A stretch of 64,000 nt of DNA, taken from Marinomonas pollencensis. GTDB taxonomy: Bacteria > Pseudomonadota > Gammaproteobacteria > Pseudomonadales > Marinomonadaceae. The notes beneath the pieces are model-generated. The model was not told the origin of the DNA. It made no database searches and saw only the letters and a list, made by a program, of their open reading frames with translations. Location: the NCBI RefSeq assembly GCF_003387375.1, contig NZ_QUNG01000013.1, forward strand, positions 1-64,000. Reading direction: 5' to 3'. Positions 1-64,000 of this stretch are shown here, one piece after another (positions within the stretch are counted from its first letter, which is position 1; every line of letters starts with the position of its first letter). Both the position numbers and the translations under genes were made by a program.

Positions 1-149
1 TGTGCATGGCCACGGAATTTGAAGCCAGAACGGGCAGGGTAGTCGGGCAAATAGCCTCCCTTGATCAGTATTGTGACGCTCACCAACGAAAGCGGTACAG
101 CAAGCATAATCAGCGGCTCGGCTGAATCCAATAGCAATCTGAATGTCAT
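1..149 (-). CDS. Partial unknown membrane protein, N-terminus only
   Basis: An ATG at 149 on the minus strand opens a frame that is still open at the window edge (49 full codons). Residues 12-30 are strongly hydrophobic (EPLIMLAVPLSLVSV and following), so one N-terminal membrane segment is likely, followed by a polar stretch (GGYLPDYPARSGFKFRGHA). The composition looks protein-like and the other frames here are short. There is no convincing ribosome binding site, so the start is uncertain. I do not recognise the family. Confidence 0.4.
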   Translation of the reverse strand, partial: MTFRLLLDSAEPLIMLAVPLSLVSVTILIKGGYLPDYPARSGFKFRGHA

Positions 150-231
150 CTATCAGCATTAAGCTGAGAATTTCTTACGTGTAAAAATTCCTTTTGAAGA
201 AGCCAGAACCACAGACGTCTCTCATTACGCC

Positions 232-379
232 TTAAAACGCCCATATTGTGTTTTAACTTCCTGCAGTGTGAACAAAAAAAGCTGAGTTTCTATAGAGCTA
301 TCAGCTAGTGCCTGTCTAGTTAAAGAGGAGATATATGCCTGTCTAATTAAAAAGAGGTGCCTGTCCTGATATGAGGGTA
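232..379. repeat. 148-bp tandem repeat, copy 1
   Basis: First of two adjacent 148-bp direct copies; the second is 380-527. By eye they differ at about four positions. The copy opens with a small hairpin (TTAAAAC, 11-nt loop, GTTTTAA) and ends with three spaced TGCCTGTC motifs at 309, 336 and 358, each followed by an A/G-rich tract. Motifs of this kind near hairpins recall REP elements linked to RAYT (Y1) transposases. That link is from memory and no transposase gene is visible here. Confidence 0.85.
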
Positions 380-527
380 TTAAAACGCCCATATTGTGTT
401 TTAACTTCCTGCTGTATGAACAAAAAATGCTGAGTTTCTATAGAGCTATCAGCTAGTGCCTGTCTAGTTAAAGAGGAGATATGTGCCTGTCTAATTAAAA
501 AGAGGTGCCTGTCCTGATATGAGGGTA
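380..527. repeat. 148-bp tandem repeat, copy 2
   Basis: Second copy of the 148-bp unit, in the same orientation and directly abutting copy 1. TGCCTGTC motifs fall at 457, 484 and 506, exactly 148 bp after those of copy 1. The differences are CTGCTGTATG for CTGCAGTGTG, one A/T change in the A-run, and one A/G change in ATATGTGCC. The low divergence points to a recent duplication or active homogenisation. Confidence 0.85.
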
Positions 528-556
528 AAACGCGTTTTGTTGATGGCGTTTTACCC
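523..556. repeat. Perfect 11-bp hairpin ending the repeat block
   Basis: GGGTAAAACGC (523-533) pairs perfectly with GCGTTTTACCC (546-556) across a 12-nt loop. It sits where a third 148-bp unit would begin and resembles the hairpin opening each full copy, so it may be a truncated third unit. It also lies about 40 bp past the stop of the M48 gene on the minus strand, where it could help end transcription, though no U-tract follows. Confidence 0.6.
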
Positions 557-596
557 TGAGGGGTGGGCGGCTAGTAGTATTTTCTGAGGTGGTTGG

Positions 597-1403
597 TTAG
601 TAGCATTTTGCTTGTTTTTGGCGGGATATTAGGGTGTCGTAGATGGCGAGGTTGGCGGGCATGTTGGTTTGTAAGTCTTCAATGCGGGTGTCATGTGAAG
701 GGTGGGTGGATAGCAGTTCTGGGGTTTTGCTGCTGCCTGCGGCTGCCATGTTACGCCACAGTGCGACGCTTTCTCTGGGATCAAATCCGGCTTTTGCCAT
801 GTATTCTAAGCCAAGTAAGTCTGCTTCAGATTCATGTGTACGACTAAATGGCAGAATAATACCCACTTGCACGCCGATACCGAGGGCTTGGAAAATAGCG
901 GTTTTCTGCGCTGAGTCTTCACCGCTTAGTTGGTAGCCTAATGCTAAGGCTTGGCTGGTGGCCATTTGTGTGGAAACCCTTTCGTTGCCGTGACGGGCGA
1001 TCACATGGGCGATTTCGTGGCCTACGACTGCAGCCAATTGAGATTGATTTTTGGCGACGCTTAGAAGGCCAGTATAGATACCGATTTTATAACCAGGTAG
1101 TGCAAAGGCGTTCACTTGTTTGTCGTCAAATAGCACCACTTCCCAATCTTGAGTACGGTATTTGTCGGGTAATATGGCGATGAGTGCATCGGCCACGCAT
1201 TGTACTTGTTGACGCAATTGGGTGTCGTTGGAGGTGGGGATTTCTTGTTTCATGGTGGTAAAGGATTCTTCCCCCATTTGGTCTAGCTGACTGTCTGGTA
1301 ATGCGACGAATTGAGTCCGGCCTGTGGGTGAGGCGCTGCAGCCAACTAGAAGAATGATTGCGGCCGCTAAAGTGATTTTTTTTGAGTGTGTTGTAAGTTT
1401 CAT
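597..1403 (-). CDS. M48-family metalloprotease, outer-membrane lipoprotein type
   Basis: 268 aa. The N-terminus is a lipoprotein signal: basic start, hydrophobic TLAAAIILLV, then lipobox LVGC with lipidated Cys22. The peptidase core carries the zinc motif H129-E-I-A-H133, and a downstream E191-S-E-A-D195 supplies the third zinc ligand, the typical M48 layout. Length and architecture match the LoiP/YcaL/BepA-like periplasmic proteases that degrade misassembled envelope proteins; BepA itself also carries TPR repeats, absent here. Start choice: ATG at 1403 with an AAGGCGG-like site upstream. It is transcribed toward the repeat block and looks monocistronic. The exact substrate cannot be told. 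Confidence 0.88.
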   Translation of the reverse strand: MKLTTHSKKITLAAAIILLVGCSASPTGRTQFVALPDSQLDQMGEESFTTMKQEIPTSNDTQLRQQVQCVADALIAILPDKYRTQDWEVVLFDDKQVNAFALPGYKIGIYTGLLSVAKNQSQLAAVVGHEIAHVIARHGNERVSTQMATSQALALGYQLSGEDSAQKTAIFQALGIGVQVGIILPFSRTHESEADLLGLEYMAKAGFDPRESVALWRNMAAAGSSKTPELLSTHPSHDTRIEDLQTNMPANLAIYDTLISRQKQAKCY

Positions 1404-1674
1404 ATCTGAACCGCCTTGAAAATGATCAATATAGGGTCGAGTTTTCTTTATTTTAGCAGCAAATATTTCGCTTTAACTGTGAGATATTTGTTAATGAGTG
1501 TTGAGTAAGGATGAGCCAGCAGAGCATTTCTAGCCACTGCAAACCAGTTTAGTAAGAGTGATTTGTCTCTCTGACCGATTTTTATGTCTCATCTATTGAA
1601 GATGACACTTTTTTATCGCTGCTTGAGTCGAGTATAATTGTGGCCCCTCCATCAACACGTTACGAAGCATTTTT
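1404..1674. other. Divergent intergenic region, M48 protease / dld
   Basis: 271 bp between the divergent starts of the M48 gene and dld. It is AT-rich and should hold both promoters. Only the dld -10 element is clear (separate entry). No hairpin, repeat or small ORF that I would support. Confidence 0.5.
1610..1638 (+). promoter_or_regulatory. Probable dld promoter
   Basis: A perfect -10 hexamer TATAAT lies at 1633-1638, 36 bp before the dld ATG. At the expected 17-bp spacing the -35 region (about 1610-1615) is only T-rich and a poor match. An activator or extended contacts may therefore be needed. Transcription would start near 1645, giving a leader of about 30 nt. Confidence 0.45.
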
Positions 1675-3411
1675 ATGACAGAATCCAGTTTCAGTTTAGA
1701 TTTGGCCGCTGAATTAAAGGCCATTGTAGGAAGTCAATATACCTTAATGGATGAAGACAAAAAGCAGCCATATTGTCAGGGTTTTCGTCTTGGTGGTGGT
1801 AATGCTTATGCGGTAGTGCGACCAGGCAGTTTGGTGGAGGTTTGGCAAGTACTAAAAGCCTGTGTGAAGGCGGATGTGATTGTCATTATGCAAGCGGCAA
1901 ACACCGGCTTGACTGGTGGTTCTACCCCTAATGGTACTGAGTACGACCGCCCAATTGTGATTATTAGCACTATGCGCATTAACGATATTCAATTGATCGA
2001 CCAAGGCAAACAAATTGTTGGTTTGGCTGGCAGTACTTTATTTGGCTTAGAGGAAACATTAAAGCCATACGGTCGCGAGCCTCATTCGGTGATAGGCTCG
2101 TCGTGTATCGGTGCGTCGATTGTTGGCGGTATTTGTAACAACTCAGGCGGGGCCTTGGTACAGCGTGGTCCTGCCTATACTGAAATGTCCTTGTTTGCTC
2201 AGGTGACAAGCGATGGCGAGTTAGAGTTGGTCAATAACTTGGGCATTGATTTAGGTGAAACACCGGAGCAGGTGTTAGAAAACCTTGGTAATCAAAATTA
2301 CCAAGAGAAAGACATTCATTTCCCCGATAAGCGGGGCTCGGATAATGAATACCAGCAACGTATTCGTGACGTCGATGCCGACACGCCTTCTCGCTTTAAT
2401 GCTGATGCAAGACGTTTGTTTGAAGCCTCAGGCTGTGCGGGTAAGTTGGCGGTTTTTGCGGTGCGTATTGATACCTTCCCGATCCCAGAAAAATATCAGG
2501 TGTTTTACATTGGCACTAACGATCCTGCGGTGATGGAAAAAATGCGTCGCGATATGTTGTCGACCTTTAAAAACCTTCCCGTGTCAGGGGAGTACATGCA
2601 CCGCAGTAGTTACGATATCAGTAAAAAATACGGTAAAGATAGCTTTTTAGTGATTGATAAATTAGGCACTAAATACATTCCTAAGATGTTTGCCTTGAAG
2701 CGTACTGTCGACCGTTGGGCAAGCAAATTTAAGTTTATGCCGAATAAATTTTCGGACCGTTTGATGCAGTACATTAGCCAAATGTTTCCGAATCATTTGC
2801 CGAAGCGAATGGAAGAATACCGTGATAAGTATGAGCACCATTGGATTGTAGAAACCAGTAACGATGGGGTAGCAGAAACCAAGGCCTATTTGGAAAGCTT
2901 CTTTAAAAGCAATGAAGGGGATTTCCTAGAGTGTACCGAGCGTGAAGCCGATCAAGCGTTATTACATCGTTATGTGACCGGTGGTGCATTGGGCCGTTAC
3001 CATGTAATGAATGGGAAGGATTTAGGTTCTATCATGACTATAGATGTGGCGTTCCCGCGAAATGAACAAGATTGGTTTGAGCAATTGCCGCCGGAGATCG
3101 ACGATAAAGTGGCGGTAAAAATGTACTACGGACATTTCTTCTGCCACGTGATGCATCAAAATTACATCATGAAAAAAGGCGTGGATGCGAAGGCGGTTAA
3201 AAAGCAAATCCTATCAAGCTATGACGCCCGTGGTGCTGAGTACCCAGCAGAACATAATGTTGGTCACGAATACATCGCAAAACCGGCGTTGCGTGAGTTT
3301 TATCAAAAAACGGACCCGACCAATAGTTTTAATGCAGGTATTGGTGGGACCAGTAAGCTGAAAAACTGGCAATCGCTGGACGATAAACATCAGGGTTGTG
3401 GCTGTAAATAA
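1675..3411 (+). CDS. dld: Quinone-dependent D-lactate dehydrogenase
   Basis: 578 aa, close to E. coli Dld (571 aa). The protein oxidises D-lactate to pyruvate and passes electrons to the membrane quinone pool; it is a peripheral inner-membrane FAD enzyme. The N-terminal half has the FAD-binding pattern of this family (RPGSLVEVWQVLKAC, NTGLTGGSTP, GSSCIGASIVGGICNNSGG). The C-terminal half is the membrane-associated domain with basic patches. The last residues are Cys-rich (GCGCK). Start: ATG at 1675 with a poor ribosome site. It stands alone between its own promoter and a strong terminator, so it is probably monocistronic. Confidence 0.95.
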   Translation: MTESSFSLDLAAELKAIVGSQYTLMDEDKKQPYCQGFRLGGGNAYAVVRPGSLVEVWQVLKACVKADVIVIMQAANTGLTGGSTPNGTEYDRPIVIISTMRINDIQLIDQGKQIVGLAGSTLFGLEETLKPYGREPHSVIGSSCIGASIVGGICNNSGGALVQRGPAYTEMSLFAQVTSDGELELVNNLGIDLGETPEQVLENLGNQNYQEKDIHFPDKRGSDNEYQQRIRDVDADTPSRFNADARRLFEASGCAGKLAVFAVRIDTFPIPEKYQVFYIGTNDPAVMEKMRRDMLSTFKNLPVSGEYMHRSSYDISKKYGKDSFLVIDKLGTKYIPKMFALKRTVDRWASKFKFMPNKFSDRLMQYISQMFPNHLPKRMEEYRDKYEHHWIVETSNDGVAETKAYLESFFKSNEGDFLECTEREADQALLHRYVTGGALGRYHVMNGKDLGSIMTIDVAFPRNEQDWFEQLPPEIDDKVAVKMYYGHFFCHVMHQNYIMKKGVDAKAVKKQILSSYDARGAEYPAEHNVGHEYIAKPALREFYQKTDPTNSFNAGIGGTSKLKNWQSLDDKHQGCGCK

Positions 3412-3443
3412 GCGCGCCTAGCGTTACAACTAGATGGGTTAGA

Positions 3444-3472
3444 AGCCGAGATGGATACGTCTCGGCTTTTTT
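3444..3472 (+). terminator. Rho-independent terminator after dld
   Basis: AGCCGAGA (3444-3451) pairs with TCTCGGCT (3460-3467) across an 8-nt loop and runs into six T residues. It lies 33 bp past the dld stop. Confidence 0.9.
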
Positions 3473-3612
3473 AGATTTGCCGCATAAGCTCTTTTATGGT
3501 GAATAAATGCCGTGGCACTTTTACGGGCAAGAATTGTCTATCTCATTTATGCTATGTTTTGCTTTATTATAGCTCGACTGTATTTTTGCTTTTACCTTGG
3601 AACCCAAAAATT

Positions 3613-4308
3613 ATGAACAGCACACCCACACACAAGCCACGTCCGATGGTTGATCTTATGGTAAGTGTTATCTTGCCTTCTTTTATTTTGATGAAAATGA
3701 GCGGTGAAGACAAACTTGGCGTAAGTGGTGGCTTAGTGGCTGCACTTGCGTTTCCTCTTGGCTGGGGGGTGTTTGAGCTTATTAAATATAAGAAATTCAA
3801 CTTTATCGCCTTATTAGGTTTGGTCAGTGTGTTGCTCACTGGCAGCATTGGTTTGTTTGAATTAGACAACCAATGGCTGGCCATCAAAGAGGCGGCGATT
3901 CCTGCGCTAATCGGTATCGGCGTTTGGCTCTCTACCTTTACCCGCTATCCATTGGTGCGGGCGCTGTTTTTTAATGCCTCTATCATGGACGTTGACACCA
4001 TTAAACAAAAGCTCGAAGAAAACCACAGTACGGCTCAGTTTGAGCGACAGCTGATGAAGGCTACCTACTTTATTGTGGCGTCGTTTGCCTTTTCTGCGAC
4101 GATGAATTACATCTTGGCCAAATGGATTGTAACCAGTCCCGCAGGCACTGAGGCGTTCAATGAAGAGTTGGGTCAGATGACATTGTACAGCTACCCAATG
4201 ATTGCGATTCCGTCGATGATCATGATGATGAGTATTTTTTATTATTTATGGCGTAGCATTCATAAAGCGACGGGGCTAAAGCTCGAAGAGCTGCTGCAAA
4301 AAAAGTAG
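3613..4308 (+). CDS. VC0807-family integral membrane protein
   Basis: 231 aa from the ATG at 3613 (MNSTPTHKPRP). The frame is open back to 3496, but that upstream part reads as non-conserved. The protein has about six hydrophobic segments: residues ~15-30, 36-55, 60-78, 88-106, a polar loop with the basic motif TIKQKLEENH, then two more near residues 152-172 and 193-213. It resembles the uncharacterised VC0807 group of proteobacterial inner-membrane proteins. Function is unknown. It is monocistronic between two terminators. Confidence 0.75.
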   Translation: MNSTPTHKPRPMVDLMVSVILPSFILMKMSGEDKLGVSGGLVAALAFPLGWGVFELIKYKKFNFIALLGLVSVLLTGSIGLFELDNQWLAIKEAAIPALIGIGVWLSTFTRYPLVRALFFNASIMDVDTIKQKLEENHSTAQFERQLMKATYFIVASFAFSATMNYILAKWIVTSPAGTEAFNEELGQMTLYSYPMIAIPSMIMMMSIFYYLWRSIHKATGLKLEELLQKK

Positions 4309-4364
4309 GCAATTTCTCGTCTCTTGGTTCACATCTTAGCTTTTTGAATCGTATCAACTCTCCC

Positions 4365-4404
4365 ATGGCCATGCTTATTCTTGTCGATAAGCATGGCCAT
4401 TTTT
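4365..4404 (+). terminator. Long perfect hairpin terminator
   Basis: A 14-bp perfect stem (ATGGCCATGCTTAT at 4365-4378 with its complement at 4387-4400), an 8-nt loop, then TTTT. It lies 56 bp past the stop of the VC0807-like gene. The stem arms each contain the palindrome ATGGCCAT. Confidence 0.75.
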
Positions 4405-4658
4405 ATGCTGGCGAGCAGAACGCCTTTTCGCGTTCGCGTCTCGTTTTCTATTCTTTGTTTTTCTTCCTTACTGCATTTTTCTAGCGAATCCTTCCTAGCG
4501 ATGACGGCGCTCATCATTGCCTGATAGCTTTTGCGCGAGTCGCTTTTGGTATTCCTCTCGTCGTTTCCAGCCAGCTCTCTGTTGAATCGAAAAATTACAC
4601 TGAGTTTATTGGTGTTTAGCAATTTTAGAGCCTCGATGTTAATCAGGAAGGAAGCGCA
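4405..4658 (+). promoter_or_regulatory. Upstream region of the dimethylglycine operon
   Basis: About 250 bp before the dipeptidase gene, presumably holding the operon promoter and a site for the GbdR-type regulator. I could not identify a sound -35/-10 pair or operator by eye. A strong ribosome site (GGAAGG) lies about 8 nt before the ATG at 4659. A 97-codon minus-strand frame here is rejected as spurious. Confidence 0.4.
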
Positions 4659-5636
4659 ATGAACGCAGCAGAATTACATCAAAAAGCCATTGTGATCGAT
4701 GGTTTGATTTGTGCGAAGTGGAACCGTGAACTCTTTGAAGACATGGCCAAGGGCAAGTTAACTGCCGCTAATTGTACTGTGTCGTTCTGGGAAAACTTTG
4801 AAGGTACTGTTCGTAATGTGGTGGAAATGAATCAGTTGATCGAAGCTAACAGCGATTTATTAACCAAGGTTTATACCACCAAAGACATTTATCGAGCCAA
4901 AGCGGAGGGTAAGACAGGGGTCATGATGGGGTTTCAAAACGCCCATGCCTTTGAAGACCAAATTGGCTATGTACAAATATTTAAAGAGCTAGGCGTTGGA
5001 ATTGTTCAAATGTGCTACAACACGCAAAACTTAGTTGGCACAGGTTGCTACGAGCGTGATGGCGGTTTATCAGGGTTTGGTCGTGAGATTGTCGCTGAGA
5101 TGAACCGTGTTGGTATGCTGTGTGATCTCTCTCATGTGGGACCAAATACCGCAAAAGAAGTGATTCTTGAATCGAAAATGCCAGTCGCTTATTCCCATTG
5201 TTTGCCCTCAGGATTAAAAGAGCACCCTCGAAACCGCAGCGATGAAGAGCTTAGGTTCATCGCTGACCATGGTGGCTTTGTTGGGGTCACCATGTTTACC
5301 CCTTTCTTGCGTGCCGGCGTTAATGCCACAGTTGAAGATTATGTCGAAGCCATTCGTTATATCTACAACATAGTAGGTGAAGACGCCATCGGTATTGGCA
5401 CCGATTTTACTCAAGGTCACGGTGAAGACTTTTTCGAATATCTAACCCATGACAAAGGTTATGCCCGTCGTTTAACGCGTTTTGGGGAAATCATTAATCC
5501 GAAAGGCATTCGTACCGTAGGGGAATTTCCTAATTTAACCGAGGCGCTATTAAAAGGTGGTTTTAGCGAGCGCCAAGTAAGCAAGATCATGGGTGAAAAC
5601 TGGGTCTCCTTGCTGGAAAACGTCTGGGGCGAGTAA
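4659..5636 (+). CDS. Membrane dipeptidase (peptidase M19 / renal dipeptidase family)
   Basis: 325 aa, the size of bacterial M19 metallo-dipeptidases. Family landmarks visible are the N-terminal VIDGL strand, GFQNA, the MCYNTQN block, LCDLSHVG and AYSHCLPSG (metal-binding His residues), the ADHGGFVGVT block and GIGTDFTQGHG. In the usual family the early metal site is D-x-H-x-D. Here the matching stretch reads VIDGLICAKWN, without that His, so substrate or metal use may differ. First gene of the dimethylglycine operon, 6 nt before the next gene. Homologues sit in the same place in the Pseudomonas betaine locus, but their role there is not understood to my knowledge. Confidence 0.85.
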   Translation: MNAAELHQKAIVIDGLICAKWNRELFEDMAKGKLTAANCTVSFWENFEGTVRNVVEMNQLIEANSDLLTKVYTTKDIYRAKAEGKTGVMMGFQNAHAFEDQIGYVQIFKELGVGIVQMCYNTQNLVGTGCYERDGGLSGFGREIVAEMNRVGMLCDLSHVGPNTAKEVILESKMPVAYSHCLPSGLKEHPRNRSDEELRFIADHGGFVGVTMFTPFLRAGVNATVEDYVEAIRYIYNIVGEDAIGIGTDFTQGHGEDFFEYLTHDKGYARRLTRFGEIINPKGIRTVGEFPNLTEALLKGGFSERQVSKIMGENWVSLLENVWGE

Positions 5637-5696
5637 AACACAATGCCACCTAAAATGAATAAACACAGTGAAACAGTCACGGCAAAAGGAAAAATT

Positions 5697-6242
5697 ATGG
5701 GAACGCACGCACCAGAAATGCCAATTGAAGTGGACGATGAAACCGGTGTTTGGAATACCGATGCTTTGCCCATGCTGTACGTACCACGCCACTTTTTTGT
5801 TAATAACCATATGGGCATCGAAGCGGAGATTGGTGCGGAACGATACGCCGAAATTCTCTACAAGGCGGGTTATAAGTCGGCGTATTTTTGGTGTGAAAAG
5901 GAGGCCGAGCTACACGGTTTTACTGGCGATGAAGTGTGGCACCATTATTTAAAACGTCTGTCGCAACGCGGATGGGGGTTGTTTATTACCGAGGCCCTAA
6001 ACGTTGCAGAAGGAACGGCCAGAGTACGTTTAGAAAACTCCGCGTTTGTTTATCACTATCTGCAAGAGCATGGCGCCAAGGTGAATCGCAAAGTGGATTA
6101 TATGTTCACAGGTTGGTTTGCTGGTGCCCTGGACCAAGTGGCTGCCAGCCAAGGGTTAGCGGTGCGCAGCCAAGCCATTCAAACACAGAGTGCTGCAGAA
6201 GAAGGTTGTGATGTGGGCTATTTCTCTGTGTCACCGCGTTAA
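5697..6242 (+). CDS. V4R-like (DUF5943) protein of the betaine locus
   Basis: 181 aa from the ATG at 5697, chosen because AAAGG precedes it by a good distance; an in-frame ATG at 5643 would add 18 residues. The C-terminal part, ending EEGCDVGYFSVSP, resembles the end of V4R/4VR ligand-binding domains, which often bind hydrophobic molecules or metal. There is no signal peptide or membrane segment, so it is probably cytosolic. It sits between the dipeptidase and dgcA in what looks like one transcript. The likely family (DUF5943, seen in Pseudomonas betaine clusters) has no assigned function that I know of; a chaperone, sensor or carrier role are all guesses. Confidence 0.7.
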   Translation: MGTHAPEMPIEVDDETGVWNTDALPMLYVPRHFFVNNHMGIEAEIGAERYAEILYKAGYKSAYFWCEKEAELHGFTGDEVWHHYLKRLSQRGWGLFITEALNVAEGTARVRLENSAFVYHYLQEHGAKVNRKVDYMFTGWFAGALDQVAASQGLAVRSQAIQTQSAAEEGCDVGYFSVSPR

Positions 6243-6288
6243 TCTGTTTATTGACTGTCCGTTATTTTAACTAAGGCGGGGTTTTACT

Positions 6289-8364
6289 ATGTCCCAGTAT
6301 GATGCGTTATTCGAGCCACTCAAGATCAATAAATTAACGATACGCAACCGTATTGTTAGTACGGCTCACGCGGAGGTCTATGCAACAGATGGCGGGATGA
6401 CCACCGACCGCTATGTGAAATATTACGAGGAAAAAGCCAAAGGTGGATGCGGGCTGTGTATTTGCGGCGGCTCCAGTGTGGTGTCGATCGACAGCCCGCA
6501 AAGCTGGTGGAGTTCGGTGAACCTGTCTGTCGACCGTATTATTCCGCATTTTCAAAACCTAGCCGACGCTGTGCATAAGCACGGTGGCAAGATCATGATT
6601 CAAATTACCCACATGGGGCGCCGCTCCCGCTGGGATGGTGAAAACTGGCCCAGCCTGATGTCGCCGTCGGGTATCCGTGAACCCGTCCATCGGGCGACTT
6701 GTAAAACCATCGAAGTAGAAGAAATTTGGCGTATTGTGGGGGATTTCGCTCAAGCCGCGCGCCGTGCCAAAGAAGGCGGGTTAGACGGTGTTGAGCTGTC
6801 TGCAGTACACCAACATATGATCGATCAGTTCTGGTCACCACGAGTTAATAAGCGTACCGATGAATGGGGCGGGACTTTTGAAGGGCGAATGAAATTCGGC
6901 CTAGAAGTGCTCAAAGCGGTGCGCGCAGAAGTCGGTCCAGACTTTGTTGTGGGCCTGCGTATTTCTGGTGATGAATTCCACCCAGATGGTTTGAATCACG
7001 AGGACATGAAACAGATTGCCAAATACTTTAACGACACCGGCATGATCGATTATTTCGGTGTGGTGGGATCGGGGTGTGATACGCACAATACCTTGGCCAA
7101 TGTGATTCCTAACATGAGCTATCCTCCTGAGCCATTTTTACATCTTGCGGCTGGGATCAAGGCAGTCGTCGATGTGCCTGTGATTCATGCGCAAAATATT
7201 AAAGACCCAAATCAAGCCAAGCGAATTATTGAAGGAGGGTATGTGGATTTTGTTGGTATGACGCGCGCGCACATTGCCGATCCGCATTTTATCGCCAAAA
7301 TCAAGATGGATCAGGTGGATCAAATTCGCCAGTGTGTTGGTGCAAATTACTGTATCGACCGTCAATACCAAGGTTTGGACGTGCTCTGTATTCAAAATGC
7401 AGCGACCTCTCGAGAGTACATGGGGCTGCCCCATACCATTGAGAAAACCAGTGGTGTAATTCGTGAGGTGTTGGTAATTGGTGGTGGACCAGGAGGAATG
7501 GAAGCCGCTCGCGTGGCCGCAGAGCGCGGACATAAAGTCACGCTAATTGAAGCGGCGTCTGAATTAGGTGGGCAAATTAATTTAGCGGCAAAAGCGCCAC
7601 AGCGAGATCAAATTGCGGGCATCAGTCGCTGGTTAATTATGGAGTTAGAGCGTTTAGGCGTGACGATTCGAGTTAATACCGCTGCGGATGAATCTCTGGT
7701 AACCAGTTTGGCGCCTGACGTTTGTATTTTGGCAACGGGAGGGCGCCCTTTCCTTGAGCAGAACCCAGAGTGGGGAGCGGAAGACGACTTGGTGGTATCC
7801 ACTTGGGATATTTTAAGCGGCAAGGTCGAGCCTGGTAAAAATGTACTGATCTACGACACGATTTGCGAATTTTCTGGTATGTCTGCCGCGGATTATTTGG
7901 CGGCAAAAAGGGCCTTGGTGGAACTAGTAACGGACGACATCAAGCCTGGGGTGGGCATTGGTGGCACTACGTTTCCGACTTACTATCGTTCGCTGTATGA
8001 GCAAGAAGTTATTATGTCTTCAGACCTCAAATTGGAAAAAGTCTATCGTGAAGACAGTCATTTAGTGGCGCTGTTAGAAAATGAATACACCGGCCAGCAA
8101 GAAGAGCGGGTGGTTGATCAAGTGGTGATTGAAAACGGAACCCGCCCGAATGAAGACTTGTACTACGCGTTAAAAGCAGCGTCTTGCAATAAGGGGCAGA
8201 TTGATATGCAAGCCTTGTTTGATATCGAGCCACAGCCAGTGCTTAAGGCGCAGGGTGATGAGGCAGTGGATGGCATGATTCTATGGCGGTTAGGGGATTG
8301 TGTGTCACAGCGAAATATCCATGCGGCGCTATACGATGCTTTGCGCCTTTGCAAAGACCTTTAA
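6289..8364 (+). CDS. dgcA: Dimethylglycine demethylase subunit DgcA
   Basis: 691 aa. Architecture of the trimethylamine dehydrogenase / 2,4-dienoyl-CoA reductase group: an N-terminal FMN-binding TIM barrel (~1-345, with ITHMGRRSRWDG and SAVHQHMIDQFWSP), an iron-sulfur segment (349-367), then a pyridine-nucleotide/FAD fold starting VLVIGGGPGGMEAARVA (~396). With DgcB it demethylates N,N-dimethylglycine to sarcosine and formaldehyde. The iron-sulfur segment reads C349-V-G-A352-N-Y-C355 then C367. Trimethylamine dehydrogenase has a fourth Cys where this protein has Ala352. Good ribosome site AAGGCGGGG. The next gene starts 32 nt downstream. Confidence 0.9.
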   Translation: MSQYDALFEPLKINKLTIRNRIVSTAHAEVYATDGGMTTDRYVKYYEEKAKGGCGLCICGGSSVVSIDSPQSWWSSVNLSVDRIIPHFQNLADAVHKHGGKIMIQITHMGRRSRWDGENWPSLMSPSGIREPVHRATCKTIEVEEIWRIVGDFAQAARRAKEGGLDGVELSAVHQHMIDQFWSPRVNKRTDEWGGTFEGRMKFGLEVLKAVRAEVGPDFVVGLRISGDEFHPDGLNHEDMKQIAKYFNDTGMIDYFGVVGSGCDTHNTLANVIPNMSYPPEPFLHLAAGIKAVVDVPVIHAQNIKDPNQAKRIIEGGYVDFVGMTRAHIADPHFIAKIKMDQVDQIRQCVGANYCIDRQYQGLDVLCIQNAATSREYMGLPHTIEKTSGVIREVLVIGGGPGGMEAARVAAERGHKVTLIEAASELGGQINLAAKAPQRDQIAGISRWLIMELERLGVTIRVNTAADESLVTSLAPDVCILATGGRPFLEQNPEWGAEDDLVVSTWDILSGKVEPGKNVLIYDTICEFSGMSAADYLAAKRALVELVTDDIKPGVGIGGTTFPTYYRSLYEQEVIMSSDLKLEKVYREDSHLVALLENEYTGQQEERVVDQVVIENGTRPNEDLYYALKAASCNKGQIDMQALFDIEPQPVLKAQGDEAVDGMILWRLGDCVSQRNIHAALYDALRLCKDL

Positions 8365-8396
8365 CGATGAGCCTATTTGGCGGATGAGGATTCATC

Positions 8397-10343
8397 ATGG
8401 CGATTGACTGGTTACCTTCAGTATTGATTGTGACACTGCTTATATTGGCGGTGATTGGCGGTGTGCGGCGAGCCAATTTATGGCGTGCAGGGCAGCCAGA
8501 AAAAGTCGATATAGTGGCTGGCTTGTTGGCACTGCCAAAACGCTACTTGCAGGACCTTCATCATGTGGTTGCACGGGACAAATACATGTCTCAGAGCCAC
8601 GTTGCCACCGCCGGTGGTTTTGTCTTATCCATGATTTTAGTGCTCTTAGTGCATGTCTTTGGCGTCAGCAATCGGTTATTGGCAGGGGCGTTATTAGTGG
8701 CGTTAGGACTGATGTTTGTTGGTGCTTTATTTATCGCGAAACGTCGTTTACAGCCGCCTAGTCGGTTATCCAAAGGGCCTTGGATGCGCTTGCCGAAAAG
8801 CCTACTGACGTTTGCTGTGACATTTTTTGTACTGACGCTGCCCATGGCTGGAGTATTGCCTGAGGGGACTGGCAATTGGTTGTTAACGATGATTTTGTCG
8901 GCAGGCATCATTATCAGCTTGTCGGAGCTGCTGTTTGGTATGACGTGGGGCGGGCCGATGAAGCATGCTTTTGCGGGGGCGTTACACCTTGCTTTCCACC
9001 GTCGTCCGGAGCGATTTGGTGGTGGTCGTTCGACTGGATTGAAGCCCGCAGCCTTGGGGGGAGAGGTTCATGGGGTGGCCAAACCGAGTGATTTCAAATG
9101 GAATCAATTGCTGGGTTTTGATGCGTGTGTACAGTGTGGCAAATGCGAAGCCATGTGCCCCGCGTTTGCCGCAGGGCAACCATTGAATCCAAAGAAGTTG
9201 ATCCAAGATATGGTGGTGGGCTTGGCGGGCGGCACAGATGCTAACTACGCTGGCAGTCCTTATCCAGCTGGTAAAGGCGAGGCCAGAGCGTTAGGCAGTG
9301 CCAAAGGCGGGGCCGATAATGTGATCACCGCAGGTTTGGTTGATGCCGATACTTTATGGTCTTGCACCACATGTCGCGCCTGCGTAGAAGAGTGTCCGAT
9401 GATGATTGAACACGTGGATGCCATTGTGGATATGCGCCGCTTTGTAACGATGGAAAAAGGCCAAACCCCTAATAAGGGGGCGCAGGTGTTAGAAAATATA
9501 ATTGCCACCGATAACCCCAATGGCTATGCCCCAGGGAGCCGAACCCATTGGGCTGCTGACCAGAACCTGCCTTTGATGAAAGATAAGCAGCAAGTGGATG
9601 TATTATTTTGGGTGTCTGATGGCGCTTTTGATATGCGCAGTCAGCGTATTCTTCGCGCTTTTGTGACGCTTATGAAAGCCGCTAAGGTGGACGTGGCTAT
9701 CTTGGGTGACGAAGAGCGCGACTGTGGCGATGTAGCGAGGCGGTTAGGCGATGACGCCAGTTTTCAGAGTTTGGCGAAGCGTAATTTGGCCACACTGTCG
9801 CAGTATAAGTTCAACAAAATAGTCACTACTGATCCCCATGCTTACCACTGCTTGCGTAATGAATACAGTGACTTGGATGTGAATGGGGTGCTTTCTCAAG
9901 GGGCATCAGGACAAGCTGTTGAGGTGCTTCATCATACGACTTTTTTGAATCATTTGGTTGAACAAGGCTTGCTTAATTTTGAGCGCTTTAGTGACACCCG
10001 GATGACTTACCATGACCCTTGTTATCTAGGTCGTTATAACGGTGAATACGAAGCACCTCGTGAGCTGTTGCGTTCGTTAGGCATTAATATTACCGAGATG
10101 GCCCGCTCCGGCTACCGTTCTCGCTGTTGTGGCGGTGGCGGCGGTGCACCGATTACCGATATTCCAGGAGAGCGTCGTATCGCCGATATGCGCATGGCCG
10201 ACGTCACTGAGACCGGCGCTGAGCTGGTGGCAGTTGGCTGTCAGCAATGCACAGCCATGTTGGAAGGGGTGGTTGAACCTCGACCAGTGGTGAAAGACAT
10301 TGCGGAAATTCTGGTAGGGCAGTTGATTGAGGAGGTCCATTGA
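8397..10343 (+). CDS. dgcB: Dimethylglycine demethylase subunit DgcB, membrane iron-sulfur protein
   Basis: 648 aa. The N-terminal third has about five hydrophobic segments (residues ~4-21, 63-83, 89-106, 128-147, 158-178), anchoring it in the inner membrane. Then come two ferredoxin-type motifs (CVQCGKCEAMCP and CTTCRACVEECP) for two [4Fe-4S] clusters. The C-terminal half is a heterodisulfide-reductase-like Cys-rich domain (DPCYLGRYNGEYEAPRELL, CCGGGGG, GCQQC). The design suggests electron relay between DgcA, the ETF and the quinone pool. GAGGA site 7 nt before the ATG. Its TGA overlaps the ATG of the next gene (TGATG), so the two are translationally coupled. Confidence 0.88.
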   Translation: MAIDWLPSVLIVTLLILAVIGGVRRANLWRAGQPEKVDIVAGLLALPKRYLQDLHHVVARDKYMSQSHVATAGGFVLSMILVLLVHVFGVSNRLLAGALLVALGLMFVGALFIAKRRLQPPSRLSKGPWMRLPKSLLTFAVTFFVLTLPMAGVLPEGTGNWLLTMILSAGIIISLSELLFGMTWGGPMKHAFAGALHLAFHRRPERFGGGRSTGLKPAALGGEVHGVAKPSDFKWNQLLGFDACVQCGKCEAMCPAFAAGQPLNPKKLIQDMVVGLAGGTDANYAGSPYPAGKGEARALGSAKGGADNVITAGLVDADTLWSCTTCRACVEECPMMIEHVDAIVDMRRFVTMEKGQTPNKGAQVLENIIATDNPNGYAPGSRTHWAADQNLPLMKDKQQVDVLFWVSDGAFDMRSQRILRAFVTLMKAAKVDVAILGDEERDCGDVARRLGDDASFQSLAKRNLATLSQYKFNKIVTTDPHAYHCLRNEYSDLDVNGVLSQGASGQAVEVLHHTTFLNHLVEQGLLNFERFSDTRMTYHDPCYLGRYNGEYEAPRELLRSLGINITEMARSGYRSRCCGGGGGAPITDIPGERRIADMRMADVTETGAELVAVGCQQCTAMLEGVVEPRPVVKDIAEILVGQLIEEVH

Positions 10344-11638
10344 TGAATGACTTCTCCTCTGTCGCTGTGTCCCCTGTGGGGGTGGTACGGCGTGATCCGC
10401 GTAAAGAATGGATGGCTCGAAATCGCTTACACCCACGACATCATGAGGTGATTAGCGAAGGCGTCGGCGGCGAGATGGGGGCAAATGGCTTAATGCGTAG
10501 AAACCCACGTCAAATCGGGTTTATTGGCCCTAATGGTATTAAGCGCATTGATCGCCTCAAAGGAAATGCAGTTCAGACGCCCAATAAACGACAATCGGTA
10601 GTGCCAGAAGTCGTGTTGCCATGGCATGTAGTCGCCACGGCAGATTTCTATATTTTCGTGGTGCCGGATATGGTGGGGGGGCGATTATCTGGCCATGACA
10701 AAGACATATTAGGCCTGGCTCATCGCTTACAAAAGGAAATAGCAGGACAAGGTGCGGTGGTGGCGGTGTGCTTTGGTGAAGTCAAAGAAACACAGTTTGA
10801 GTTGGCTGGAGTGGATCGCTTGGTGCACTTTGCAGGCGCTGAGTTTGAGGGCTTTGCAGCAGAAGCAAAAGCCGCCGCGTTGGCTGCTATGGACGAACGA
10901 TGGGCACCAAAACACTGGCTGTTTCCTGATAGCATTCATGGTGGTACAGATTTGGGCTCTCGTCTTGCGGCTGAGTTAGGAGAGCGGCCGGCGACGCAAG
11001 CATGGCAAGTGGATCTGGAAAAAACCGTCGCTCGTGGCGCAGGGGGGAGCCTTGATATAAGCCGAGCCACGCCACGTATTTTATTCTTGCTAGAAGAATG
11101 TGCGTACCCCATTGATGAAACGCGTCATCAAGTTTTATCTCTAGAGATGCCTGAGGTACAGCGTCCTGCGCCGCGCTTACTTGACCAAGGGTTAGTGGCT
11201 GTCGACCCGAATGAAATTCCATTGGCTGAAGCCGAGTTCATATTGTCGGCAGGCAATGGCATCCATAACTGGGCGCAATTTCACCAGACTGCTAAGGCGT
11301 TAGGCGCCACGGAAGGAGCGAGTCGAGTGGCGGTTGATGATGGTTTTATGCCACGTTCTCGTCAAGTGGGCGCATCGGGCACCTGGGTGACAGCGCGTGT
11401 TTACATAGCCGTGGGCATTTCAGGGGCAATCCAGCATCTACAGGGGATTGCCCAGTGCGACAAAATCATAGCGATTAACACTGATGCAGGTTGTGACATG
11501 GTAAAACGAGCGAATTTAGCTGTGATTGACGACAGTGATGCGATTTTGTCTGCCTTGATGATGTTAGCGAACGAGAAGCTTGTTGAGCCCGGTGCTGTTC
11601 AAGGAAACACTAACAAGGAGGACAGCGATGCCGCTTAA
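10343..11638 (+). CDS. Electron transfer flavoprotein alpha subunit of the dimethylglycine operon
   Basis: 431 aa from the ATG at 10343, preceded by GGAGG at 10331-10335. A TTG three bases upstream is also in frame but less likely. The C-terminal FAD-binding domain is clear (RQVGASGTWV, YIAVGISGAIQHLQGI, IIAINTDAGCDMVKRANL). Usual ETF-alpha proteins have about 310 residues. Here about 95 extra N-terminal residues, rich in Arg, His and Gly, precede the FixB-like domain beginning near VVATADFYIFVV. The gene overlaps dgcB and the ETF-beta gene, which ties this ETF to dimethylglycine oxidation. Confidence 0.88.
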   Translation: MNDFSSVAVSPVGVVRRDPRKEWMARNRLHPRHHEVISEGVGGEMGANGLMRRNPRQIGFIGPNGIKRIDRLKGNAVQTPNKRQSVVPEVVLPWHVVATADFYIFVVPDMVGGRLSGHDKDILGLAHRLQKEIAGQGAVVAVCFGEVKETQFELAGVDRLVHFAGAEFEGFAAEAKAAALAAMDERWAPKHWLFPDSIHGGTDLGSRLAAELGERPATQAWQVDLEKTVARGAGGSLDISRATPRILFLLEECAYPIDETRHQVLSLEMPEVQRPAPRLLDQGLVAVDPNEIPLAEAEFILSAGNGIHNWAQFHQTAKALGATEGASRVAVDDGFMPRSRQVGASGTWVTARVYIAVGISGAIQHLQGIAQCDKIIAINTDAGCDMVKRANLAVIDDSDAILSALMMLANEKLVEPGAVQGNTNKEDSDAA

Positions 11639-12398
11639 TATTGTGTCTTTGGTGTCAGTGGGCCGCCACCCTCAGTCGGGGCGGTCGCGACGTGCTGAAC
11701 AAGATGGCCGTGCTGTCGAAATGGGGTTGAAGCTTGCAGGTCAGCAATTATCAGTGGTTCATGTGGGCAACCCTGATGAGCCAGTTTTACGTCAATATGC
11801 AGGTATGGGACTATCGTCTTTAACGGTTTTAAAACAAGCAGATAGATTTGATGCTGTGCCTGTTCTGCAGCGTTATTTAGAACAAAAAAACATCGACATA
11901 GTGCTCACTGGAGTCCGTAGTGAGAGTGGTGAGTCGTCTGGTATGGTGCCCTATTTATTAGCACATGCTTTAGGTTGGCCAGTGGTGGCTCGAGTAGCAG
12001 ACATTGTGTGTGTAGAAAAGGGGGAGGCGCAGGTGTTATTGGCGTTACCACGGGGTCAACGCCGTGCGGTGCGAGTTGCATTACCCTTTATTGCTAGCCT
12101 GGATTTGGCTGCCCCCCCTGCGCGTCAAAGTGCGTTTGGGGTCGGCTTACGGGCCAAAATAGAAACCATTGAGAGTATTGGAGAAGTAGACCAGATTCGT
12201 GTAGATTGGCAAGAGGCTGAGGCAAAACCTCGTGCCAAACGTCTTAAAACGGTAAAAGCGAAAACCGCTGCCGAACGCTTTAAGGCGGCCACAGCAAAAC
12301 CGCAAGGTGATGCTGGCAAGGTGCTGATAAACGAAACGACGCAACAAAAAGCACAAGCTATTTTTGATCTATTACTGGAAGAGAAAGTGATTCGCTAG
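11628..12398 (+). CDS. Electron transfer flavoprotein beta subunit of the dimethylglycine operon
   Basis: 256 aa from the ATG at 11628, which follows AAGGAGGA and lies inside the last codons of the alpha gene (11-nt overlap). The frame opens earlier, at 11580, but that start has no support. The sequence follows the FixA fold: LVSVGRHPQSG, RRAEQDGRAVEMGLKLA, DIVLTGVRSESGESSGMVPYLLAHALGWPVV. The C-terminal quarter is unusually rich in Lys and Ala (~200-245). With the alpha subunit it would carry electrons from DgcAB toward ETF:quinone oxidoreductase, which is not in this window. Confidence 0.87.
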   Translation: MPLNIVSLVSVGRHPQSGRSRRAEQDGRAVEMGLKLAGQQLSVVHVGNPDEPVLRQYAGMGLSSLTVLKQADRFDAVPVLQRYLEQKNIDIVLTGVRSESGESSGMVPYLLAHALGWPVVARVADIVCVEKGEAQVLLALPRGQRRAVRVALPFIASLDLAAPPARQSAFGVGLRAKIETIESIGEVDQIRVDWQEAEAKPRAKRLKTVKAKTAAERFKAATAKPQGDAGKVLINETTQQKAQAIFDLLLEEKVIR

Positions 12399-12408
12399 GT
12401 ACTAAACT

Positions 12409-12657
12409 ATGATGATTGTAGACTTGGTTGATGAAGTAGATTTTAAAGAAAAATTGATCGCCCTAGGGGCACCTGTTTGCCAGGAGCAAAGCTTGGAGGA
12501 AGTCCGCGAGGCGACCTTAGCGTGGTTAAAGGAATACCCGGAGCAGATATCGTTTGTGCAACAGCTTTGCCAAGAAATGGAGCACAACGAAGTAACGGTT
12601 CTGCCGGAAGTAAAAGCCTTGCTGCGGCGTTTTATTGGCTTTACAGGAATGGTATAA
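12409..12657 (+). CDS. Small acidic protein ending the dimethylglycine operon
   Basis: 82 aa, or 81 if the second ATG at 12412 is used. It starts 10 nt after the ETF-beta stop, in the same operon and before the terminator. It is acidic in the first half (LVDEVDFKEKLIALG), predicted mainly helical, with a hydrophobic C-terminus (LLRRFIGFTGMV). There is no signal peptide and one Cys (residue 24). I do not recognise the family. Position and codon use argue for a real gene; a subunit or assembly factor for the demethylase is possible but unproven. Confidence 0.65.
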   Translation: MMIVDLVDEVDFKEKLIALGAPVCQEQSLEEVREATLAWLKEYPEQISFVQQLCQEMEHNEVTVLPEVKALLRRFIGFTGMV

Positions 12658-12727
12658 AAACCACGTTTGGTGTGGGTCTAATCAGCGGGTACTCAGCAGG
12701 CTGCACTCTAGTAAGATTCTTTAAAAT

Positions 12728-12750
12728 GGGCGCTGATTAAGCGCCCGTTT
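12728..12750. terminator. Terminator between the convergent dimethylglycine operon and gbcA
   Basis: GGGCGCT (12728-12734) pairs with AGCGCCC (12740-12746) across a 5-nt loop, followed by GTTTTGG on the plus strand. It lies 70 bp after the 82-aa ORF and 34 bp past the end of gbcA on the other strand, so it can serve both. Confidence 0.65.
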
Positions 12751-12783
12751 TGGTTTGGCAGGGAGAGTTGTCGATCCGCCCAA

Positions 12784-14058
12784 TTAGGGTGTGACAAGAT
12801 TCTTTTGAATGGTAGAGGTGTACCATTCTAAAAAGTTAATGATGCCAAATTCATAGGTTTCTGAATAAGGTCCAGGCTGATAGCCAATCGAGTTAATGCC
12901 CATTTGGTTGCGCTCGCCAAGGTTTTTGTCTTGCTCGTTAGTGGCATCCCAGACATGACGTAGTTTTTCTGTCTCGTAGTCCACCCCTTCTACCGCATCT
13001 TTGTGCACAAACCACTTTGTAGTGACTATGCTTTCTTGAGCAGAAATAGGCAGTACTCGAAACACAATAAAGTGGTCTGATTGCATGTGGTTCCACGAAT
13101 TAGGCAGGTGCAAAATTCGCATCGACCCTAATTCAGGATTTTTTACTCTGCCGAGCAATTTTTTGCAGGCTACGCTGCCATCCATGGTCATCACCTTAGT
13201 GCCTTTTTTTAAGGGCATACGAACCATGCGATTGCGCTGGGATCTGCCAAAGCTTTTATGTTGATGGGGAATTCCTTCGGCATCCCATTGGGCCGCTTGG
13301 GCATTATAATGATCGATGAAATCTTGTGGCGCCCTTGGGTCGTGGGTGTCGTCCCATTCGAGCAACGAATTTAACAGTTCTGGGTGGCTGCCAGCGCAGT
13401 GATAACACTCACGATTGTTTTCCAGTACCAGTTTCCAATTGGCGCGTTCATACATAGTTGATTCGGCCGCCAACTTGGTATTTTCCACATCGTAAGGGGC
13501 CATGTAATCGTCCAGTGAAGAGAGAAAGGCATCAAACTCATCATCGGGAGCCGTCTGCGCTAAACAGACAAAAATAAACCCGCCGGAGTGCTTGCAGTGA
13601 GCTGCTTGCAAACCGTGTTGGCCTTTATCAAACCCTTGATTCATCTCATTGCCAGCAAACAGCAGATTGCCTTTGAGGTCGTATGTCCATTGGTGATAGG
13701 GGCAGACGAGGTTCGCTACTTTACCGCGCTGTTCATGGCAAAGAACGGATCCTCGATGACGGCAAGTATTGTGAAAGGCATTGATATTGCCTTGAGCATC
13801 GCGCACTACCAGAATAGGGTTTTGACCGATTTGAACCGTAAAATAATTACCCTTGCTGGGGATTTCGCTGGTCATGCCAACGAACAGCCATTCTTTTTGA
13901 AACACTTCCTCCATATCGATGCGAAAAACATGAGGGTCATTGTAAAAGCGTGCTTCAAGTGAATGGTTGGTTAGGCGTTTACGCAGCGCATCCAACATGT
14001 CTGAGCGCGCCTCATCAAGGGTGGTATGGCGGACATTAAGCAGATCGTTTTGATTCAT
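12784..14058 (-). CDS. gbcA: Glycine betaine monooxygenase, oxygenase subunit GbcA
   Basis: 424 aa, a Rieske non-haem iron oxygenase. The [2Fe-2S] Rieske motif is C99-x-H101 ... C119-x2-H122. The mononuclear iron site is in LENNRECYHCAGSH, with H220 and H225. It converts glycine betaine to dimethylglycine plus formaldehyde using O2 and electrons from GbcB, the first step of the pathway completed by DgcAB. Length matches Pseudomonas GbcA. It is divergent from gbcB, whereas in some relatives the two are co-directional. The start at 14058 has a weak ribosome site. Confidence 0.93.
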   Translation of the reverse strand: MNQNDLLNVRHTTLDEARSDMLDALRKRLTNHSLEARFYNDPHVFRIDMEEVFQKEWLFVGMTSEIPSKGNYFTVQIGQNPILVVRDAQGNINAFHNTCRHRGSVLCHEQRGKVANLVCPYHQWTYDLKGNLLFAGNEMNQGFDKGQHGLQAAHCKHSGGFIFVCLAQTAPDDEFDAFLSSLDDYMAPYDVENTKLAAESTMYERANWKLVLENNRECYHCAGSHPELLNSLLEWDDTHDPRAPQDFIDHYNAQAAQWDAEGIPHQHKSFGRSQRNRMVRMPLKKGTKVMTMDGSVACKKLLGRVKNPELGSMRILHLPNSWNHMQSDHFIVFRVLPISAQESIVTTKWFVHKDAVEGVDYETEKLRHVWDATNEQDKNLGERNQMGINSIGYQPGPYSETYEFGIINFLEWYTSTIQKNLVTP

Positions 14059-14370
14059 CTTTCTGGACCCTTAATTGCAAAAAGAATTAACTATATAAGT
14101 TGCTAAATTCGTCATGCTGAAGACAGCGTTTGCGGCACACGGGCATGCCGAAATTGGGCATAACCTTAAGGCTATATTGCGCTAATAACAGCCGAGTAAA
14201 GTGCCCAATCGCGACATGCTATGGTATTCAAATCGACTCTCAATGTCTGATCTCGTGCGGCTTTGGTGGCAATGAGCAAGTTATTGTCGTTTAGAGTTAA
14301 TTGGTGTCTCTCTAGTCGAACGAGAATGAGCGGAATAACAGATTAACGTGCCACTGATTGGGAAGCCGCT
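14059..14370. promoter_or_regulatory. Divergent gbcA/gbcB control region
   Basis: 312 bp between the divergent starts. It contains an inverted pair ATTGGGCA (14153-14160) and TGCCCAAT (14202-14209), about 49 bp apart, and a nearby CGGCA/TGCCG pair around 14133-14150. These are candidates for the regulator's operator or for looping. No clear -35/-10 hexamers. By homology GbdR should activate both genes, but I did not recognise a known GbdR consensus. Confidence 0.5.
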
Positions 14371-15495
14371 ATGACCGATTCGACGCCTAGTGTAAACGCT
14401 GATTACTTAGCCCCAGTTAATACTCAAACCTGGGTCAATGGTCGTCACAATGTACGTTGTGTAAAAGTAATTCATGAGACATGGGATGTGCGCACGTTTT
14501 GCTTTATGGCACAGCAACCTGTGATGTTTTTCTTTAAGCCTGGCCAGTTTGTGACGTTGGAGTTGGAGATAAACGACAAACAGGTGATGCGTTCTTACAC
14601 CATTTCGAGTTCTCCCTCTGTGCCCTATAGCTTTTCTATTACGGTCAAACGCGTACCTGGAGGTGAAGTCTCAAATTGGCTCCATGACAACATGGTAATT
14701 GGCAGTGAGGTAGCAGTACATGGGCCGGTTGGGCAATTTAATTGTATAGATTTTGCCGCAGAGAAAGTGCTTTTGTTATCTGGGGGGGTAGGTATTACTC
14801 CTGTGATGTCGATGGCGCGTTGGTGGTTTGATACGAATGCGGATGTGGACATTACTTTTATTCATAGTGCTCGCTCTCCCCGTGATGTGATTTATCCGCG
14901 TGAGCTGGATCATATGGCGTCGCGTTTAGATAACTTTGGCCTCTACTTGATTGTAGAGCGAATGGAGAACGGTTTGCCGTGGCAGGGTTATCGGGGCTTT
15001 TTTGATGAAGATAAGCTGCGCATGATCTCCCCTGATTTTATGGAGCGAGAGATTTTTTGTTGTGGCCCGACACCCTATATGAATGCAATCAAAGCGCTGT
15101 TGCAAAAGCATGGTTTTGACATGAGTCATTACCATGAAGAATCCTTTGGTGCGACACCAGAAAGTGTGGTGGAAGATGCGCTAGAGCAGGCAGAAGTGGC
15201 GCAGGCAGAAGCGGATGCGATTAACCAAGATGATTTGCTGCGAGTCGAGTTTGTTAACAGTGGTAAAAGTATTCAAGTGTCGGCTGGGGAAACCTTGCAT
15301 ACCGCGGCAGCAAAATTGGACTTAATGATACCGAAAGCCTGTGGAATGGGAATCTGCGGTACATGCAAGGTGCTGGTAACAGAGGGTAAAACTCAGATGG
15401 ATCATAATGGTGGCATTACTGATGATGATGTAGAAGAGGGGTATGTGCTGTCTTGTTGTACTGTGGCTAAGACTAATGTGGTTGTGGAATTCTAA
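14371..15495 (+). CDS. gbcB: Glycine betaine monooxygenase, reductase subunit GbcB
   Basis: 374 aa. Order of domains: FAD-binding ferredoxin-reductase fold (RSYTISSSP near residue 75), NAD-binding domain (LLSGGVGITPVMSMARWW; CCGPTPYM), then a C-terminal plant-type [2Fe-2S] domain with C324, C329, C332 and C362. It moves electrons from NADH to the Rieske centre of GbcA. A short acidic linker (DALEQAEVAQAEADA) joins the reductase and ferredoxin parts. The start at 14371 lies just after GGGAAG. The regulator gene follows in the same direction 259 bp later. Confidence 0.93.
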   Translation: MTDSTPSVNADYLAPVNTQTWVNGRHNVRCVKVIHETWDVRTFCFMAQQPVMFFFKPGQFVTLELEINDKQVMRSYTISSSPSVPYSFSITVKRVPGGEVSNWLHDNMVIGSEVAVHGPVGQFNCIDFAAEKVLLLSGGVGITPVMSMARWWFDTNADVDITFIHSARSPRDVIYPRELDHMASRLDNFGLYLIVERMENGLPWQGYRGFFDEDKLRMISPDFMEREIFCCGPTPYMNAIKALLQKHGFDMSHYHEESFGATPESVVEDALEQAEVAQAEADAINQDDLLRVEFVNSGKSIQVSAGETLHTAAAKLDLMIPKACGMGICGTCKVLVTEGKTQMDHNGGITDDDVEEGYVLSCCTVAKTNVVVEF

Positions 15496-15754
15496 CGAAA
15501 AGGCTATTTTTATTAAATGCTGGATCAATAAAAGAGCCATGGTGGATTAAAACAGTGCAAAATTTTTATCAAAGATGGGGGCTACTGACCTCAGGGTTGC
15601 TAAATAACGCTGTATTGTGTGTCTAGAGCAGTCCAATGCCATGGTTTTGTCTCTTATTGCGACGGTATCACCCCAAATAATAAAAAATGCATTTTCTTTA
15701 ATCTTGGTCTGATTTTTGCCTAAGTTTAAGAAGTGAAAATAAGAGGGCACAGCC

Positions 15755-16870
15755 ATGGTCACAACAACACATTCCATTCCTCCTCAAACAGCGAAAAAAA
15801 CCACAAAAGTCGGCTTTTTGCTGCTCGATCACTTTACTATGATTGCCTTAGCGTCTTCGATAGAACCCTTACGAATGGCAAATCAACTGTCAGCGGAAGA
15901 GCTTTATAGCTGGCACTTAATTTCTGAGGATGGATTGCCCATATCGGCCAGCGACGGTTTGAGTCTAACGCCAGACCATGCCATGGCAAATGCGCCAGAT
16001 TTGGATTTAATTATTGTGGCTGGTGGATTAGATATTACGCGCTCTTTTACCGGTAAACAGGTCACTTGGCTACAGCAAAAAGCTCGCAAAGGTGTTCACC
16101 TTGGTAGTATTTGCACTGGGGCGTATCTTTTGGCCCATGCCGGTTTGCTTGATGGTTATAACTGCAGTGTGCATTGGGAATGCCTCACCGCACTGCAGGA
16201 ACGTTTCCCTAAAGTAAATTGCAATAATCTGCTCTTTTCTATTGATCGTAATCGATCTACCTCGTCTGGTGGCAATGCGCCGATGGACATGTTTTTAACA
16301 ATGATAGCGCGTCAGCATGGGGTCAAACTGTCCAATGCGGTATCCGATATGTTTATCTGTGAACGGATTCGTACTGAATCCGATCAGCAGCGAATGCCGT
16401 TACGCCAATTAAACAATGGAGGGGGATGTAAACCTAAATTGGTGGATGTGATTCAGTTAATGGAAAACAACTTAGAAGAACCGATTGAATTAGATGAAAT
16501 GGCGAGCTTCGTGAATGTCTCTCGCCGTCAAATAGAGCGTATGTTCCATAAATATTTGGACTGCTCGCCTTCGCGCTATTATTTGCGCTTGCGATTGGAT
16601 CGTGCGCGCCAATTATTAAAACAGTCGAATATGTCGATTGTCGAAATTTCTACCGCCTGCGGCTTTATATCCACTCCGCATTTTAGCCGCTGCTATCGTA
16701 AGCATATTGGTATTTCGCCGCGGGATGAGCGCAAAATGGCATGGGCTCATGCTGGTATGCTACCAACGATTAATGGCACCAATACAAGCAGTATGATGTA
16801 TATCGCTCATGCCTCTTCTGCATTACAGCATGCTCATGCGGAACCAAGCTATGGTTCGGTTACGATTTAG
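15755..16870 (+). CDS. gbdR: GbdR-type AraC/GATase-1 transcriptional activator
   Basis: 371 aa. N-terminal DJ-1/PfpI-like domain (~18-190) with the pseudo-nucleophile elbow GSICTGAYLLAHAG, then a C-terminal AraC domain with two helix-turn-helix motifs (LDEMASFVNVSRRQIERMF and VEISTACGFISTPHFSRCY). In Pseudomonas GbdR responds to glycine betaine and dimethylglycine and activates gbcA, gbcB and the dgc genes. Position next to gbcB supports the same role. Ribosome site GAGGG precedes the ATG. The last ~40 residues beyond the HTH are rich in Ala, His, Met and Ser and look non-conserved. Confidence 0.85.
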   Translation: MVTTTHSIPPQTAKKTTKVGFLLLDHFTMIALASSIEPLRMANQLSAEELYSWHLISEDGLPISASDGLSLTPDHAMANAPDLDLIIVAGGLDITRSFTGKQVTWLQQKARKGVHLGSICTGAYLLAHAGLLDGYNCSVHWECLTALQERFPKVNCNNLLFSIDRNRSTSSGGNAPMDMFLTMIARQHGVKLSNAVSDMFICERIRTESDQQRMPLRQLNNGGGCKPKLVDVIQLMENNLEEPIELDEMASFVNVSRRQIERMFHKYLDCSPSRYYLRLRLDRARQLLKQSNMSIVEISTACGFISTPHFSRCYRKHIGISPRDERKMAWAHAGMLPTINGTNTSSMMYIAHASSALQHAHAEPSYGSVTI

Positions 16871-16894
16871 CCATTGCTGGCAAGCAGAAAAAGT

Positions 16895-16933
16895 CAGTTA
16901 AATAAGGGAGGCGTGGCCTCCCTTATTTAACTG
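16895..16933. terminator. Perfect 18-bp bidirectional hairpin
   Basis: The 18 bases 16895-16912 (CAGTTAAATAAGGGAGGC) pair perfectly with 16916-16933 around a 3-nt GTG loop. The symmetric AT-rich flanks would let it terminate gbdR from one side and the glycosyltransferase operon from the other. The run of T is imperfect on both strands. Confidence 0.8.
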
Positions 16934-16947
16934 CGTTACGCGCTGAT

Positions 16948-18372
16948 TTATTGCTGGCAATACAACAGTGTCTTTTTGCGCTCTTGGCTTCTTTGTGAAC
17001 AAGACCAATTAGGGTAGCTTTCCTTAGCATCAGATCGTTGCACGATGAAAAAAGGCTTGTGCTGGGCTTTTAGCCAAGCTTTATTGGCCTCTGAGCGCTG
17101 TAATGCTTTGCCATTGGAATAGAATTGTGCAGAAAACGGACGGTGTCTTAGATAGAAAAGGTCCGCACTTTCACTTTCCTTTTGTTGTTTCCAAATGGCC
17201 ATAATGCCGGCTTCTGAACGAGCCTCTCCATAGTGAAAATGAAGAGCGGTAATAAACACAATTAACATAGCAGGGGTTAGGAAACCGATGCCATAGAGCC
17301 AGCGAGGGAGGGCCTGTTGACGCTGATAATGTAGCAGTAATAGCGCCGTGGCAGGTAAAGAAGGCATTACATAAGTGATTAAGATATTGCCAGCAAAAGT
17401 GAATAACAAAAGAGGGGCTATGGCCCAGCAAAGAAGGAAGCTGCCAAATCCGCTAGCGGCTTCTTGAGTGTCTTGGTTGCTGCGCAGCAATCTTGCCCAT
17501 TGGGCAAAAATAAGAGGTGTCCAAGGTAACATGGCAATCATGCCATAGAGCCAGATGGTGCCCCGCACACGTTCATGAGCGGTACCATACAGATCACCTT
17601 TCCAGCCTCCAATAATAAAACGTTTGATGTGCTCGCCGACAATAAAGTAATCCAAGAAACCGGGCGTTCGATATTCTGCGAGGGCATACCAAGGCAATGT
17701 AATCAGTAGCAACAGCAGACTGCCATAACCCCAAGGTAAAACCTGCCATAGTTTTTTCCAGCGAGCATTGGGAAGCAACCAGAGTGCCAGGCTGATGCCT
17801 ACCAGTACCAGTGCAAGAGGGCCTTTTGAAAGCATGCCGAGCGCCAAACCGACAAAGAATAGGTAACCCCAAATAGGGTGCTTTTTGTTCCAGGCGAACC
17901 AAAAACTGACCATGCTAAGCGCAATGGAGAAGGTGAGAGCTGTGTCTGTTGTAACGGCGCCAGAAATCAGAATAAAAGAGAAGCTAGAGGCCAGAATGCT
18001 GCTGGCAAATAATCCCATTTTTCTTGAATTATAATGTGTTTTTGCCAACAAATAGGTGAGCCAAAGAATGCCTAAGGCGACGAGCAAATGAGGTATTCGA
18101 GCGGCAAATTCAGTCACGCCAAACAGTTCAAATCCCGCACTGCTAAGCCAGCTAAAAATGGGGGGCTTTCCCCAAAATGGCACATTGTAATCAAACATGG
18201 GGGTTATCCAGTTGCCTGTTTCTACCATGATGCGAGCCATTTCGCCGTAGCGTGCTTCTGTGGTGTCCATTAATGGATAAAGGCTGAGGGAAAACAATCG
18301 TATCAGTAGACAGCTAAATAGCAGTAGCATGAGCTGTTTTGAAGTAGGTAATGCGTGGCGATTAAGGGGCAT
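16948..18372 (-). CDS. GT39/ArnT-like membrane glycosyltransferase
   Basis: 474 aa from the ATG at 18372 (AGGA site upstream, 11-nt overlap with the preceding GT2 gene). A longer frame to 18453 would add 27 residues and overlap the neighbour deeply. About 12 membrane segments. The first periplasmic loop has TTEARYGEMARIM...GKPPIFSW, the landmark of the PMT/ArnT group, which moves a sugar from an undecaprenyl carrier to lipid A or other targets. Co-transcribed with the GT2 gene and near a GtrA protein. The sugar is unknown; no UDP-Ara4N synthesis genes are present, so calling it ArnT would go too far. Confidence 0.82.
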   Translation of the reverse strand: MPLNRHALPTSKQLMLLLFSCLLIRLFSLSLYPLMDTTEARYGEMARIMVETGNWITPMFDYNVPFWGKPPIFSWLSSAGFELFGVTEFAARIPHLLVALGILWLTYLLAKTHYNSRKMGLFASSILASSFSFILISGAVTTDTALTFSIALSMVSFWFAWNKKHPIWGYLFFVGLALGMLSKGPLALVLVGISLALWLLPNARWKKLWQVLPWGYGSLLLLLITLPWYALAEYRTPGFLDYFIVGEHIKRFIIGGWKGDLYGTAHERVRGTIWLYGMIAMLPWTPLIFAQWARLLRSNQDTQEAASGFGSFLLCWAIAPLLLFTFAGNILITYVMPSLPATALLLLHYQRQQALPRWLYGIGFLTPAMLIVFITALHFHYGEARSEAGIMAIWKQQKESESADLFYLRHRPFSAQFYSNGKALQRSEANKAWLKAQHKPFFIVQRSDAKESYPNWSCSQRSQERKKTLLYCQQ

Positions 18373-19381
18373 ACTCGAGTTCCTGGTGGGTACAAGTGGG
18401 GTGACTGAATGACTCTTCCATAAGGACATAAAGTGGTCGTTGTTTGGATTCAATGAACAGGCGTCCTACGTATTCACCAAGTACGCCAATTGACAGGAGC
18501 TGAATGCCGCCTAAAAATAAAATCATCAGCATGGTGGAAGGGTAACCGGTCACTGGATCTCCCCAAAGAAGGGTTTTGGTGAATATTATTAGCGCCATGA
18601 CAAAGGCGCTGAGAGAAGTAAGTACACCTGCGGTTGTGGCCCAGCGTAATGGCTTAGTACTAAAGGAGGTAATCCCCTCTAATGCCAAATGAATGAGTTT
18701 TGAGTAGTTCCATTTCGTGCTGCCCGCTAGGCGAGGATCACGGTCAAATTGCAAGATGGTACGCTGAAACCCTGGCCACGCGAGAAGGCCTTTCATAAAG
18801 CGAGTGCGCTCTGGTAGCTGATTAATCACGGACACGACTTTTTCATCCAACAGGCGAAAGTCACCGACGTTCTCAGTGATCGGCTGATCGCTCATTTTCG
18901 ACATCAGTTTATAAAACAGACGTGCGCTAAAACGCTTCAGGAAATTTTCTCCATGACGCGCTTTGCGTTGCATCTCAACCACATGAGCGCCATTTCGCCA
19001 GGCTTGTACCATCTCTTTAATGCATTCTGGTGGGTCTTGTAGATCTGCATCCAATAAAATGACACAGCGAGCGGTTGCGGCTTTTAATCCTGCGCTGGTA
19101 GCGGCTTCTTTGCCAAAATTACGGCTAAAACGTAAGCATCTAACCTGATGCATCGGATGATTAAAGCGTGTTACCAAGCGCCAGCTGAGGTCTGTACTAC
19201 CATCATCGATGTAAAGGATTTCACAATGCTGGCCAAGCGCATCCAGTGCTCGACAGACGCGTTCATGGCAGATGGCTAAGACATCCATTTCATTGAAGAA
19301 TGGAATAATAACGCTTACTAATGCTTGTTCTGATGTTGGCTTTCTTGTTGGCGCTTTATAAAGGTAGGGTACTGCACTCAT
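18362..19381 (-). CDS. GT2 polyprenyl-phosphate glycosyltransferase (GtrB/ArnC/DPM1-like)
   Basis: 339 aa. Cytosolic GT-A domain (VSVIIPFFNEMDVL, LYIDDGSTD, ILLDADLQDPPE with the DxD-type metal site), followed by two C-terminal membrane helices (~236-258 and 270-295). This group charges undecaprenyl phosphate with a sugar on the inner face of the membrane. It is first in a two-gene operon with the GT39 enzyme and divergent from the response regulator. AAGGTG site 6 nt before the ATG. Confidence 0.88.
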   Translation of the reverse strand: MSAVPYLYKAPTRKPTSEQALVSVIIPFFNEMDVLAICHERVCRALDALGQHCEILYIDDGSTDLSWRLVTRFNHPMHQVRCLRFSRNFGKEAATSAGLKAATARCVILLDADLQDPPECIKEMVQAWRNGAHVVEMQRKARHGENFLKRFSARLFYKLMSKMSDQPITENVGDFRLLDEKVVSVINQLPERTRFMKGLLAWPGFQRTILQFDRDPRLAGSTKWNYSKLIHLALEGITSFSTKPLRWATTAGVLTSLSAFVMALIIFTKTLLWGDPVTGYPSTMLMILFLGGIQLLSIGVLGEYVGRLFIESKQRPLYVLMEESFSHPTCTHQELEYAP

Positions 19382-19454
19382 GATTCACCTTTTCTGTACC
19401 TTGATGGGAATAACACGATGTTACGCATCAACAAGTCGTAAAAAGATGATTCAC

Positions 19455-19484
19455 TTTTTTTTCATGCTGCTATGGCATAATTTA
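19455..19484 (+). promoter_or_regulatory. Promoter-like element before the two-component operon
   Basis: A run of eight T, then CATGC, 8 nt, and a -10-like CATAAT at 19476-19481, 40 bp before the response-regulator ATG. A very similar arrangement (T7, GATGC, 9 nt, CATACT) lies before the gtrA-like gene on the opposite strand at 21951-21979. The shared pattern suggests common control. There is no good -35 hexamer, as is usual for promoters activated by a response regulator. Confidence 0.45.
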
Positions 19485-19521
19485 GGCTAGCGAAGATGCG
19501 ACTGACTGAGACAGAGAGCGA

Positions 19522-20202
19522 ATGAAATTACTATTAGTGGAAGACCATAAAGATATCGCAGGGGTTATTTTTGATTATTTTGAAATCAAAGGTGACATCC
19601 TAGACTACGCAAGCAATGGTGTGCAAGGCCTCGAATTGGCGAAAAATGGTCACTACGATGCGATTATTCTGGACGTAATGCTACCAAAAATGGATGGTTT
19701 AACCGTCTGCCGGTTATTGCGTGAAAGTGGCAAGGATACCCCTGTTTTGATGCTCACCGCGCGTGATACAAAAGAAGATATTCTAAGTGGTTTTAGTCAT
19801 GCCGCAGACGATTACTTAATTAAGCCTTTTGATTTAGAGATTTTAGATACGCGGTTGCAGGCGTTAATACGACGTCATACTGGTGCCGTCGCCAATCGAG
19901 TATTAAATTTTGGTGCTTTAACCCTTGATATGAATACGCGCGTGTTACAACGTGAAGGCAGTCGCTATTCATTAAACCCTTCGCAATATACTATTTTAAA
20001 ATGTCTAATGAACCGAGCACCAGAAGTGGTGAGCAAAGCAGAAATTTGTGATGCTTTGTGGGGAGACGAAGAGCCTGATAGTAAAGTGCTGCGCAGCCAT
20101 ATTTACCAGTTGCGCAGTTTGATTGATCGTCCTTTTGAACATGCTTATTTGCGCACGATTTCGAAAGTGGGATATCGCTTGGTGGCAGAAGACGAAGTAT
20201 GA
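19522..20202 (+). CDS. OmpR-family response regulator
   Basis: 226 aa. Receiver domain with acidic pocket E7-D8, phospho-acceptor D51 (IILDVMLPKMDG), T79 and K101 (LIKPF), followed by a winged-helix DNA-binding domain (~130-222, ending TISKVGYRLVAED). Partner of the downstream histidine kinase, with which it overlaps by ATGA. It is divergent from the glycosyltransferase pair, which suggests that it controls them, as PmrA or QseB do for lipid A genes. That link is an inference from position. Confidence 0.9.
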   Translation: MKLLLVEDHKDIAGVIFDYFEIKGDILDYASNGVQGLELAKNGHYDAIILDVMLPKMDGLTVCRLLRESGKDTPVLMLTARDTKEDILSGFSHAADDYLIKPFDLEILDTRLQALIRRHTGAVANRVLNFGALTLDMNTRVLQREGSRYSLNPSQYTILKCLMNRAPEVVSKAEICDALWGDEEPDSKVLRSHIYQLRSLIDRPFEHAYLRTISKVGYRLVAEDEV

Positions 20203-21458
20203 GGCTAATGAGAACTTCAAAACAATTGACGGTTACCTATTTCTCGATTGTCGCCTTCGCCATTATTGCGTTTCATTTCTCTATGCTGGTCTCAATGATA
20301 GAGAATATGGAGTCGATTTATGCAAAAACCCGAATGGATAAAGACATAGCGACAGCAACGGATATGTTTCAAGGTACCACGCTTTCACATGTTACTGTGC
20401 CGCCGTTTTCCGATGCATATTTAGGTAAGCAGAATTTGCCTGTTTGGGTGGTATTAAAAGACGATGTTTCTGATGACAAGCCTTACCATTTGGATTCTGA
20501 CTCTGACACCAATCTTGAATTTTTCTCGATGGTGAAAAAGGTGGTTATTAACGGCCAGGCCCGCGATCTTTATTTGATTCACTATGATGAAATCTACGAA
20601 ACCAGTGAAGCTAAGATGTTTGATACGCAGACCACTCAGTTGGCGATTTCACTCTTATTGTTGGTGGTGAGTCTGTGGGTGGTAATGCGTATTTCAAGCC
20701 GTTTAACAGCACCACTGTCTAGCTTGTCTAAGAATTTAGCATCACGCAGTCCAGAAGATTTTGCACCTATTCCCGTGCCAGATGGCGCAGCGACACGTGA
20801 AATACACCAGCTAGTGGAGCGTCTCAATAGCTATCAAAGCCAAATTCGCAGTTTGATCGACCGTGAGCGAGCGTTTAACCGTAATGCAAGCCATGAGTTA
20901 CGAACACCGTTAATGGTCATGCGTGGCGGTCTCACTCTGTTGGCGAAATCCGATTCAAAAGAGTTTATTGAGCGCCAGCGCCAGCGCATGATGCATGCTT
21001 GCCAAGAAATGGAAGACTACATTAAGACGTTATTATCCTTAACGCGGGATGAAGATACAGAAAGCCTGTCGTTACGTATTTTAACCGAGGCGGAACTGCA
21101 ATTGATTTGCAGTGCTCATATGGATTTTCGACCGAAAAGTGACGTGCTGTTAGAGACGGTCGTAGAAGGCACGGTGGCAACCAAACTGCCGTTGCCTACC
21201 TTGCATATCTTGATCGGCAACTTGGTGAAAAATGCCTTGTCGTGTACCGAATCCGGCTCGATTAAGTTGATTATGCAGGACAATGTGATCAAGGTTGTCG
21301 ACACTGGATGTGGCTTGCAAGGCAAGCCGTCGGGTGAAAGTTACGGCTTAGGTTTGATGATTGTGCGAGACATATGCAGCAAATATCATTGTCAGTTTTC
21401 ACTGGTGGATAATGACACGGTTGGCTGTACCGCCAGCATAGTATTTCCTGCTGAGTAG
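20199..21458 (+). CDS. Sensor histidine kinase
   Basis: 419 aa. Two membrane helices (~12-32 and ~147-165) flank a periplasmic sensor region of about 110 residues that I do not recognise. A HAMP-like linker follows, then the dimerisation domain with phospho-accepting H232 (NASHELRTPL), and the ATPase domain with an N-box (NLVKNALSC), VVDTGCGL and GLGLMIV. The four-base overlap with the response regulator shows translational coupling. The signal sensed cannot be told from sequence. Confidence 0.9.
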   Translation: MRLMRTSKQLTVTYFSIVAFAIIAFHFSMLVSMIENMESIYAKTRMDKDIATATDMFQGTTLSHVTVPPFSDAYLGKQNLPVWVVLKDDVSDDKPYHLDSDSDTNLEFFSMVKKVVINGQARDLYLIHYDEIYETSEAKMFDTQTTQLAISLLLLVVSLWVVMRISSRLTAPLSSLSKNLASRSPEDFAPIPVPDGAATREIHQLVERLNSYQSQIRSLIDRERAFNRNASHELRTPLMVMRGGLTLLAKSDSKEFIERQRQRMMHACQEMEDYIKTLLSLTRDEDTESLSLRILTEAELQLICSAHMDFRPKSDVLLETVVEGTVATKLPLPTLHILIGNLVKNALSCTESGSIKLIMQDNVIKVVDTGCGLQGKPSGESYGLGLMIVRDICSKYHCQFSLVDNDTVGCTASIVFPAE

Positions 21459-21489
21459 GCGCTTTAAGGTGCTAAGTTGTTCTCTGGAG

Positions 21490-21522
21490 AAGGGCTACTA
21501 TCTATGGAAGTAGCCCTTTTTT
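21490..21522 (+). terminator. Terminator after the histidine kinase gene
   Basis: AAGGGCTACT (21490-21499) pairs with AGTAGCCCTT (21509-21518), followed by T residues to 21522. The stop codon of the convergent gtrA-like gene lies inside the T-run. Confidence 0.88.
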
Positions 21523-21946
21523 ATGCTTTGGGGTTGGCAAATACCCAAGATCGAGACAAACTGTAATTAAATAAAAGCCCTATTAGGATGCCTGGAATCA
21601 TAGCGAGATAGGGCCATAATAAAACGAATTCAGAAGCACTAGGTTGAAGCTTGATTAATAGGTAATAACATCCCCAGTTAGGGACAAAAGATAGGGTGGA
21701 ACAAAATAGAAAATGCAACCATTGGCGTAGTTGTTGTGAGCGCTGCATTGAAGTTTGCGCTTGAAAGGTGAAGCGCCGGTTCCATAACCAGTTAGAACTG
21801 GCAGCAAGCCAGAATGAACCGATTCTTGCTGTTATCGGCGGCAGCCAAATGGACAAGAGTAGCATGGAGCCAAGGTCAACAAGAAAGCCAATACTGCCCA
21901 CTAGAGCAAAGCGCATAAAAGTTTTTTGAAGAAAAGTAAAAGTCAT
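21521..21946 (-). CDS. GtrA-like flippase
   Basis: 141 aa with four membrane helices. The N-terminus (FMRFALVGSIGFLVDLGSMLLL) and the NWLWNRRFTF block are hallmarks of the GtrA family, which is thought to flip undecaprenyl-linked sugars to the periplasmic side. It completes a GtrA/GtrB/transferase set with the GT2 and GT39 genes but lies beyond the two-component operon on the minus strand. The ATG at 21946 lacks a ribosome site, and a -10-like element ends only 7 nt before it, so a leaderless message is possible. Confidence 0.82.
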   Translation of the reverse strand: MTFTFLQKTFMRFALVGSIGFLVDLGSMLLLSIWLPPITARIGSFWLAASSNWLWNRRFTFQAQTSMQRSQQLRQWLHFLFCSTLSFVPNWGCYYLLIKLQPSASEFVLLWPYLAMIPGILIGLLFNYSLSRSWVFANPKA

Positions 21947-21950
21947 GCAT

Positions 21951-21979
21951 TTAGTATGACAATGAATGCATCAAAAAAA
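21951..21979 (-). promoter_or_regulatory. Promoter-like element before the gtrA-like gene
   Basis: On the minus strand: seven T, GATGC, nine bases, then CATACT at 21958-21953. It matches the element before the response-regulator gene. Given the distance to the ATG at 21946, transcription would begin at or next to the start codon. Confidence 0.4.
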
Positions 21980-22016
21980 GATGAATTGCGAGTCCATTTA
22001 ATTTAGGAGAAAAGCG

Positions 22017-22538
22017 ATGAAAGTATTAGCATTTGGCGCAAGCTCAAGTACGCACTCTATCAATAAAGCCTTAGCGACTTATGCCGCTGGCATGATTGAG
22101 GGGGCGACGGTGACAGTATTGGATTTAAATGACTTTGCGATGCCGGTGTTCTCCGAGGACCGAGAAAAAGAATTTGGGGTGCCCAATGAAGCTCAGGCGT
22201 TTCTTGATGAAATTGCCGACGCGGATTTGCTGGTTGTGTCTTTTGCTGAACATAATGGCTGTTATACCGCAGCCTATAAAAACACCTTTGATTGGGCGTC
22301 GCGCCTAGTGAATAAGGTTTATCAAAATAAGCCTGTTATCGCATTATCTACCTCCCCAGGTCCAGGAGGTGCTAAAAGTGTCTTGGCGTTAGCGCTAAAC
22401 AATCTGCCGTTTTTCCAAGCCAAGGTGTTGGGTAGTTTAAGTGTCCCTTCTTTTTACGATGTGATGAAAGAGGGGGAAATTGTCGATGCAGGAGTGAAAC
22501 AGTCTTTAGCAGAGCTGATGGCGAAAGCTCAGGCATAA
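22017..22538 (+). CDS. NAD(P)H-dependent FMN reductase family protein
   Basis: 173 aa, flavodoxin-like fold of the FMN_red group: KVLAFGASSSTHSINKALA for FMN phosphate binding, VVSFAEHNGCYTAAYKNTFDW and ALSTSPGPGGAKSVL. Related proteins reduce quinones, azo dyes or free FMN. Strong AGGAG site before the ATG. It is followed 23 nt later by a monooxygenase of the ABM fold, which suggests a small quinone-handling or stress operon. Confidence 0.85.
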   Translation: MKVLAFGASSSTHSINKALATYAAGMIEGATVTVLDLNDFAMPVFSEDREKEFGVPNEAQAFLDEIADADLLVVSFAEHNGCYTAAYKNTFDWASRLVNKVYQNKPVIALSTSPGPGGAKSVLALALNNLPFFQAKVLGSLSVPSFYDVMKEGEIVDAGVKQSLAELMAKAQA

Positions 22539-22561
22539 TTTTTTGGATGATGAGGTGTCAC

Positions 22562-22855
22562 ATGGATCAGGAAGTAAAATTAGTGGTTTTAATCGATGTG
22601 CAAGCGGGTAAGGCAGAGCAGCAAATTCGTCTCTTTAATAACCTAAAGCCTTTAGTACTTGAGGAAGAAGGCTGCTTTGAATATGAGCTGCATCGGGTGA
22701 CGGATAACGAAGATCAGCTTGTGCTAACTGAGCGTTGGTCCAGTGAAGCGGCTTGGAAAGCCCATCATGAAACGCCTCACATGAAAGAAGCCAGTAAGCT
22801 AACGCCTTCGTTTCGAGCAGGTCCAACTAAAGTACTGCGTTTAGACTTGGTTTAA
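22562..22855 (+). CDS. ABM-fold monooxygenase (YgiN-like)
   Basis: 97 aa from the ATG at 22562, which follows GAGGTG; an in-frame ATG at 22547 would add five residues. Single antibiotic-biosynthesis-monooxygenase domain: VVLIDVQAGKAEQ, EEGCFEYELHR, LVLTERWSSEAAWKAHHETPHM. The conserved H..H..TPH cluster is present. YgiN-type members act on quinols. Co-transcribed with the FMN reductase, giving a possible quinone reductase/oxygenase pair. Confidence 0.82.
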   Translation: MDQEVKLVVLIDVQAGKAEQQIRLFNNLKPLVLEEEGCFEYELHRVTDNEDQLVLTERWSSEAAWKAHHETPHMKEASKLTPSFRAGPTKVLRLDLV

Positions 22856-22911
22856 CCGCTCTTTTGGGGAGCCAGAGGCATAATAAAGCAAAAATTTAAG
22901 GATGATGAGTG

Positions 22912-23217
22912 ATGCCGCTAATGTGGGTAGTGATAGGGACTTTTGTACAATTGGGGTTGGCTGTATATGTATTCATTGCCAGCGTTTTCGCTGGCGGTGC
23001 TATTGCTCAACACCATGTACTGACAGACTTTGACGGCAAGGTTATTAATTCATCTTTTTTCGTTTTGCCTCTGTCCTTTGTGAGCGCTGCTATTTTGGTG
23101 TTGATTCAATACTGGAGAGGCGGTTCAGGCACAAGTTTTTGGTGGTATGCACTGCCGTGGAGTGTCATCGCCTTGTATATTTTCTATAGTATGGTGTTTT
23201 TACAGCCCGAAACATAA
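22912..23217 (+). CDS. Small membrane protein of unknown family
   Basis: 101 aa from the ATG at 22912 (AAGGATGATGAG upstream); a GTG one codon earlier is also open. Three hydrophobic segments (~6-28, ~47-64, ~76-94) and the motif AGGAIAQHHVLTDFDGK between the first two. I do not recognise it. It follows the ABM gene by 56 bp in the same direction and ends in a hairpin that includes its stop codon. Confidence 0.7.
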   Translation: MPLMWVVIGTFVQLGLAVYVFIASVFAGGAIAQHHVLTDFDGKVINSSFFVLPLSFVSAAILVLIQYWRGGSGTSFWWYALPWSVIALYIFYSMVFLQPET

Positions 23218-23236
23218 TCGGGCTGATGGCCTTTTT
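23204..23236 (+). terminator. Hairpin ending the FMN reductase operon
   Basis: AGCCCGA (23204-23210) pairs with TCGGGCT (23218-23224). The TAA stop lies in the loop. A six-T run follows after a 6-nt gap at 23231-23236, so termination may be imperfect. It lies just downstream of the convergent dioxygenase gene as well. Confidence 0.55.
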
Positions 23237-23249
23237 TGTGATACGAACA

Positions 23250-24032
23250 TTATGAGAAAAGGTAGCTATCTAACGATAAAATGTCCCTCTCAACGTCTTT
23301 GTGGAGGCGTTCTACAGTTAATAAATCACTGCTGCCTAGGGCGGAAATCAACGGCAAAAAGTGCTCTTGAGACGGGTGATTAAAAGACGCATAAGGTGCT
23401 TCTTGTTGATAATTTAATAAGGCATCAAGATCTTTGTGGATCAACTTATCATGTACCCAATCGGTGAAGCTGCTGACCATTTCTACGCGGTTTTTTGTTG
23501 GCGTTCGACTGAATAGTTCTTTTAGATTGTGGCTGATACCGCCGGAGCCGATGATTAATATATTGTCGTCTTTTAGAGAGCTAATGAGTTTTCCGTAAAG
23601 GTGATTTCTGGATGCGCCTAAGCCACTATTAATGGATATTTGAACAATCGGCACGTCGGCATTTGGGTACATTAGTCGCAACGGAATCCATACTCCATGA
23701 TCCCAACCTTGGTTCTCATCTAACACTGGATGTAATCCAGAATTCTCAAACAATTGGGCGATTTTCTTGGCCAATGCTGGATCGCCAGGGGCGTTATATT
23801 GGATTTCATAAAATGATTTCGGGAAACCGTAAAAATCATGAATGGTTTCAGGCTGCTCGCCTGAGGTGATAACAATGTCTGCCGCCATATCAAAATGAGC
23901 CGAGAACACGATGATAGCCTTAGGTCGACTTAATTCCTTACCTAATTGGCTCAGAAAAATGGAGGTGCTACTGATTTCAGCGGCCATCATTGGGGAGCCG
24001 TGTGAAATGAACAAGGTAGGTTGTCGGTTCAT
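23250..24032 (-). CDS. ygiD: 4,5-DOPA dioxygenase extradiol-like protein
   Basis: 260 aa from the ATG at 24032; the open frame extends to a TTG at 24050 that lacks support. LigB-superfamily core: LFISHGSPMMA, IIVFSAHFD, WDHGVWIPL and GSGGISHNL supply the His residues that bind the catalytic metal. E. coli YgiD is of the same length and opens the ring of DOPA in vitro; its natural substrate is unknown. It is convergent with the FMN reductase/ABM genes. In E. coli ygiN (an ABM quinol monooxygenase) and ygiD are also near each other, so the grouping may be meaningful. Confidence 0.85.
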   Translation of the reverse strand: MNRQPTLFISHGSPMMAAEISSTSIFLSQLGKELSRPKAIIVFSAHFDMAADIVITSGEQPETIHDFYGFPKSFYEIQYNAPGDPALAKKIAQLFENSGLHPVLDENQGWDHGVWIPLRLMYPNADVPIVQISINSGLGASRNHLYGKLISSLKDDNILIIGSGGISHNLKELFSRTPTKNRVEMVSSFTDWVHDKLIHKDLDALLNYQQEAPYASFNHPSQEHFLPLISALGSSDLLTVERLHKDVERDILSLDSYLFS

Positions 24033-24050
24033 AAGTAATGTCTCAATCAA

Positions 24051-24462
24051 AAGAAAAGGAAGTCATCCGTATAAGCTCATCACAGCCATCTGACTAACCG
24101 TCTTGCGGTATTGTGTCTTTAACGGTAGTGAGTCTCTAGGCTCTGTTGTTGAGCCGTAGTGCGTGTGAGCTAACGTGTTCGATGCACTGAAATAGCCCTG
24201 TGTGCTTTTGTCTCGTTTTATACGAACGAATGGTAATATCATATTGTCCTCTTATATGAAGATAAATCCTGATGCTGTTTAATGATTAACAACGCCATGT
24301 TGCTAATTGGCAATGATCTATCATGGGATTTAGCTGTCTGCTTGCAGTTTCTCGCGCTAAGGTGTATCTGTTGCGAGTCGCAATGTGAGATGTTTGGGGC
24401 GCTGTCAGGCTATGTATTTAGCCAGCTAATTTTTTATTGATGGTGTTTTCAGGGAGAGACGT
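24051..24462. other. 412-bp intergenic region
   Basis: Lies between the divergent ygiD-like gene and the GGDEF gene and must carry both promoters. AT-rich in the middle (24240-24320). I found no convincing hexamer pair, hairpin with a T-run, repeat or small ORF with a ribosome site. Confidence 0.4.
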
Positions 24463-25371
24463 ATGGTCAGTATCGAGCAAATGGCAAAAGTATTAGAAGC
24501 ATTACCGGACCCCGTCTTTGTGCTTTCTAGAAGTGGTCGCTATGTGGCGGTGTTTGGCGGCCATGATACGCGTTATTACCATAGTGCAGAGGGGCTGGTA
24601 GGGCTGCGAATTAGCGACATAGTCAGTGCAGATAAAGCAGATTGGTTTCTAGAGCAAATAGCGGTTGCCTTAGAAGCTGAGACCCTATTGATCCGAGAAT
24701 ACGAACTCAGTATCAGAGAGGTTGGCAGTGATGTCGAAGAGGGGCCAGTTGAACCGATTTGGTTTGAAGGACGGATTCAAAAACTAGACTTTCAAATAGC
24801 CGGTGAGGACGTGGTGCTCTGGATGGCCAGCAACATCACAGAACGTCATAAGCTGGAGGCCAAATTACGCAAACTGAGCGATACCGATAAGCTCACTGGA
24901 CTGTTTAATCGGCGCCGGCTTGAGCGTGAGCTAAAAGCCGATTACCGTGCTTTTATCGGGCAAGGAGTGCCAACGTCAATTGTGATTTTTGATCTGGATA
25001 ATTTAAAAACCATTAATGACACTTTAGGGCACTATGTTGGTGATGAGGTCATTGTTGCCATCGCGAATATCTGTCGTAATGAATTAGCTGACCATGGCAT
25101 AGCGTGTCGTTACGGTGGGGATGAATTCGTAGTGGCTTTATTTAATGCTGAGGTCACACAGGCAAAGCAGTTTGCAGATAGGCTGCATGAAAAAGTGATG
25201 CATCATTTCCAGCAATTTTTCACCAAGAATCTAGCCGCTAGTATTGGTATTAGCGTCGGCATTTCTGGCATGTTGCCTGATGACACTTCATACAAGGCGG
25301 TCTTGAAACGTGCTGATGATGCTTTATATCAAGCTAAGCGCAGTGGTAAAAACAAAACGATTGTCGGTTGA
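24463..25371 (+). CDS. Diguanylate cyclase with an N-terminal PAS-like domain
   Basis: 302 aa. Residues ~5-125 look like a PAS fold (LEALPDPVFVLSRSGRYVAVFGG; WMASNITERHKLE), then a GGDEF domain (~140-300: DKLTGLFNRRRLE, FDLDNLKTINDTLGH, G218-G-D-E-F222). It should make the second messenger c-di-GMP from GTP. No membrane segment, so it is cytosolic. The residues where an inhibitory RxxD site would lie (209-212) read ADHG, so product feedback is probably absent. Ribosome site GGGAGAG. Monocistronic. Confidence 0.9.
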   Translation: MVSIEQMAKVLEALPDPVFVLSRSGRYVAVFGGHDTRYYHSAEGLVGLRISDIVSADKADWFLEQIAVALEAETLLIREYELSIREVGSDVEEGPVEPIWFEGRIQKLDFQIAGEDVVLWMASNITERHKLEAKLRKLSDTDKLTGLFNRRRLERELKADYRAFIGQGVPTSIVIFDLDNLKTINDTLGHYVGDEVIVAIANICRNELADHGIACRYGGDEFVVALFNAEVTQAKQFADRLHEKVMHHFQQFFTKNLAASIGISVGISGMLPDDTSYKAVLKRADDALYQAKRSGKNKTIVG

Positions 25372-25568
25372 TATAGGCGTTTTTGGTCTTTTTAACGCCA
25401 TCTTATTCTGGTTTTCTTATGCCTAAATCCAGCCCTTAAAATCTGCGTTAAAATAGCGCTAAAAATTCTTCTTAGTTACCCAATTTGCGCCCCTAATTGC
25501 TTTTACAAACGCCCTCTCAAGCCTCATGCTTAGCGCCTTTGAAGCTGGTCTAGGAATACATTAGTTAT

Positions 25569-26456
25569 ATGTGGGTTTTTATCACTTTGTTCGCGGCAGC
25601 GTGCCAATCGGTTCGTACCGCTTATCAAAATACATTGGCGACTGAAGCGGGTTTTTTACACGCGACTATGGCGCGATCGCTTTATGCTTTGCCTTTGGTA
25701 ACAGGGTATTTGTTGCTCTGTATTGTGTTGTTTGGTGGGGTGTCATTGCCTACTGATTCGATGTTTTTTATGGCGGCTAGTCTTTGTGCGTTAGCACAAA
25801 TTATGGCGACTTATTTCATGCTTCGAGTGTTTCAGTCAGGCAGTTTTGCCTTGGGTACCATGCTGGCTAAGACTGAGGCGGTGTTAGCGGCATTAATTGG
25901 TTTGCCTTTGTTGCATTATGGGTTATCTGCCATGGCTTGGTTAGGTATTGCAGTTGGTGTATTTGGTGCTTTGGTAATGAGTATAAAGTGGAAAAACTTG
26001 GCCAATATTCACCGTGATGCCTCCTTTGTATTTGGCTTGGGAAGTGGGTTTTGTTTTGCGGTTACGTCTGTTATGGCGTCGTTGGCAAGTCACTCATTTG
26101 AGGGCTCAATCATGACCAGTGCGGGAGTCACCTTGTTGTATGTTCTCCTCTTGCAATCGGCTATTTTGTGTGGCCTTCAGATGGTGAAAAGCCGTGACCT
26201 TATGACCCCTTTTAGAAAAAGCCCACAGCTAAGTTGGAAAGTTGGAATAATGAGTGGTTTAGGGTCAATTGGTTGGTTTACCGCCTTTGCGTTGGTGAAT
26301 CCGGCGATGGTGAAAACCTTAGGGCAATTGGAGATCTTAGGCACTTTGTATTACTCAAAATATCGCTTTTCAGAGAAAATGAACATGCGTCAGTGGTTTG
26401 GTGGTGTGATGATTATTATCAGCGTGATCTTGGTAACCGCCGCGACGATAAAGTAA
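25569..26456 (+). CDS. DMT-superfamily (EamA-like) permease
   Basis: 295 aa with about ten hydrophobic segments in two similar halves, the usual EamA/DMT layout. Examples are AACQSVRTAYQNTLATEAGF in the first helix region and IMSGLGSIGWFTAFALVNPAM in the eighth. Members export or import small metabolites; the substrate cannot be inferred. The start at 25569 lacks a clear ribosome site. It ends just before a strong terminator. Confidence 0.82.
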   Translation: MWVFITLFAAACQSVRTAYQNTLATEAGFLHATMARSLYALPLVTGYLLLCIVLFGGVSLPTDSMFFMAASLCALAQIMATYFMLRVFQSGSFALGTMLAKTEAVLAALIGLPLLHYGLSAMAWLGIAVGVFGALVMSIKWKNLANIHRDASFVFGLGSGFCFAVTSVMASLASHSFEGSIMTSAGVTLLYVLLLQSAILCGLQMVKSRDLMTPFRKSPQLSWKVGIMSGLGSIGWFTAFALVNPAMVKTLGQLEILGTLYYSKYRFSEKMNMRQWFGGVMIIISVILVTAATIK

Positions 26457-26469
26457 TAAAGATTGCTAG

Positions 26470-26508
26470 AAAAAAGGGTTTGAGGACAGTCTTCAAACCC
26501 TTTTTTTT
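26470..26508. terminator. Bidirectional terminator between the DMT permease and ansA
   Basis: GGGTTTGA (26476-26483) pairs with TCAAACCC (26493-26500), flanked by six A residues on the left and eight T on the right, so it works on both strands for the convergent genes. Confidence 0.9.
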
Positions 26509-26529
26509 GCCTGTGCTAGTGCGAATTGC

Positions 26530-27558
26530 TTAGGCGCTGAATTCGTTGCAGAGGTTTATGTCCCATTGGTTATGGATATCCTGGTAGTCATTACCTTGTG
26601 CTAGCAAGAAGTGCAATTTGCAAAAGGCCGCTTCTAAGGTCATGTCGTATCCACTGAGTACTTTCATAGAAGACAGTACAGAGCCTGCGGCATACGCACC
26701 TTGAGAAACACCACCATGCAAACACTGGGTCAGATTTACCACGACTTTTTTGCGCAACAAGGTTTCGCTTAAGAAATCTAAGAATGTGGTATTTTGGTCT
26801 GGTACATTGCCTGCGCCATAGGTCATTAAAACAATCGCCTGACAATTTTCATCGTCTAGCACACTTTGATAAATAGACGCTGGCTGGCTTGGGTGAAGTG
26901 TCAATACTGCCACAGCGCCTTCTTTAAAGGTGAGGGCTCGTTCAGAGATCGGTTGAGAATCTGCTGATGAGGTTTGTTTGAGCATGCGGTCGTAGTGCAA
27001 CTGCATGTCAATGGCAATTTCACCTAATAGTTCGTCGTTAGGTGTGGCAAAGGCTTTGAAGCGGCCGCTGCTGACCTTTTGCACACGATTGCCCCGCATT
27101 AGTTTTCCATCAAAAACCAGACTGACGTCTGGGATTGGGTGGTTGCATGCCAGTGATAAGGCGGCTTGTAAATTACTGGTTGCATCGCTGCGGTTCATTC
27201 CTAGCGGGATTTGTGAGCCAGTAACGAGAACATTTTTATCACAGCTGCCCAGCATAAAAGACAGGGCAGACGTAGTGTATGCCATGGTGTCAGTGCCATG
27301 CAGAATGATAAAGCCATCGTAATCTTGCCAGTGTGTCGCCAGAGTGCTGACTAATTGTGTCCAGTTGCTCGGGGTAATGTTGGCACTGTCGATTAAAGGC
27401 GACAGCTCCATAACCTCAAAGCTGGGTAAATCTGGCAAGCTTGCGCCCATTGCCAATTCAATGCGTTCTTGCAGGCCAGACGCCGGCGCTAAGCCTAAGT
27501 CTGTCTGTACCATACCAATGGTACCGCCAGTATAAAGTATTAAAACTTGAGATTTCAT
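26530..27558 (-). CDS. ansA: Type I (cytoplasmic) L-asparaginase
   Basis: 342 aa, the size of E. coli AnsA (338). Catalytic threonines sit in YTGGTIGM (N-terminus) and HGTDTMAYT. There is no signal peptide, which separates it from the periplasmic type II enzyme. It hydrolyses asparagine to aspartate and ammonia. The ATG overlaps the TGA of aspA (ATGA), so the two are translationally coupled: asparagine to aspartate to fumarate in one unit. Confidence 0.93.
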   Translation of the reverse strand: MKSQVLILYTGGTIGMVQTDLGLAPASGLQERIELAMGASLPDLPSFEVMELSPLIDSANITPSNWTQLVSTLATHWQDYDGFIILHGTDTMAYTTSALSFMLGSCDKNVLVTGSQIPLGMNRSDATSNLQAALSLACNHPIPDVSLVFDGKLMRGNRVQKVSSGRFKAFATPNDELLGEIAIDMQLHYDRMLKQTSSADSQPISERALTFKEGAVAVLTLHPSQPASIYQSVLDDENCQAIVLMTYGAGNVPDQNTTFLDFLSETLLRKKVVVNLTQCLHGGVSQGAYAAGSVLSSMKVLSGYDMTLEAAFCKLHFLLAQGNDYQDIHNQWDINLCNEFSA

Positions 27559-28958
27559 ACACCAACCTTACTAGGAGATAGCATAGATTTAGGGTCTAAC
27601 AGAGTGTTTAGCTGCTCTTCTGTTAATAGGTTTTCTTCAATCACTAAAGCGCGTACTGTGCTGCCGGTATTGAGTGCGGTATTGGCAATACGAGACGCAT
27701 TAGCGTAGCCGATATGCGGTACCAGTGCAGTAATAATGCCAATGCTATTTTCAACATGCCCAGCACAAACGCTTTCGTTGGCTTGGATGCCTCGAATGCA
27801 GCGGTGCTCCATCATATGGCATGCTTCTTTTAGCATTTTTAGTGAGTTAAGTAAGTTGTATATGATCATAGGTTCCATGGCGTTTAGCTGCAATTGGCCC
27901 GCTTCAGCCGCCAGTGTTACCGCCAAATCAGAAGCGATGACTTGGTATGCCGTTTGGTTCATTGCCTCTGGAATAACAGGGTTTACTTTGCCAGGCATGA
28001 TAGAAGAACCGGGTTGCATTGCAGGTAGGTTTATTTCACCCAAACCGGTACGAGGTCCGCTAGAAAGCAAGCGTAAATCATTGCTCATTTTGCTTAGCTT
28101 AATCGCCAGGCGTTTTAAAATGCCGGAGAAGAGTACGAACGCGCCCATGTCAGACGTGGCTTCTACTAGGTTGCTCGCAGGCACTAATGGTTTCGCGGAA
28201 ATGGTTGCCAGCTTTTCTACTACCAAGTTGGCGTAGCCTTCAGTGGTGTTAATGCCGGTGCCGATGGCTGTACCACCGAGGTTGACTTCGCAAAGTAGAG
28301 CGCATGCTTCGCCGATACGATCAATGTCTTCCCCTAGGGTCACAGCGAAAGCGTCAAACTCTTGGCCTAGTGTCATAGGTACCGCATCTTGTAATTGTGT
28401 GCGACCCATTTTGACAATGTGCGCAAACTCTCGGCCTTTCTCTTCTAGGGCTTCTTTGAGAGAAGCCAAACTTGGAACAAAGTTATCGGCCGCAAACTGA
28501 ATACCCAAGCAAGCCGCTGTTGGGTAGGCGTCATTAGTAGATTGTGAGCGGTTTACGTCGTCATTAGGGTGTAGGTGCTGGTATTCACCTTTGTTATGAC
28601 CCAGTTTGCCTAAGGCAATGTTGGCGATCACTTCGTTGGCATTCATGTTTGTAGAGGTGCCAGCCCCGCCTTGAATGACGTCGACAATAAATTGGTCGTG
28701 ATGATCACCTTGTATGAGATCTTGGCAGGCAAAGACAATGGCATCGGCTTTTTCAGTAGACAGCAAATTCATTTCTTGGTTGGTTCGAGCTGCCGCTGCT
28801 TTTACCATTGCCAACGCCTTAATTAACTCAGGAAAATGAGAAATAGGAACGCCAGTAATGGAGAAGTTTTGTGCCGCACGCTGAGTCTGGATGCCATACA
28901 AGGCGTCAGCAGGGACTTCCATATTACCAAGTAAATCGTATTCAGAGCGTGTAGTCAT
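27555..28958 (-). CDS. aspA: Aspartate ammonia-lyase
   Basis: 467 aa. Fumarase/aspartase superfamily with the signature GSSIMPGKVNPVIPE containing the flexible catalytic loop, plus GTSTNMNANEVIAN and TGINTTEGY. It converts aspartate to fumarate and ammonium, feeding the TCA cycle. GAGGA lies 10 nt before the ATG. Upstream is the AGCS symporter, separated by a hairpin; downstream ansA overlaps by 4 nt. Confidence 0.94.
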   Translation of the reverse strand: MTTRSEYDLLGNMEVPADALYGIQTQRAAQNFSITGVPISHFPELIKALAMVKAAAARTNQEMNLLSTEKADAIVFACQDLIQGDHHDQFIVDVIQGGAGTSTNMNANEVIANIALGKLGHNKGEYQHLHPNDDVNRSQSTNDAYPTAACLGIQFAADNFVPSLASLKEALEEKGREFAHIVKMGRTQLQDAVPMTLGQEFDAFAVTLGEDIDRIGEACALLCEVNLGGTAIGTGINTTEGYANLVVEKLATISAKPLVPASNLVEATSDMGAFVLFSGILKRLAIKLSKMSNDLRLLSSGPRTGLGEINLPAMQPGSSIMPGKVNPVIPEAMNQTAYQVIASDLAVTLAAEAGQLQLNAMEPMIIYNLLNSLKMLKEACHMMEHRCIRGIQANESVCAGHVENSIGIITALVPHIGYANASRIANTALNTGSTVRALVIEENLLTEEQLNTLLDPKSMLSPSKVGV

Positions 28959-28987
28959 GTTAGCAGGTCCTCATTACTAAAAAGGAG

Positions 28988-29011
28988 CGCCACACCTCTT
29001 TAGGTGTGGCG
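28988..29011 (-). terminator. Intercistronic hairpin between the symporter and aspA
   Basis: CGCCACACC and GGTGTGGCG (9 bp, 6-nt loop). Read on the minus strand it is followed by CTCCTTTTTAG, so it may partly terminate or protect the symporter message ahead of aspA. It leaves room for unequal expression within the cluster. Confidence 0.6.
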
Positions 29012-29018
29012 TTTGGGG

Positions 29019-30443
29019 TTAGTGGCTATTTTTATTGGCTTCAGGCCAGGCTTTCTTATCTAAATCGAGTTCGGGAAATTGCGCCGAATCAAACACAGGC
29101 TGGGCTGTGCCCGCTTTTATCTGTTTGTCGTAGTCGTTAATTACGCTGCGAGCTTTGTTAAACAAAAGGGCTAGGCCAAATAGGTTAGCAAGCGCGAGTA
29201 GACCCATTGTTAGGTCAGCAAAAGAAAAAATCGTGCCCAAATTCAGCACCGCACCGAGGCAACATAAAACCAGAATTAAGATACGGAAGGCATTCATTAG
29301 CAGCTTGCTGTTTTTCCCCTTGGTTAGATAGCTTAGGCTATTTTCACCTAGGTAATAGTTATAGAGCACCGTACTAAAGCTAAACAGCAATAAAGCTATG
29401 CTGACGAAGATACGACCTGTCTCACCAATATGGGTTGCGAGTGAGGCTTGGGTCAAAGCAATGCCATCTGCTGCGCTGACGGTAGTTGGGTCGTAGGCAG
29501 TGCCAAGCAGAATAATCAAAGCGGTGCAGGTGCATAGTAGGATGGTGTCAATAAAAACGGAGAACGCTTGTACCACGCCTTGGCTAGCCGGGTGAGGAAC
29601 ATAAGCCACTGCGGCAACATTTGGCGCGCTACCAAGGCCTGCCTCGTTAGAAAATAAGCCTCGTTTTACACCCATTAGAATAGCCGCGCCAACGCCGCCA
29701 CCCACAGCAGGTCCTATACCGAAGGCACTGTTAACTATCATCATTAAGGTGTCAGGGATTGCGCTGATGTTCATTGCGAGTACCACAAGCGCAATAATTA
29801 AGTAGCCGCCAGCCATCACAGGAACCAAGATTTCAGCCACCTTAGCAATGCGTTTAACGCCACCAAAAATAATTAAGCCAACCACAATGGCGAGGCCAAT
29901 ACCGCTGTAAGAGAGGGGGATGTTGAACGCATCTTGTAGCGAATTGGCGACTGCATAAGACTGTAAAGCGACGAACGCAATACCAAATGTGATGAACAGC
30001 AAAATAGCGTACACCACGGCTAACCATTTCCATTGGGCGCCTAAGCCCTTTTCGATGTAATAAGCCGGGCCGCCTCGATAAGTGCCATCGTCTTCAGCCG
30101 TTTTATAAACTTGGGCGAGGGTGCACTCAACAAAGCTGGTTGCCATGCCGATCAGGCCTACAACCCACATCCAAAAAATAGCGCCAGGGCCGCCGAGAGT
30201 AATAGCAACCGCTACCCCAGCAATGTTGCCGCCACCAACACGGCCAGCAACCGATAATATTAATGCTTGAAAGGAGCTCAAGTGACCATCGGTGTCATGA
30301 TGGCGAGCGGTTAGGATAGAAAACATTTTACCGAAGTAACGAAACTGGATAAAACGCGACGCGAGGGTAAACCAGAGACCTAGGCCAAGTAGAACGGCAA
30401 TCAGGATTTTACTCCATAGAAGGTCGCTTAAAAGAGAAAGCAT
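29019..30443 (-). CDS. AGCS-family sodium:alanine/glycine symporter
   Basis: 474 aa with about ten membrane helices. Family motifs are visible: GRVGGGNIAGVAVAITLGGPG and KRGLFSNEAGLGSAPNVAA. These carriers import alanine or glycine with Na+, fitting a marine host. The genetic link with aspA and ansA suggests a dicarboxylic amino acid or amide as a possible alternative substrate, though AGCS members are known mainly for Ala and Gly. AGGAG site 7 nt before the ATG. Divergent from the HTH regulator. Confidence 0.88.
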   Translation of the reverse strand: MLSLLSDLLWSKILIAVLLGLGLWFTLASRFIQFRYFGKMFSILTARHHDTDGHLSSFQALILSVAGRVGGGNIAGVAVAITLGGPGAIFWMWVVGLIGMATSFVECTLAQVYKTAEDDGTYRGGPAYYIEKGLGAQWKWLAVVYAILLFITFGIAFVALQSYAVANSLQDAFNIPLSYSGIGLAIVVGLIIFGGVKRIAKVAEILVPVMAGGYLIIALVVLAMNISAIPDTLMMIVNSAFGIGPAVGGGVGAAILMGVKRGLFSNEAGLGSAPNVAAVAYVPHPASQGVVQAFSVFIDTILLCTCTALIILLGTAYDPTTVSAADGIALTQASLATHIGETGRIFVSIALLLFSFSTVLYNYYLGENSLSYLTKGKNSKLLMNAFRILILVLCCLGAVLNLGTIFSFADLTMGLLALANLFGLALLFNKARSVINDYDKQIKAGTAQPVFDSAQFPELDLDKKAWPEANKNSH

Positions 30444-30658
30444 ATATGTGCTCCTGTATAAGGAATGTGTAGATTGTTTTTATTCAAATTCAGCGAGGCT
30501 ATTGAACAGCAGCGGCTGGGTCATAGGTAGTTTGTGACCTGTTACTGATTGGTGCTAGTTGATGCTATTAAGGATTCAACTTGCACTATTTTGGGGTTCG
30601 GCTTTGGCTTTTTTTACTTTAGAATGGGCGCCCTAGACTCGGGGGAGCACAATGGGTT

Positions 30659-31468
30659 ATGAGTGATGACTTTAAAGATAATTTGCGATTGCTATGCAGC
30701 TATTACAAATCGACGGCTGAAGTATGTCGACGGCTGGGCATTAATCGACCGCAATTTAATCGATATTTAAGTGGCACTAATCGACCTTCGGCCAACACCA
30801 TGCGCCGCTTTTGTGAGTTTTTCGGAGTGGAAAACCATGAGATAGTCTTGCCACATCAAGAATTCTTGCGTTTGGTGCAGACGCGCCCAGTGTCTCTTAA
30901 GCAGCAAAGTAGTTCGGTTGCGGCGGCGCATCTGTCTAGATTAAATGAGCTAGGGCAAACTGGGTTAGCGTCTTATTACGGCTATTATTTTGAATATTAT
31001 CTTTCGATGGCGCACCCAGGTGAAATATTACGAACCCTGATTTGCATTGAAGAGCATGACGGTCATGCGGTTTATCAAAGAACAGAAAGATTGTTGGAAG
31101 ATGGCCGCAGTAAACCCTTTCATAATGTTTATAAGGGGATGGTGCAGTTTCTGTCAGGACGAATTTTTTTAATGGATTATGAGTCGCTTACTGGCGTTGA
31201 AATGACCCAAACGATTTTATTTCCCTCTTTCAAAAGCCGTATCGACCGCTTAAATGGGTTGCGTTTAGGGGTTTCTGGGAGTGGTGAGAGAATGCCGTGC
31301 TGTGCTCGAGTGGTATACGAATATCTTGGCGAGAAGATAGATCAATACCGAGCTTTGCGTCAATGTGGCCTGTATTCAAGAGACAGTGAGGACATTGATT
31401 TTGGTATTCGTCAGTCGATTATCAATCAAATGGCACCCGATGAATGGCATTTTCGGGCGCGTTTTTAG
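30659..31468 (+). CDS. HTH (Cro/C1-like) transcriptional regulator
   Basis: 269 aa. The N-terminal ~60 residues form an XRE-type helix-turn-helix (STAEVCRRLGINRPQFNRYLSGTNRPS). The remaining 200 residues are an effector-like domain I do not recognise, with a Tyr-rich stretch (ASYYGYYFEYYLSMAHPGE). It is divergent from the AGCS symporter across 215 bp, so control of the amino-acid cluster is likely. No ribosome site stands out. Confidence 0.75.
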   Translation: MSDDFKDNLRLLCSYYKSTAEVCRRLGINRPQFNRYLSGTNRPSANTMRRFCEFFGVENHEIVLPHQEFLRLVQTRPVSLKQQSSSVAAAHLSRLNELGQTGLASYYGYYFEYYLSMAHPGEILRTLICIEEHDGHAVYQRTERLLEDGRSKPFHNVYKGMVQFLSGRIFLMDYESLTGVEMTQTILFPSFKSRIDRLNGLRLGVSGSGERMPCCARVVYEYLGEKIDQYRALRQCGLYSRDSEDIDFGIRQSIINQMAPDEWHFRARF

Positions 31469-31492
31469 TGCTAAGCGCGTAGCAAGCTAATT

Positions 31493-31510
31493 GGCGGTAA
31501 GGAAACCGCC
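31493..31510. terminator. Hairpin between the HTH regulator and the DUF2986 gene
   Basis: GGCGGT (31493-31498) pairs with ACCGCC (31505-31510) across a 6-nt loop between convergent genes. No run of T follows, so it is a weak candidate. Confidence 0.4.
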
Positions 31511-31526
31511 ATAAACAGAGAAGTGG

Positions 31527-31721
31527 TTAGCCTTGAGGCTCGTCTGCTGACTCTGTTGTGCTGCTGACTTCGCCATTCTCAAGAGCGGTGTTTTCCGCTT
31601 CCATCTTTGCTCTATCTGCTTTAGAGATATACTTTGGCTTAGCTTTCTTCGGATTGGCTTTTAAGTTGGCTTGCTTCATCCGCTTATCGTAGATGTCTTT
31701 GATCTTTTTGCGACGATTCAT
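31527..31721 (-). CDS. DUF2986 small basic protein
   Basis: 64 aa. Starts MNRRKKIKDIYDKRMKQANL and carries PKYISKADRAKMEAE, the pattern I associate with the uncharacterised DUF2986 family of gammaproteobacteria. The first half is very basic and probably helical, the second half acidic. No membrane segment. Ribosome site AGGAAC precedes the ATG. Function unknown. Confidence 0.78.
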   Translation of the reverse strand: MNRRKKIKDIYDKRMKQANLKANPKKAKPKYISKADRAKMEAENTALENGEVSSTTESADEPQG

Positions 31722-31768
31722 CGGCTAGGTTCCTAACGTAGGATTGTTGAACATTCCATTAAGGAACG

Positions 31769-31804
31769 AAAAAAAAAGCCCTGATCAAAGATCAGGGCTT
31801 TTTT
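31769..31804. terminator. Bidirectional terminator at the tRNA-Leu gene
   Basis: AGCCCTGATC (31777-31786) pairs perfectly with GATCAGGGCT (31790-31799) around an AAA loop, with an A-run before and a T-run after. It ends the minus-strand tRNA transcript. Confidence 0.92.
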
Positions 31805-31808
31805 ATGT

Positions 31809-31893
31809 TGGTACCAGTAGGCGGACTCGAACCGCCACGCCTTTCGGCAACGGATTTTGAATCCGTCGTGTCTACCAATTCCACCACACTGGC
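31809..31893 (-). tRNA. tRNA-Leu (anticodon CAA)
   Basis: 85 nt on the minus strand. Acceptor arm GCCAGTG/TACTGGT (with G-U pairs) and an encoded CCA end. D-arm GGTGGAATTGGTAGACACG, anticodon loop TTCAAAA with CAA, a long variable arm (TGCCGAAAGGCG) typical of class II leucine tRNAs, and a T-arm with GGTTCGAGTCC. It reads the UUG codon. Confidence 0.95.
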
Positions 31894-31912
31894 CTTGAAA
31901 AAGGTGAGGCGT

Positions 31913-31940
31913 ATCTTATAGGAATTAATTATCTTGTCAA
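31913..31940 (-). promoter_or_regulatory. tRNA-Leu promoter
   Basis: On the minus strand a perfect -35 TTGACA (31940-31935), a 16-bp spacer and -10 TAAGAT (31918-31913). Transcription would begin about 13 nt before the mature tRNA. Confidence 0.7.
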
Positions 31941-32053
31941 TACGCTTATTGCCTTTTTTTCATTATGTTTCAGGTATTTCTTTATGGTCGTACCTTTTTG
32001 GGTGGAAATTCGCTAAAATGCCGGGTCATTTTTTCTAGGTCGTTTTCTTTATC

Positions 32054-34266
<2,213 letters not shown>

Positions 34267-34280
34267 TAATCAATTTATAA

Positions 34281-34305
34281 GAGTCACTTTGTATCAGAGT
34301 GACTC
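34281..34305 (+). repeat. Hairpin between tgt and yajC
   Basis: GAGTCACT (34281-34288) pairs perfectly with AGTGACTC (34298-34305) across 9 nt. It is not followed by T residues, so it is more likely an RNA processing or stability element than a terminator. Confidence 0.5.
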
Positions 34306-34338
34306 ACAGTTTCATAAACCATTGGAGAGTTTAACACC

Positions 34339-34665
34339 ATGATCTCATTGATCTCATCCGCGTACGCGGCAGATGCAGCACCAGCCAGTGCCGGCATTTT
34401 TAACTTAGTTTTGCTTGGCGGCTTTGTCGTTATCTTTTATTTCCTTATGTGGCGCCCACAAGCAAAACGTACTAAAGAGCATAAAAATTTGATTGCGTCT
34501 TTAGCGAAAGGTGCAGAAGTAGTAACTGGCGGTGGCGTACTAGGTAAAGTGTCCCGTGTAGATGATAACTACGTTGTACTAGAAGTTGCTGATGGCGTTG
34601 AAATCAAATTCCAAAAGTCTTCAGTGGCTGCAGTGTTGCCAAAAGGAACGTTGAAATCCATCTAA
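34339..34665 (+). CDS. yajC: Sec translocon accessory subunit YajC
   Basis: 108 aa with one membrane helix (~19-37) ending FYFLMWRPQAKRTKEHK, the family signature, and a cytosolic domain (GAEVVTGGGVLGKVSRVDDN). Forms a complex with SecDF at the inner membrane. GGAGAG site upstream. A terminator-like hairpin separates it from secD. Confidence 0.95.
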   Translation: MISLISSAYAADAAPASAGIFNLVLLGGFVVIFYFLMWRPQAKRTKEHKNLIASLAKGAEVVTGGGVLGKVSRVDDNYVVLEVADGVEIKFQKSSVAAVLPKGTLKSI

Positions 34666-34673
34666 CCTTCCCT

Positions 34674-34707
34674 GAAAAGCGCCGAGTAAGGCGCTTTTCT
34701 TATTTTA
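34674..34707 (+). terminator. Hairpin between yajC and secD
   Basis: GAAAAGCGCC (34674-34683) pairs with GGCGCTTTTC (34690-34699), followed by TTATTTT. It probably reduces read-through from yajC into secD. Confidence 0.7.
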
Positions 34708-34742
34708 GTCTGTCTTAATTTTTTAGGTGTAAGGGATTTTTC

Positions 34743-36593
34743 ATGCTCAACAAGTACCCCTTGTGGAAGTATTTGCTAATTCTTCTTGTATTGGCGTTAG
34801 GGGTTATCTACGCCGTGCCCAATTTATATCCGGATGATCCGGCGTTGCAAATATCGACTCAAAAAGCAACGGCCGTGGTTGATGAGCGCACATTAGAAAA
34901 AGCAAAAAAGGCGCTTTCTGACGCCGACATTAATTTGAAAAAAGCAGAGCTTACCTCTGCTGGTGGTACCTTGCGCTTCAATAGTGGTGAGGACCAATTA
35001 GCCGCTAAGCCAGTAGTGGCTGCAGCGCTAGGCGACAACTATGTAACGGCATTAAACCTTGTGCCAACTACGCCAAATTGGTTGGCGTCCATTGGTGCGG
35101 GCCCAGCTAAGCTAGGTTTGGATTTGCGTGGTGGTGTGCATTTCTTATTGCAAGTCGATATGCCTGCTGCGCTTAAGCAGAAGCTCGATGTAGCTTCAAG
35201 TGAAATGAAAGCCGCGTTGCGTAAAGACCGAGTGCGTTACCGCAGTGTGACGATCGATAACGGCGTTTTATCTATTCGCTTCTTGCAAGAAGGTGACCTG
35301 GATCGAGCTGAATCCTTGCTGAAAGACCAATTTGGTGAGTATGTTTACAGTACCCGCCAAAATGGCTCGGATTATTACCTTGATGCGGGCTTTACTGAAG
35401 CCTCTCGCAAGAGTATCGAGTCCTATGCGATTCAACAAAACCTTACCACCTTACGTAACCGTGTGAATGAGCTGGGTGTTGCTGAGCCATTGGTGCAGCG
35501 TCAAGGCAGTGATCGTATTGTGGTCGAGCTTCCAGGTGTTCAAGATACCGCAGCGGCAAAACGTATTATCGGTGCGACAGCAAACCTAGAGTTTCATTTA
35601 GAAGCGGGTTTGGATGACCAAGGTGGCGATGTTGAAACGTTAAATTTCCGAAATGGCAGCGGCCGTACCGCACGTTTGGATCGCGATATTATCATCACGG
35701 GTGATAGTGTATCTGATGCGAGCTCATCGTTTGATGAGAATGGTCGTCCACAGGTTAACATTAGCCTGGACTCTAAAGGTGGTCAGAAGATGGCAAAAGT
35801 CACGCGTGCGGCGGTTGGTCGTAACATGGCGGTTGTCTTCATTGAGCATAAATCACGAACACGTTTTGTTAAAACCGATGGTAAGCTTGAAGAGGTGCGT
35901 AAGAGTTACAGTGAAAAGGGCATTATCTCTTTAGCCACCATTCAAACAACGTTGGGTAATTCATTCCGAATTACAGGTCTTGATAGTCCTCGTGAATCTT
36001 CTGAATTGGCCTTGCTGCTACGCGCTGGTGCGCTGGCTGCGCCAATTTATTTTGTCGAAGAACGTACCATAGGGCCAAGCTTGGGTGCTGAGAATATTCA
36101 TTTGGGTATGGTTTCTGCGCAAATTGGTTTGTTGGTCGTGATGCTGTTTATGCTGGTGTATTACCGAGTGTTTGGTATTTTCGCGAACGTTTCTTTGGTC
36201 TTGAACGTAGTGCTTCTATTGGCCTGCATGTCTGTGCTTGGGGCGACGTTAACTCTGCCTGGTATTGCTGGTATCGTACTGACGATGGGGATGGCGGTGG
36301 ATGCCAACGTGCTCATATTCTCTAGGATAAAAGAAGAGTTGGCGAATGGAACACCAAGCCATCAGGCGATACATTCCGGCTTTAATCGTGCCTTTACAAC
36401 CATATTTGATGCCAACATAACCACTTTATTGGTGGCAGTTATCTTGTTTGCAGTCGGTACTGGTTCGGTGAAAGGGTTTGCGGTGACCTTATCGTTAGGT
36501 ATTTTAACCTCCATGTTTACTGCCATTGTAGTGACACGCGCACAAGTGAACCTTGTCTACGGCGGTCGCCCTAACAAGAAACTTTATATTTAA
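34743..36593 (+). CDS. secD: Protein translocase subunit SecD
   Basis: 616 aa (E. coli 615). One N-terminal helix, a large periplasmic domain, then five helices at the C-terminus. Motifs: LGLDLRGGVHFLLQVD, TLRNRVNELGVAEPLVQRQG, GMAVDANVLIFSRIKEEL. Uses the proton-motive force to finish protein export with SecF. AAGGG site before the ATG. Confidence 0.97.
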   Translation: MLNKYPLWKYLLILLVLALGVIYAVPNLYPDDPALQISTQKATAVVDERTLEKAKKALSDADINLKKAELTSAGGTLRFNSGEDQLAAKPVVAAALGDNYVTALNLVPTTPNWLASIGAGPAKLGLDLRGGVHFLLQVDMPAALKQKLDVASSEMKAALRKDRVRYRSVTIDNGVLSIRFLQEGDLDRAESLLKDQFGEYVYSTRQNGSDYYLDAGFTEASRKSIESYAIQQNLTTLRNRVNELGVAEPLVQRQGSDRIVVELPGVQDTAAAKRIIGATANLEFHLEAGLDDQGGDVETLNFRNGSGRTARLDRDIIITGDSVSDASSSFDENGRPQVNISLDSKGGQKMAKVTRAAVGRNMAVVFIEHKSRTRFVKTDGKLEEVRKSYSEKGIISLATIQTTLGNSFRITGLDSPRESSELALLLRAGALAAPIYFVEERTIGPSLGAENIHLGMVSAQIGLLVVMLFMLVYYRVFGIFANVSLVLNVVLLLACMSVLGATLTLPGIAGIVLTMGMAVDANVLIFSRIKEELANGTPSHQAIHSGFNRAFTTIFDANITTLLVAVILFAVGTGSVKGFAVTLSLGILTSMFTAIVVTRAQVNLVYGGRPNKKLYI

Positions 36594-36603
36594 GGAGAAA
36601 GCC

Positions 36604-37518
36604 ATGAAAGTGACAAAAATTCCATTTATGGCGATGCGTAAAGTCGTAGCTTTGATTTCGATTACGCTGATCCTTATTTCTATTGCCTCTTTGGCGACCA
36701 AGGGTATTAAGTTCGGCTTAGACTTTACTGGCGGTACCTTGATTGAGGTTAGCTACCAACAGGCGCCACAGCTCGATGATGTGCGTGGGCTGTTGGACAA
36801 AGGTGGCTACAGCGATGTGGTAGTGCAAAACTTTGGCTCTCCAACGGACGTTGTGGTGCGTATGGCAAATGCTTATACGCCAGAGTTGGGTAGTCAGGTT
36901 TTGGCGACGCTTGAGGATAGCGGCAATGTGTCTGTTTCTTTGAAGCGTTCAGAGTTTGTCGGCGCGCAAGTGGGTGAAGAGTTACGTGAACAGGGCGGCC
37001 TAGGTATGTTGCTAGCACTGCTGATCGTAATGATTTACGTTGCGGTACGTTTCCAGTTCAAGTTCTCTGTAGCATCCGTTGTGGCCTTGATTCACGATGT
37101 GACCATTACATTGGGCTTTTTCTCTTTGTTTGGTTATGAGTTCGATTTGACTGTGTTAGCGGCTATTCTGGCGCTGATCGGTTACTCATTGAATGACACC
37201 ATAGTTGTGTGTGACCGGATCCGTGAAAACTTCCGTATCCTGCGTGATATCAAGCCTTATGACTTGATTAACTTGTCCATCAACCAAACATTAGGGCGTA
37301 CTATTATCACGTCCTTAACGACCTTGTTTACCTTGTTTGTGTTGTTCTTCTATGGTGGTGAATCAATTCACAACTTTGCTTTGGCTTTGTTGTTTGGTAT
37401 TTTGATTGGTACTTACTCTTCTATTTTCGTAGCGGCAAACTTGCTACTGACAATGAAGGTGACTCGCGAAGACCTTATCCCTGCACCAAAAGAGCAGTTG
37501 GAAGACGAGCTGCCTTAG
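36604..37518 (+). CDS. secF: Protein translocase subunit SecF
   Basis: 304 aa from the ATG at 36604, preceded by AAGGAG; the frame is open back to 36553 inside secD without support. Six helices. Motifs: GLDFTGGTLIEV, ALIGYSLNDTIVVCDRIREN. Starts 10 nt after secD. Confidence 0.97.
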   Translation: MKVTKIPFMAMRKVVALISITLILISIASLATKGIKFGLDFTGGTLIEVSYQQAPQLDDVRGLLDKGGYSDVVVQNFGSPTDVVVRMANAYTPELGSQVLATLEDSGNVSVSLKRSEFVGAQVGEELREQGGLGMLLALLIVMIYVAVRFQFKFSVASVVALIHDVTITLGFFSLFGYEFDLTVLAAILALIGYSLNDTIVVCDRIRENFRILRDIKPYDLINLSINQTLGRTIITSLTTLFTLFVLFFYGGESIHNFALALLFGILIGTYSSIFVAANLLLTMKVTREDLIPAPKEQLEDELP

Positions 37519-37567
37519 TCTGCTGACATTGCGCCCTTATTGCGGGCGCGGTGTTTTGTTTTGAATG

Positions 37568-37599
37568 AAAAAAAAGCCTGCATCAGCAGGCTTTTTTTT
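37568..37599. terminator. Bidirectional terminator between secF and psd
   Basis: AGCCTGC (37575-37581) and GCAGGCT (37586-37592) with an ATCA loop, A-run before and T-run after. Confidence 0.92.
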
Positions 37600-37612
37600 G
37601 GGGTTGTCTTGT

Positions 37613-38476
37613 CTATTGGGGTTGGTTGATGGTGCCAAATGGCATGCCCATAGTGGTTGGGGTTTCAGCTTGTAGGCTCTCTTCCCAATTCACTGCATCT
37701 TTGCCGAATAGAACGATGGCGGTTGAGCCTAGTTTGAAGCGACCCATTTCTTCACCTTTTTGTATTTCGACTTGATTCAGGGCGCTGTAATCCCAGGTCA
37801 CCACATTTTTATTAAAGGGCGTCACTTGTCCTGCCCAAACTGTTTCGATGCTGGCAACAATCATAGCGCCAACCAGAATGACAGCCATCGGGCCTGCTTC
37901 GGTGTCAAATAGGCAGACCGTGCGTTCGTTGCGAGCAAAAACGCTAGGAATTTGTTCTGCGGTTACCTTGTTGACTGAAAATAATTTGCCTGGGATGTGA
38001 ATCATCTTTGTGAGTTTGCCTGTCAGTGGCATGTGCACACGGTGATAATCTTTTGGCGATAAGTAAACCGTGGCAAAAGAGCCGCCTAGGAACTGGTCAG
38101 ATAAAGCAGCGTCACCACCTAGTAAGCTGGTTAGGCTGTAATGATGGCCTTTCGCTTGCAAAATGGTGCCGTGTTCAATTTTACCTAATTGGCTGATGGC
38201 TCCATCTGCAGGGCAAGCAATGCTGTCGCTTTGCTCGCTGATAGGGCGCAGTTCTGGGCGAATAGCGCGGGTGAAAAAATCATTAAAGTTGCGGTAAGAC
38301 AGAGGGTCACTGTTGATTGCCTCAGACATATCAACTTGGTATTTCTTGATAAACTGAGTAATGAAAGTGTTTTTAACCCAAGATGTTTCGCATTCTGCAA
38401 TTTTGCCTATCACTCTGGAAAGGGTTTTTTGTGGTGTTATTTGTTGCGCGAACGCAAAAAGTTGATCTTTGGTCAC
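37613..38476 (-). CDS. psd: Phosphatidylserine decarboxylase proenzyme
   Basis: 287 aa, started by a GTG at 38476 with AGGA at good spacing. It makes phosphatidylethanolamine at the inner membrane. The autocatalytic cleavage site is the Gly-Ser of KLGST, with S251 becoming the pyruvoyl group. HRVHMPLTG holds the His of the catalytic triad. Class I proteobacterial type. Downstream of the HDOD gene (23-bp gap), same strand. Confidence 0.95.
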   Translation of the reverse strand: MTKDQLFAFAQQITPQKTLSRVIGKIAECETSWVKNTFITQFIKKYQVDMSEAINSDPLSYRNFNDFFTRAIRPELRPISEQSDSIACPADGAISQLGKIEHGTILQAKGHHYSLTSLLGGDAALSDQFLGGSFATVYLSPKDYHRVHMPLTGKLTKMIHIPGKLFSVNKVTAEQIPSVFARNERTVCLFDTEAGPMAVILVGAMIVASIETVWAGQVTPFNKNVVTWDYSALNQVEIQKGEEMGRFKLGSTAIVLFGKDAVNWEESLQAETPTTMGMPFGTINQPQ

Positions 38477-38499
38477 AGGTTTTTCCTAGTTTAAAGTGT

Positions 38500-39975
38500 C
38501 TATCTGGGATTGTGGCTGATAAGCATCACAATTTTCTTTAGGGTCGAGTAATCTTTGTTGTTAAATTGTTGGGCAGTGACTAGCCAAAAAATCCCCGTTT
38601 CTGTTGCTGAGATTGGGGTTGACGCAAGCATCAATTGGCCGTTTTTATCAATCAGGCTGTCCGCTAAATAAGGAAGGTCGTTAATCAGCTCGACAAGAGT
38701 TCGCCCTTGGCAATGGATGGCGGAGCGTTTACGAACCAGCTTTTCAAATAAGGGCGACGGCATATTCCATTTTACCTTTTTTATCATGGCGACATCTTGC
38801 CCATATTGCATGGCAGGACTAATTTTTCCCTCGCTATGTTTCAGTAAGATGGCTTGCTCGGCGTTTGGTATCGAGATTTTAATGGTTTTTAATGCCAGAT
38901 TCAGCTTTTCTTTTGTAGTAAGAGTAGGGTTTGCAAGCTGGGTTTTGAGTTTATCGAGCGCAGAGCGTGGTGCTTTAGTTTTTGGTTTGGTTTGTTTGAC
39001 TGCCGGTAGATAGAGGGTGGGTGATAATAGTTGGCAGGCCAGTGGTGCTTTAGCTGTGTTGAGATAAAGGGTCGCGGCTTCCGCGCAGCCTAAATGCGCG
39101 CTCTGGATCGCTTTGCCCAAGTAGTCATGGGTGATGGTGGCGATGACGCGATAGTAAAAATGCAATGTGTTGCCTTGCCAGCCGTGGAGTAATGCCTCTT
39201 GAATGAGTTTGTTGGCGCAATACACAAACATCAGCGGGCTATTGGCTAAAATTGTCAGCCGTTTGTCTTCAATAAAACCAGGGAGTTGATCTGGCGTGTG
39301 GCTTAACCTGGCGAGGGTTTTAAGTTCTTCGTTGTTGGGGACGTGGCTGGTGAGAAAAGATTCAATGATGGCTCTCGGGGCATGCCAGTATTTGCACATG
39401 TGGACGGTGATTTCGTCAATACGACAGCCAAGAACGCTGACTTCGGCGTGGGCTGCGTTTTCTCCGGCGCGTAATTTGCCTTGTAGGCGTTCCATGGTTG
39501 GCTGGGCGAAAAACCACATTAACCAGCGTGCTGCGTTTCTAAAAAACGTCAGCCAGAAGATCTCTTCGTGTTCAGTGCTTTTGGCAACTGACCAGCGCTG
39601 AGCAATGCCTGCTGCTTCGTAACTGGTTTGTATTTCTTGTAAAAAAGCCCTGTGAGCTGGATTATTATTGTCATGTTGATAGGGGGCTAGTGTGGCAAGA
39701 CTTTGCTTTATGCCGTTTATGCCTAGCATTGAGCCTGCGTGGTACGGGTTTTTGATTTCGCCACGTTTATTGGGGATGATTTTATTTGCTTGGTTAAGCA
39801 GTGCAAACGCCACCATGGGTTGGTGTTTGATTTTGGTTTGTAAGTTTTCAATGGTAGCATCTGGGTGCGATATGTGTTTCTTTAAACTTGCTAAGTTTTC
39901 GGACCTAACAGGCAGTTTGTGTTCCTTTAGAAAGCGTAGCCATTTATTAAGGCCATAAGGTGACTTGTCATTCAT
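38500..39975 (-). CDS. HDOD-domain protein
   Basis: 491 aa from the ATG at 39975; an ATG at 40014 would add 13 residues. Neither has a clear ribosome site, and I prefer the shorter start because its N-terminus reads naturally. The N-terminal half carries an HDOD-type helical domain (IKHQPMVAFALLNQAN, LGINGIKQSLATLAPYQ). The C-terminal part is unrecognised, perhaps sensory. HDOD proteins often act in signalling, including motility control. It is divergent from motA and followed by psd, a gene order I also recall from Pseudomonas. Confidence 0.75.
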   Translation of the reverse strand: MNDKSPYGLNKWLRFLKEHKLPVRSENLASLKKHISHPDATIENLQTKIKHQPMVAFALLNQANKIIPNKRGEIKNPYHAGSMLGINGIKQSLATLAPYQHDNNNPAHRAFLQEIQTSYEAAGIAQRWSVAKSTEHEEIFWLTFFRNAARWLMWFFAQPTMERLQGKLRAGENAAHAEVSVLGCRIDEITVHMCKYWHAPRAIIESFLTSHVPNNEELKTLARLSHTPDQLPGFIEDKRLTILANSPLMFVYCANKLIQEALLHGWQGNTLHFYYRVIATITHDYLGKAIQSAHLGCAEAATLYLNTAKAPLACQLLSPTLYLPAVKQTKPKTKAPRSALDKLKTQLANPTLTTKEKLNLALKTIKISIPNAEQAILLKHSEGKISPAMQYGQDVAMIKKVKWNMPSPLFEKLVRKRSAIHCQGRTLVELINDLPYLADSLIDKNGQLMLASTPISATETGIFWLVTAQQFNNKDYSTLKKIVMLISHNPR

Positions 39976-40069
39976 AGGTCGCTGCATTAAAAGCTCTAAA
40001 ATACTTGATACCATTAATCATACTGTATATTTATTAAAGAGCATACTTTGTCATATTAAGGAAGAAAAT

Positions 40070-40924
40070 ATGTTTGCGTTAGCGGGCATGCTGATTGTTA
40101 TTATCAGTGTTGTGAGTGGCTATTTGGCATCGCACGGTAATATGGCTGTTTTATGGCAGCCGTTCGAAATTTTGATTATTTGTGGCGCCGCTTTGGGGGC
40201 GTTTATGATGGCTAACCCCTTTTCTTTGCAGAAAAAAGTGCTATCAATGGCGCCTCAGGTAATCACAGGCAGTCGTCACAATAAGGCGTTTTACCTTCAG
40301 CTTTTGGGGTTAGTGTATTCGTTATTTCAAAAGAGTCGTCAGGATGGCTTTTTGGCCATTGAGGATGATATTGAATCGCCTTTTACCAGTGAGCTGTTTG
40401 CGCGTTTTCCTGATGTGTTGCGGGATCATGAAATAGTCAATTTCTTGACCGATAATTATCGGATTTTCACTCTTACTGGGCTTCCTGCGTATGAGTTGGA
40501 AGCCATAATGGATTCAGAAATAGAGCAAATTTCCGAGGAGCTATTAGCGCCAAGTCATGCGGTAAATCGTGTGGCAGAGGCTTTGCCTGGGTTTGGTATT
40601 GTGGCTGCGGTGCTAGGGATTGTTATTACCATGGGCTCGATTGGCGGCCCAATGACAGAAATAGGCAACCATGTGGCGGCTGCGTTGGTCGGTACTTTTT
40701 TGGGGATATTTTTTGCTTATGGCTTTATTGGTCCTGCTTCAGCGCACCTTGAAAACCTAGGGGCGCACGAATTGAAAGCCTACCTATGCATTAAATCCTG
40801 TTTGATTTCAGTGGTTTCTGGTTATGCCCCTCCTGTGGCGGCAGAAACGGGTCGTAAATTGTTACCACCAGAGATGAGACCTACTTTTATTGAGCTGTCT
40901 GATCAGTTGAAGCAATACCGATGA
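40070..40924 (+). CDS. motA: Flagellar motor stator protein MotA
   Basis: 284 aa from the ATG at 40070 (AAGGAAG upstream). Four membrane helices. The cytosolic loop has conserved charged residues (SELFARFPDVLRDHEI), and the third helix begins at the key proline motif AEALPGFGIVAAVLG. Forms the proton-conducting stator with MotB. Length matches the MotA type rather than sodium-driven PomA (about 253 aa). Confidence 0.94.
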   Translation: MFALAGMLIVIISVVSGYLASHGNMAVLWQPFEILIICGAALGAFMMANPFSLQKKVLSMAPQVITGSRHNKAFYLQLLGLVYSLFQKSRQDGFLAIEDDIESPFTSELFARFPDVLRDHEIVNFLTDNYRIFTLTGLPAYELEAIMDSEIEQISEELLAPSHAVNRVAEALPGFGIVAAVLGIVITMGSIGGPMTEIGNHVAAALVGTFLGIFFAYGFIGPASAHLENLGAHELKAYLCIKSCLISVVSGYAPPVAAETGRKLLPPEMRPTFIELSDQLKQYR

Positions 40925-40958
40925 GTATGTTGTGGCTGGTAAGTAGGGAGGTCTTGTT

Positions 40959-41864
40959 ATGGCGATAGGCTCTGGAAATATCATTATTCGCCGAGTGAAA
41001 AAAGTTAAGAAAGGTGGTCACCATGGTGGTGCCTGGAAAATAGCTCTGGCGGACTTTGCTTTGGCTATGATGGCCTTTTTCCTGGTGTTATGGGTCATTA
41101 ATGTTGCCTCGCCTGAAGAGTTGGTGACTATACAGGGGTATTTTAACGATCCCCTTGGGCAGTCGACTTCTGGTTTTAGTGCGGAGCCTATTGATTTGGG
41201 TGGCAGTCCGGCGAAAAGTACGGAAAAAAAGTTGGATCTTGATTTGCCTGATCCAGGCAGTACCAAGGAGCTCAATAAGCAACAAGAAAAAGCGCGGGAT
41301 GACGCTCAAAAAGAGCGTGAGGAAATGAATCGGGTGTTGCAGGCTGATTTAAAGAAAATGAACCTAAGCAATGCTCTGATGAATAACATCCGTATTGAAA
41401 TTACGCCACAAGGGGTGCGGATTACCTTGTTGGATGATCCTGACAAGCCAATGTTTGAGCGTGGTAGTGCGCAATTTATTCCAGATTTTGAAAACATGCT
41501 GCTCAGTATGGCCCCCATTTTTGCCAATGTTAGCAATCCGATTACCATTACAGGACACACGGATTCGGTGAAATTTGGAGGAGATGGTTTGGATAACTGG
41601 GATCTGTCCTCACGTCGAGCCAATGCGGCGCGCCGTATTTTGGAAGAAGGTGGGGTAAATGATCGGCGTATTGCTCAGGTGATTGGCTTGTCAGACACTG
41701 TACCATACAACCGAGTGGACCCTAATAGTCCAGAAAATCGTCGTATTAGTATTACCTTATTAACCGACTCGGCTTACAAAGAATTGCTAGCGAGAAATCG
41801 GCTTAATTACGGCCCAGTGGGTCAGCAAGATGCGTTAGATTTGTCTCCTGAAGCGGTATTTTAG
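40959..41864 (+). CDS. motB: Flagellar motor stator protein MotB
   Basis: 301 aa. A basic cytosolic tail, then one helix containing the ion-binding Asp in WKIALADFALAMMAFFLVLW, a linker region, and a C-terminal OmpA-like peptidoglycan-binding domain (ITGHTDSVKFGG, SSRRANAARRILEEGG). GGAGG site. It follows motA by 34 nt. Confidence 0.95.
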   Translation: MAIGSGNIIIRRVKKVKKGGHHGGAWKIALADFALAMMAFFLVLWVINVASPEELVTIQGYFNDPLGQSTSGFSAEPIDLGGSPAKSTEKKLDLDLPDPGSTKELNKQQEKARDDAQKEREEMNRVLQADLKKMNLSNALMNNIRIEITPQGVRITLLDDPDKPMFERGSAQFIPDFENMLLSMAPIFANVSNPITITGHTDSVKFGGDGLDNWDLSSRRANAARRILEEGGVNDRRIAQVIGLSDTVPYNRVDPNSPENRRISITLLTDSAYKELLARNRLNYGPVGQQDALDLSPEAVF

Positions 41865-41877
41865 GAGAGTAAGAAAG

Positions 41878-41906
41878 AACAGCGCCTTCGTTTAGAAGGC
41901 GTTGTT
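41878..41906. terminator. Shared hairpin between motB and rsgA
   Basis: A 12-bp stem with one G-U pair (41878-41889 with 41895-41906) and a 5-nt loop containing the rsgA stop codon. It lies between convergent genes and lacks a strong run of T on either strand. Confidence 0.6.
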
Positions 41907-42926
41907 GTCGCGGATTGATTGCTTGATTCTTAAGTAGCTTTCAAATCGATGTTGTTCTATTTCGCCTTTTTCAAGGGCTTCTAGAATGGCACAGCCTGGT
42001 TCTTTTTCATGGGCGCAATCTCTAAAGCGGCAGTAGCCAATATGTGGCCGAAACTCAATAAAGCCATTGAGAAGTTCTTCTTCAGAAATATGCCATAAGC
42101 CGAACTCTCGGATTCCTGGTGAGTCAATCAAATCTCCCCCTTTAGGCATGTGGAAGAGGCGAGCGGCGGTGGTAGTGTGAACCCCTTTCTTTCTTTTTTG
42201 AGAAAGCTCACCGACAGTAATGTCGACACCTGGTAACAGGGTGCTAATTAAAGACGATTTACCGACCCCAGATTGACCAACAAAAACGCTGGTTTTGTTT
42301 TGCATAAAATCATACAAAGACTCCATGCCTGCTTGGTTAGAAATAGAGGTGCGGATAATTTGATAGCCAAGGTTTTCGTAGGTGCTCATTAATGAGTCGA
42401 GCCCAGCTTTGTTGCTCTCATTGATGAGGTCGCTTTTGTTGAGCAAGATGACGGGTGGAATGCCGACTGTCTCTGCGGCCACCAAGTAGCGGTCAATAAG
42501 ATTGGCGTGAGCCTCGGGTTCCACCGCGATCACAATTACGATGTGGTCAATATTGGCGGCCACGGGTTTTAATCGGCCGTGCATGTCTGGGCGAGAAAGT
42601 GAGGTTGCGCGTGGCGTGGTTGCCACCACGACACCGCCTTCATTTTGTTTTGCTCTCCAGATAACTTTGTCGCCGGTCACCAGTTGGCCCAGGTTGGCGC
42701 GTAAGTTACAGCGTGTAGCCACCCCAATAAAAGGTTCTTGGGTGCCTTCTACTTCTACCTGAGTGCCAAAATGCGACAAAATAATACCGCTGGTTTCTGG
42801 TCCTAGGTCTGAGGATTGTAACGCCTCTTCGGCGCGTTCATTACGCTTTTGTGTGCGTTCTATGCGTTCTTTTTGAATTCTTTCGATTCGCCAAGTTTGC
42901 TGTTTGGTTAGTTTTCGCTTCGACAT
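41892..42926 (-). CDS. rsgA: Ribosome small-subunit GTPase RsgA
   Basis: 344 aa from the ATG at 42926 (MSKRKLTKQQ); the frame is open to 42998 without support. An N-terminal OB-fold, then a circularly permuted GTPase (NKSDL as G4 comes before GQSGVGKSSL as G1 and DSPG as G3), then a zinc motif (CRFRDCAHEKEPGC). Helps mature the 30S subunit. Divergent from orn. Confidence 0.95.
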   Translation of the reverse strand: MSKRKLTKQQTWRIERIQKERIERTQKRNERAEEALQSSDLGPETSGIILSHFGTQVEVEGTQEPFIGVATRCNLRANLGQLVTGDKVIWRAKQNEGGVVVATTPRATSLSRPDMHGRLKPVAANIDHIVIVIAVEPEAHANLIDRYLVAAETVGIPPVILLNKSDLINESNKAGLDSLMSTYENLGYQIIRTSISNQAGMESLYDFMQNKTSVFVGQSGVGKSSLISTLLPGVDITVGELSQKRKKGVHTTTAARLFHMPKGGDLIDSPGIREFGLWHISEEELLNGFIEFRPHIGYCRFRDCAHEKEPGCAILEALEKGEIEQHRFESYLRIKQSIRDNNAF

Positions 42927-42961
42927 TAGATTCGACTGGTCATATAGTAAGGGGCATAGAG

Positions 42962-42967
42962 TATAAT
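42962..42967 (+). promoter_or_regulatory. -10 element for orn
   Basis: TATAAT at 42962-42967, 33 bp before the orn ATG. The overlapping minus-strand sequence reads TATACT, so the same bases might serve rsgA. No clear -35 in either direction. Confidence 0.4.
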
Positions 42968-43000
42968 GCTTGGCATTGATAATAAAGGATTTGGGCAAAG

Positions 43001-43549
43001 ATGAGCTTTAGTAATGAAAATTTAGTGTGGATTGATCTAGAAATGACCGGATTGGATCCAGAAAAAGAAACCATCATCGAAATTGCGACCGTGGTGACGG
43101 ATAAAGACTTAAATGTGTTGGCCAAAGGGCCAAACCTGGTGATTCACCAAGATAAAGCGGTAATGGATGCCATGGATGAGTGGTGTACGCAGCACCACGG
43201 AGAGTCAGGATTAACGGCGCGTGTTTTGTCATCGGATATCAGCATGGCCCAGGCTGAAGCAGAAACCATTGCTTTCTTAGAGCAGTATTTGCCTGCTGGT
43301 GCGTCCCCAATTTGCGGTAACAGTGTGGGGCAAGATCGCCGCTTCTTATATCGTTACATGCCGAAGCTAGAGGCGTTTTTCCACTACCGTTATATTGATG
43401 TGAGCACCATCAAAGAGTTGGCGAGACGTTGGAAGCCAGAGGCGTTAGAAGGTTTTACGAAAAAAGGTGCGCATCTAGCGTTGGACGATATTATGGAATC
43501 CATTGGTGAGCTGCAGCATTATCGTAGTACTATGTTTGGTTTGACCTGA
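43001..43549 (+). CDS. orn: Oligoribonuclease
   Basis: 182 aa, a DEDDh 3'-5' exonuclease: [10 protein letters not shown] (first D/E pair), [11 protein letters not shown] and the final HLALDDI block. Degrades 2-5 nt RNAs and pGpG, linking it to c-di-GMP breakdown. Ribosome site AAAGGA. In Pseudomonas queG follows in this area; here a permease gene does. Confidence 0.97.
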
Positions 43550-43572
43550 TATTGACAGGGTATTTTCGAAAA

Positions 43573-43600
43573 GGCGCGCTTAGTTAAGTGCGTCTTTTTT
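43573..43600 (+). terminator. Terminator after orn
   Basis: GGCGCGCTTA pairs with TAAGTGCGTC (two G-U pairs) and runs into six T at 43595-43600. It overlaps the end of the convergent permease gene. Confidence 0.85.
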
Positions 43601-44348
43601 ATATAATGGCCATGATGCCGTCGTAACTGAGTTTGAGGCCGGTGAGAAAAAGAAAAGTGAAGATGCATTTAAAAAAAGTATCAGAAGACAGCCTGTAATG
43701 CAGCCAAGCACCTAGCTGTACACCAAGGTAGGCTAGGGGAGTGAAGCATAGCGACAGTAGGATTGTGCGGCTATCAAACTCGCCAAGAAGAGAGTATGGA
43801 ATGAGCTTTGCGTAGTTTATGGCGGCAAAAATAACCGCCGCAGTGGCAACATAATGGGTTTTCCCCAGCTTTGCTCTTAGTAGATGAACACTCATTGGGG
43901 CACCGCCAGCATGGGCGATAAAGCTGGTAAATCCGCCTAATGTGCACCAGCTTTTTGATGCTAGAGCGCTTAGCGGTTGAAGTGTTTGTTTGCGTTTTTC
44001 CGTGGGCCAAGAGTTGATGGAGAAGCCGATAGCAATTACCCCGACTAGTATTTTTAGCCAGTCCTCTGAAAACCAGCTAGCTGTTAGGCCGCCGATAATA
44101 ACGCCTATAATAGCGGGTGGTATGCATGTTTTTAATTGTGCGGCGTCCCATTTCTGCCAAAATTTTTGTACCGTAAAAAGATCCATAAGGCAGAGCACTG
44201 GAAGCATGATTGCCGCCGCGTGCATGGGGGAAGTTTTTAGGGAGATGAGTGGTACCGCTAGAATGCCAAAGGCACCTGAAAAACCGCCTTTAGAAATACC
44301 TGTTAAAATAACAGCCAGTGCAATCAGTGAGATCAGTAGCCAATCCAT
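43599..44348 (-). CDS. TauE/SafE-type (TSUP) permease
   Basis: 249 aa with about eight membrane helices in two repeated halves. The opening (LISLIALAVILTGISKGGFSG) and the TSFIAHAGGAPMSVHLL block fit the family, which exports sulfite, sulfoacetate or other organic anions. The ATG at 44348 has AAGG upstream. It lies divergent to nnr across 37 bp. It occupies the place where queG is found in related genomes. Confidence 0.85.
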   Translation of the reverse strand: MDWLLISLIALAVILTGISKGGFSGAFGILAVPLISLKTSPMHAAAIMLPVLCLMDLFTVQKFWQKWDAAQLKTCIPPAIIGVIIGGLTASWFSEDWLKILVGVIAIGFSINSWPTEKRKQTLQPLSALASKSWCTLGGFTSFIAHAGGAPMSVHLLRAKLGKTHYVATAAVIFAAINYAKLIPYSLLGEFDSRTILLSLCFTPLAYLGVQLGAWLHYRLSSDTFFKCIFTFLFLTGLKLSYDGIMAII

Positions 44349-44385
44349 AGATAACCTTATATCTCGGGCATAGGAGATGAAAATA

Positions 44386-45879
44386 ATGAGACATATTGGT
44401 GCTTTTTCGACTCAGCCTGTTTTCAATGTGGCGTCTATCAGGCAGATAGAGAAAGCATTGTTTTCATTTGAGGGAAACAGTTTTACCGTTATGGAGCGAG
44501 CAGCTCAAGCTTTGTTTAAGCATATTGTCACAAAATGGCCTGATGCTCAGCATTTTGTCATCTTAGCTGGGGCTGGTAATAATGGCGGAGATGGCCTGTT
44601 GTTGGCGGTTTTGCTCAAGCAGGCGGGGTTGCAGGTATTGGTGCTGGATTGTGCTCACTCCCCACGCAGCGGTGATGCTCTGCGTGCCTTTGAGGCAGCG
44701 CAACGGGCTAAGGTAAACGTTGAGTTGTTTTCTATTGAGCAGGTATGTTCCGCTGCGGTTGTGGTGGATGGGGTGTTGGGGATTGGTGCACGTTTGCCGC
44801 TTAGGGAAGATTTGCAGTGCGTGGTGCACTGGATCAATCAGACCAAGCATAAGGGGGCGGCCGTGGTGGCCATCGACCTGCCGACTGGGGTTGATGCGGA
44901 TACTGGCTATGCTCAGCAATGTGTTGAGGCGGACTTAACCATATCTATGGTGCAGCTAAAAATAGGCAACTTACTTGGACGTGGTGGCATAGCGGCCGGA
45001 CAGTTAATAAATGACAGTTTGGGTTCGCAGTCAATAATGGCTGAAATGTCGTTAGCGGGTGGTCAGCTGCACTGGCTGGATGTGCGACAGTTCGTAAAAC
45101 AGAAGCCTTGCCCGCGTTATTTGGACAGTCATAAAGGCAGTTATGGTCATGTTGCTGTTGTTGGGGGTGATCATGGCTATGGTGGGGCGGCTTTGATGGC
45201 GAGTGAAGCGGCATCGAAAACCGGCGCAGGAACCGTTGCGTTACTTACTCGATGGGAACATGTGACAGCTTCGTTGGTGCGTAATCCGAATGTTATGGCG
45301 TTTGATGCACAGCAGGAACAAGTGTTGTCATTAGGTATTCGCAATCACTGTGTGTTGGTGTTGGGTCCAGGGTTGGGGCGCGCACGGTGGGGGCAGCAGC
45401 TATTTACACAAATGATGGCTTTGTCTTTGCCTACCGTGCTGGATGCTGATGGGCTTTTTTGGTTGTCACAAGACTCTGAGGTTGAGTTGCCAATAGGCTC
45501 TGTTATTACGCCTCATTTGGGGGAGGCTGCTCGCTTATTGGGTTGGCAAATTGAGCAAGTGAACCGCTCGCCAATAAAGGCTGCGTTATTGCTGGCGCGG
45601 CGTTATCGCTGTGTCGTGGTGTTGAAAGGAGTGACAACATTGGTGGTCAATGAGCGAGGAGACGTGTATATGGCAGGCAAATCTGAACCTGTGTTATCTA
45701 AAGGTGGTTCGGGGGATGTGTTGAGTGGCATGCTTGGTGCTACGCTGGCCTACTATAAAGACACTTTGGAGGCTGCTTTAATGGCGGTTTCTTGGCACAA
45801 TTACGCCGCAGGTGAAATGGCGGTGCATAAGGGGGTTCATTGTGGTCAGCCTTATGATGTATTGGATTATTTAGATTGA
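44386..45879 (+). CDS. nnr: Bifunctional NAD(P)H-hydrate repair enzyme
   Basis: 497 aa from the ATG at 44386, which has AGGAG nine nt upstream; the ATG at 44377 abuts that site and is unlikely. The N-terminal half is the NAD(P)HX epimerase (ILAGAGNNGGDGLLLAVLL). The C-terminal half is the ADP-dependent dehydratase (GSYGHVAVVGGDHGYGGAA, GPGLGRA, SKGGSGDVLSGMLGA). Repairs damaged nicotinamide cofactors. Overlaps or abuts tsaE. Confidence 0.94.
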   Translation: MRHIGAFSTQPVFNVASIRQIEKALFSFEGNSFTVMERAAQALFKHIVTKWPDAQHFVILAGAGNNGGDGLLLAVLLKQAGLQVLVLDCAHSPRSGDALRAFEAAQRAKVNVELFSIEQVCSAAVVVDGVLGIGARLPLREDLQCVVHWINQTKHKGAAVVAIDLPTGVDADTGYAQQCVEADLTISMVQLKIGNLLGRGGIAAGQLINDSLGSQSIMAEMSLAGGQLHWLDVRQFVKQKPCPRYLDSHKGSYGHVAVVGGDHGYGGAALMASEAASKTGAGTVALLTRWEHVTASLVRNPNVMAFDAQQEQVLSLGIRNHCVLVLGPGLGRARWGQQLFTQMMALSLPTVLDADGLFWLSQDSEVELPIGSVITPHLGEAARLLGWQIEQVNRSPIKAALLLARRYRCVVVLKGVTTLVVNERGDVYMAGKSEPVLSKGGSGDVLSGMLGATLAYYKDTLEAALMAVSWHNYAAGEMAVHKGVHCGQPYDVLDYLD

Positions 45880-45911
45880 ACGGCCAGCAACTATTGAGGA
45901 ATGACAAAGTA

Positions 45912-46379
45912 ATGCGAGTTGAAAAAGAAGTGTATGGCGAAGAGGCCATGGAGGCATTTGGTGCTGGCTTGGCGCAAGCGTTTAATAAAGGTGCGGTGGT
46001 TTACCTTGAAGGGGATCTTGGTATGGGTAAAACAACCATGGTGCGTGGCGTATTACGAGGCCTAGGATATGAAGGTCCAGTGAAGAGTCCGACGTATACG
46101 CTTGTTGAGCCTTATGAGTTTACCGACTTAGAAGTGTTTCATTTTGATTTGTATCGCGTGGGCGATGCGGAAGAATTGGAATACATGGGGATTCGGGACT
46201 ATTTTACAGAACGCGGCGTGTGCTTGATTGAGTGGGCTGAAATGGGGCTTGGCGTGTTGCCTGAGGCTGATGTGATTGTCTCGATTGAGCGTATTGCTCA
46301 AGGGCGCAAAGTGGTCGTCGCTTCGGGCACTGAAAAAGGCTCGTTGGCTTTGCGCAGTTTATCGGAGGTGAAGATTTAG
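45912..46379 (+). CDS. tsaE: tRNA threonylcarbamoyladenosine ATPase TsaE
   Basis: 155 aa from the ATG at 45912 with TGAGGA upstream; a TTG at 45876 would overlap the nnr stop. P-loop LEGDLGMGKTTMVRG, the SPTYTLVEPYE block and LIEWAEMG are diagnostic. Required for t6A37 modification with TsaB, TsaC and TsaD. Conserved neighbour of amiB and mutL. Confidence 0.95.
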   Translation: MRVEKEVYGEEAMEAFGAGLAQAFNKGAVVYLEGDLGMGKTTMVRGVLRGLGYEGPVKSPTYTLVEPYEFTDLEVFHFDLYRVGDAEELEYMGIRDYFTERGVCLIEWAEMGLGVLPEADVIVSIERIAQGRKVVVASGTEKGSLALRSLSEVKI

Positions 46380-46401
46380 TTGGTCTGTTAATGTCTTTCT
46401 A

Positions 46402-46430
46402 CTGACTAAGATTGAGATCCACTTAGTCAG
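46402..46430 (+). repeat. Inverted repeat between tsaE and amiB
   Basis: CTGACTAAG (46402-46410) pairs perfectly with CTTAGTCAG (46422-46430) over an 11-nt loop. No T-run follows, so it could be an operator or an RNA element ahead of amiB. Confidence 0.5.
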
Positions 46431-46469
46431 CAGTTATAGTGTGTCACATATACTAGCTAGCTGTCTGAT

Positions 46470-47798
46470 ATGCATAATAAATTTCGCACTTATCTAATTT
46501 TTTTCTGCCACTTTTTTTTATTGTTGGCGTGTTTTGATGTGTCTGCGGCTGAAATTCGCGACATTCGTGTGGGGCAACAAAATGGTGTCACACGATTGGT
46601 CTTTGAATTGACGGCAGCATCAGAGCACAGAATGTTTCCATTATCTAATCCAGATCGTGTGGTGTTGGATATTAGTAAAGTCCATTTAAGTGAGACTGTG
46701 GTTAATCATTTGTCCGCGCTGTCTTCTGGTGTTTTGATGCGGGTGCGTTACGCTCGCCGAAACGACGGGGTTCGATTCGTGCTCGATTTATCCCAACAGG
46801 TGCGTGCGAAAAGCACGGTGTTGGCAGCCAATGGTCAATATGGCCCGCGTATTTTGGTGGAACTCAGTTATGGCACTAAGCAGGTTGCGAAAGCCGTCAA
46901 AAGCTTAGCGTCTATCGAAAGTGCAAAACGGGATATTGTTATTGCGATCGACCCAGGTCACGGTGGCAAAGACCCTGGTGCGTTGGGTAAGTATCGGGTT
47001 CGTGAAAAAGACATTGTGCTGTCTATCGCAAAAGAATTGGCTAGGCGCATCAATAAAGTGGATGGTTTTAAAGCGGTGCTAACCCGTTCTACTGATGTGT
47101 TTTTAAAGCTTAGGGATCGATCTAAGGTTGCGCGCGAAGCGAATGCTGACTTAATGGTGTCGATACACGCTGACTCCTTTACCCGGGCCAGTGCTCGTGG
47201 GGCTTCGGTATGGGCGTTATCGTTAAGTGGTAAATCCTCTGAAATGGGGCGCTGGTTGGCGCAGCAAGAAAACTCTGCAGATTTGGTGGGCGGGATTTCG
47301 CTGGACGATAAAGATCAGTTGTTGGCTGAAGTCTTGCTGGATATGTCGATGAATTCGACGATTCAAATGAGCTTAAACGTAGGTACTAGCGTTCTGAGTG
47401 ATTTAAAGGGCGTGGCTAGGTTGCACAAAAATACGGTTCAACAAGCGGGCTTTGTGGTCTTGAAATCTCCGGATATTCCATCCATTTTGATAGAAACCGG
47501 TTTTGTTTCTAACAGTACCGAAGCGAAGAATCTGTCCAGCAAAACCTATCGTTATAAGATGGCGGCTGCGATTTCCAGTGGCATAGTGGGCTATTTTACT
47601 AACAATGCACCGAAAGGGACCTTGCTGGCATGGAAGCAACAACGTCATGCTGGTTATGCTTATACGGTGGCCCGAGGCGATACGCTTTCCCAGATTGCGC
47701 GTCGTAACAATGTTTCTCTTAGTGCCTTAAGAAGTGCCAATTCCCTAAAAAATGATGTTATTTGGGTGGGCCAAAAACTTCTTATTCCGGCAAGTTAA
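46470..47798 (+). CDS. amiB: N-acetylmuramoyl-L-alanine amidase AmiB
   Basis: 442 aa. Signal peptide (~1-26: [19 protein letters not shown]), AMIN domain (~27-130) that targets the septum, Amidase_3 domain (~155-375) with zinc ligands in [16 protein letters not shown], the Glu of REKDIV and the His of [10 protein letters not shown], then a C-terminal LysM repeat ([17 protein letters not shown]). Splits daughter cells by cutting peptidoglycan cross-links. No ribosome site is obvious. Confidence 0.94.
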
Positions 47799-47851
47799 TC
47801 GATAGCAACTCCTGCTTACAGGTGGGAGTTGTTCCCAATGAAAGGCAGTTC

Positions 47852-49813
47852 ATGCAAAGAATTAATCTTTTATCCCCTCGTTTAGCAAACCAAATCGCGG
47901 CAGGTGAGGTGGTCGAACGTCCAGCTTCTGTGGTTAAAGAGTTGCTTGAAAATAGCCTGGACGCAGGTGCAACGCAGCTTGATATTGATGTGGAGCAGGG
48001 CGGCGTTAGGCGCATCAAAATTCGTGATAATGGTGCGGGCATATTAAAAGACGATTTGTCCTTGGCGTTGAGTCGCCATGCGACCAGTAAAATTATCACC
48101 TTGGACGATCTGGAAGCGGTTCGTACGCTCGGCTTTCGCGGAGAAGCGTTGGCCAGTATTAGTTCGGTGTCGCGTTTGCATTTAACTTCCCAGGCAGAAG
48201 GTGAGGATGATGCATGGCGGGTGGAAACAGAAGGCAAGGATATGAGCACCTCAGTGCGCCCTGCCTCTCACCCTAAAGGCACCACGATAGATGTCCGAGA
48301 TTTGTTTTTTAATACGCCGGCTCGGCGTAAGTTTCTGCGTACTGAAAAAACCGAATTTAACCATCTTGAAGAGGTGGTGAAGCGGCTTGCCTTGAGTCGT
48401 TACGACACAGGTTTTCGATTAAGTCACAATGGCAAGCAGGTGTATGACCTTCGTCCTGTGACAGATCAGTTGCACGCAGAGCATCGGTTGGCCAGTTTGT
48501 TGGGTAAGAAGTTCATCGAAAATGCTTTGACTATCGATGTGGAGGCAGCTGGGTTGCGCTTGTGGGGTTGGATTGGTCTGCCAACTTTCTCGCGTTCGCA
48601 GGCGGATTTGCAGTACTTTTTTGTTAACGGTCGGGTGGTGAAAGATAAGCTGGTGGCCCATGCGGTGCGTCAAGCCTATCGAGATGTTTTATACAATGGT
48701 CGTCACCCTACCTTTGTTTTGTATTTGGAATTAGACCCAGCAACAGTGGATGTTAACGTTCATCCTACTAAGCATGAAGTACGTTTTCGTGATGGCCGCT
48801 TAGTGCATGATTTTCTGTTTAGTCGGATTCATAAAGCGATTGCTGATGTGCGTCCTGAATCGGAAGGGACAGAGGATGCAGAGACAGGATTAAGTGTTTC
48901 ACAAGGTGGCGTGCATCAAGAGCCAGCAATCACGGAGCAGTCTGCATTGCCCTTGGCAAATCGGCCTACGGGCGGTTCGGACTGGATGCAGGCGTCACCA
49001 ACGCGAGTCGATTCCGGACAAGTAGCAGGGCAGCTGGAAGGGATGCAGCGTTTGTCTGGTTATGCCAATGATTACGCTTCCGCTTCTGGTTATACGCCGA
49101 CTGGTGGTTTTTCCTCGGCTGATGGTGAGCAGGTGGATCCGCTGACGGGTGAAATTCGCCAAGTGAATGGTTTTGCTTTGCCTGTGAACTCGACTTTTTC
49201 TGGGGAGATAAAAGAGGGTTACCAAACTGTGCCGCCCTTGGGTTTTGCTGTGGCTCAGTTGCATGGTGTTTATATCTTGTCAGAAAGCGAAAATGGCTTG
49301 ATTCTAGTGGATATGCATGCGGCCCATGAACGTATTGTTTACGAACGAATGAAAGCCTCATTTTATGAGAAAAGCATCGCTACTCAGCCCTTGTTGGTTC
49401 CCATTAATGTGTCTGTCTCACAAAGCGAAGCGGATTTGGTGGAAGAGAGCGCTGATGTGTTTTCTGCCTTTGGTTTCAGGGTTGAGCGCACCGGTCTAGA
49501 GAGTGTGATGGTGCGAGAAGTGCCTATTATCCTGATTAAAGCAGATGCTGAGGCGCTTGTTCGAGATGTTATTAGTGATCTGTCTACTAACGGTGTGTCT
49601 GATTTGTTAGAAGCCAGAGCAAATGAATTAATGGCTACCATGTCTTGTCATGGTGCGGTGCGGGCGAATCGTAAATTGACGATTGCGGAAATGAACAGCC
49701 TGCTGCGTGACATGGAGATTACCGAGAGGAGTGGTCAGTGTAATCATGGTCGCCCAACCTGGACTCAGATGACAATGTCTGATCTTGATAAATTATTTTT
49801 ACGAGGGCGCTAG
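47852..49813 (+). CDS. mutL: DNA mismatch repair protein MutL
   Basis: 653 aa from the ATG at 47852 ([20 protein letters not shown]); the frame is open to 47762 but that part overlaps amiB. GHKL ATPase motifs: [31 protein letters not shown] linker (~335-455) of low conservation precedes the dimerisation domain, which ends [10 protein letters not shown]. There is no DQHAAHERI-type endonuclease motif of the MutL-alpha class, in line with a MutH-type or other scheme. Confidence 0.96.
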
Positions 49814-49814
49814 T

Positions 49815-50747
49815 ATGGCAAAACCGAGTGTTGTTTGTTTAATGGGGCCGACGGCGTCAGGTAAGACAGGGTTGGCGGTTGAGTTGGCACAAAATCACGG
49901 CTATGAAATTATTAGTGTTGACTCTGCCTTGGTTTATAAAGGTATGGATATTGGTACCGCCAAACCGGATGCCAGCATCTTGGCGAAAGCGCCACACCGC
50001 CTGATTGATATTATTGACCCTCTTGAGTCCTATTCGGCGGCGGATTTTGTAGAAGATGCCGTGACTCAGTCGCAGGAAATTATTGCGGCGGGCAAAACGC
50101 CTTTGTTAGTGGGTGGCACCATGATGTATTTCAATGCTTTGCAAAAGGGCTTGGCGCCACTGCCTAGTGCTGATGACAGTATTAGGGCCGCTCTTGAGCA
50201 GGAAGCGGCAGACAAGGGTTGGCCGGCGTTGCACGAGGAGTTGGCGCGGGTCGACCCTGAGTCAGCGTTACGTATTCATCCTAACGACCCTCAGCGTTTA
50301 CAAAGGGCGTTAGAAGTGTACCGAGTGTCGGGGCGTTCGATGACTCAATGGTGGGCGGAACAAGAGCCGGTCTCTTTGCCCTTTGATATGGTGAATTTGG
50401 CTGTTATGCCAAAAGAAAGAAGTGAGTTGCACGCACGAATTGAGCAGCGTTTTTACGAGATGATGGATCAAGGCTTTTTACAGGAGGTTGAATCCTTATA
50501 TCAGCGTGGTGATTTGTCGATTGATCTGCCTTCTATGCGCTGTGTTGGTTATCGGCAGCTGTGGCACTATTTAAATGGTGACGATTTGCTTGAAGATGCT
50601 ATCTTTAAGGGAGTGGTTGCCACTCGCCAGCTTGCCAAAAGACAGCTAACTTGGCTTCGAGGGTGGGATGATTTGATGATTTTTGACAGTTTGTCGAAAG
50701 ATCTTGTCTCTCAGGCCTTGAATTACATAGAAAGCAGGATTATATAG
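49815..50747 (+). CDS. miaA: tRNA dimethylallyltransferase MiaA
   Basis: 310 aa from the ATG at 49815, one nt after the mutL stop. P-loop [34 protein letters not shown] and the [20 protein letters not shown] block. Adds the isopentenyl group to A37 of UNN-reading tRNAs, which would include the tRNA-Leu in this window. Confidence 0.96.
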
Positions 50748-50836
50748 GGGAAATAAAGAAAGATTTCGTGTACTATCTACCGTATTGTTTTACTAAGATT
50801 AATTTTATTTTTTTGCGCTTGCTTAAGGAGATTCCA

Positions 50837-51082
50837 ATGTCGAAAGGGCAATCATTACAAGACCCTTATCTAAATGTTTTACGTAAAGAGAGAGTGCCTG
50901 TTTCTATCTTTCTTGTAAATGGTATTAAACTTCAAGGTCAAATCGAATCCTTTGATCAGTTTGTGATTCTTTTGAAAAACACAGTCAGCCAAATGGTATA
51001 TAAGCATGCCATTTCAACTGTTGTGCCTTCTCGTACTATCCGTGTCCCGTCTCCTGATCAGCCGGAAGATGCTACTGAATAG
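50837..51082 (+). CDS. hfq: RNA chaperone Hfq
   Basis: 81 aa from the ATG at 50837 (AAGGAG upstream); the longer frame to 50768 is not supported. Sm1 motif ([20 protein letters not shown]) and Sm2 motif ([12 protein letters not shown]). Short acidic tail, as in Pseudomonas rather than E. coli. Confidence 0.97.
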
Positions 51083-51117
51083 TTTGCTGTTAACAGGGCA
51101 AACTGAGGAATATTAAT

Positions 51118-52407
51118 TTGTTTTTTGAACGCCCCGATAGTGGTGAAATTGCAGTATTGGTTCATATGGAGTTTCATGATCAGCGTGAATCCTATGGACC
51201 GGAAGAGTTTGTTGAACTTTCCATCTCTGCTGGTGCAGATCCGATAGCGGTTGTTACCGGATCTCGCCAGCGTCCTGATTCCAGATATTTTGTCGGTACT
51301 GGCAAATTGGATGAAATCAAAGGCATTGTTGATCGAGAAGGGGCAGAAGTCGTCCTTTTTGATCACGCTTTGTCTCCTTCTCAAGAGCGTAACCTAGAAA
51401 GTATTTTGAATTGTCGAGTGCTTGACCGCACTGGATTGATCTTGGATATTTTTGCCCAGCGTGCACGTACCCATGAAGGTAAGTTACAAGTAGAGCTTGC
51501 CCAGCTTCAGCATATGTCTACACGGCTGATTCGAGGCTGGACTCACTTGGAGCGCCAGAAAGGCGGTATTGGTATGCGTGGCCCAGGTGAAACTCAGCTA
51601 GAAACTGACCGTCGTTTGTTGCGTGAGCGTATCAAAGCCATTCAAAAACGCTTAGATAAAGTAAATGCACAACGTGACCAAAGTCGTCGAGCTCGTTCCC
51701 GTTCAGCGGTACCGACTGTGTCTTTGGTGGGCTACACCAATGCGGGTAAATCAACCTTGTTTAATCGTGCCACTGGCGCGGACGTGTATGCGGCCGACCA
51801 GTTGTTTGCTACCTTGGATCCAACGTTGCGACGTTTAGATCTAGAGCAAATCGGAACGGTTGTATTGGCGGATACGGTAGGTTTTATTCGACAATTACCG
51901 CACCGCTTGGTAAAAGCGTTTCAGGCGACATTAAAAGAGTCTTCTGAAGCGGATTTGTTGCTTCACATTGTTGATGCGGCGGATTTATCCCGAGATGAAA
52001 ATATTTCAGAAGTGGAAAGTGTGCTGCAAGAGATTGGCGCAGAGGAAGTGCCAACACTTAAAGTCTTCAATAAGATTGATATGTTGCCAACGGGTGAGGC
52101 TCGTATTGATCGAGATCCAGATGGTAAGCCAGTTCGTGTCTGGGTATCTGCTCGTGACGGTGTGGGAATTGACTTGTTACAGCAGGCGATAGCGGAACTT
52201 TTGGCGGAAGATGTACTCAATGAAACGCTAGTGTTGCCAAATGAGTATGGTCGCTTACGGGCGATGTTGTTTGAGCAAGGAGCGGTTCGTTCTGAACGCT
52301 ATGATGAGTTTGGGCAGTCTATCTTAGAAGTAAGGTTGCCAAAAAAGGACTATTTACAAATACTAGCGCGTGCTGGAATGTCTGAAGATCAGATTGAAGC
52401 TGCATAA
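51118..52407 (+). CDS. hflX: Ribosome-splitting GTPase HflX
   Basis: 429 aa. Starts at a TTG (51118): the reading MFFERPDSGEIAVLVHMEF matches the family's beginning, GAGGAA lies just upstream, and no ATG precedes the conserved region. N-terminal HflX domain, then a G-domain with GYTNAGKSTLF, DTVGF and NKID. Rescues stalled ribosomes under heat stress. Followed by hflK in a conserved run. Confidence 0.95.
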   Translation: MFFERPDSGEIAVLVHMEFHDQRESYGPEEFVELSISAGADPIAVVTGSRQRPDSRYFVGTGKLDEIKGIVDREGAEVVLFDHALSPSQERNLESILNCRVLDRTGLILDIFAQRARTHEGKLQVELAQLQHMSTRLIRGWTHLERQKGGIGMRGPGETQLETDRRLLRERIKAIQKRLDKVNAQRDQSRRARSRSAVPTVSLVGYTNAGKSTLFNRATGADVYAADQLFATLDPTLRRLDLEQIGTVVLADTVGFIRQLPHRLVKAFQATLKESSEADLLLHIVDAADLSRDENISEVESVLQEIGAEEVPTLKVFNKIDMLPTGEARIDRDPDGKPVRVWVSARDGVGIDLLQQAIAELLAEDVLNETLVLPNEYGRLRAMLFEQGAVRSERYDEFGQSILEVRLPKKDYLQILARAGMSEDQIEAA

Positions 52408-52448
52408 CTCAAGATTTGATTATCATTAAAATAAAGTGGAGATGTAGT

Positions 52449-53696
52449 ATGGCCTGGAATGAACCGGGTAATAACGACAAGGACCCATGGAATCCGGATA
52501 AAAACCGTACCGATGGGGGTCGCCCAAATGACGGTCGCGAAAAGGATTCCAATGGTAGTGATCCGTGGGGTCGTCAAACTGGTGGTAATGATCAAAGTCC
52601 ACCAGACCTTGATGAAGCCTTCAGAAAGCTAATGGGTATGCTGGGCGTCAAGAAAGGCCGTAAAGGTGGTTCTGGCGGCGGCGGTGATTCTGGCTTCTCT
52701 GGTAAATTTGGCGGTAGCTTAATTGCGATTGTGCTGATTGCTTTGCTGGGTTTGTGGGCTGCGTCAGGGGTTTATCAGGTAGATCAGCAAGAGCGTGGCG
52801 TAGTGCTGCGTTTGGGTAAATACCATGAGACCGTGATGCCTGGTTTGCATTGGAATGCGCCTTTGGTGGATTCTGTGAGCAAGGTGAATGTGACAAAAGT
52901 ACGTTCCCACGATCACAAGGCTTTGATGTTGACAGTTGATGATAATATCGTTGATGTCAGTGTTTCTGTGCAGTATTCGGTAGAAAATCCAAAAGATTTC
53001 CTGTTGAATGTGCGTGATCCTGAAGAGTCTCTTGCCCAGGCAACAGAAAGTGCGTTGCGTCATGTTGTTGGTAGCTCTGAAATGGATCAGATTCTTACAG
53101 AAGGTCGTGAATTGTTAGCGACAGAAGTAAAAGCTCGCCTGCAAGATTACAACAACGCTTATGGTACTGGCTTACTTATTTCTAAAGTAAACGTGGAAAA
53201 CACTCAGGCTCCGACTCAGGTGCAAGAGGCGTTTGATGACGTTATCAAGGCGAAAGAAGATGAGTTGCGCGTGCGCAACGAAGCGGAATCCTATGCTAAC
53301 GGTATTATTCCTGAGGCGCGTGGTAAAGCGCAGCGTATTAGAGAAGAAGCTGAGGCGTATCGTTCTGAAATAGTGGCTCGTGCAAGTGGTCAAGCGGATC
53401 GTTTTGATCGTTTATACCGTGAGTATGTTAAAGCACCAGATGTGACGCGTCGTCGTCTCTACATTGAGACCATGGAGTCTGTTTATAAAGACACTAATAA
53501 GGTCGTTGTGGATACCGAAGACGGTAATAATATGATGTACCTGCCTCTGGACCAGTTGATGAAAAATCAAGCTTCAGGAAGCAAAGTAGACGTTAGGTCT
53601 CTCGATTCTAATAGCATTGGTACGATAACGGACCAAGTAATAGATGAGCTTCGTAAGCGCCAAGGTTCAACGGTAAATAGACAGGGGAGAAACTAA
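52449..53696 (+). CDS. hflK: FtsH protease modulator HflK
   Basis: 415 aa from the ATG at 52449 with GGAG upstream. A Gly/Asp/Asn-rich N-terminal tail (MAWNEPGNNDKDPWNPDKN), one membrane helix (~91-111), then an SPFH domain and a long coiled-coil (AKEDELRVRNEAESYANGII). Forms the HflKC cage around FtsH. The stop overlaps the hflC ATG by one base. Confidence 0.95.
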   Translation: MAWNEPGNNDKDPWNPDKNRTDGGRPNDGREKDSNGSDPWGRQTGGNDQSPPDLDEAFRKLMGMLGVKKGRKGGSGGGGDSGFSGKFGGSLIAIVLIALLGLWAASGVYQVDQQERGVVLRLGKYHETVMPGLHWNAPLVDSVSKVNVTKVRSHDHKALMLTVDDNIVDVSVSVQYSVENPKDFLLNVRDPEESLAQATESALRHVVGSSEMDQILTEGRELLATEVKARLQDYNNAYGTGLLISKVNVENTQAPTQVQEAFDDVIKAKEDELRVRNEAESYANGIIPEARGKAQRIREEAEAYRSEIVARASGQADRFDRLYREYVKAPDVTRRRLYIETMESVYKDTNKVVVDTEDGNNMMYLPLDQLMKNQASGSKVDVRSLDSNSIGTITDQVIDELRKRQGSTVNRQGRN

Positions 53697-54571
53697 TGAA
53701 AGGACTTTCTTTTTCAATTCTATTTGCTGCGTTGATTGCTATTTTGGTGGCATCTCAAACACTTTATGTTGTGAAAGAGACGCAGCGAGCTGTGGTGCTT
53801 AAATTTGGTGAGATTGTGGATGCGGATGTTAAGCCGGGTCTGCATTTTAAGATTCCTGTTGTTAATGAAGTGAAGAAATTTGACGCACGTATTTTGACAA
53901 TGGACTCACGCCCACAGCGTTATTTGACGCTTGAGAAGAAAGCGGTAATCGTTGATTCTTACGTTAAATGGAAAATCGAATCCGTTGATAAGTTTTATCA
54001 AGCAACGTCAGGTGACGAGTTTGTTGCAAACCGAGTACTTTCCTCTCGAGTAGACACAGGGTTGCGTAACCAATTTGGTGAGCGCACCATGACAGAGGTG
54101 GTTTCTGGTCAGCGTGATCAGTTGATGACAGAGTTGCGTGACAACTTGGATAAAGTGGCTCAGTCTGAATTGGGTATCAAGATCGTTGATATTCGAGTCA
54201 AACGAATCGAGCTACCACCAGATGTTAGTGAGTCTGTTTATCAGCGTATGAGAACGGAGCGTGAGCGAGAAGCGCGTGAGCACAGATCGAAAGGTCTTGA
54301 GTTGGCGGAAGGTATTCGAGCGGATGCAGATCGTCAGCGCGTCGTGCTTGAAGCGGAAGCTCAGCGTGATGCAGAAATGATTCGCGGTGACGGTGATGCG
54401 CAAGCGGCAGCGATTTATTCTAAAGTCTATAAGCAAGATCCAGAGTTCTATGATTTCTATCGTAGTCTTCAAGCTTACCGAGATAGTTTCGAAGGTAAGA
54501 AAGATTTGTTTGTGCTTAAGCCTGACAGCGAGTTCTTTAAGTATTTGAATAGTTCAACTCTTTCTAAGTAA
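53696..54571 (+). CDS. hflC: FtsH protease modulator HflC
   Basis: 291 aa. One N-terminal membrane helix (~4-23), SPFH domain (ETQRAVVLKFGEIVDADVKP), then a charged helix (MRTEREREAREHRSKGLEL). Partner of HflK, with which it is translationally coupled; GGGGAGA precedes the ATG. Confidence 0.95.
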   Translation: MKGLSFSILFAALIAILVASQTLYVVKETQRAVVLKFGEIVDADVKPGLHFKIPVVNEVKKFDARILTMDSRPQRYLTLEKKAVIVDSYVKWKIESVDKFYQATSGDEFVANRVLSSRVDTGLRNQFGERTMTEVVSGQRDQLMTELRDNLDKVAQSELGIKIVDIRVKRIELPPDVSESVYQRMRTEREREAREHRSKGLELAEGIRADADRQRVVLEAEAQRDAEMIRGDGDAQAAAIYSKVYKQDPEFYDFYRSLQAYRDSFEGKKDLFVLKPDSEFFKYLNSSTLSK

Positions 54572-54642
54572 GGATGAATTATTCAGCAATATTGGATCGT
54601 GAAGCCTATTTGTTGAAATAGGAAACATGGTACTATTACACA

Positions 54643-54665
54643 AACCGGGTCCTGCCCGGTTTTTT
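54643..54665 (+). terminator. Terminator after hflC
   Basis: AACCGGG (54643-54649) and CCCGGTT (54655-54661) with a 5-nt loop, then T residues to 54665. Confidence 0.9.
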
Positions 54666-54688
54666 AATGGTCAAAATAAAGAGAGTCT

Positions 54689-54886
54689 ATGCAGGAATTG
54701 TTGCAGTCGCTGCTTATTGGCGTCAGCCTGTTATTGATCGCCGAGGGAATTTTGCCGTTTTTAGCTCCTCAGTTATGGAGAAAAATGATGGCGAAAGCAG
54801 TCGCGAGTTCGGATTTGAATTTGCGTATTCTGGGTGTGGTTAGTATGTTTCTTGGATTAATGCTCCTTTTACTGACTCGAAGCTAA
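54689..54886 (+). CDS. DUF2065 (YjeT-like) membrane protein
   Basis: 65 aa with two membrane helices (~6-26 and ~44-62) and the family stretch LLIAEGILPFLAPQLWRKM. Conserved neighbour of hflC and hisZ or purA. Function unknown. Just after the hflC terminator, 14 nt before hisZ. Confidence 0.88.
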   Translation: MQELLQSLLIGVSLLLIAEGILPFLAPQLWRKMMAKAVASSDLNLRILGVVSMFLGLMLLLLTRS

Positions 54887-54900
54887 GAGGATATAGTTTA

Positions 54901-57412
<2,512 letters not shown>

Positions 57413-57429
57413 TTGCTTGTGAAATAGAC

Positions 57430-57457
57430 AAAAAAGCCGCTGATGCGGCTTTTTTTG
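57430..57457 (+). terminator. Terminator after purA
   Basis: AGCCGC (57435-57440) and GCGGCT (57445-57450) with a TGAT loop, flanked by A and T runs. Confidence 0.92.
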
Positions 57458-57493
57458 TTTGCTTTTGGCGAGAAGAGGTCATTTATTAGTATT

Positions 57494-57556
57494 AATTGTA
57501 AATAGAGTGAAAATGGGGGCGGGTCTTTATTTGCGCCTAAGGTAATATTTACAATT
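57494..57556 (+). promoter_or_regulatory. Cpx-like box and inverted repeat before cpxR
   Basis: GTAAA (57498-57502), a 5-bp gap, then TGAAA (57508-57512): close to the CpxR consensus GTAAA-N5-GTAAA. In addition AATTGTAAAT (57494-57503) recurs as its exact inverse ATTTACAATT at 57547-57556. Together they suggest autoregulation by the following response regulator. Confidence 0.5.
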
Positions 57557-57618
57557 GATGTTACGGACGCGTCGACGTCGTAAGACAATGCACCTATTTA
57601 ATAAGAGATAAGGTAATT

Positions 57619-58317
57619 ATGATGAAGTTACTGTTAGCAGATGATGATGCACGTTTGTCTGATTTGATCAAAGAATACTTTGATGGTGAAGGTTATCAAG
57701 TTGCTCATGCTTGGAATGGGCGCGAGGCGCTAGAGTTAATGGCAGAGGATATGCCGGATATTGTTATTCTTGATGTCATGATGCCAGAGCTAGATGGCTT
57801 TGAAACCCTTAAGCAAATCCGCAATAAAAGTTCTGTGCCGGTGATTATGCTGACTGCAAAAGGGGATGATATTGATCGTATTTTGGGGTTAGAAATGGGC
57901 GCTGACGACTATTTGTCTAAGCCTTTTAATCCGCGTGAGCTATTGGCGCGTATTAAGGCGATTTTACGCCGTGCCAGCCAAGAGAAAGAAGATGATCCTA
58001 CCGCTGATATCGAGCTTTCAGGTGTGCTGCTGCGCCGTAAAGATCGTAGTGTTTTCCTAGAAGGGGAATTGGTGGAGCTGACAACCTCTGAATACACTTT
58101 GCTTGAGTGTATGTTACTGGCGCCAGGTCAGGTGTTAACTAAGCAAGAGTTGTCTGAAAAAGCCTTGGGTCGTAAATTGACCATGTACGATCGCAGTTTG
58201 GATATGCACATAAGTAATCTGCGTAAGAAAATTGGTAATCTTGAAAATGGCGACCCGCGAATCAAAACCGTGCGTGGCGTTGGCTATATTTTTGTGGCAA
58301 GTGAACAAGGCGTTTAA
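57619..58317 (+). CDS. cpxR: CpxR-like response regulator
   Basis: 232 aa, the length of E. coli CpxR, with strong resemblance throughout (VIMLTAKGDDIDRILGLEMG, LGRKLTMYDRSLDMHISNLR). Receiver with D9/D10, phospho-site D52 and K101; winged-helix output domain. Starts at 57619 (or the ATG at 57622). Governs envelope stress in relatives. Confidence 0.85.
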   Translation: MMKLLLADDDARLSDLIKEYFDGEGYQVAHAWNGREALELMAEDMPDIVILDVMMPELDGFETLKQIRNKSSVPVIMLTAKGDDIDRILGLEMGADDYLSKPFNPRELLARIKAILRRASQEKEDDPTADIELSGVLLRRKDRSVFLEGELVELTTSEYTLLECMLLAPGQVLTKQELSEKALGRKLTMYDRSLDMHISNLRKKIGNLENGDPRIKTVRGVGYIFVASEQGV

Positions 58318-58323
58318 TCTTTT

Positions 58324-59667
58324 ATGAAGAGTACTTTTTTGCGAGTGTTTCTGGTGGTGCTACTGTCAAATATTGTGGTAGTTAGCATCGGTTTAGGCAT
58401 AGTTCAATTTGTCCAGAAACAAAACCAGGTGTCTGCCGATTTACTGGGTGATATTGGCGTGCAGCTGGTCGCAGGGTACGAAAAATTCGGCTTAGCAGCC
58501 CTAAAGAGTGAGGCTGAAAAAGCCGAAAAGCGTCTTTCTGGTAATATTTATCTTTATCAGGAAAATGGCCGTCCGCTGTTAAAACCGTTGCCACGTAATT
58601 TCCGTGAAAGTGATGCCAGTGGTGCAGGCACAGGGAGTGCGTTAGGTAAGGCTGCGAGAGAAGCTGGTCGGCCAGCTGCAGATTTCTTGCACAGCCAATT
58701 TATTCAGGTGATAGGCGCAAATAACGTTCAGTATTTGCTGATCTTCCGGCCTAATCCAGAGTTAGACTCTTTGGCTCCAGGGTTGGTGATCGCCTTGTCT
58801 TTGCTTGGTTTATTGGTTTCCAGTGGTGTGCTGACCTACTTATTGCTTGGGCCTTTGTTGAAATTGCAGCGAGTGGCTAGGCTGTTTGGTCAGGGTGACA
58901 TGTCTGTGCGGGTGGAAGATAAATTGGCGCGGCGCAGTGATGCGGTAGGTAAGTTGGCCCAAGAATTTAACGAGATGGCGGTTCGCATAGATACCTTGCT
59001 CTCGTCCAAAGAGCGTTTGATGCGGGATGTGTCGCATGAGTTGAGAACGCCATTGGCGCGTATGGAAGTCGCGCTTACCATTGCCGAGGACAAGTTTGCG
59101 GTAGAGTCGCAAAAAAGTTACTTGCATCGTATTCGGACTGAATTGCATGAGTTGGACGAATTAATTGGTCAGGTTTTGACCTTGAGCCGTCTAGAAGCTG
59201 CTGCTCTGAGTAAGGAAGTTGTTCCATTGCAGGAGTGGCTTGACGAAATTGTGGCGGATGTGAGCTTTGAGAGTCAACTCAAAGGGATTTCAGTGAGTAA
59301 ATCTGGAACCCAGCCTAAGACCTTGTTGGGTGACCCTCTGCAGTTGCGCCATGCCATCGAAAATGTGTTGCGTAATGCTTGTTTCTACGCCGGTGAAGGC
59401 GGGGTGATTGAAGTGGTGACCCAGGAGCGTGGCGGTAATGCGCTGATTTATATTCGCGATAATGGCCCAGGGGTTGCAGAAGAAAAGCTTGAGAAGATAT
59501 TCCATGCTTTTTATCGTTCTTCTGAAGCTCGTGAGGCCAACAGTGGTGGATTTGGCGTAGGTTTGACCATTTCAAAGCGTATTATTCACGCGCACAAAGG
59601 TTGTATTGAGGCTAAAAATCGCCCTGAAGGTGGCTTGGAAGTTTGCTTTAAAGTGCCGTTGGCCTAG
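58324..59667 (+). CDS. cpxA: CpxA-like sensor histidine kinase
   Basis: 447 aa. Membrane helices at ~8-30 and ~152-178, a periplasmic region of about 120 residues between them, HAMP (RVARLFGQGDMSVRVEDKLA), H238 in RDVSHELRTPLARME, N-box NVLRNACFYA, RDNGPGV and GFGVGLTIS. It starts 6 nt after cpxR. The periplasmic region is rich in Ala and Gly and differs from that of E. coli CpxA, so the signal may differ. Confidence 0.85.
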   Translation: MKSTFLRVFLVVLLSNIVVVSIGLGIVQFVQKQNQVSADLLGDIGVQLVAGYEKFGLAALKSEAEKAEKRLSGNIYLYQENGRPLLKPLPRNFRESDASGAGTGSALGKAAREAGRPAADFLHSQFIQVIGANNVQYLLIFRPNPELDSLAPGLVIALSLLGLLVSSGVLTYLLLGPLLKLQRVARLFGQGDMSVRVEDKLARRSDAVGKLAQEFNEMAVRIDTLLSSKERLMRDVSHELRTPLARMEVALTIAEDKFAVESQKSYLHRIRTELHELDELIGQVLTLSRLEAAALSKEVVPLQEWLDEIVADVSFESQLKGISVSKSGTQPKTLLGDPLQLRHAIENVLRNACFYAGEGGVIEVVTQERGGNALIYIRDNGPGVAEEKLEKIFHAFYRSSEAREANSGGFGVGLTISKRIIHAHKGCIEAKNRPEGGLEVCFKVPLA

Positions 59668-59716
59668 CGAATTATTTTCTATTTGGCCTGCTTTCGAGAA
59701 GATTATCAGAAAGTGC

Positions 59717-59745
59717 TTGTTATTCTGTGTTGAGGTCAGTAGTAT
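59717..59745 (+). promoter_or_regulatory. rnpB promoter
   Basis: -35 TTGTTA (59717-59722), a 17-bp spacer, -10 TAGTAT (59740-59745), placed 7 nt before the RNA's 5' end. Confidence 0.65.
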
Positions 59746-59752
59746 GCACGCC

Positions 59753-60097
59753 GCAAGTTGGCTAGGCAGTCGCCGCCTCGTAAGAGGGGGAGGAAAGTCC
59801 GGGCTTCGCAGGGTAAAGTGCCAGGTAACGCCTGGGGGGCGTGAGCCTACGGAAAGTGCAGCAGAAAATAAACCGCCTAAGTAGTTTACTACCGGTAAGG
59901 TTGAAATGGTGCGGTAAGAGCGCACCGCGCGACTGGTAACAGTTCGTGGCAAGGTAAACCCCACTTGAAGCAAGACCAAATAGGAACTCTTTGGCGTGAC
60001 CCGCGCTGAGTTCGGGTAGGTTGCTAAAGACGTGCAGTGATGTACGTATTAGATGAATGACTGTCCACGACAGAACCCGGCTTATCGGCCAACTTGC
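59753..60097 (+). ncRNA. rnpB: RNase P RNA (class A)
   Basis: About 345 nt. Universal blocks are present in order: GAGGAAAGTCCGGGC, GCCAGGTAACGCCTGG, AAACCGCC, GTGCGGTAAGAGCGCACC, GATGAATGACTGTCCACGAC, ACAGAACCCGGCTTATCGG. The ends pair as helix P1 (GCAAGTTGGC with GCCAACTTGC). A T-run follows at 60098-60104 as terminator. The P3 hairpin is short (CCTC-GTAA-GAGG). Catalytic RNA that trims tRNA 5' ends. Its place before mraZ is as in Pseudomonas. Confidence 0.97.
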
Positions 60098-60289
60098 TTT
60101 TTTTCCTTTCTTTTTTTGCAATACCATCCCAATTGAGTTGACTTCCTTGGTTTATAGCGACCCCAGTCTGTTTTTGTGCTTTTTTTGCGCGAAAAGCCTT
60201 CTTTAATGCGTCTTTACGGAATCATTGCACCTATTTTTGCTTATTTCGGGTGTTTTTTTTTACTCTTTTTAGCAAATAGTGTTAAATTG

Positions 60290-60314
60290 TGGGATAAAGT
60301 GTCGTTAAGTGGGA
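60290..60314 (+). promoter_or_regulatory. MraZ operator
   Basis: Three 5-bp boxes at 10-bp spacing: TGGGA (60290), TGTCG (60300, degenerate) and TGGGA (60310), separated by 5-bp gaps. This is the known MraZ operator pattern (TGGGN repeats). The last box ends one base before the mraZ start codon, so binding would block both transcription and the ribosome site. Confidence 0.65.
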
Positions 60315-60315
60315 T

Positions 60316-60777
60316 ATGGCTGTGTTTCGTGGAATTCATCAAGTGAGTGTGGATGCAAAGGGACGCATGACGTTTCCGGCCCGCTTGCGGGATGAATTAG
60401 CCCAATACGAAGATGAAGGGGTTGTTGTCACCATAGATCCTGCCTCTAAGTGCTTGTTGCTTTATCCATTGGTTGAGTGGGAATTGATTCAGCAAAAACT
60501 GGATAAATTGCCCAGCTTTCAACCTCAAGCAAGACGGCTTCAGAGACTTTTGGTTGGCCATGCTACGGATTTAGAGGTGGATAAAGCCGGTAGGATTTTA
60601 TTGCCCGCTCCTTTGCGTGAATTTGCTGGATTGGACCGTAAAGTCACCTTGCTCGGGCAAGGAAAGAAATTGGAAATATGGAGCCAAGATGAGTGGGAGT
60701 CTCAACGAGACGATTACTTATCTCAAGCATCACTTGATGAACTGCAACCAGAAATTATGATGGATATCTCTTTATGA
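60316..60777 (+). CDS. mraZ: Transcriptional regulator MraZ
   Basis: 153 aa with two SpoVT/AbrB-like repeats ([19 protein letters not shown] and [20 protein letters not shown]). Represses the dcw cluster by binding repeats at its own promoter. First gene of the cluster. Overlaps rsmH by ATGA. Confidence 0.95.
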
Positions 60778-61712
60778 CAGACGCGACCTCAAAACATATC
60801 AGTGTCATGTTAAATGAGTCGGTAGATATGTTGGTGACTAATACAGATGGGCTGTACGTCGACGGTACATTCGGTCGAGGTGGTCATACCCGTTTAGTAT
60901 TAGACCGACTAGATAAGGGTAAGTTGTTGGGCTTTGATAAAGACCCAGTAGCAATAGAGTTTGGTAAGGCGCTGGAGTCTGAAGATTCGCGCTTTACGAT
61001 AGTGCAAGATACGTTTGCCGCGATGTCTGAACATATTAATGATGTGTTCGGTGTGGACAAAGTGGACGGCATTATGATGGACCTAGGAGTTTCTTCTCCA
61101 CAATTAGACGACGCAGAGCGTGGTTTTAGTTTTATGAATGACGGCCCTCTAGATATGCGCATGAACCCAGACAAAGGGATGAGTGCCGCAGACTGGATTG
61201 CGGTCGCAGGGGAGAAAGAAATTGCTGATGTGATGTATCAGTATGGGGAAGAGCGCTTTTCACGACGCATTGCGAAAGCGATTTGTGAATACCGTGCTCA
61301 TACACCCATTCTCACCACACTGCAGCTCTCTAAGATTGTTGCAGAAGCCAACCCTGCTTGGGAAAAAGGCAAAAATCCTGCCACTCGTGCATTTCAGGGT
61401 ATTCGAATCTTCATTAATAATGAATTAGGTGATCTTGAAACGGGCCTTGAGGCTGCCACTGAGTCATTAAAAGTTGGTGGGCGTCTCGTGGTGATTAGTT
61501 TCCACTCTTTGGAAGATCGTATTGTTAAACGATTTATGAAACTGAAGGCCAAGGGGCCAGAATTGCCTCGCCATTTGCCAATTCGCAATGCGCATTTGGA
61601 TATTAAGTTCAAAACCGTGGGTAAGGCGATTAAGCCCTCGGAATCGGAAGTTAATGACAACGTTAGGTCGCGCAGTGCCGTGCTTCGAGTGTTGGAGAAA
61701 ATAAGTGATTAA
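60774..61712 (+). CDS. rsmH: 16S rRNA m4C1402 methyltransferase RsmH
   Basis: 312 aa. SAM-binding [38 protein letters not shown]-type block ([20 protein letters not shown]), and [15 protein letters not shown]. Methylates C1402 of 16S rRNA. Coupled to mraZ upstream and ftsL downstream. Confidence 0.96.
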
Positions 61713-61983
61713 GCAACGTTTTTCACCATGGGCGTTTAGCCTTGGTGTCGTTGTTTTAGCAATTATTTCTATTCTGGTTGTTGTACAAGTTTATGATTTT
61801 AGGAAGGATTTCTCTCATCTTCAAGCGTTAAAAAAAGATGAGGTGAACTATGAGGTGAAATGGGGGCAGTTGCTTTTAGAGCAAAGTGCTTTGACTCAGC
61901 CGAGTCGATTAGAGCAGGCCGCCATTAAGGATTTACACATGCATTCCCCCACTCAGGATGAATTGATAATAGTAAAACCATGA
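61705..61983 (+). CDS. ftsL: Cell division protein FtsL
   Basis: 92 aa from a GTG at 61705, overlapping the rsmH stop by 8 nt. One membrane helix (~9-29) and a periplasmic coiled-coil ([20 protein letters not shown]). Recruits FtsB and FtsI/FtsW to the septum. Overlaps ftsI by ATGA. Confidence 0.92.
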
Positions 61984-63743
61984 ATATTGAAAACGGTGCT
62001 CACCGTCCAGGAAAATGGCGATTCAGATTCGTTTACGCAATCGCGCTAGTGTTATTTCTAGTCGCTGGCGGTCGTCTATTTTATCTCACTGTCGTTGATA
62101 AGGAATTCCTGCAGAATCAGGGAGAGCGGCGTGCGGTGAGAAGTGAGTCTATTCCAGCAACACGGGGAATGATTCTTGATCGTCGTGGTGAACCGCTGGC
62201 AGTGAGCACGCCAACTTGGACCTTGATTGCGAACCCAAAAGCGCTTTGGAAAATGGAACAAGACCCACAGCAGGGGGAGACGCCAAGCCAAGAAATTAAG
62301 CGTTTGGCTGATGCCATGGGCGTGGGGCAAGCTTGGTTACAAGACAGATTTACCAACAATAAAAATCGCTCCTTTATGTATTTAAAGCGGCAGGTTGCTC
62401 CCCATGAGGCAGATCGCATTATGGCGGCTAACGTTGTTGGGGTGAGTAAAACAAGAGAATATAAGCGTTTTTACCCTGCTGGTGAAGTCGCGGCTCAGGT
62501 CGTTGGTTTTACTAATATTGATGATAAAGGGCAGGAAGGGATTGAGCTGGCTTATGATAAAGCCCTGCAAGGCAATCCAGGAAAGCGTACTTTTCTCAAA
62601 GATCTTAATGGCAATGTGTTGCGCTCTATTGGCCAAGATGAGCCAGAACGTCCGGGTCAGAATATAGATCTAAGTATTGATTTGCGCTTGCAATACCTGG
62701 CTTATCGAGAGCTAAAAGCAGCAGTTACGGAACACCGTGCCACATCGGCTTCCGCTGTTATTTTGGACGTAAGAACGGGTGAGATTTTGGCCATGGTAAA
62801 TCAGCCGTCTTATAATCCAAATGATCGCTCTGCGCTAGAATATGATGAATTACGCAATCGCGCCGTCATTGATTTGTTTGAGCCTGGCTCGACAATGAAA
62901 CCTTTCACGGTTGCTGCAGCTCTTATGTCTGGGCAATACAACACCGAATCTACTATTAATACCGCTCCGGGTTACTTGCGTATCGGTCGTTTTACGATTC
63001 GTGATGAAGGCAACTATGGCAAAATCAACTTAGAAACCTTGCTGGTTAAGTCGAGCAATATTGGGGCGTCTAAAATTGCTTTTTCGTTGCCGCAGGATGC
63101 GATATGGAACATAGACTACGAATTAGGCATTGGCTCACCCGTTGGGATTGGTTTTCCTGGTGAGGCAACCGGTAACCTGCCGTCGCACCCCAAATGGCAC
63201 CCTTCTGAAATCGCAACCTTGTCTTATGGTTATGGCTTGTCTGTGTCTACATTGCAATTGGCACAGGCTTACATGACGTTGGCAAATGGTGGCTACCGAG
63301 TGCCAGTGAGTATTTTTAAACAGGACGGTAAGCCGGTTGGCAAGCAAGTGATTCCACGTAATGTGGCAAGAGACGTCGCTAAAATGATGGAGGCGGTTGT
63401 TCAGCGAGGTTCAGGGCGCGCGGCACAAATACCCGGCTACAGTGTGGCAGGTAAAACGGGTACAGTGCACAGGGTGGGTTCTAAAGGTTATGAATATGAC
63501 CAATACAACGCCATGTTCGCGGGCTTTGCTCCGGCATCAAATCCACGTCTTGCTATGGTGGTTATGATTAATGACCCTAAAGGTCGCCAGTATTACGGTG
63601 GTGAAGTGGCCGCACCGGTTTTTTCTCGAGTGATGGAAGGCGCCCTGACGATATTGAATATTTCGCCAGATTTGCCGGACGGCTTGCGAGAAGTGCGTCT
63701 TGACACCAAAAAAGCACCATATCGGGTGGCGCAAGGAAATTAA
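61980..63743 (+). CDS. ftsI: Peptidoglycan transpeptidase FtsI (PBP3)
   Basis: 587 aa. N-terminal anchor (~15-37), PBP dimerisation domain, then the transpeptidase domain with S304-x-x-K307 (EPGSTMKPFT), S358-S-N360 and K492-T-G-T495. Cross-links septal peptidoglycan. Next gene murE starts one nt after its stop. Confidence 0.97.
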   Translation: MNIENGAHRPGKWRFRFVYAIALVLFLVAGGRLFYLTVVDKEFLQNQGERRAVRSESIPATRGMILDRRGEPLAVSTPTWTLIANPKALWKMEQDPQQGETPSQEIKRLADAMGVGQAWLQDRFTNNKNRSFMYLKRQVAPHEADRIMAANVVGVSKTREYKRFYPAGEVAAQVVGFTNIDDKGQEGIELAYDKALQGNPGKRTFLKDLNGNVLRSIGQDEPERPGQNIDLSIDLRLQYLAYRELKAAVTEHRATSASAVILDVRTGEILAMVNQPSYNPNDRSALEYDELRNRAVIDLFEPGSTMKPFTVAAALMSGQYNTESTINTAPGYLRIGRFTIRDEGNYGKINLETLLVKSSNIGASKIAFSLPQDAIWNIDYELGIGSPVGIGFPGEATGNLPSHPKWHPSEIATLSYGYGLSVSTLQLAQAYMTLANGGYRVPVSIFKQDGKPVGKQVIPRNVARDVAKMMEAVVQRGSGRAAQIPGYSVAGKTGTVHRVGSKGYEYDQYNAMFAGFAPASNPRLAMVVMINDPKGRQYYGGEVAAPVFSRVMEGALTILNISPDLPDGLREVRLDTKKAPYRVAQGN

Positions 63744-63744
63744 T

Positions 63745-64000
63745 ATGGCAAACTTGACCCATGCTCAGCTACTGAACTTGGTCGGGCTGACAGTGGAGAA
63801 ATCTGCCGCCCATCATAGTTATACTCATTTAGAAACAGACAGTCGAAAAATGGACGCCCAAGGGGTGTTTTTTGCCTTGCCTGGTGTGACCAGTGATGGC
63901 TGGCTTTACTTGGATAAAGTCGCTGAACTTGGTGGTCGCGTGGCGGTAGTGCCAGAAGATCTGGGATTGACCCATGACCGTTTGGAACTGCTGCATGTGA
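63745..64000 (+). CDS. murE: UDP-MurNAc-tripeptide synthetase MurE, N-terminal part
   Basis: Starts at the ATG 63745 (AAGGA upstream) and is cut by the window edge after 85 codons. The stretch TDSRKMDAQGVFFALPGVTS is the Mur-ligase N-terminal UDP-binding pattern. By synteny it is murE, which adds meso-diaminopimelate. Confidence 0.9.
   Translation, partial: MANLTHAQLLNLVGLTVEKSAAHHSYTHLETDSRKMDAQGVFFALPGVTSDGWLYLDKVAELGGRVAVVPEDLGLTHDRLELLHV

Follow-up and report, generated by a model that had tools for sequence, protein, structure and literature searches.

A DgcA clade that aligns a small non-polar residue with the second cluster cysteine of trimethylamine dehydrogenase

We find that the predicted dimethylglycine demethylase subunit DgcA of Marinomonas pollencensis carries alanine at the position where trimethylamine dehydrogenase (TMADH) has the second of its four cluster cysteines, and that this trait, judged from aligned sequences, is one of a whole clade and not of this protein alone. 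Across the clade, which takes in DgcA, HpbA-like proteins and others, the second cluster cysteine appears to have given way to a small non-polar residue that has been fixed since the clade's ancestor. We give about an even chance to the joint reading that this is a clade of three-cysteine proteins, that the remaining cysteines hold a cluster, most likely [3Fe-4S], and that electrons run from FMN through the cluster and the electron transfer flavoprotein (ETF) to DgcB. TMADH is the model for electron transfer from flavin to iron-sulfur cluster to ETF. Among the matches listed from the open-licence literature, taken by their titles and the starts of their abstracts, none takes the cluster of DgcA or HpbA as its subject.

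The dgcA locus and its cluster motif

The window, by which we mean the whole 64,000-nucleotide stretch analysed (positions 1 to 64,000 of contig NZ_QUNG01000013.1), holds the following features around dgcA.

4659-5636, + strand: dipeptidase-like gene, conserved upstream of dgcA (59 of 67 loci)
5643-6242, + strand: DUF5943 gene, directly upstream of dgcA (61 of 67 loci)
6289-8364, + strand: dgcA, predicted dimethylglycine demethylase flavoprotein subunit, 691 aa, TMADH/DCR fold
7333-7389, + strand: three-cysteine cluster motif C349-V-G-A352-N-Y-C355-x11-C367
7342-7344, + strand: codon 352, GCA (Ala), aligned with TMADH C348
8397-10343, + strand: dgcB, with a DUF3483 domain, two four-cysteine ferredoxin-type motifs and two CCG domains
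10340-11638, + strand: etfA, electron transfer flavoprotein alpha
11628-12398, + strand: etfB, electron transfer flavoprotein beta

The protein is 73-88% identical to those of Pseudomonas, Halomonas, Marinomonas and other named loci (the best 80 of 571 relatives), and its gene lies in the order pepD, hypothetical gene, dgcA, dgcB and etf genes by which DgcA is recognised. An excerpt of PMC12093977 describes this order for P. aeruginosa and V. natriegens, identifies the dipeptidase-like gene upstream of dgcA as pepD in the latter, and reports that a V. natriegens dgcA deletion did not grow on dimethylglycine. By sequence and operon, then, the window protein is DgcA, its P. aeruginosa counterpart being compared through the published gene order. 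We also note that the DUF5943 gene is present in 61 of the 63 loci at which DgcA identity is about 59% or more.

Translation of positions 6289-8361 on the + strand gives the motif listed above, with the codons of C349, C355 and C367 starting at 7333, 7351 and 7387. In phmmer alignments to solved structures A352 pairs with C348 of TMADH and with C337 of E. coli 2,4-dienoyl-CoA reductase; counted on the alignment to DgcA, the TMADH motif consists of C345, C348, C351 and C364, so that the third and fourth cysteines are separated by x12 in TMADH as against x11 in DgcA. The initial annotation had proposed that DgcA lacks one TMADH-type cluster cysteine and has alanine (GCA) at 352, and the residues are exactly as it described.

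The second-cysteine position across relatives

Relatives were gathered from the class, from named genomes, from plasmids and from the phylum, as well as from an actinobacterium (Ornithinimicrobium, L117), its order and 20 further regions. The named-genome set, being the best 80 of 571 relatives, favours close ones, and the class-wide search mostly scored 4 candidates per genome. For the alignment an open frame had to run to 480 codons or more and have 350 or more query residues aligned to it; removal of identical rows then left 151 of 153. In an earlier 128-row set three rows, namely L131, L134 and a second reading-frame piece of L089, did not cover the motif and were left uncounted. Two of the homologues are interrupted, that of L089 being split between two reading frames and that of L009 carrying an in-frame TAG, and each may be a sequencing error or a pseudogene.

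At positions 349, 352, 355 and 367 the 151 aligned rows read CACC in 102, CCCC in 45, and CVCC, CGCC, CCTC and CNCC in one each. All but two of the CACC rows (100 of 102) fall in one clade, the other two being L153 and L191. This clade has 102 rows, the window's own and many near copies among them, 81 of the rows coming from 80 named loci (again the best 80 of 571); L214, which also has alanine, and L151 lie outside these 102. Within the clade, position 352 is alanine in 100 rows, valine in one and glycine in one, with cysteine in none, so the check proposed in the initial annotation, whether Ala352 is conserved among aligned relatives, comes out positive; among 29 clade representatives below 72% identity the figures are 27, one and one. 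None of the 102 rows has lost C349, C355 or C367, even where identity with DgcA is as low as about 40%. Both cysteine codons are found at all three of these sites, and codon 352 is GCC in 64 rows, GCG in 24, GCT in 7, GCA in 4 and GTC in 1, as read in 100 of the 102 rows (L018 and L019, which did not match the pattern used, were left out). The use of all four alanine codons for an unchanged residue argues for selection on residue 352.

The neighbouring position behaves differently in the two groups: the residue after the second cysteine is asparagine in 38 of 39 four-cysteine representatives, whereas in the 29 clade representatives the residue after 352 is glycine in 9, asparagine in 8, threonine in 8, serine in 3 and alanine in 1, a variety that fits a relaxed corner of the site. 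In 4 of the 102 clade rows (L103, L039, L018 and L019) only 7 or 6 residues, in place of 11, separate the third cysteine from the fourth, and the cysteines are kept.

A branch with an SH-aLRT of 100 sets the clade apart, and the value stays at 100 without the motif columns and without L153, L022 and L157. The trees, which were of a quick kind, place 4 changes of second-cysteine state in the first and 3 in the second (from which L153, L022 and L157 were removed), only 2 of them forced by starred branches. L153 and L191, two distant proteins outside the DgcA/HpbA clade with alanine at the second-cysteine position, are possibly independent losses of uncertain placement; in the first tree L153 joins L022, another long row, which leaves it uncertain whether L153 and L191 lost the cysteine separately.

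Other variants were seen among the more distant relatives. L020 (positions 1495-3489) keeps the second cysteine and lacks the third, and is thus a different three-cysteine variant. L199 (positions 565-2796, in genome G121) is a TMADH-like protein with asparagine in place of the second cluster cysteine; it is about 72-73% identical to the four-cysteine proteins L196 and L198, the latter encoded in the same genome. The asparagine of L199 may mean that the site tolerates change without a common cause. A search of viral contigs with L199 returned no relative; within its order, where 3 genomes were searched at E 1e-150, the only hits were two copies, both in its own genome.

The probable cluster and the likely route of its electrons

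That DgcA holds a cluster, and of which type, we infer from its sequence, and on our analysis the reading to be favoured is a three-cysteine cluster, most likely [3Fe-4S], with a [4Fe-4S] cluster bearing a non-cysteine ligand as its close rival. A cysteine elsewhere in the protein that could stand in for position 352 was considered and rejected: outside the three motif sites, no column has cysteine in more than 19 of the 29 representatives. Among other side chains H300 (101 of 102 rows), D306 (102 of 102) and H382 (98 of 102) are conserved within the clade but less common elsewhere, and on that pattern they are candidate cluster ligands.

[3Fe-4S] is placed somewhat ahead because alanine, valine and glycine offer no ligand, and because the other rows without the second cysteine do not share H300 or H382. 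We consider it a real possibility, though one we would not bet on, that DgcA has a [4Fe-4S] cluster whose fourth iron is bound by water or hydroxide, by a small molecule or by a side chain of the His/Asp type. The predicted fold is TMADH-like, the three conserved residues just named could serve, and precedents exist: an excerpt of PMC11138216 treats as well known those three-cysteine [4Fe-4S] clusters in which water, a small molecule or Asp is the ligand, the examples being aconitase, RirA and a P. furiosus ferredoxin with Asp, and PMC13111528 describes exposed [3Fe-4S] clusters as able to bind a fourth metal. Against such a cluster, the residue at 352 leaves nothing coordinating in the motif in any of the 102 rows, and the particular side chains fare unevenly. 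Glutamine replaces H382 in 4 of the 102 rows and H300 in 1; L153, L191 and L199, which are without the second cysteine, have no histidine at 300 or 382; and L199 shares D306 with the four-cysteine proteins L196 and L198. A His/Asp compensation common to the rows without the second cysteine was looked for in the alignment and not found.

It is improbable that DgcA has no cluster, with the three cysteines being structural or serving another metal and electrons leaving the flavin directly. One ligand is indeed missing and the shortened loops of four rows would be compatible with this, but the three cysteines align with known cluster ligands and persist throughout the clade, and no other cysteine is equally conserved. 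Their retention in every clade row makes loss of the cluster unlikely, as does our expectation that further cysteines would have been lost over the depth of the clade had the cluster gone. We attach a negligible probability to A352 being a sequencing or assembly error, or drift in a single genome, an explanation refuted by the clade survey: alanine throughout the clade, written in varied codons, excludes a sequencing error in the window genome. The initial annotation had left three outcomes side by side, namely loss of the cluster, a [3Fe-4S] cluster and an outside ligand; loss now appears the least likely of them, and the other two both stand.

More speculatively, and in our view rather doubtfully, the clade may have a site-differentiated cluster and make use of its open iron, or of its empty corner, either for a higher potential towards ETF or for binding a ligand, for instance the substrate carboxylate, water or a metal. 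Were this so, the activity of DgcA-clade proteins would respond to iron or oxygen, and loss of the second cysteine would be adaptive and repeated in the superfamily (in the DgcA clade, and perhaps in L191, L153 and L199).

Returning to the favoured three-cysteine cluster, electrons from FMN would pass singly through it to ETF (EtfA/EtfB), which would in turn feed the EtfD-like DgcB and then the quinone pool; in relatives without DgcB an ETF-quinone oxidoreductase (ETF-QO) would be used instead. We regard the route from FMN through cluster and ETF to DgcB as likely. An excerpt of PMC8097209 gives the TMADH cluster as the site of electron transfer to ETF. P. aeruginosa DgcB is described in an excerpt of a 2026 EMBO J paper on EtfD (PMC13083937) as an EtfD homologue without the cysteines of cluster D1, and the suggestion made there is that it accepts electrons from ETF. 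That suggestion and the presence of ETF genes next door make ETF the likelier direct partner of DgcA, and EtfA/EtfB is thus its likely direct electron acceptor. In the window DgcB one CCG domain is intact (C542, C577, C578, C615 and C618) and the second is degenerate, with only C443 and C485 left, which agrees with the lack of EtfD D1 ligands given in the same excerpt.

Gene neighbourhoods bear on the same question. Where dgcA is about 48% or more identical (67 loci), dgcB accompanies it in 65, etfA in 64 and etfB in 63; where dgcB or etfA is missing (L047, L054 and L089), the locus sits on a short contig or at a contig end, and in L086 etfA was found and etfB was not at the cut-off used. The 13 HpbA-like loci (43-47% identity) all keep the three-cysteine site and are without dgcB, etfA or etfB neighbours. 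With a threshold of E 1e-40, DgcB is matched in only 1 of their 13 genomes, though several of these are incomplete metagenome bins, in which the absence of DgcB may reflect that incompleteness. ETF-QO (PF05187) was found in 11 of the 13; G306, in which DgcB was matched, gave no hit to ETF-QO, and the small genome G326 (1.8 Mb) has neither. We take ETF to be the probable common partner. The window's own genome has three ETF-QO matches, so that DgcB need not be the sole exit for ETF electrons even there.

A general link between the alanine and DgcB was considered and rejected, the three-cysteine site being present also in HpbA-like relatives without DgcB. The idea that the missing cysteine would change how electrons pass to DgcB is accordingly not supported as it was put forward, given the single DgcB match among the HpbA-like genomes; nor does direct passage from DgcA to DgcB sit well with the suggestion, in the excerpt of PMC13083937, that DgcB takes its electrons from ETF.

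Comparison with related flavoproteins and iron-sulfur sites

An AlphaFold2 model of DgcA (pLDDT 94.3) superposes on TMADH (2tmd/1djn) with a Z of 55.6 and an rmsd of 1.8 A over 651 residues. The two proteins align along the whole DgcA chain, from the FMN-binding barrel to the nucleotide-binding domains that follow it, and share three of the four cluster cysteines. They differ in that DgcA lacks the C-x2-C-x2-C-x12-C motif, having A352 for C348, and in that DgcA A28 aligns with TMADH Cys30. Cys30 of TMADH binds FMN covalently, and with A28 in its place the FMN of DgcA is probably non-covalent. Although these two TMADH features are missing, DgcA probably works like TMADH, an amine demethylase whose electrons pass to ETF, as described in PMC8097209; the same is presumed for DgcA. 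If TMADH cousins of the betaine pathway, which occur in Pseudomonas, Halomonas, Marinomonas, Paraburkholderia, rhizobia and others, do use a three-cysteine cluster, then the [4Fe-4S] assignment should not be copied over to them, and the pair of TMADH and DgcA would be a natural experiment on the role of the fourth cysteine in potential, oxygen tolerance and choice of partner.

The best two sequence matches in the PDB, the 2,4-dienoyl-CoA reductase FadH (1ps9) and 2-naphthoyl-CoA reductase (6qkg), cover the same domain span as DgcA but have the second cysteine, with C-x2-C-x3-C spacing, and are reductases, not demethylases; the four-cysteine OYE-FeS motif C-x2-C-x3-C-x11-C is absent from DgcA. 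The best NCBIfam match, the mycofactocin family OYE_2 (TIGR03997), scores DgcA at 532.8 bits, below its curated cut-off of 793.15, and the three matches above that cut-off in 79 genomes (L211-L213) all have four cysteines. HpbA, annotated as N-methyl-L-proline N-demethylase on a plasmid of Paracoccus sp. Arc7-R13 (L037), is about 43% identical to DgcA, reads CVGANYC and belongs by alignment to the same clade; it differs in its annotated substrate and in having no dgcB or etf gene annotated within the surrounding 10 kb.

A likeness of another kind is found in SdhB, which is not a relative. SdhB and FrdB bind their [3Fe-4S] cluster through a pattern C-x2-(non-polar)-x2-C...C, with I or V as the non-polar residue, and it is by analogy with this site that [3Fe-4S] is favoured for DgcA. 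SdhB of the Marinomonas pollencensis genome has C-x2-I-x2-C-x3-C beside a site of the four-cysteine type. As in DgcA, a non-polar residue replaces the second cysteine (C-x2-I-x2-C), whereas SdhB is of another protein family and its last two cysteines stand x3 apart, compared with x11 in DgcA.
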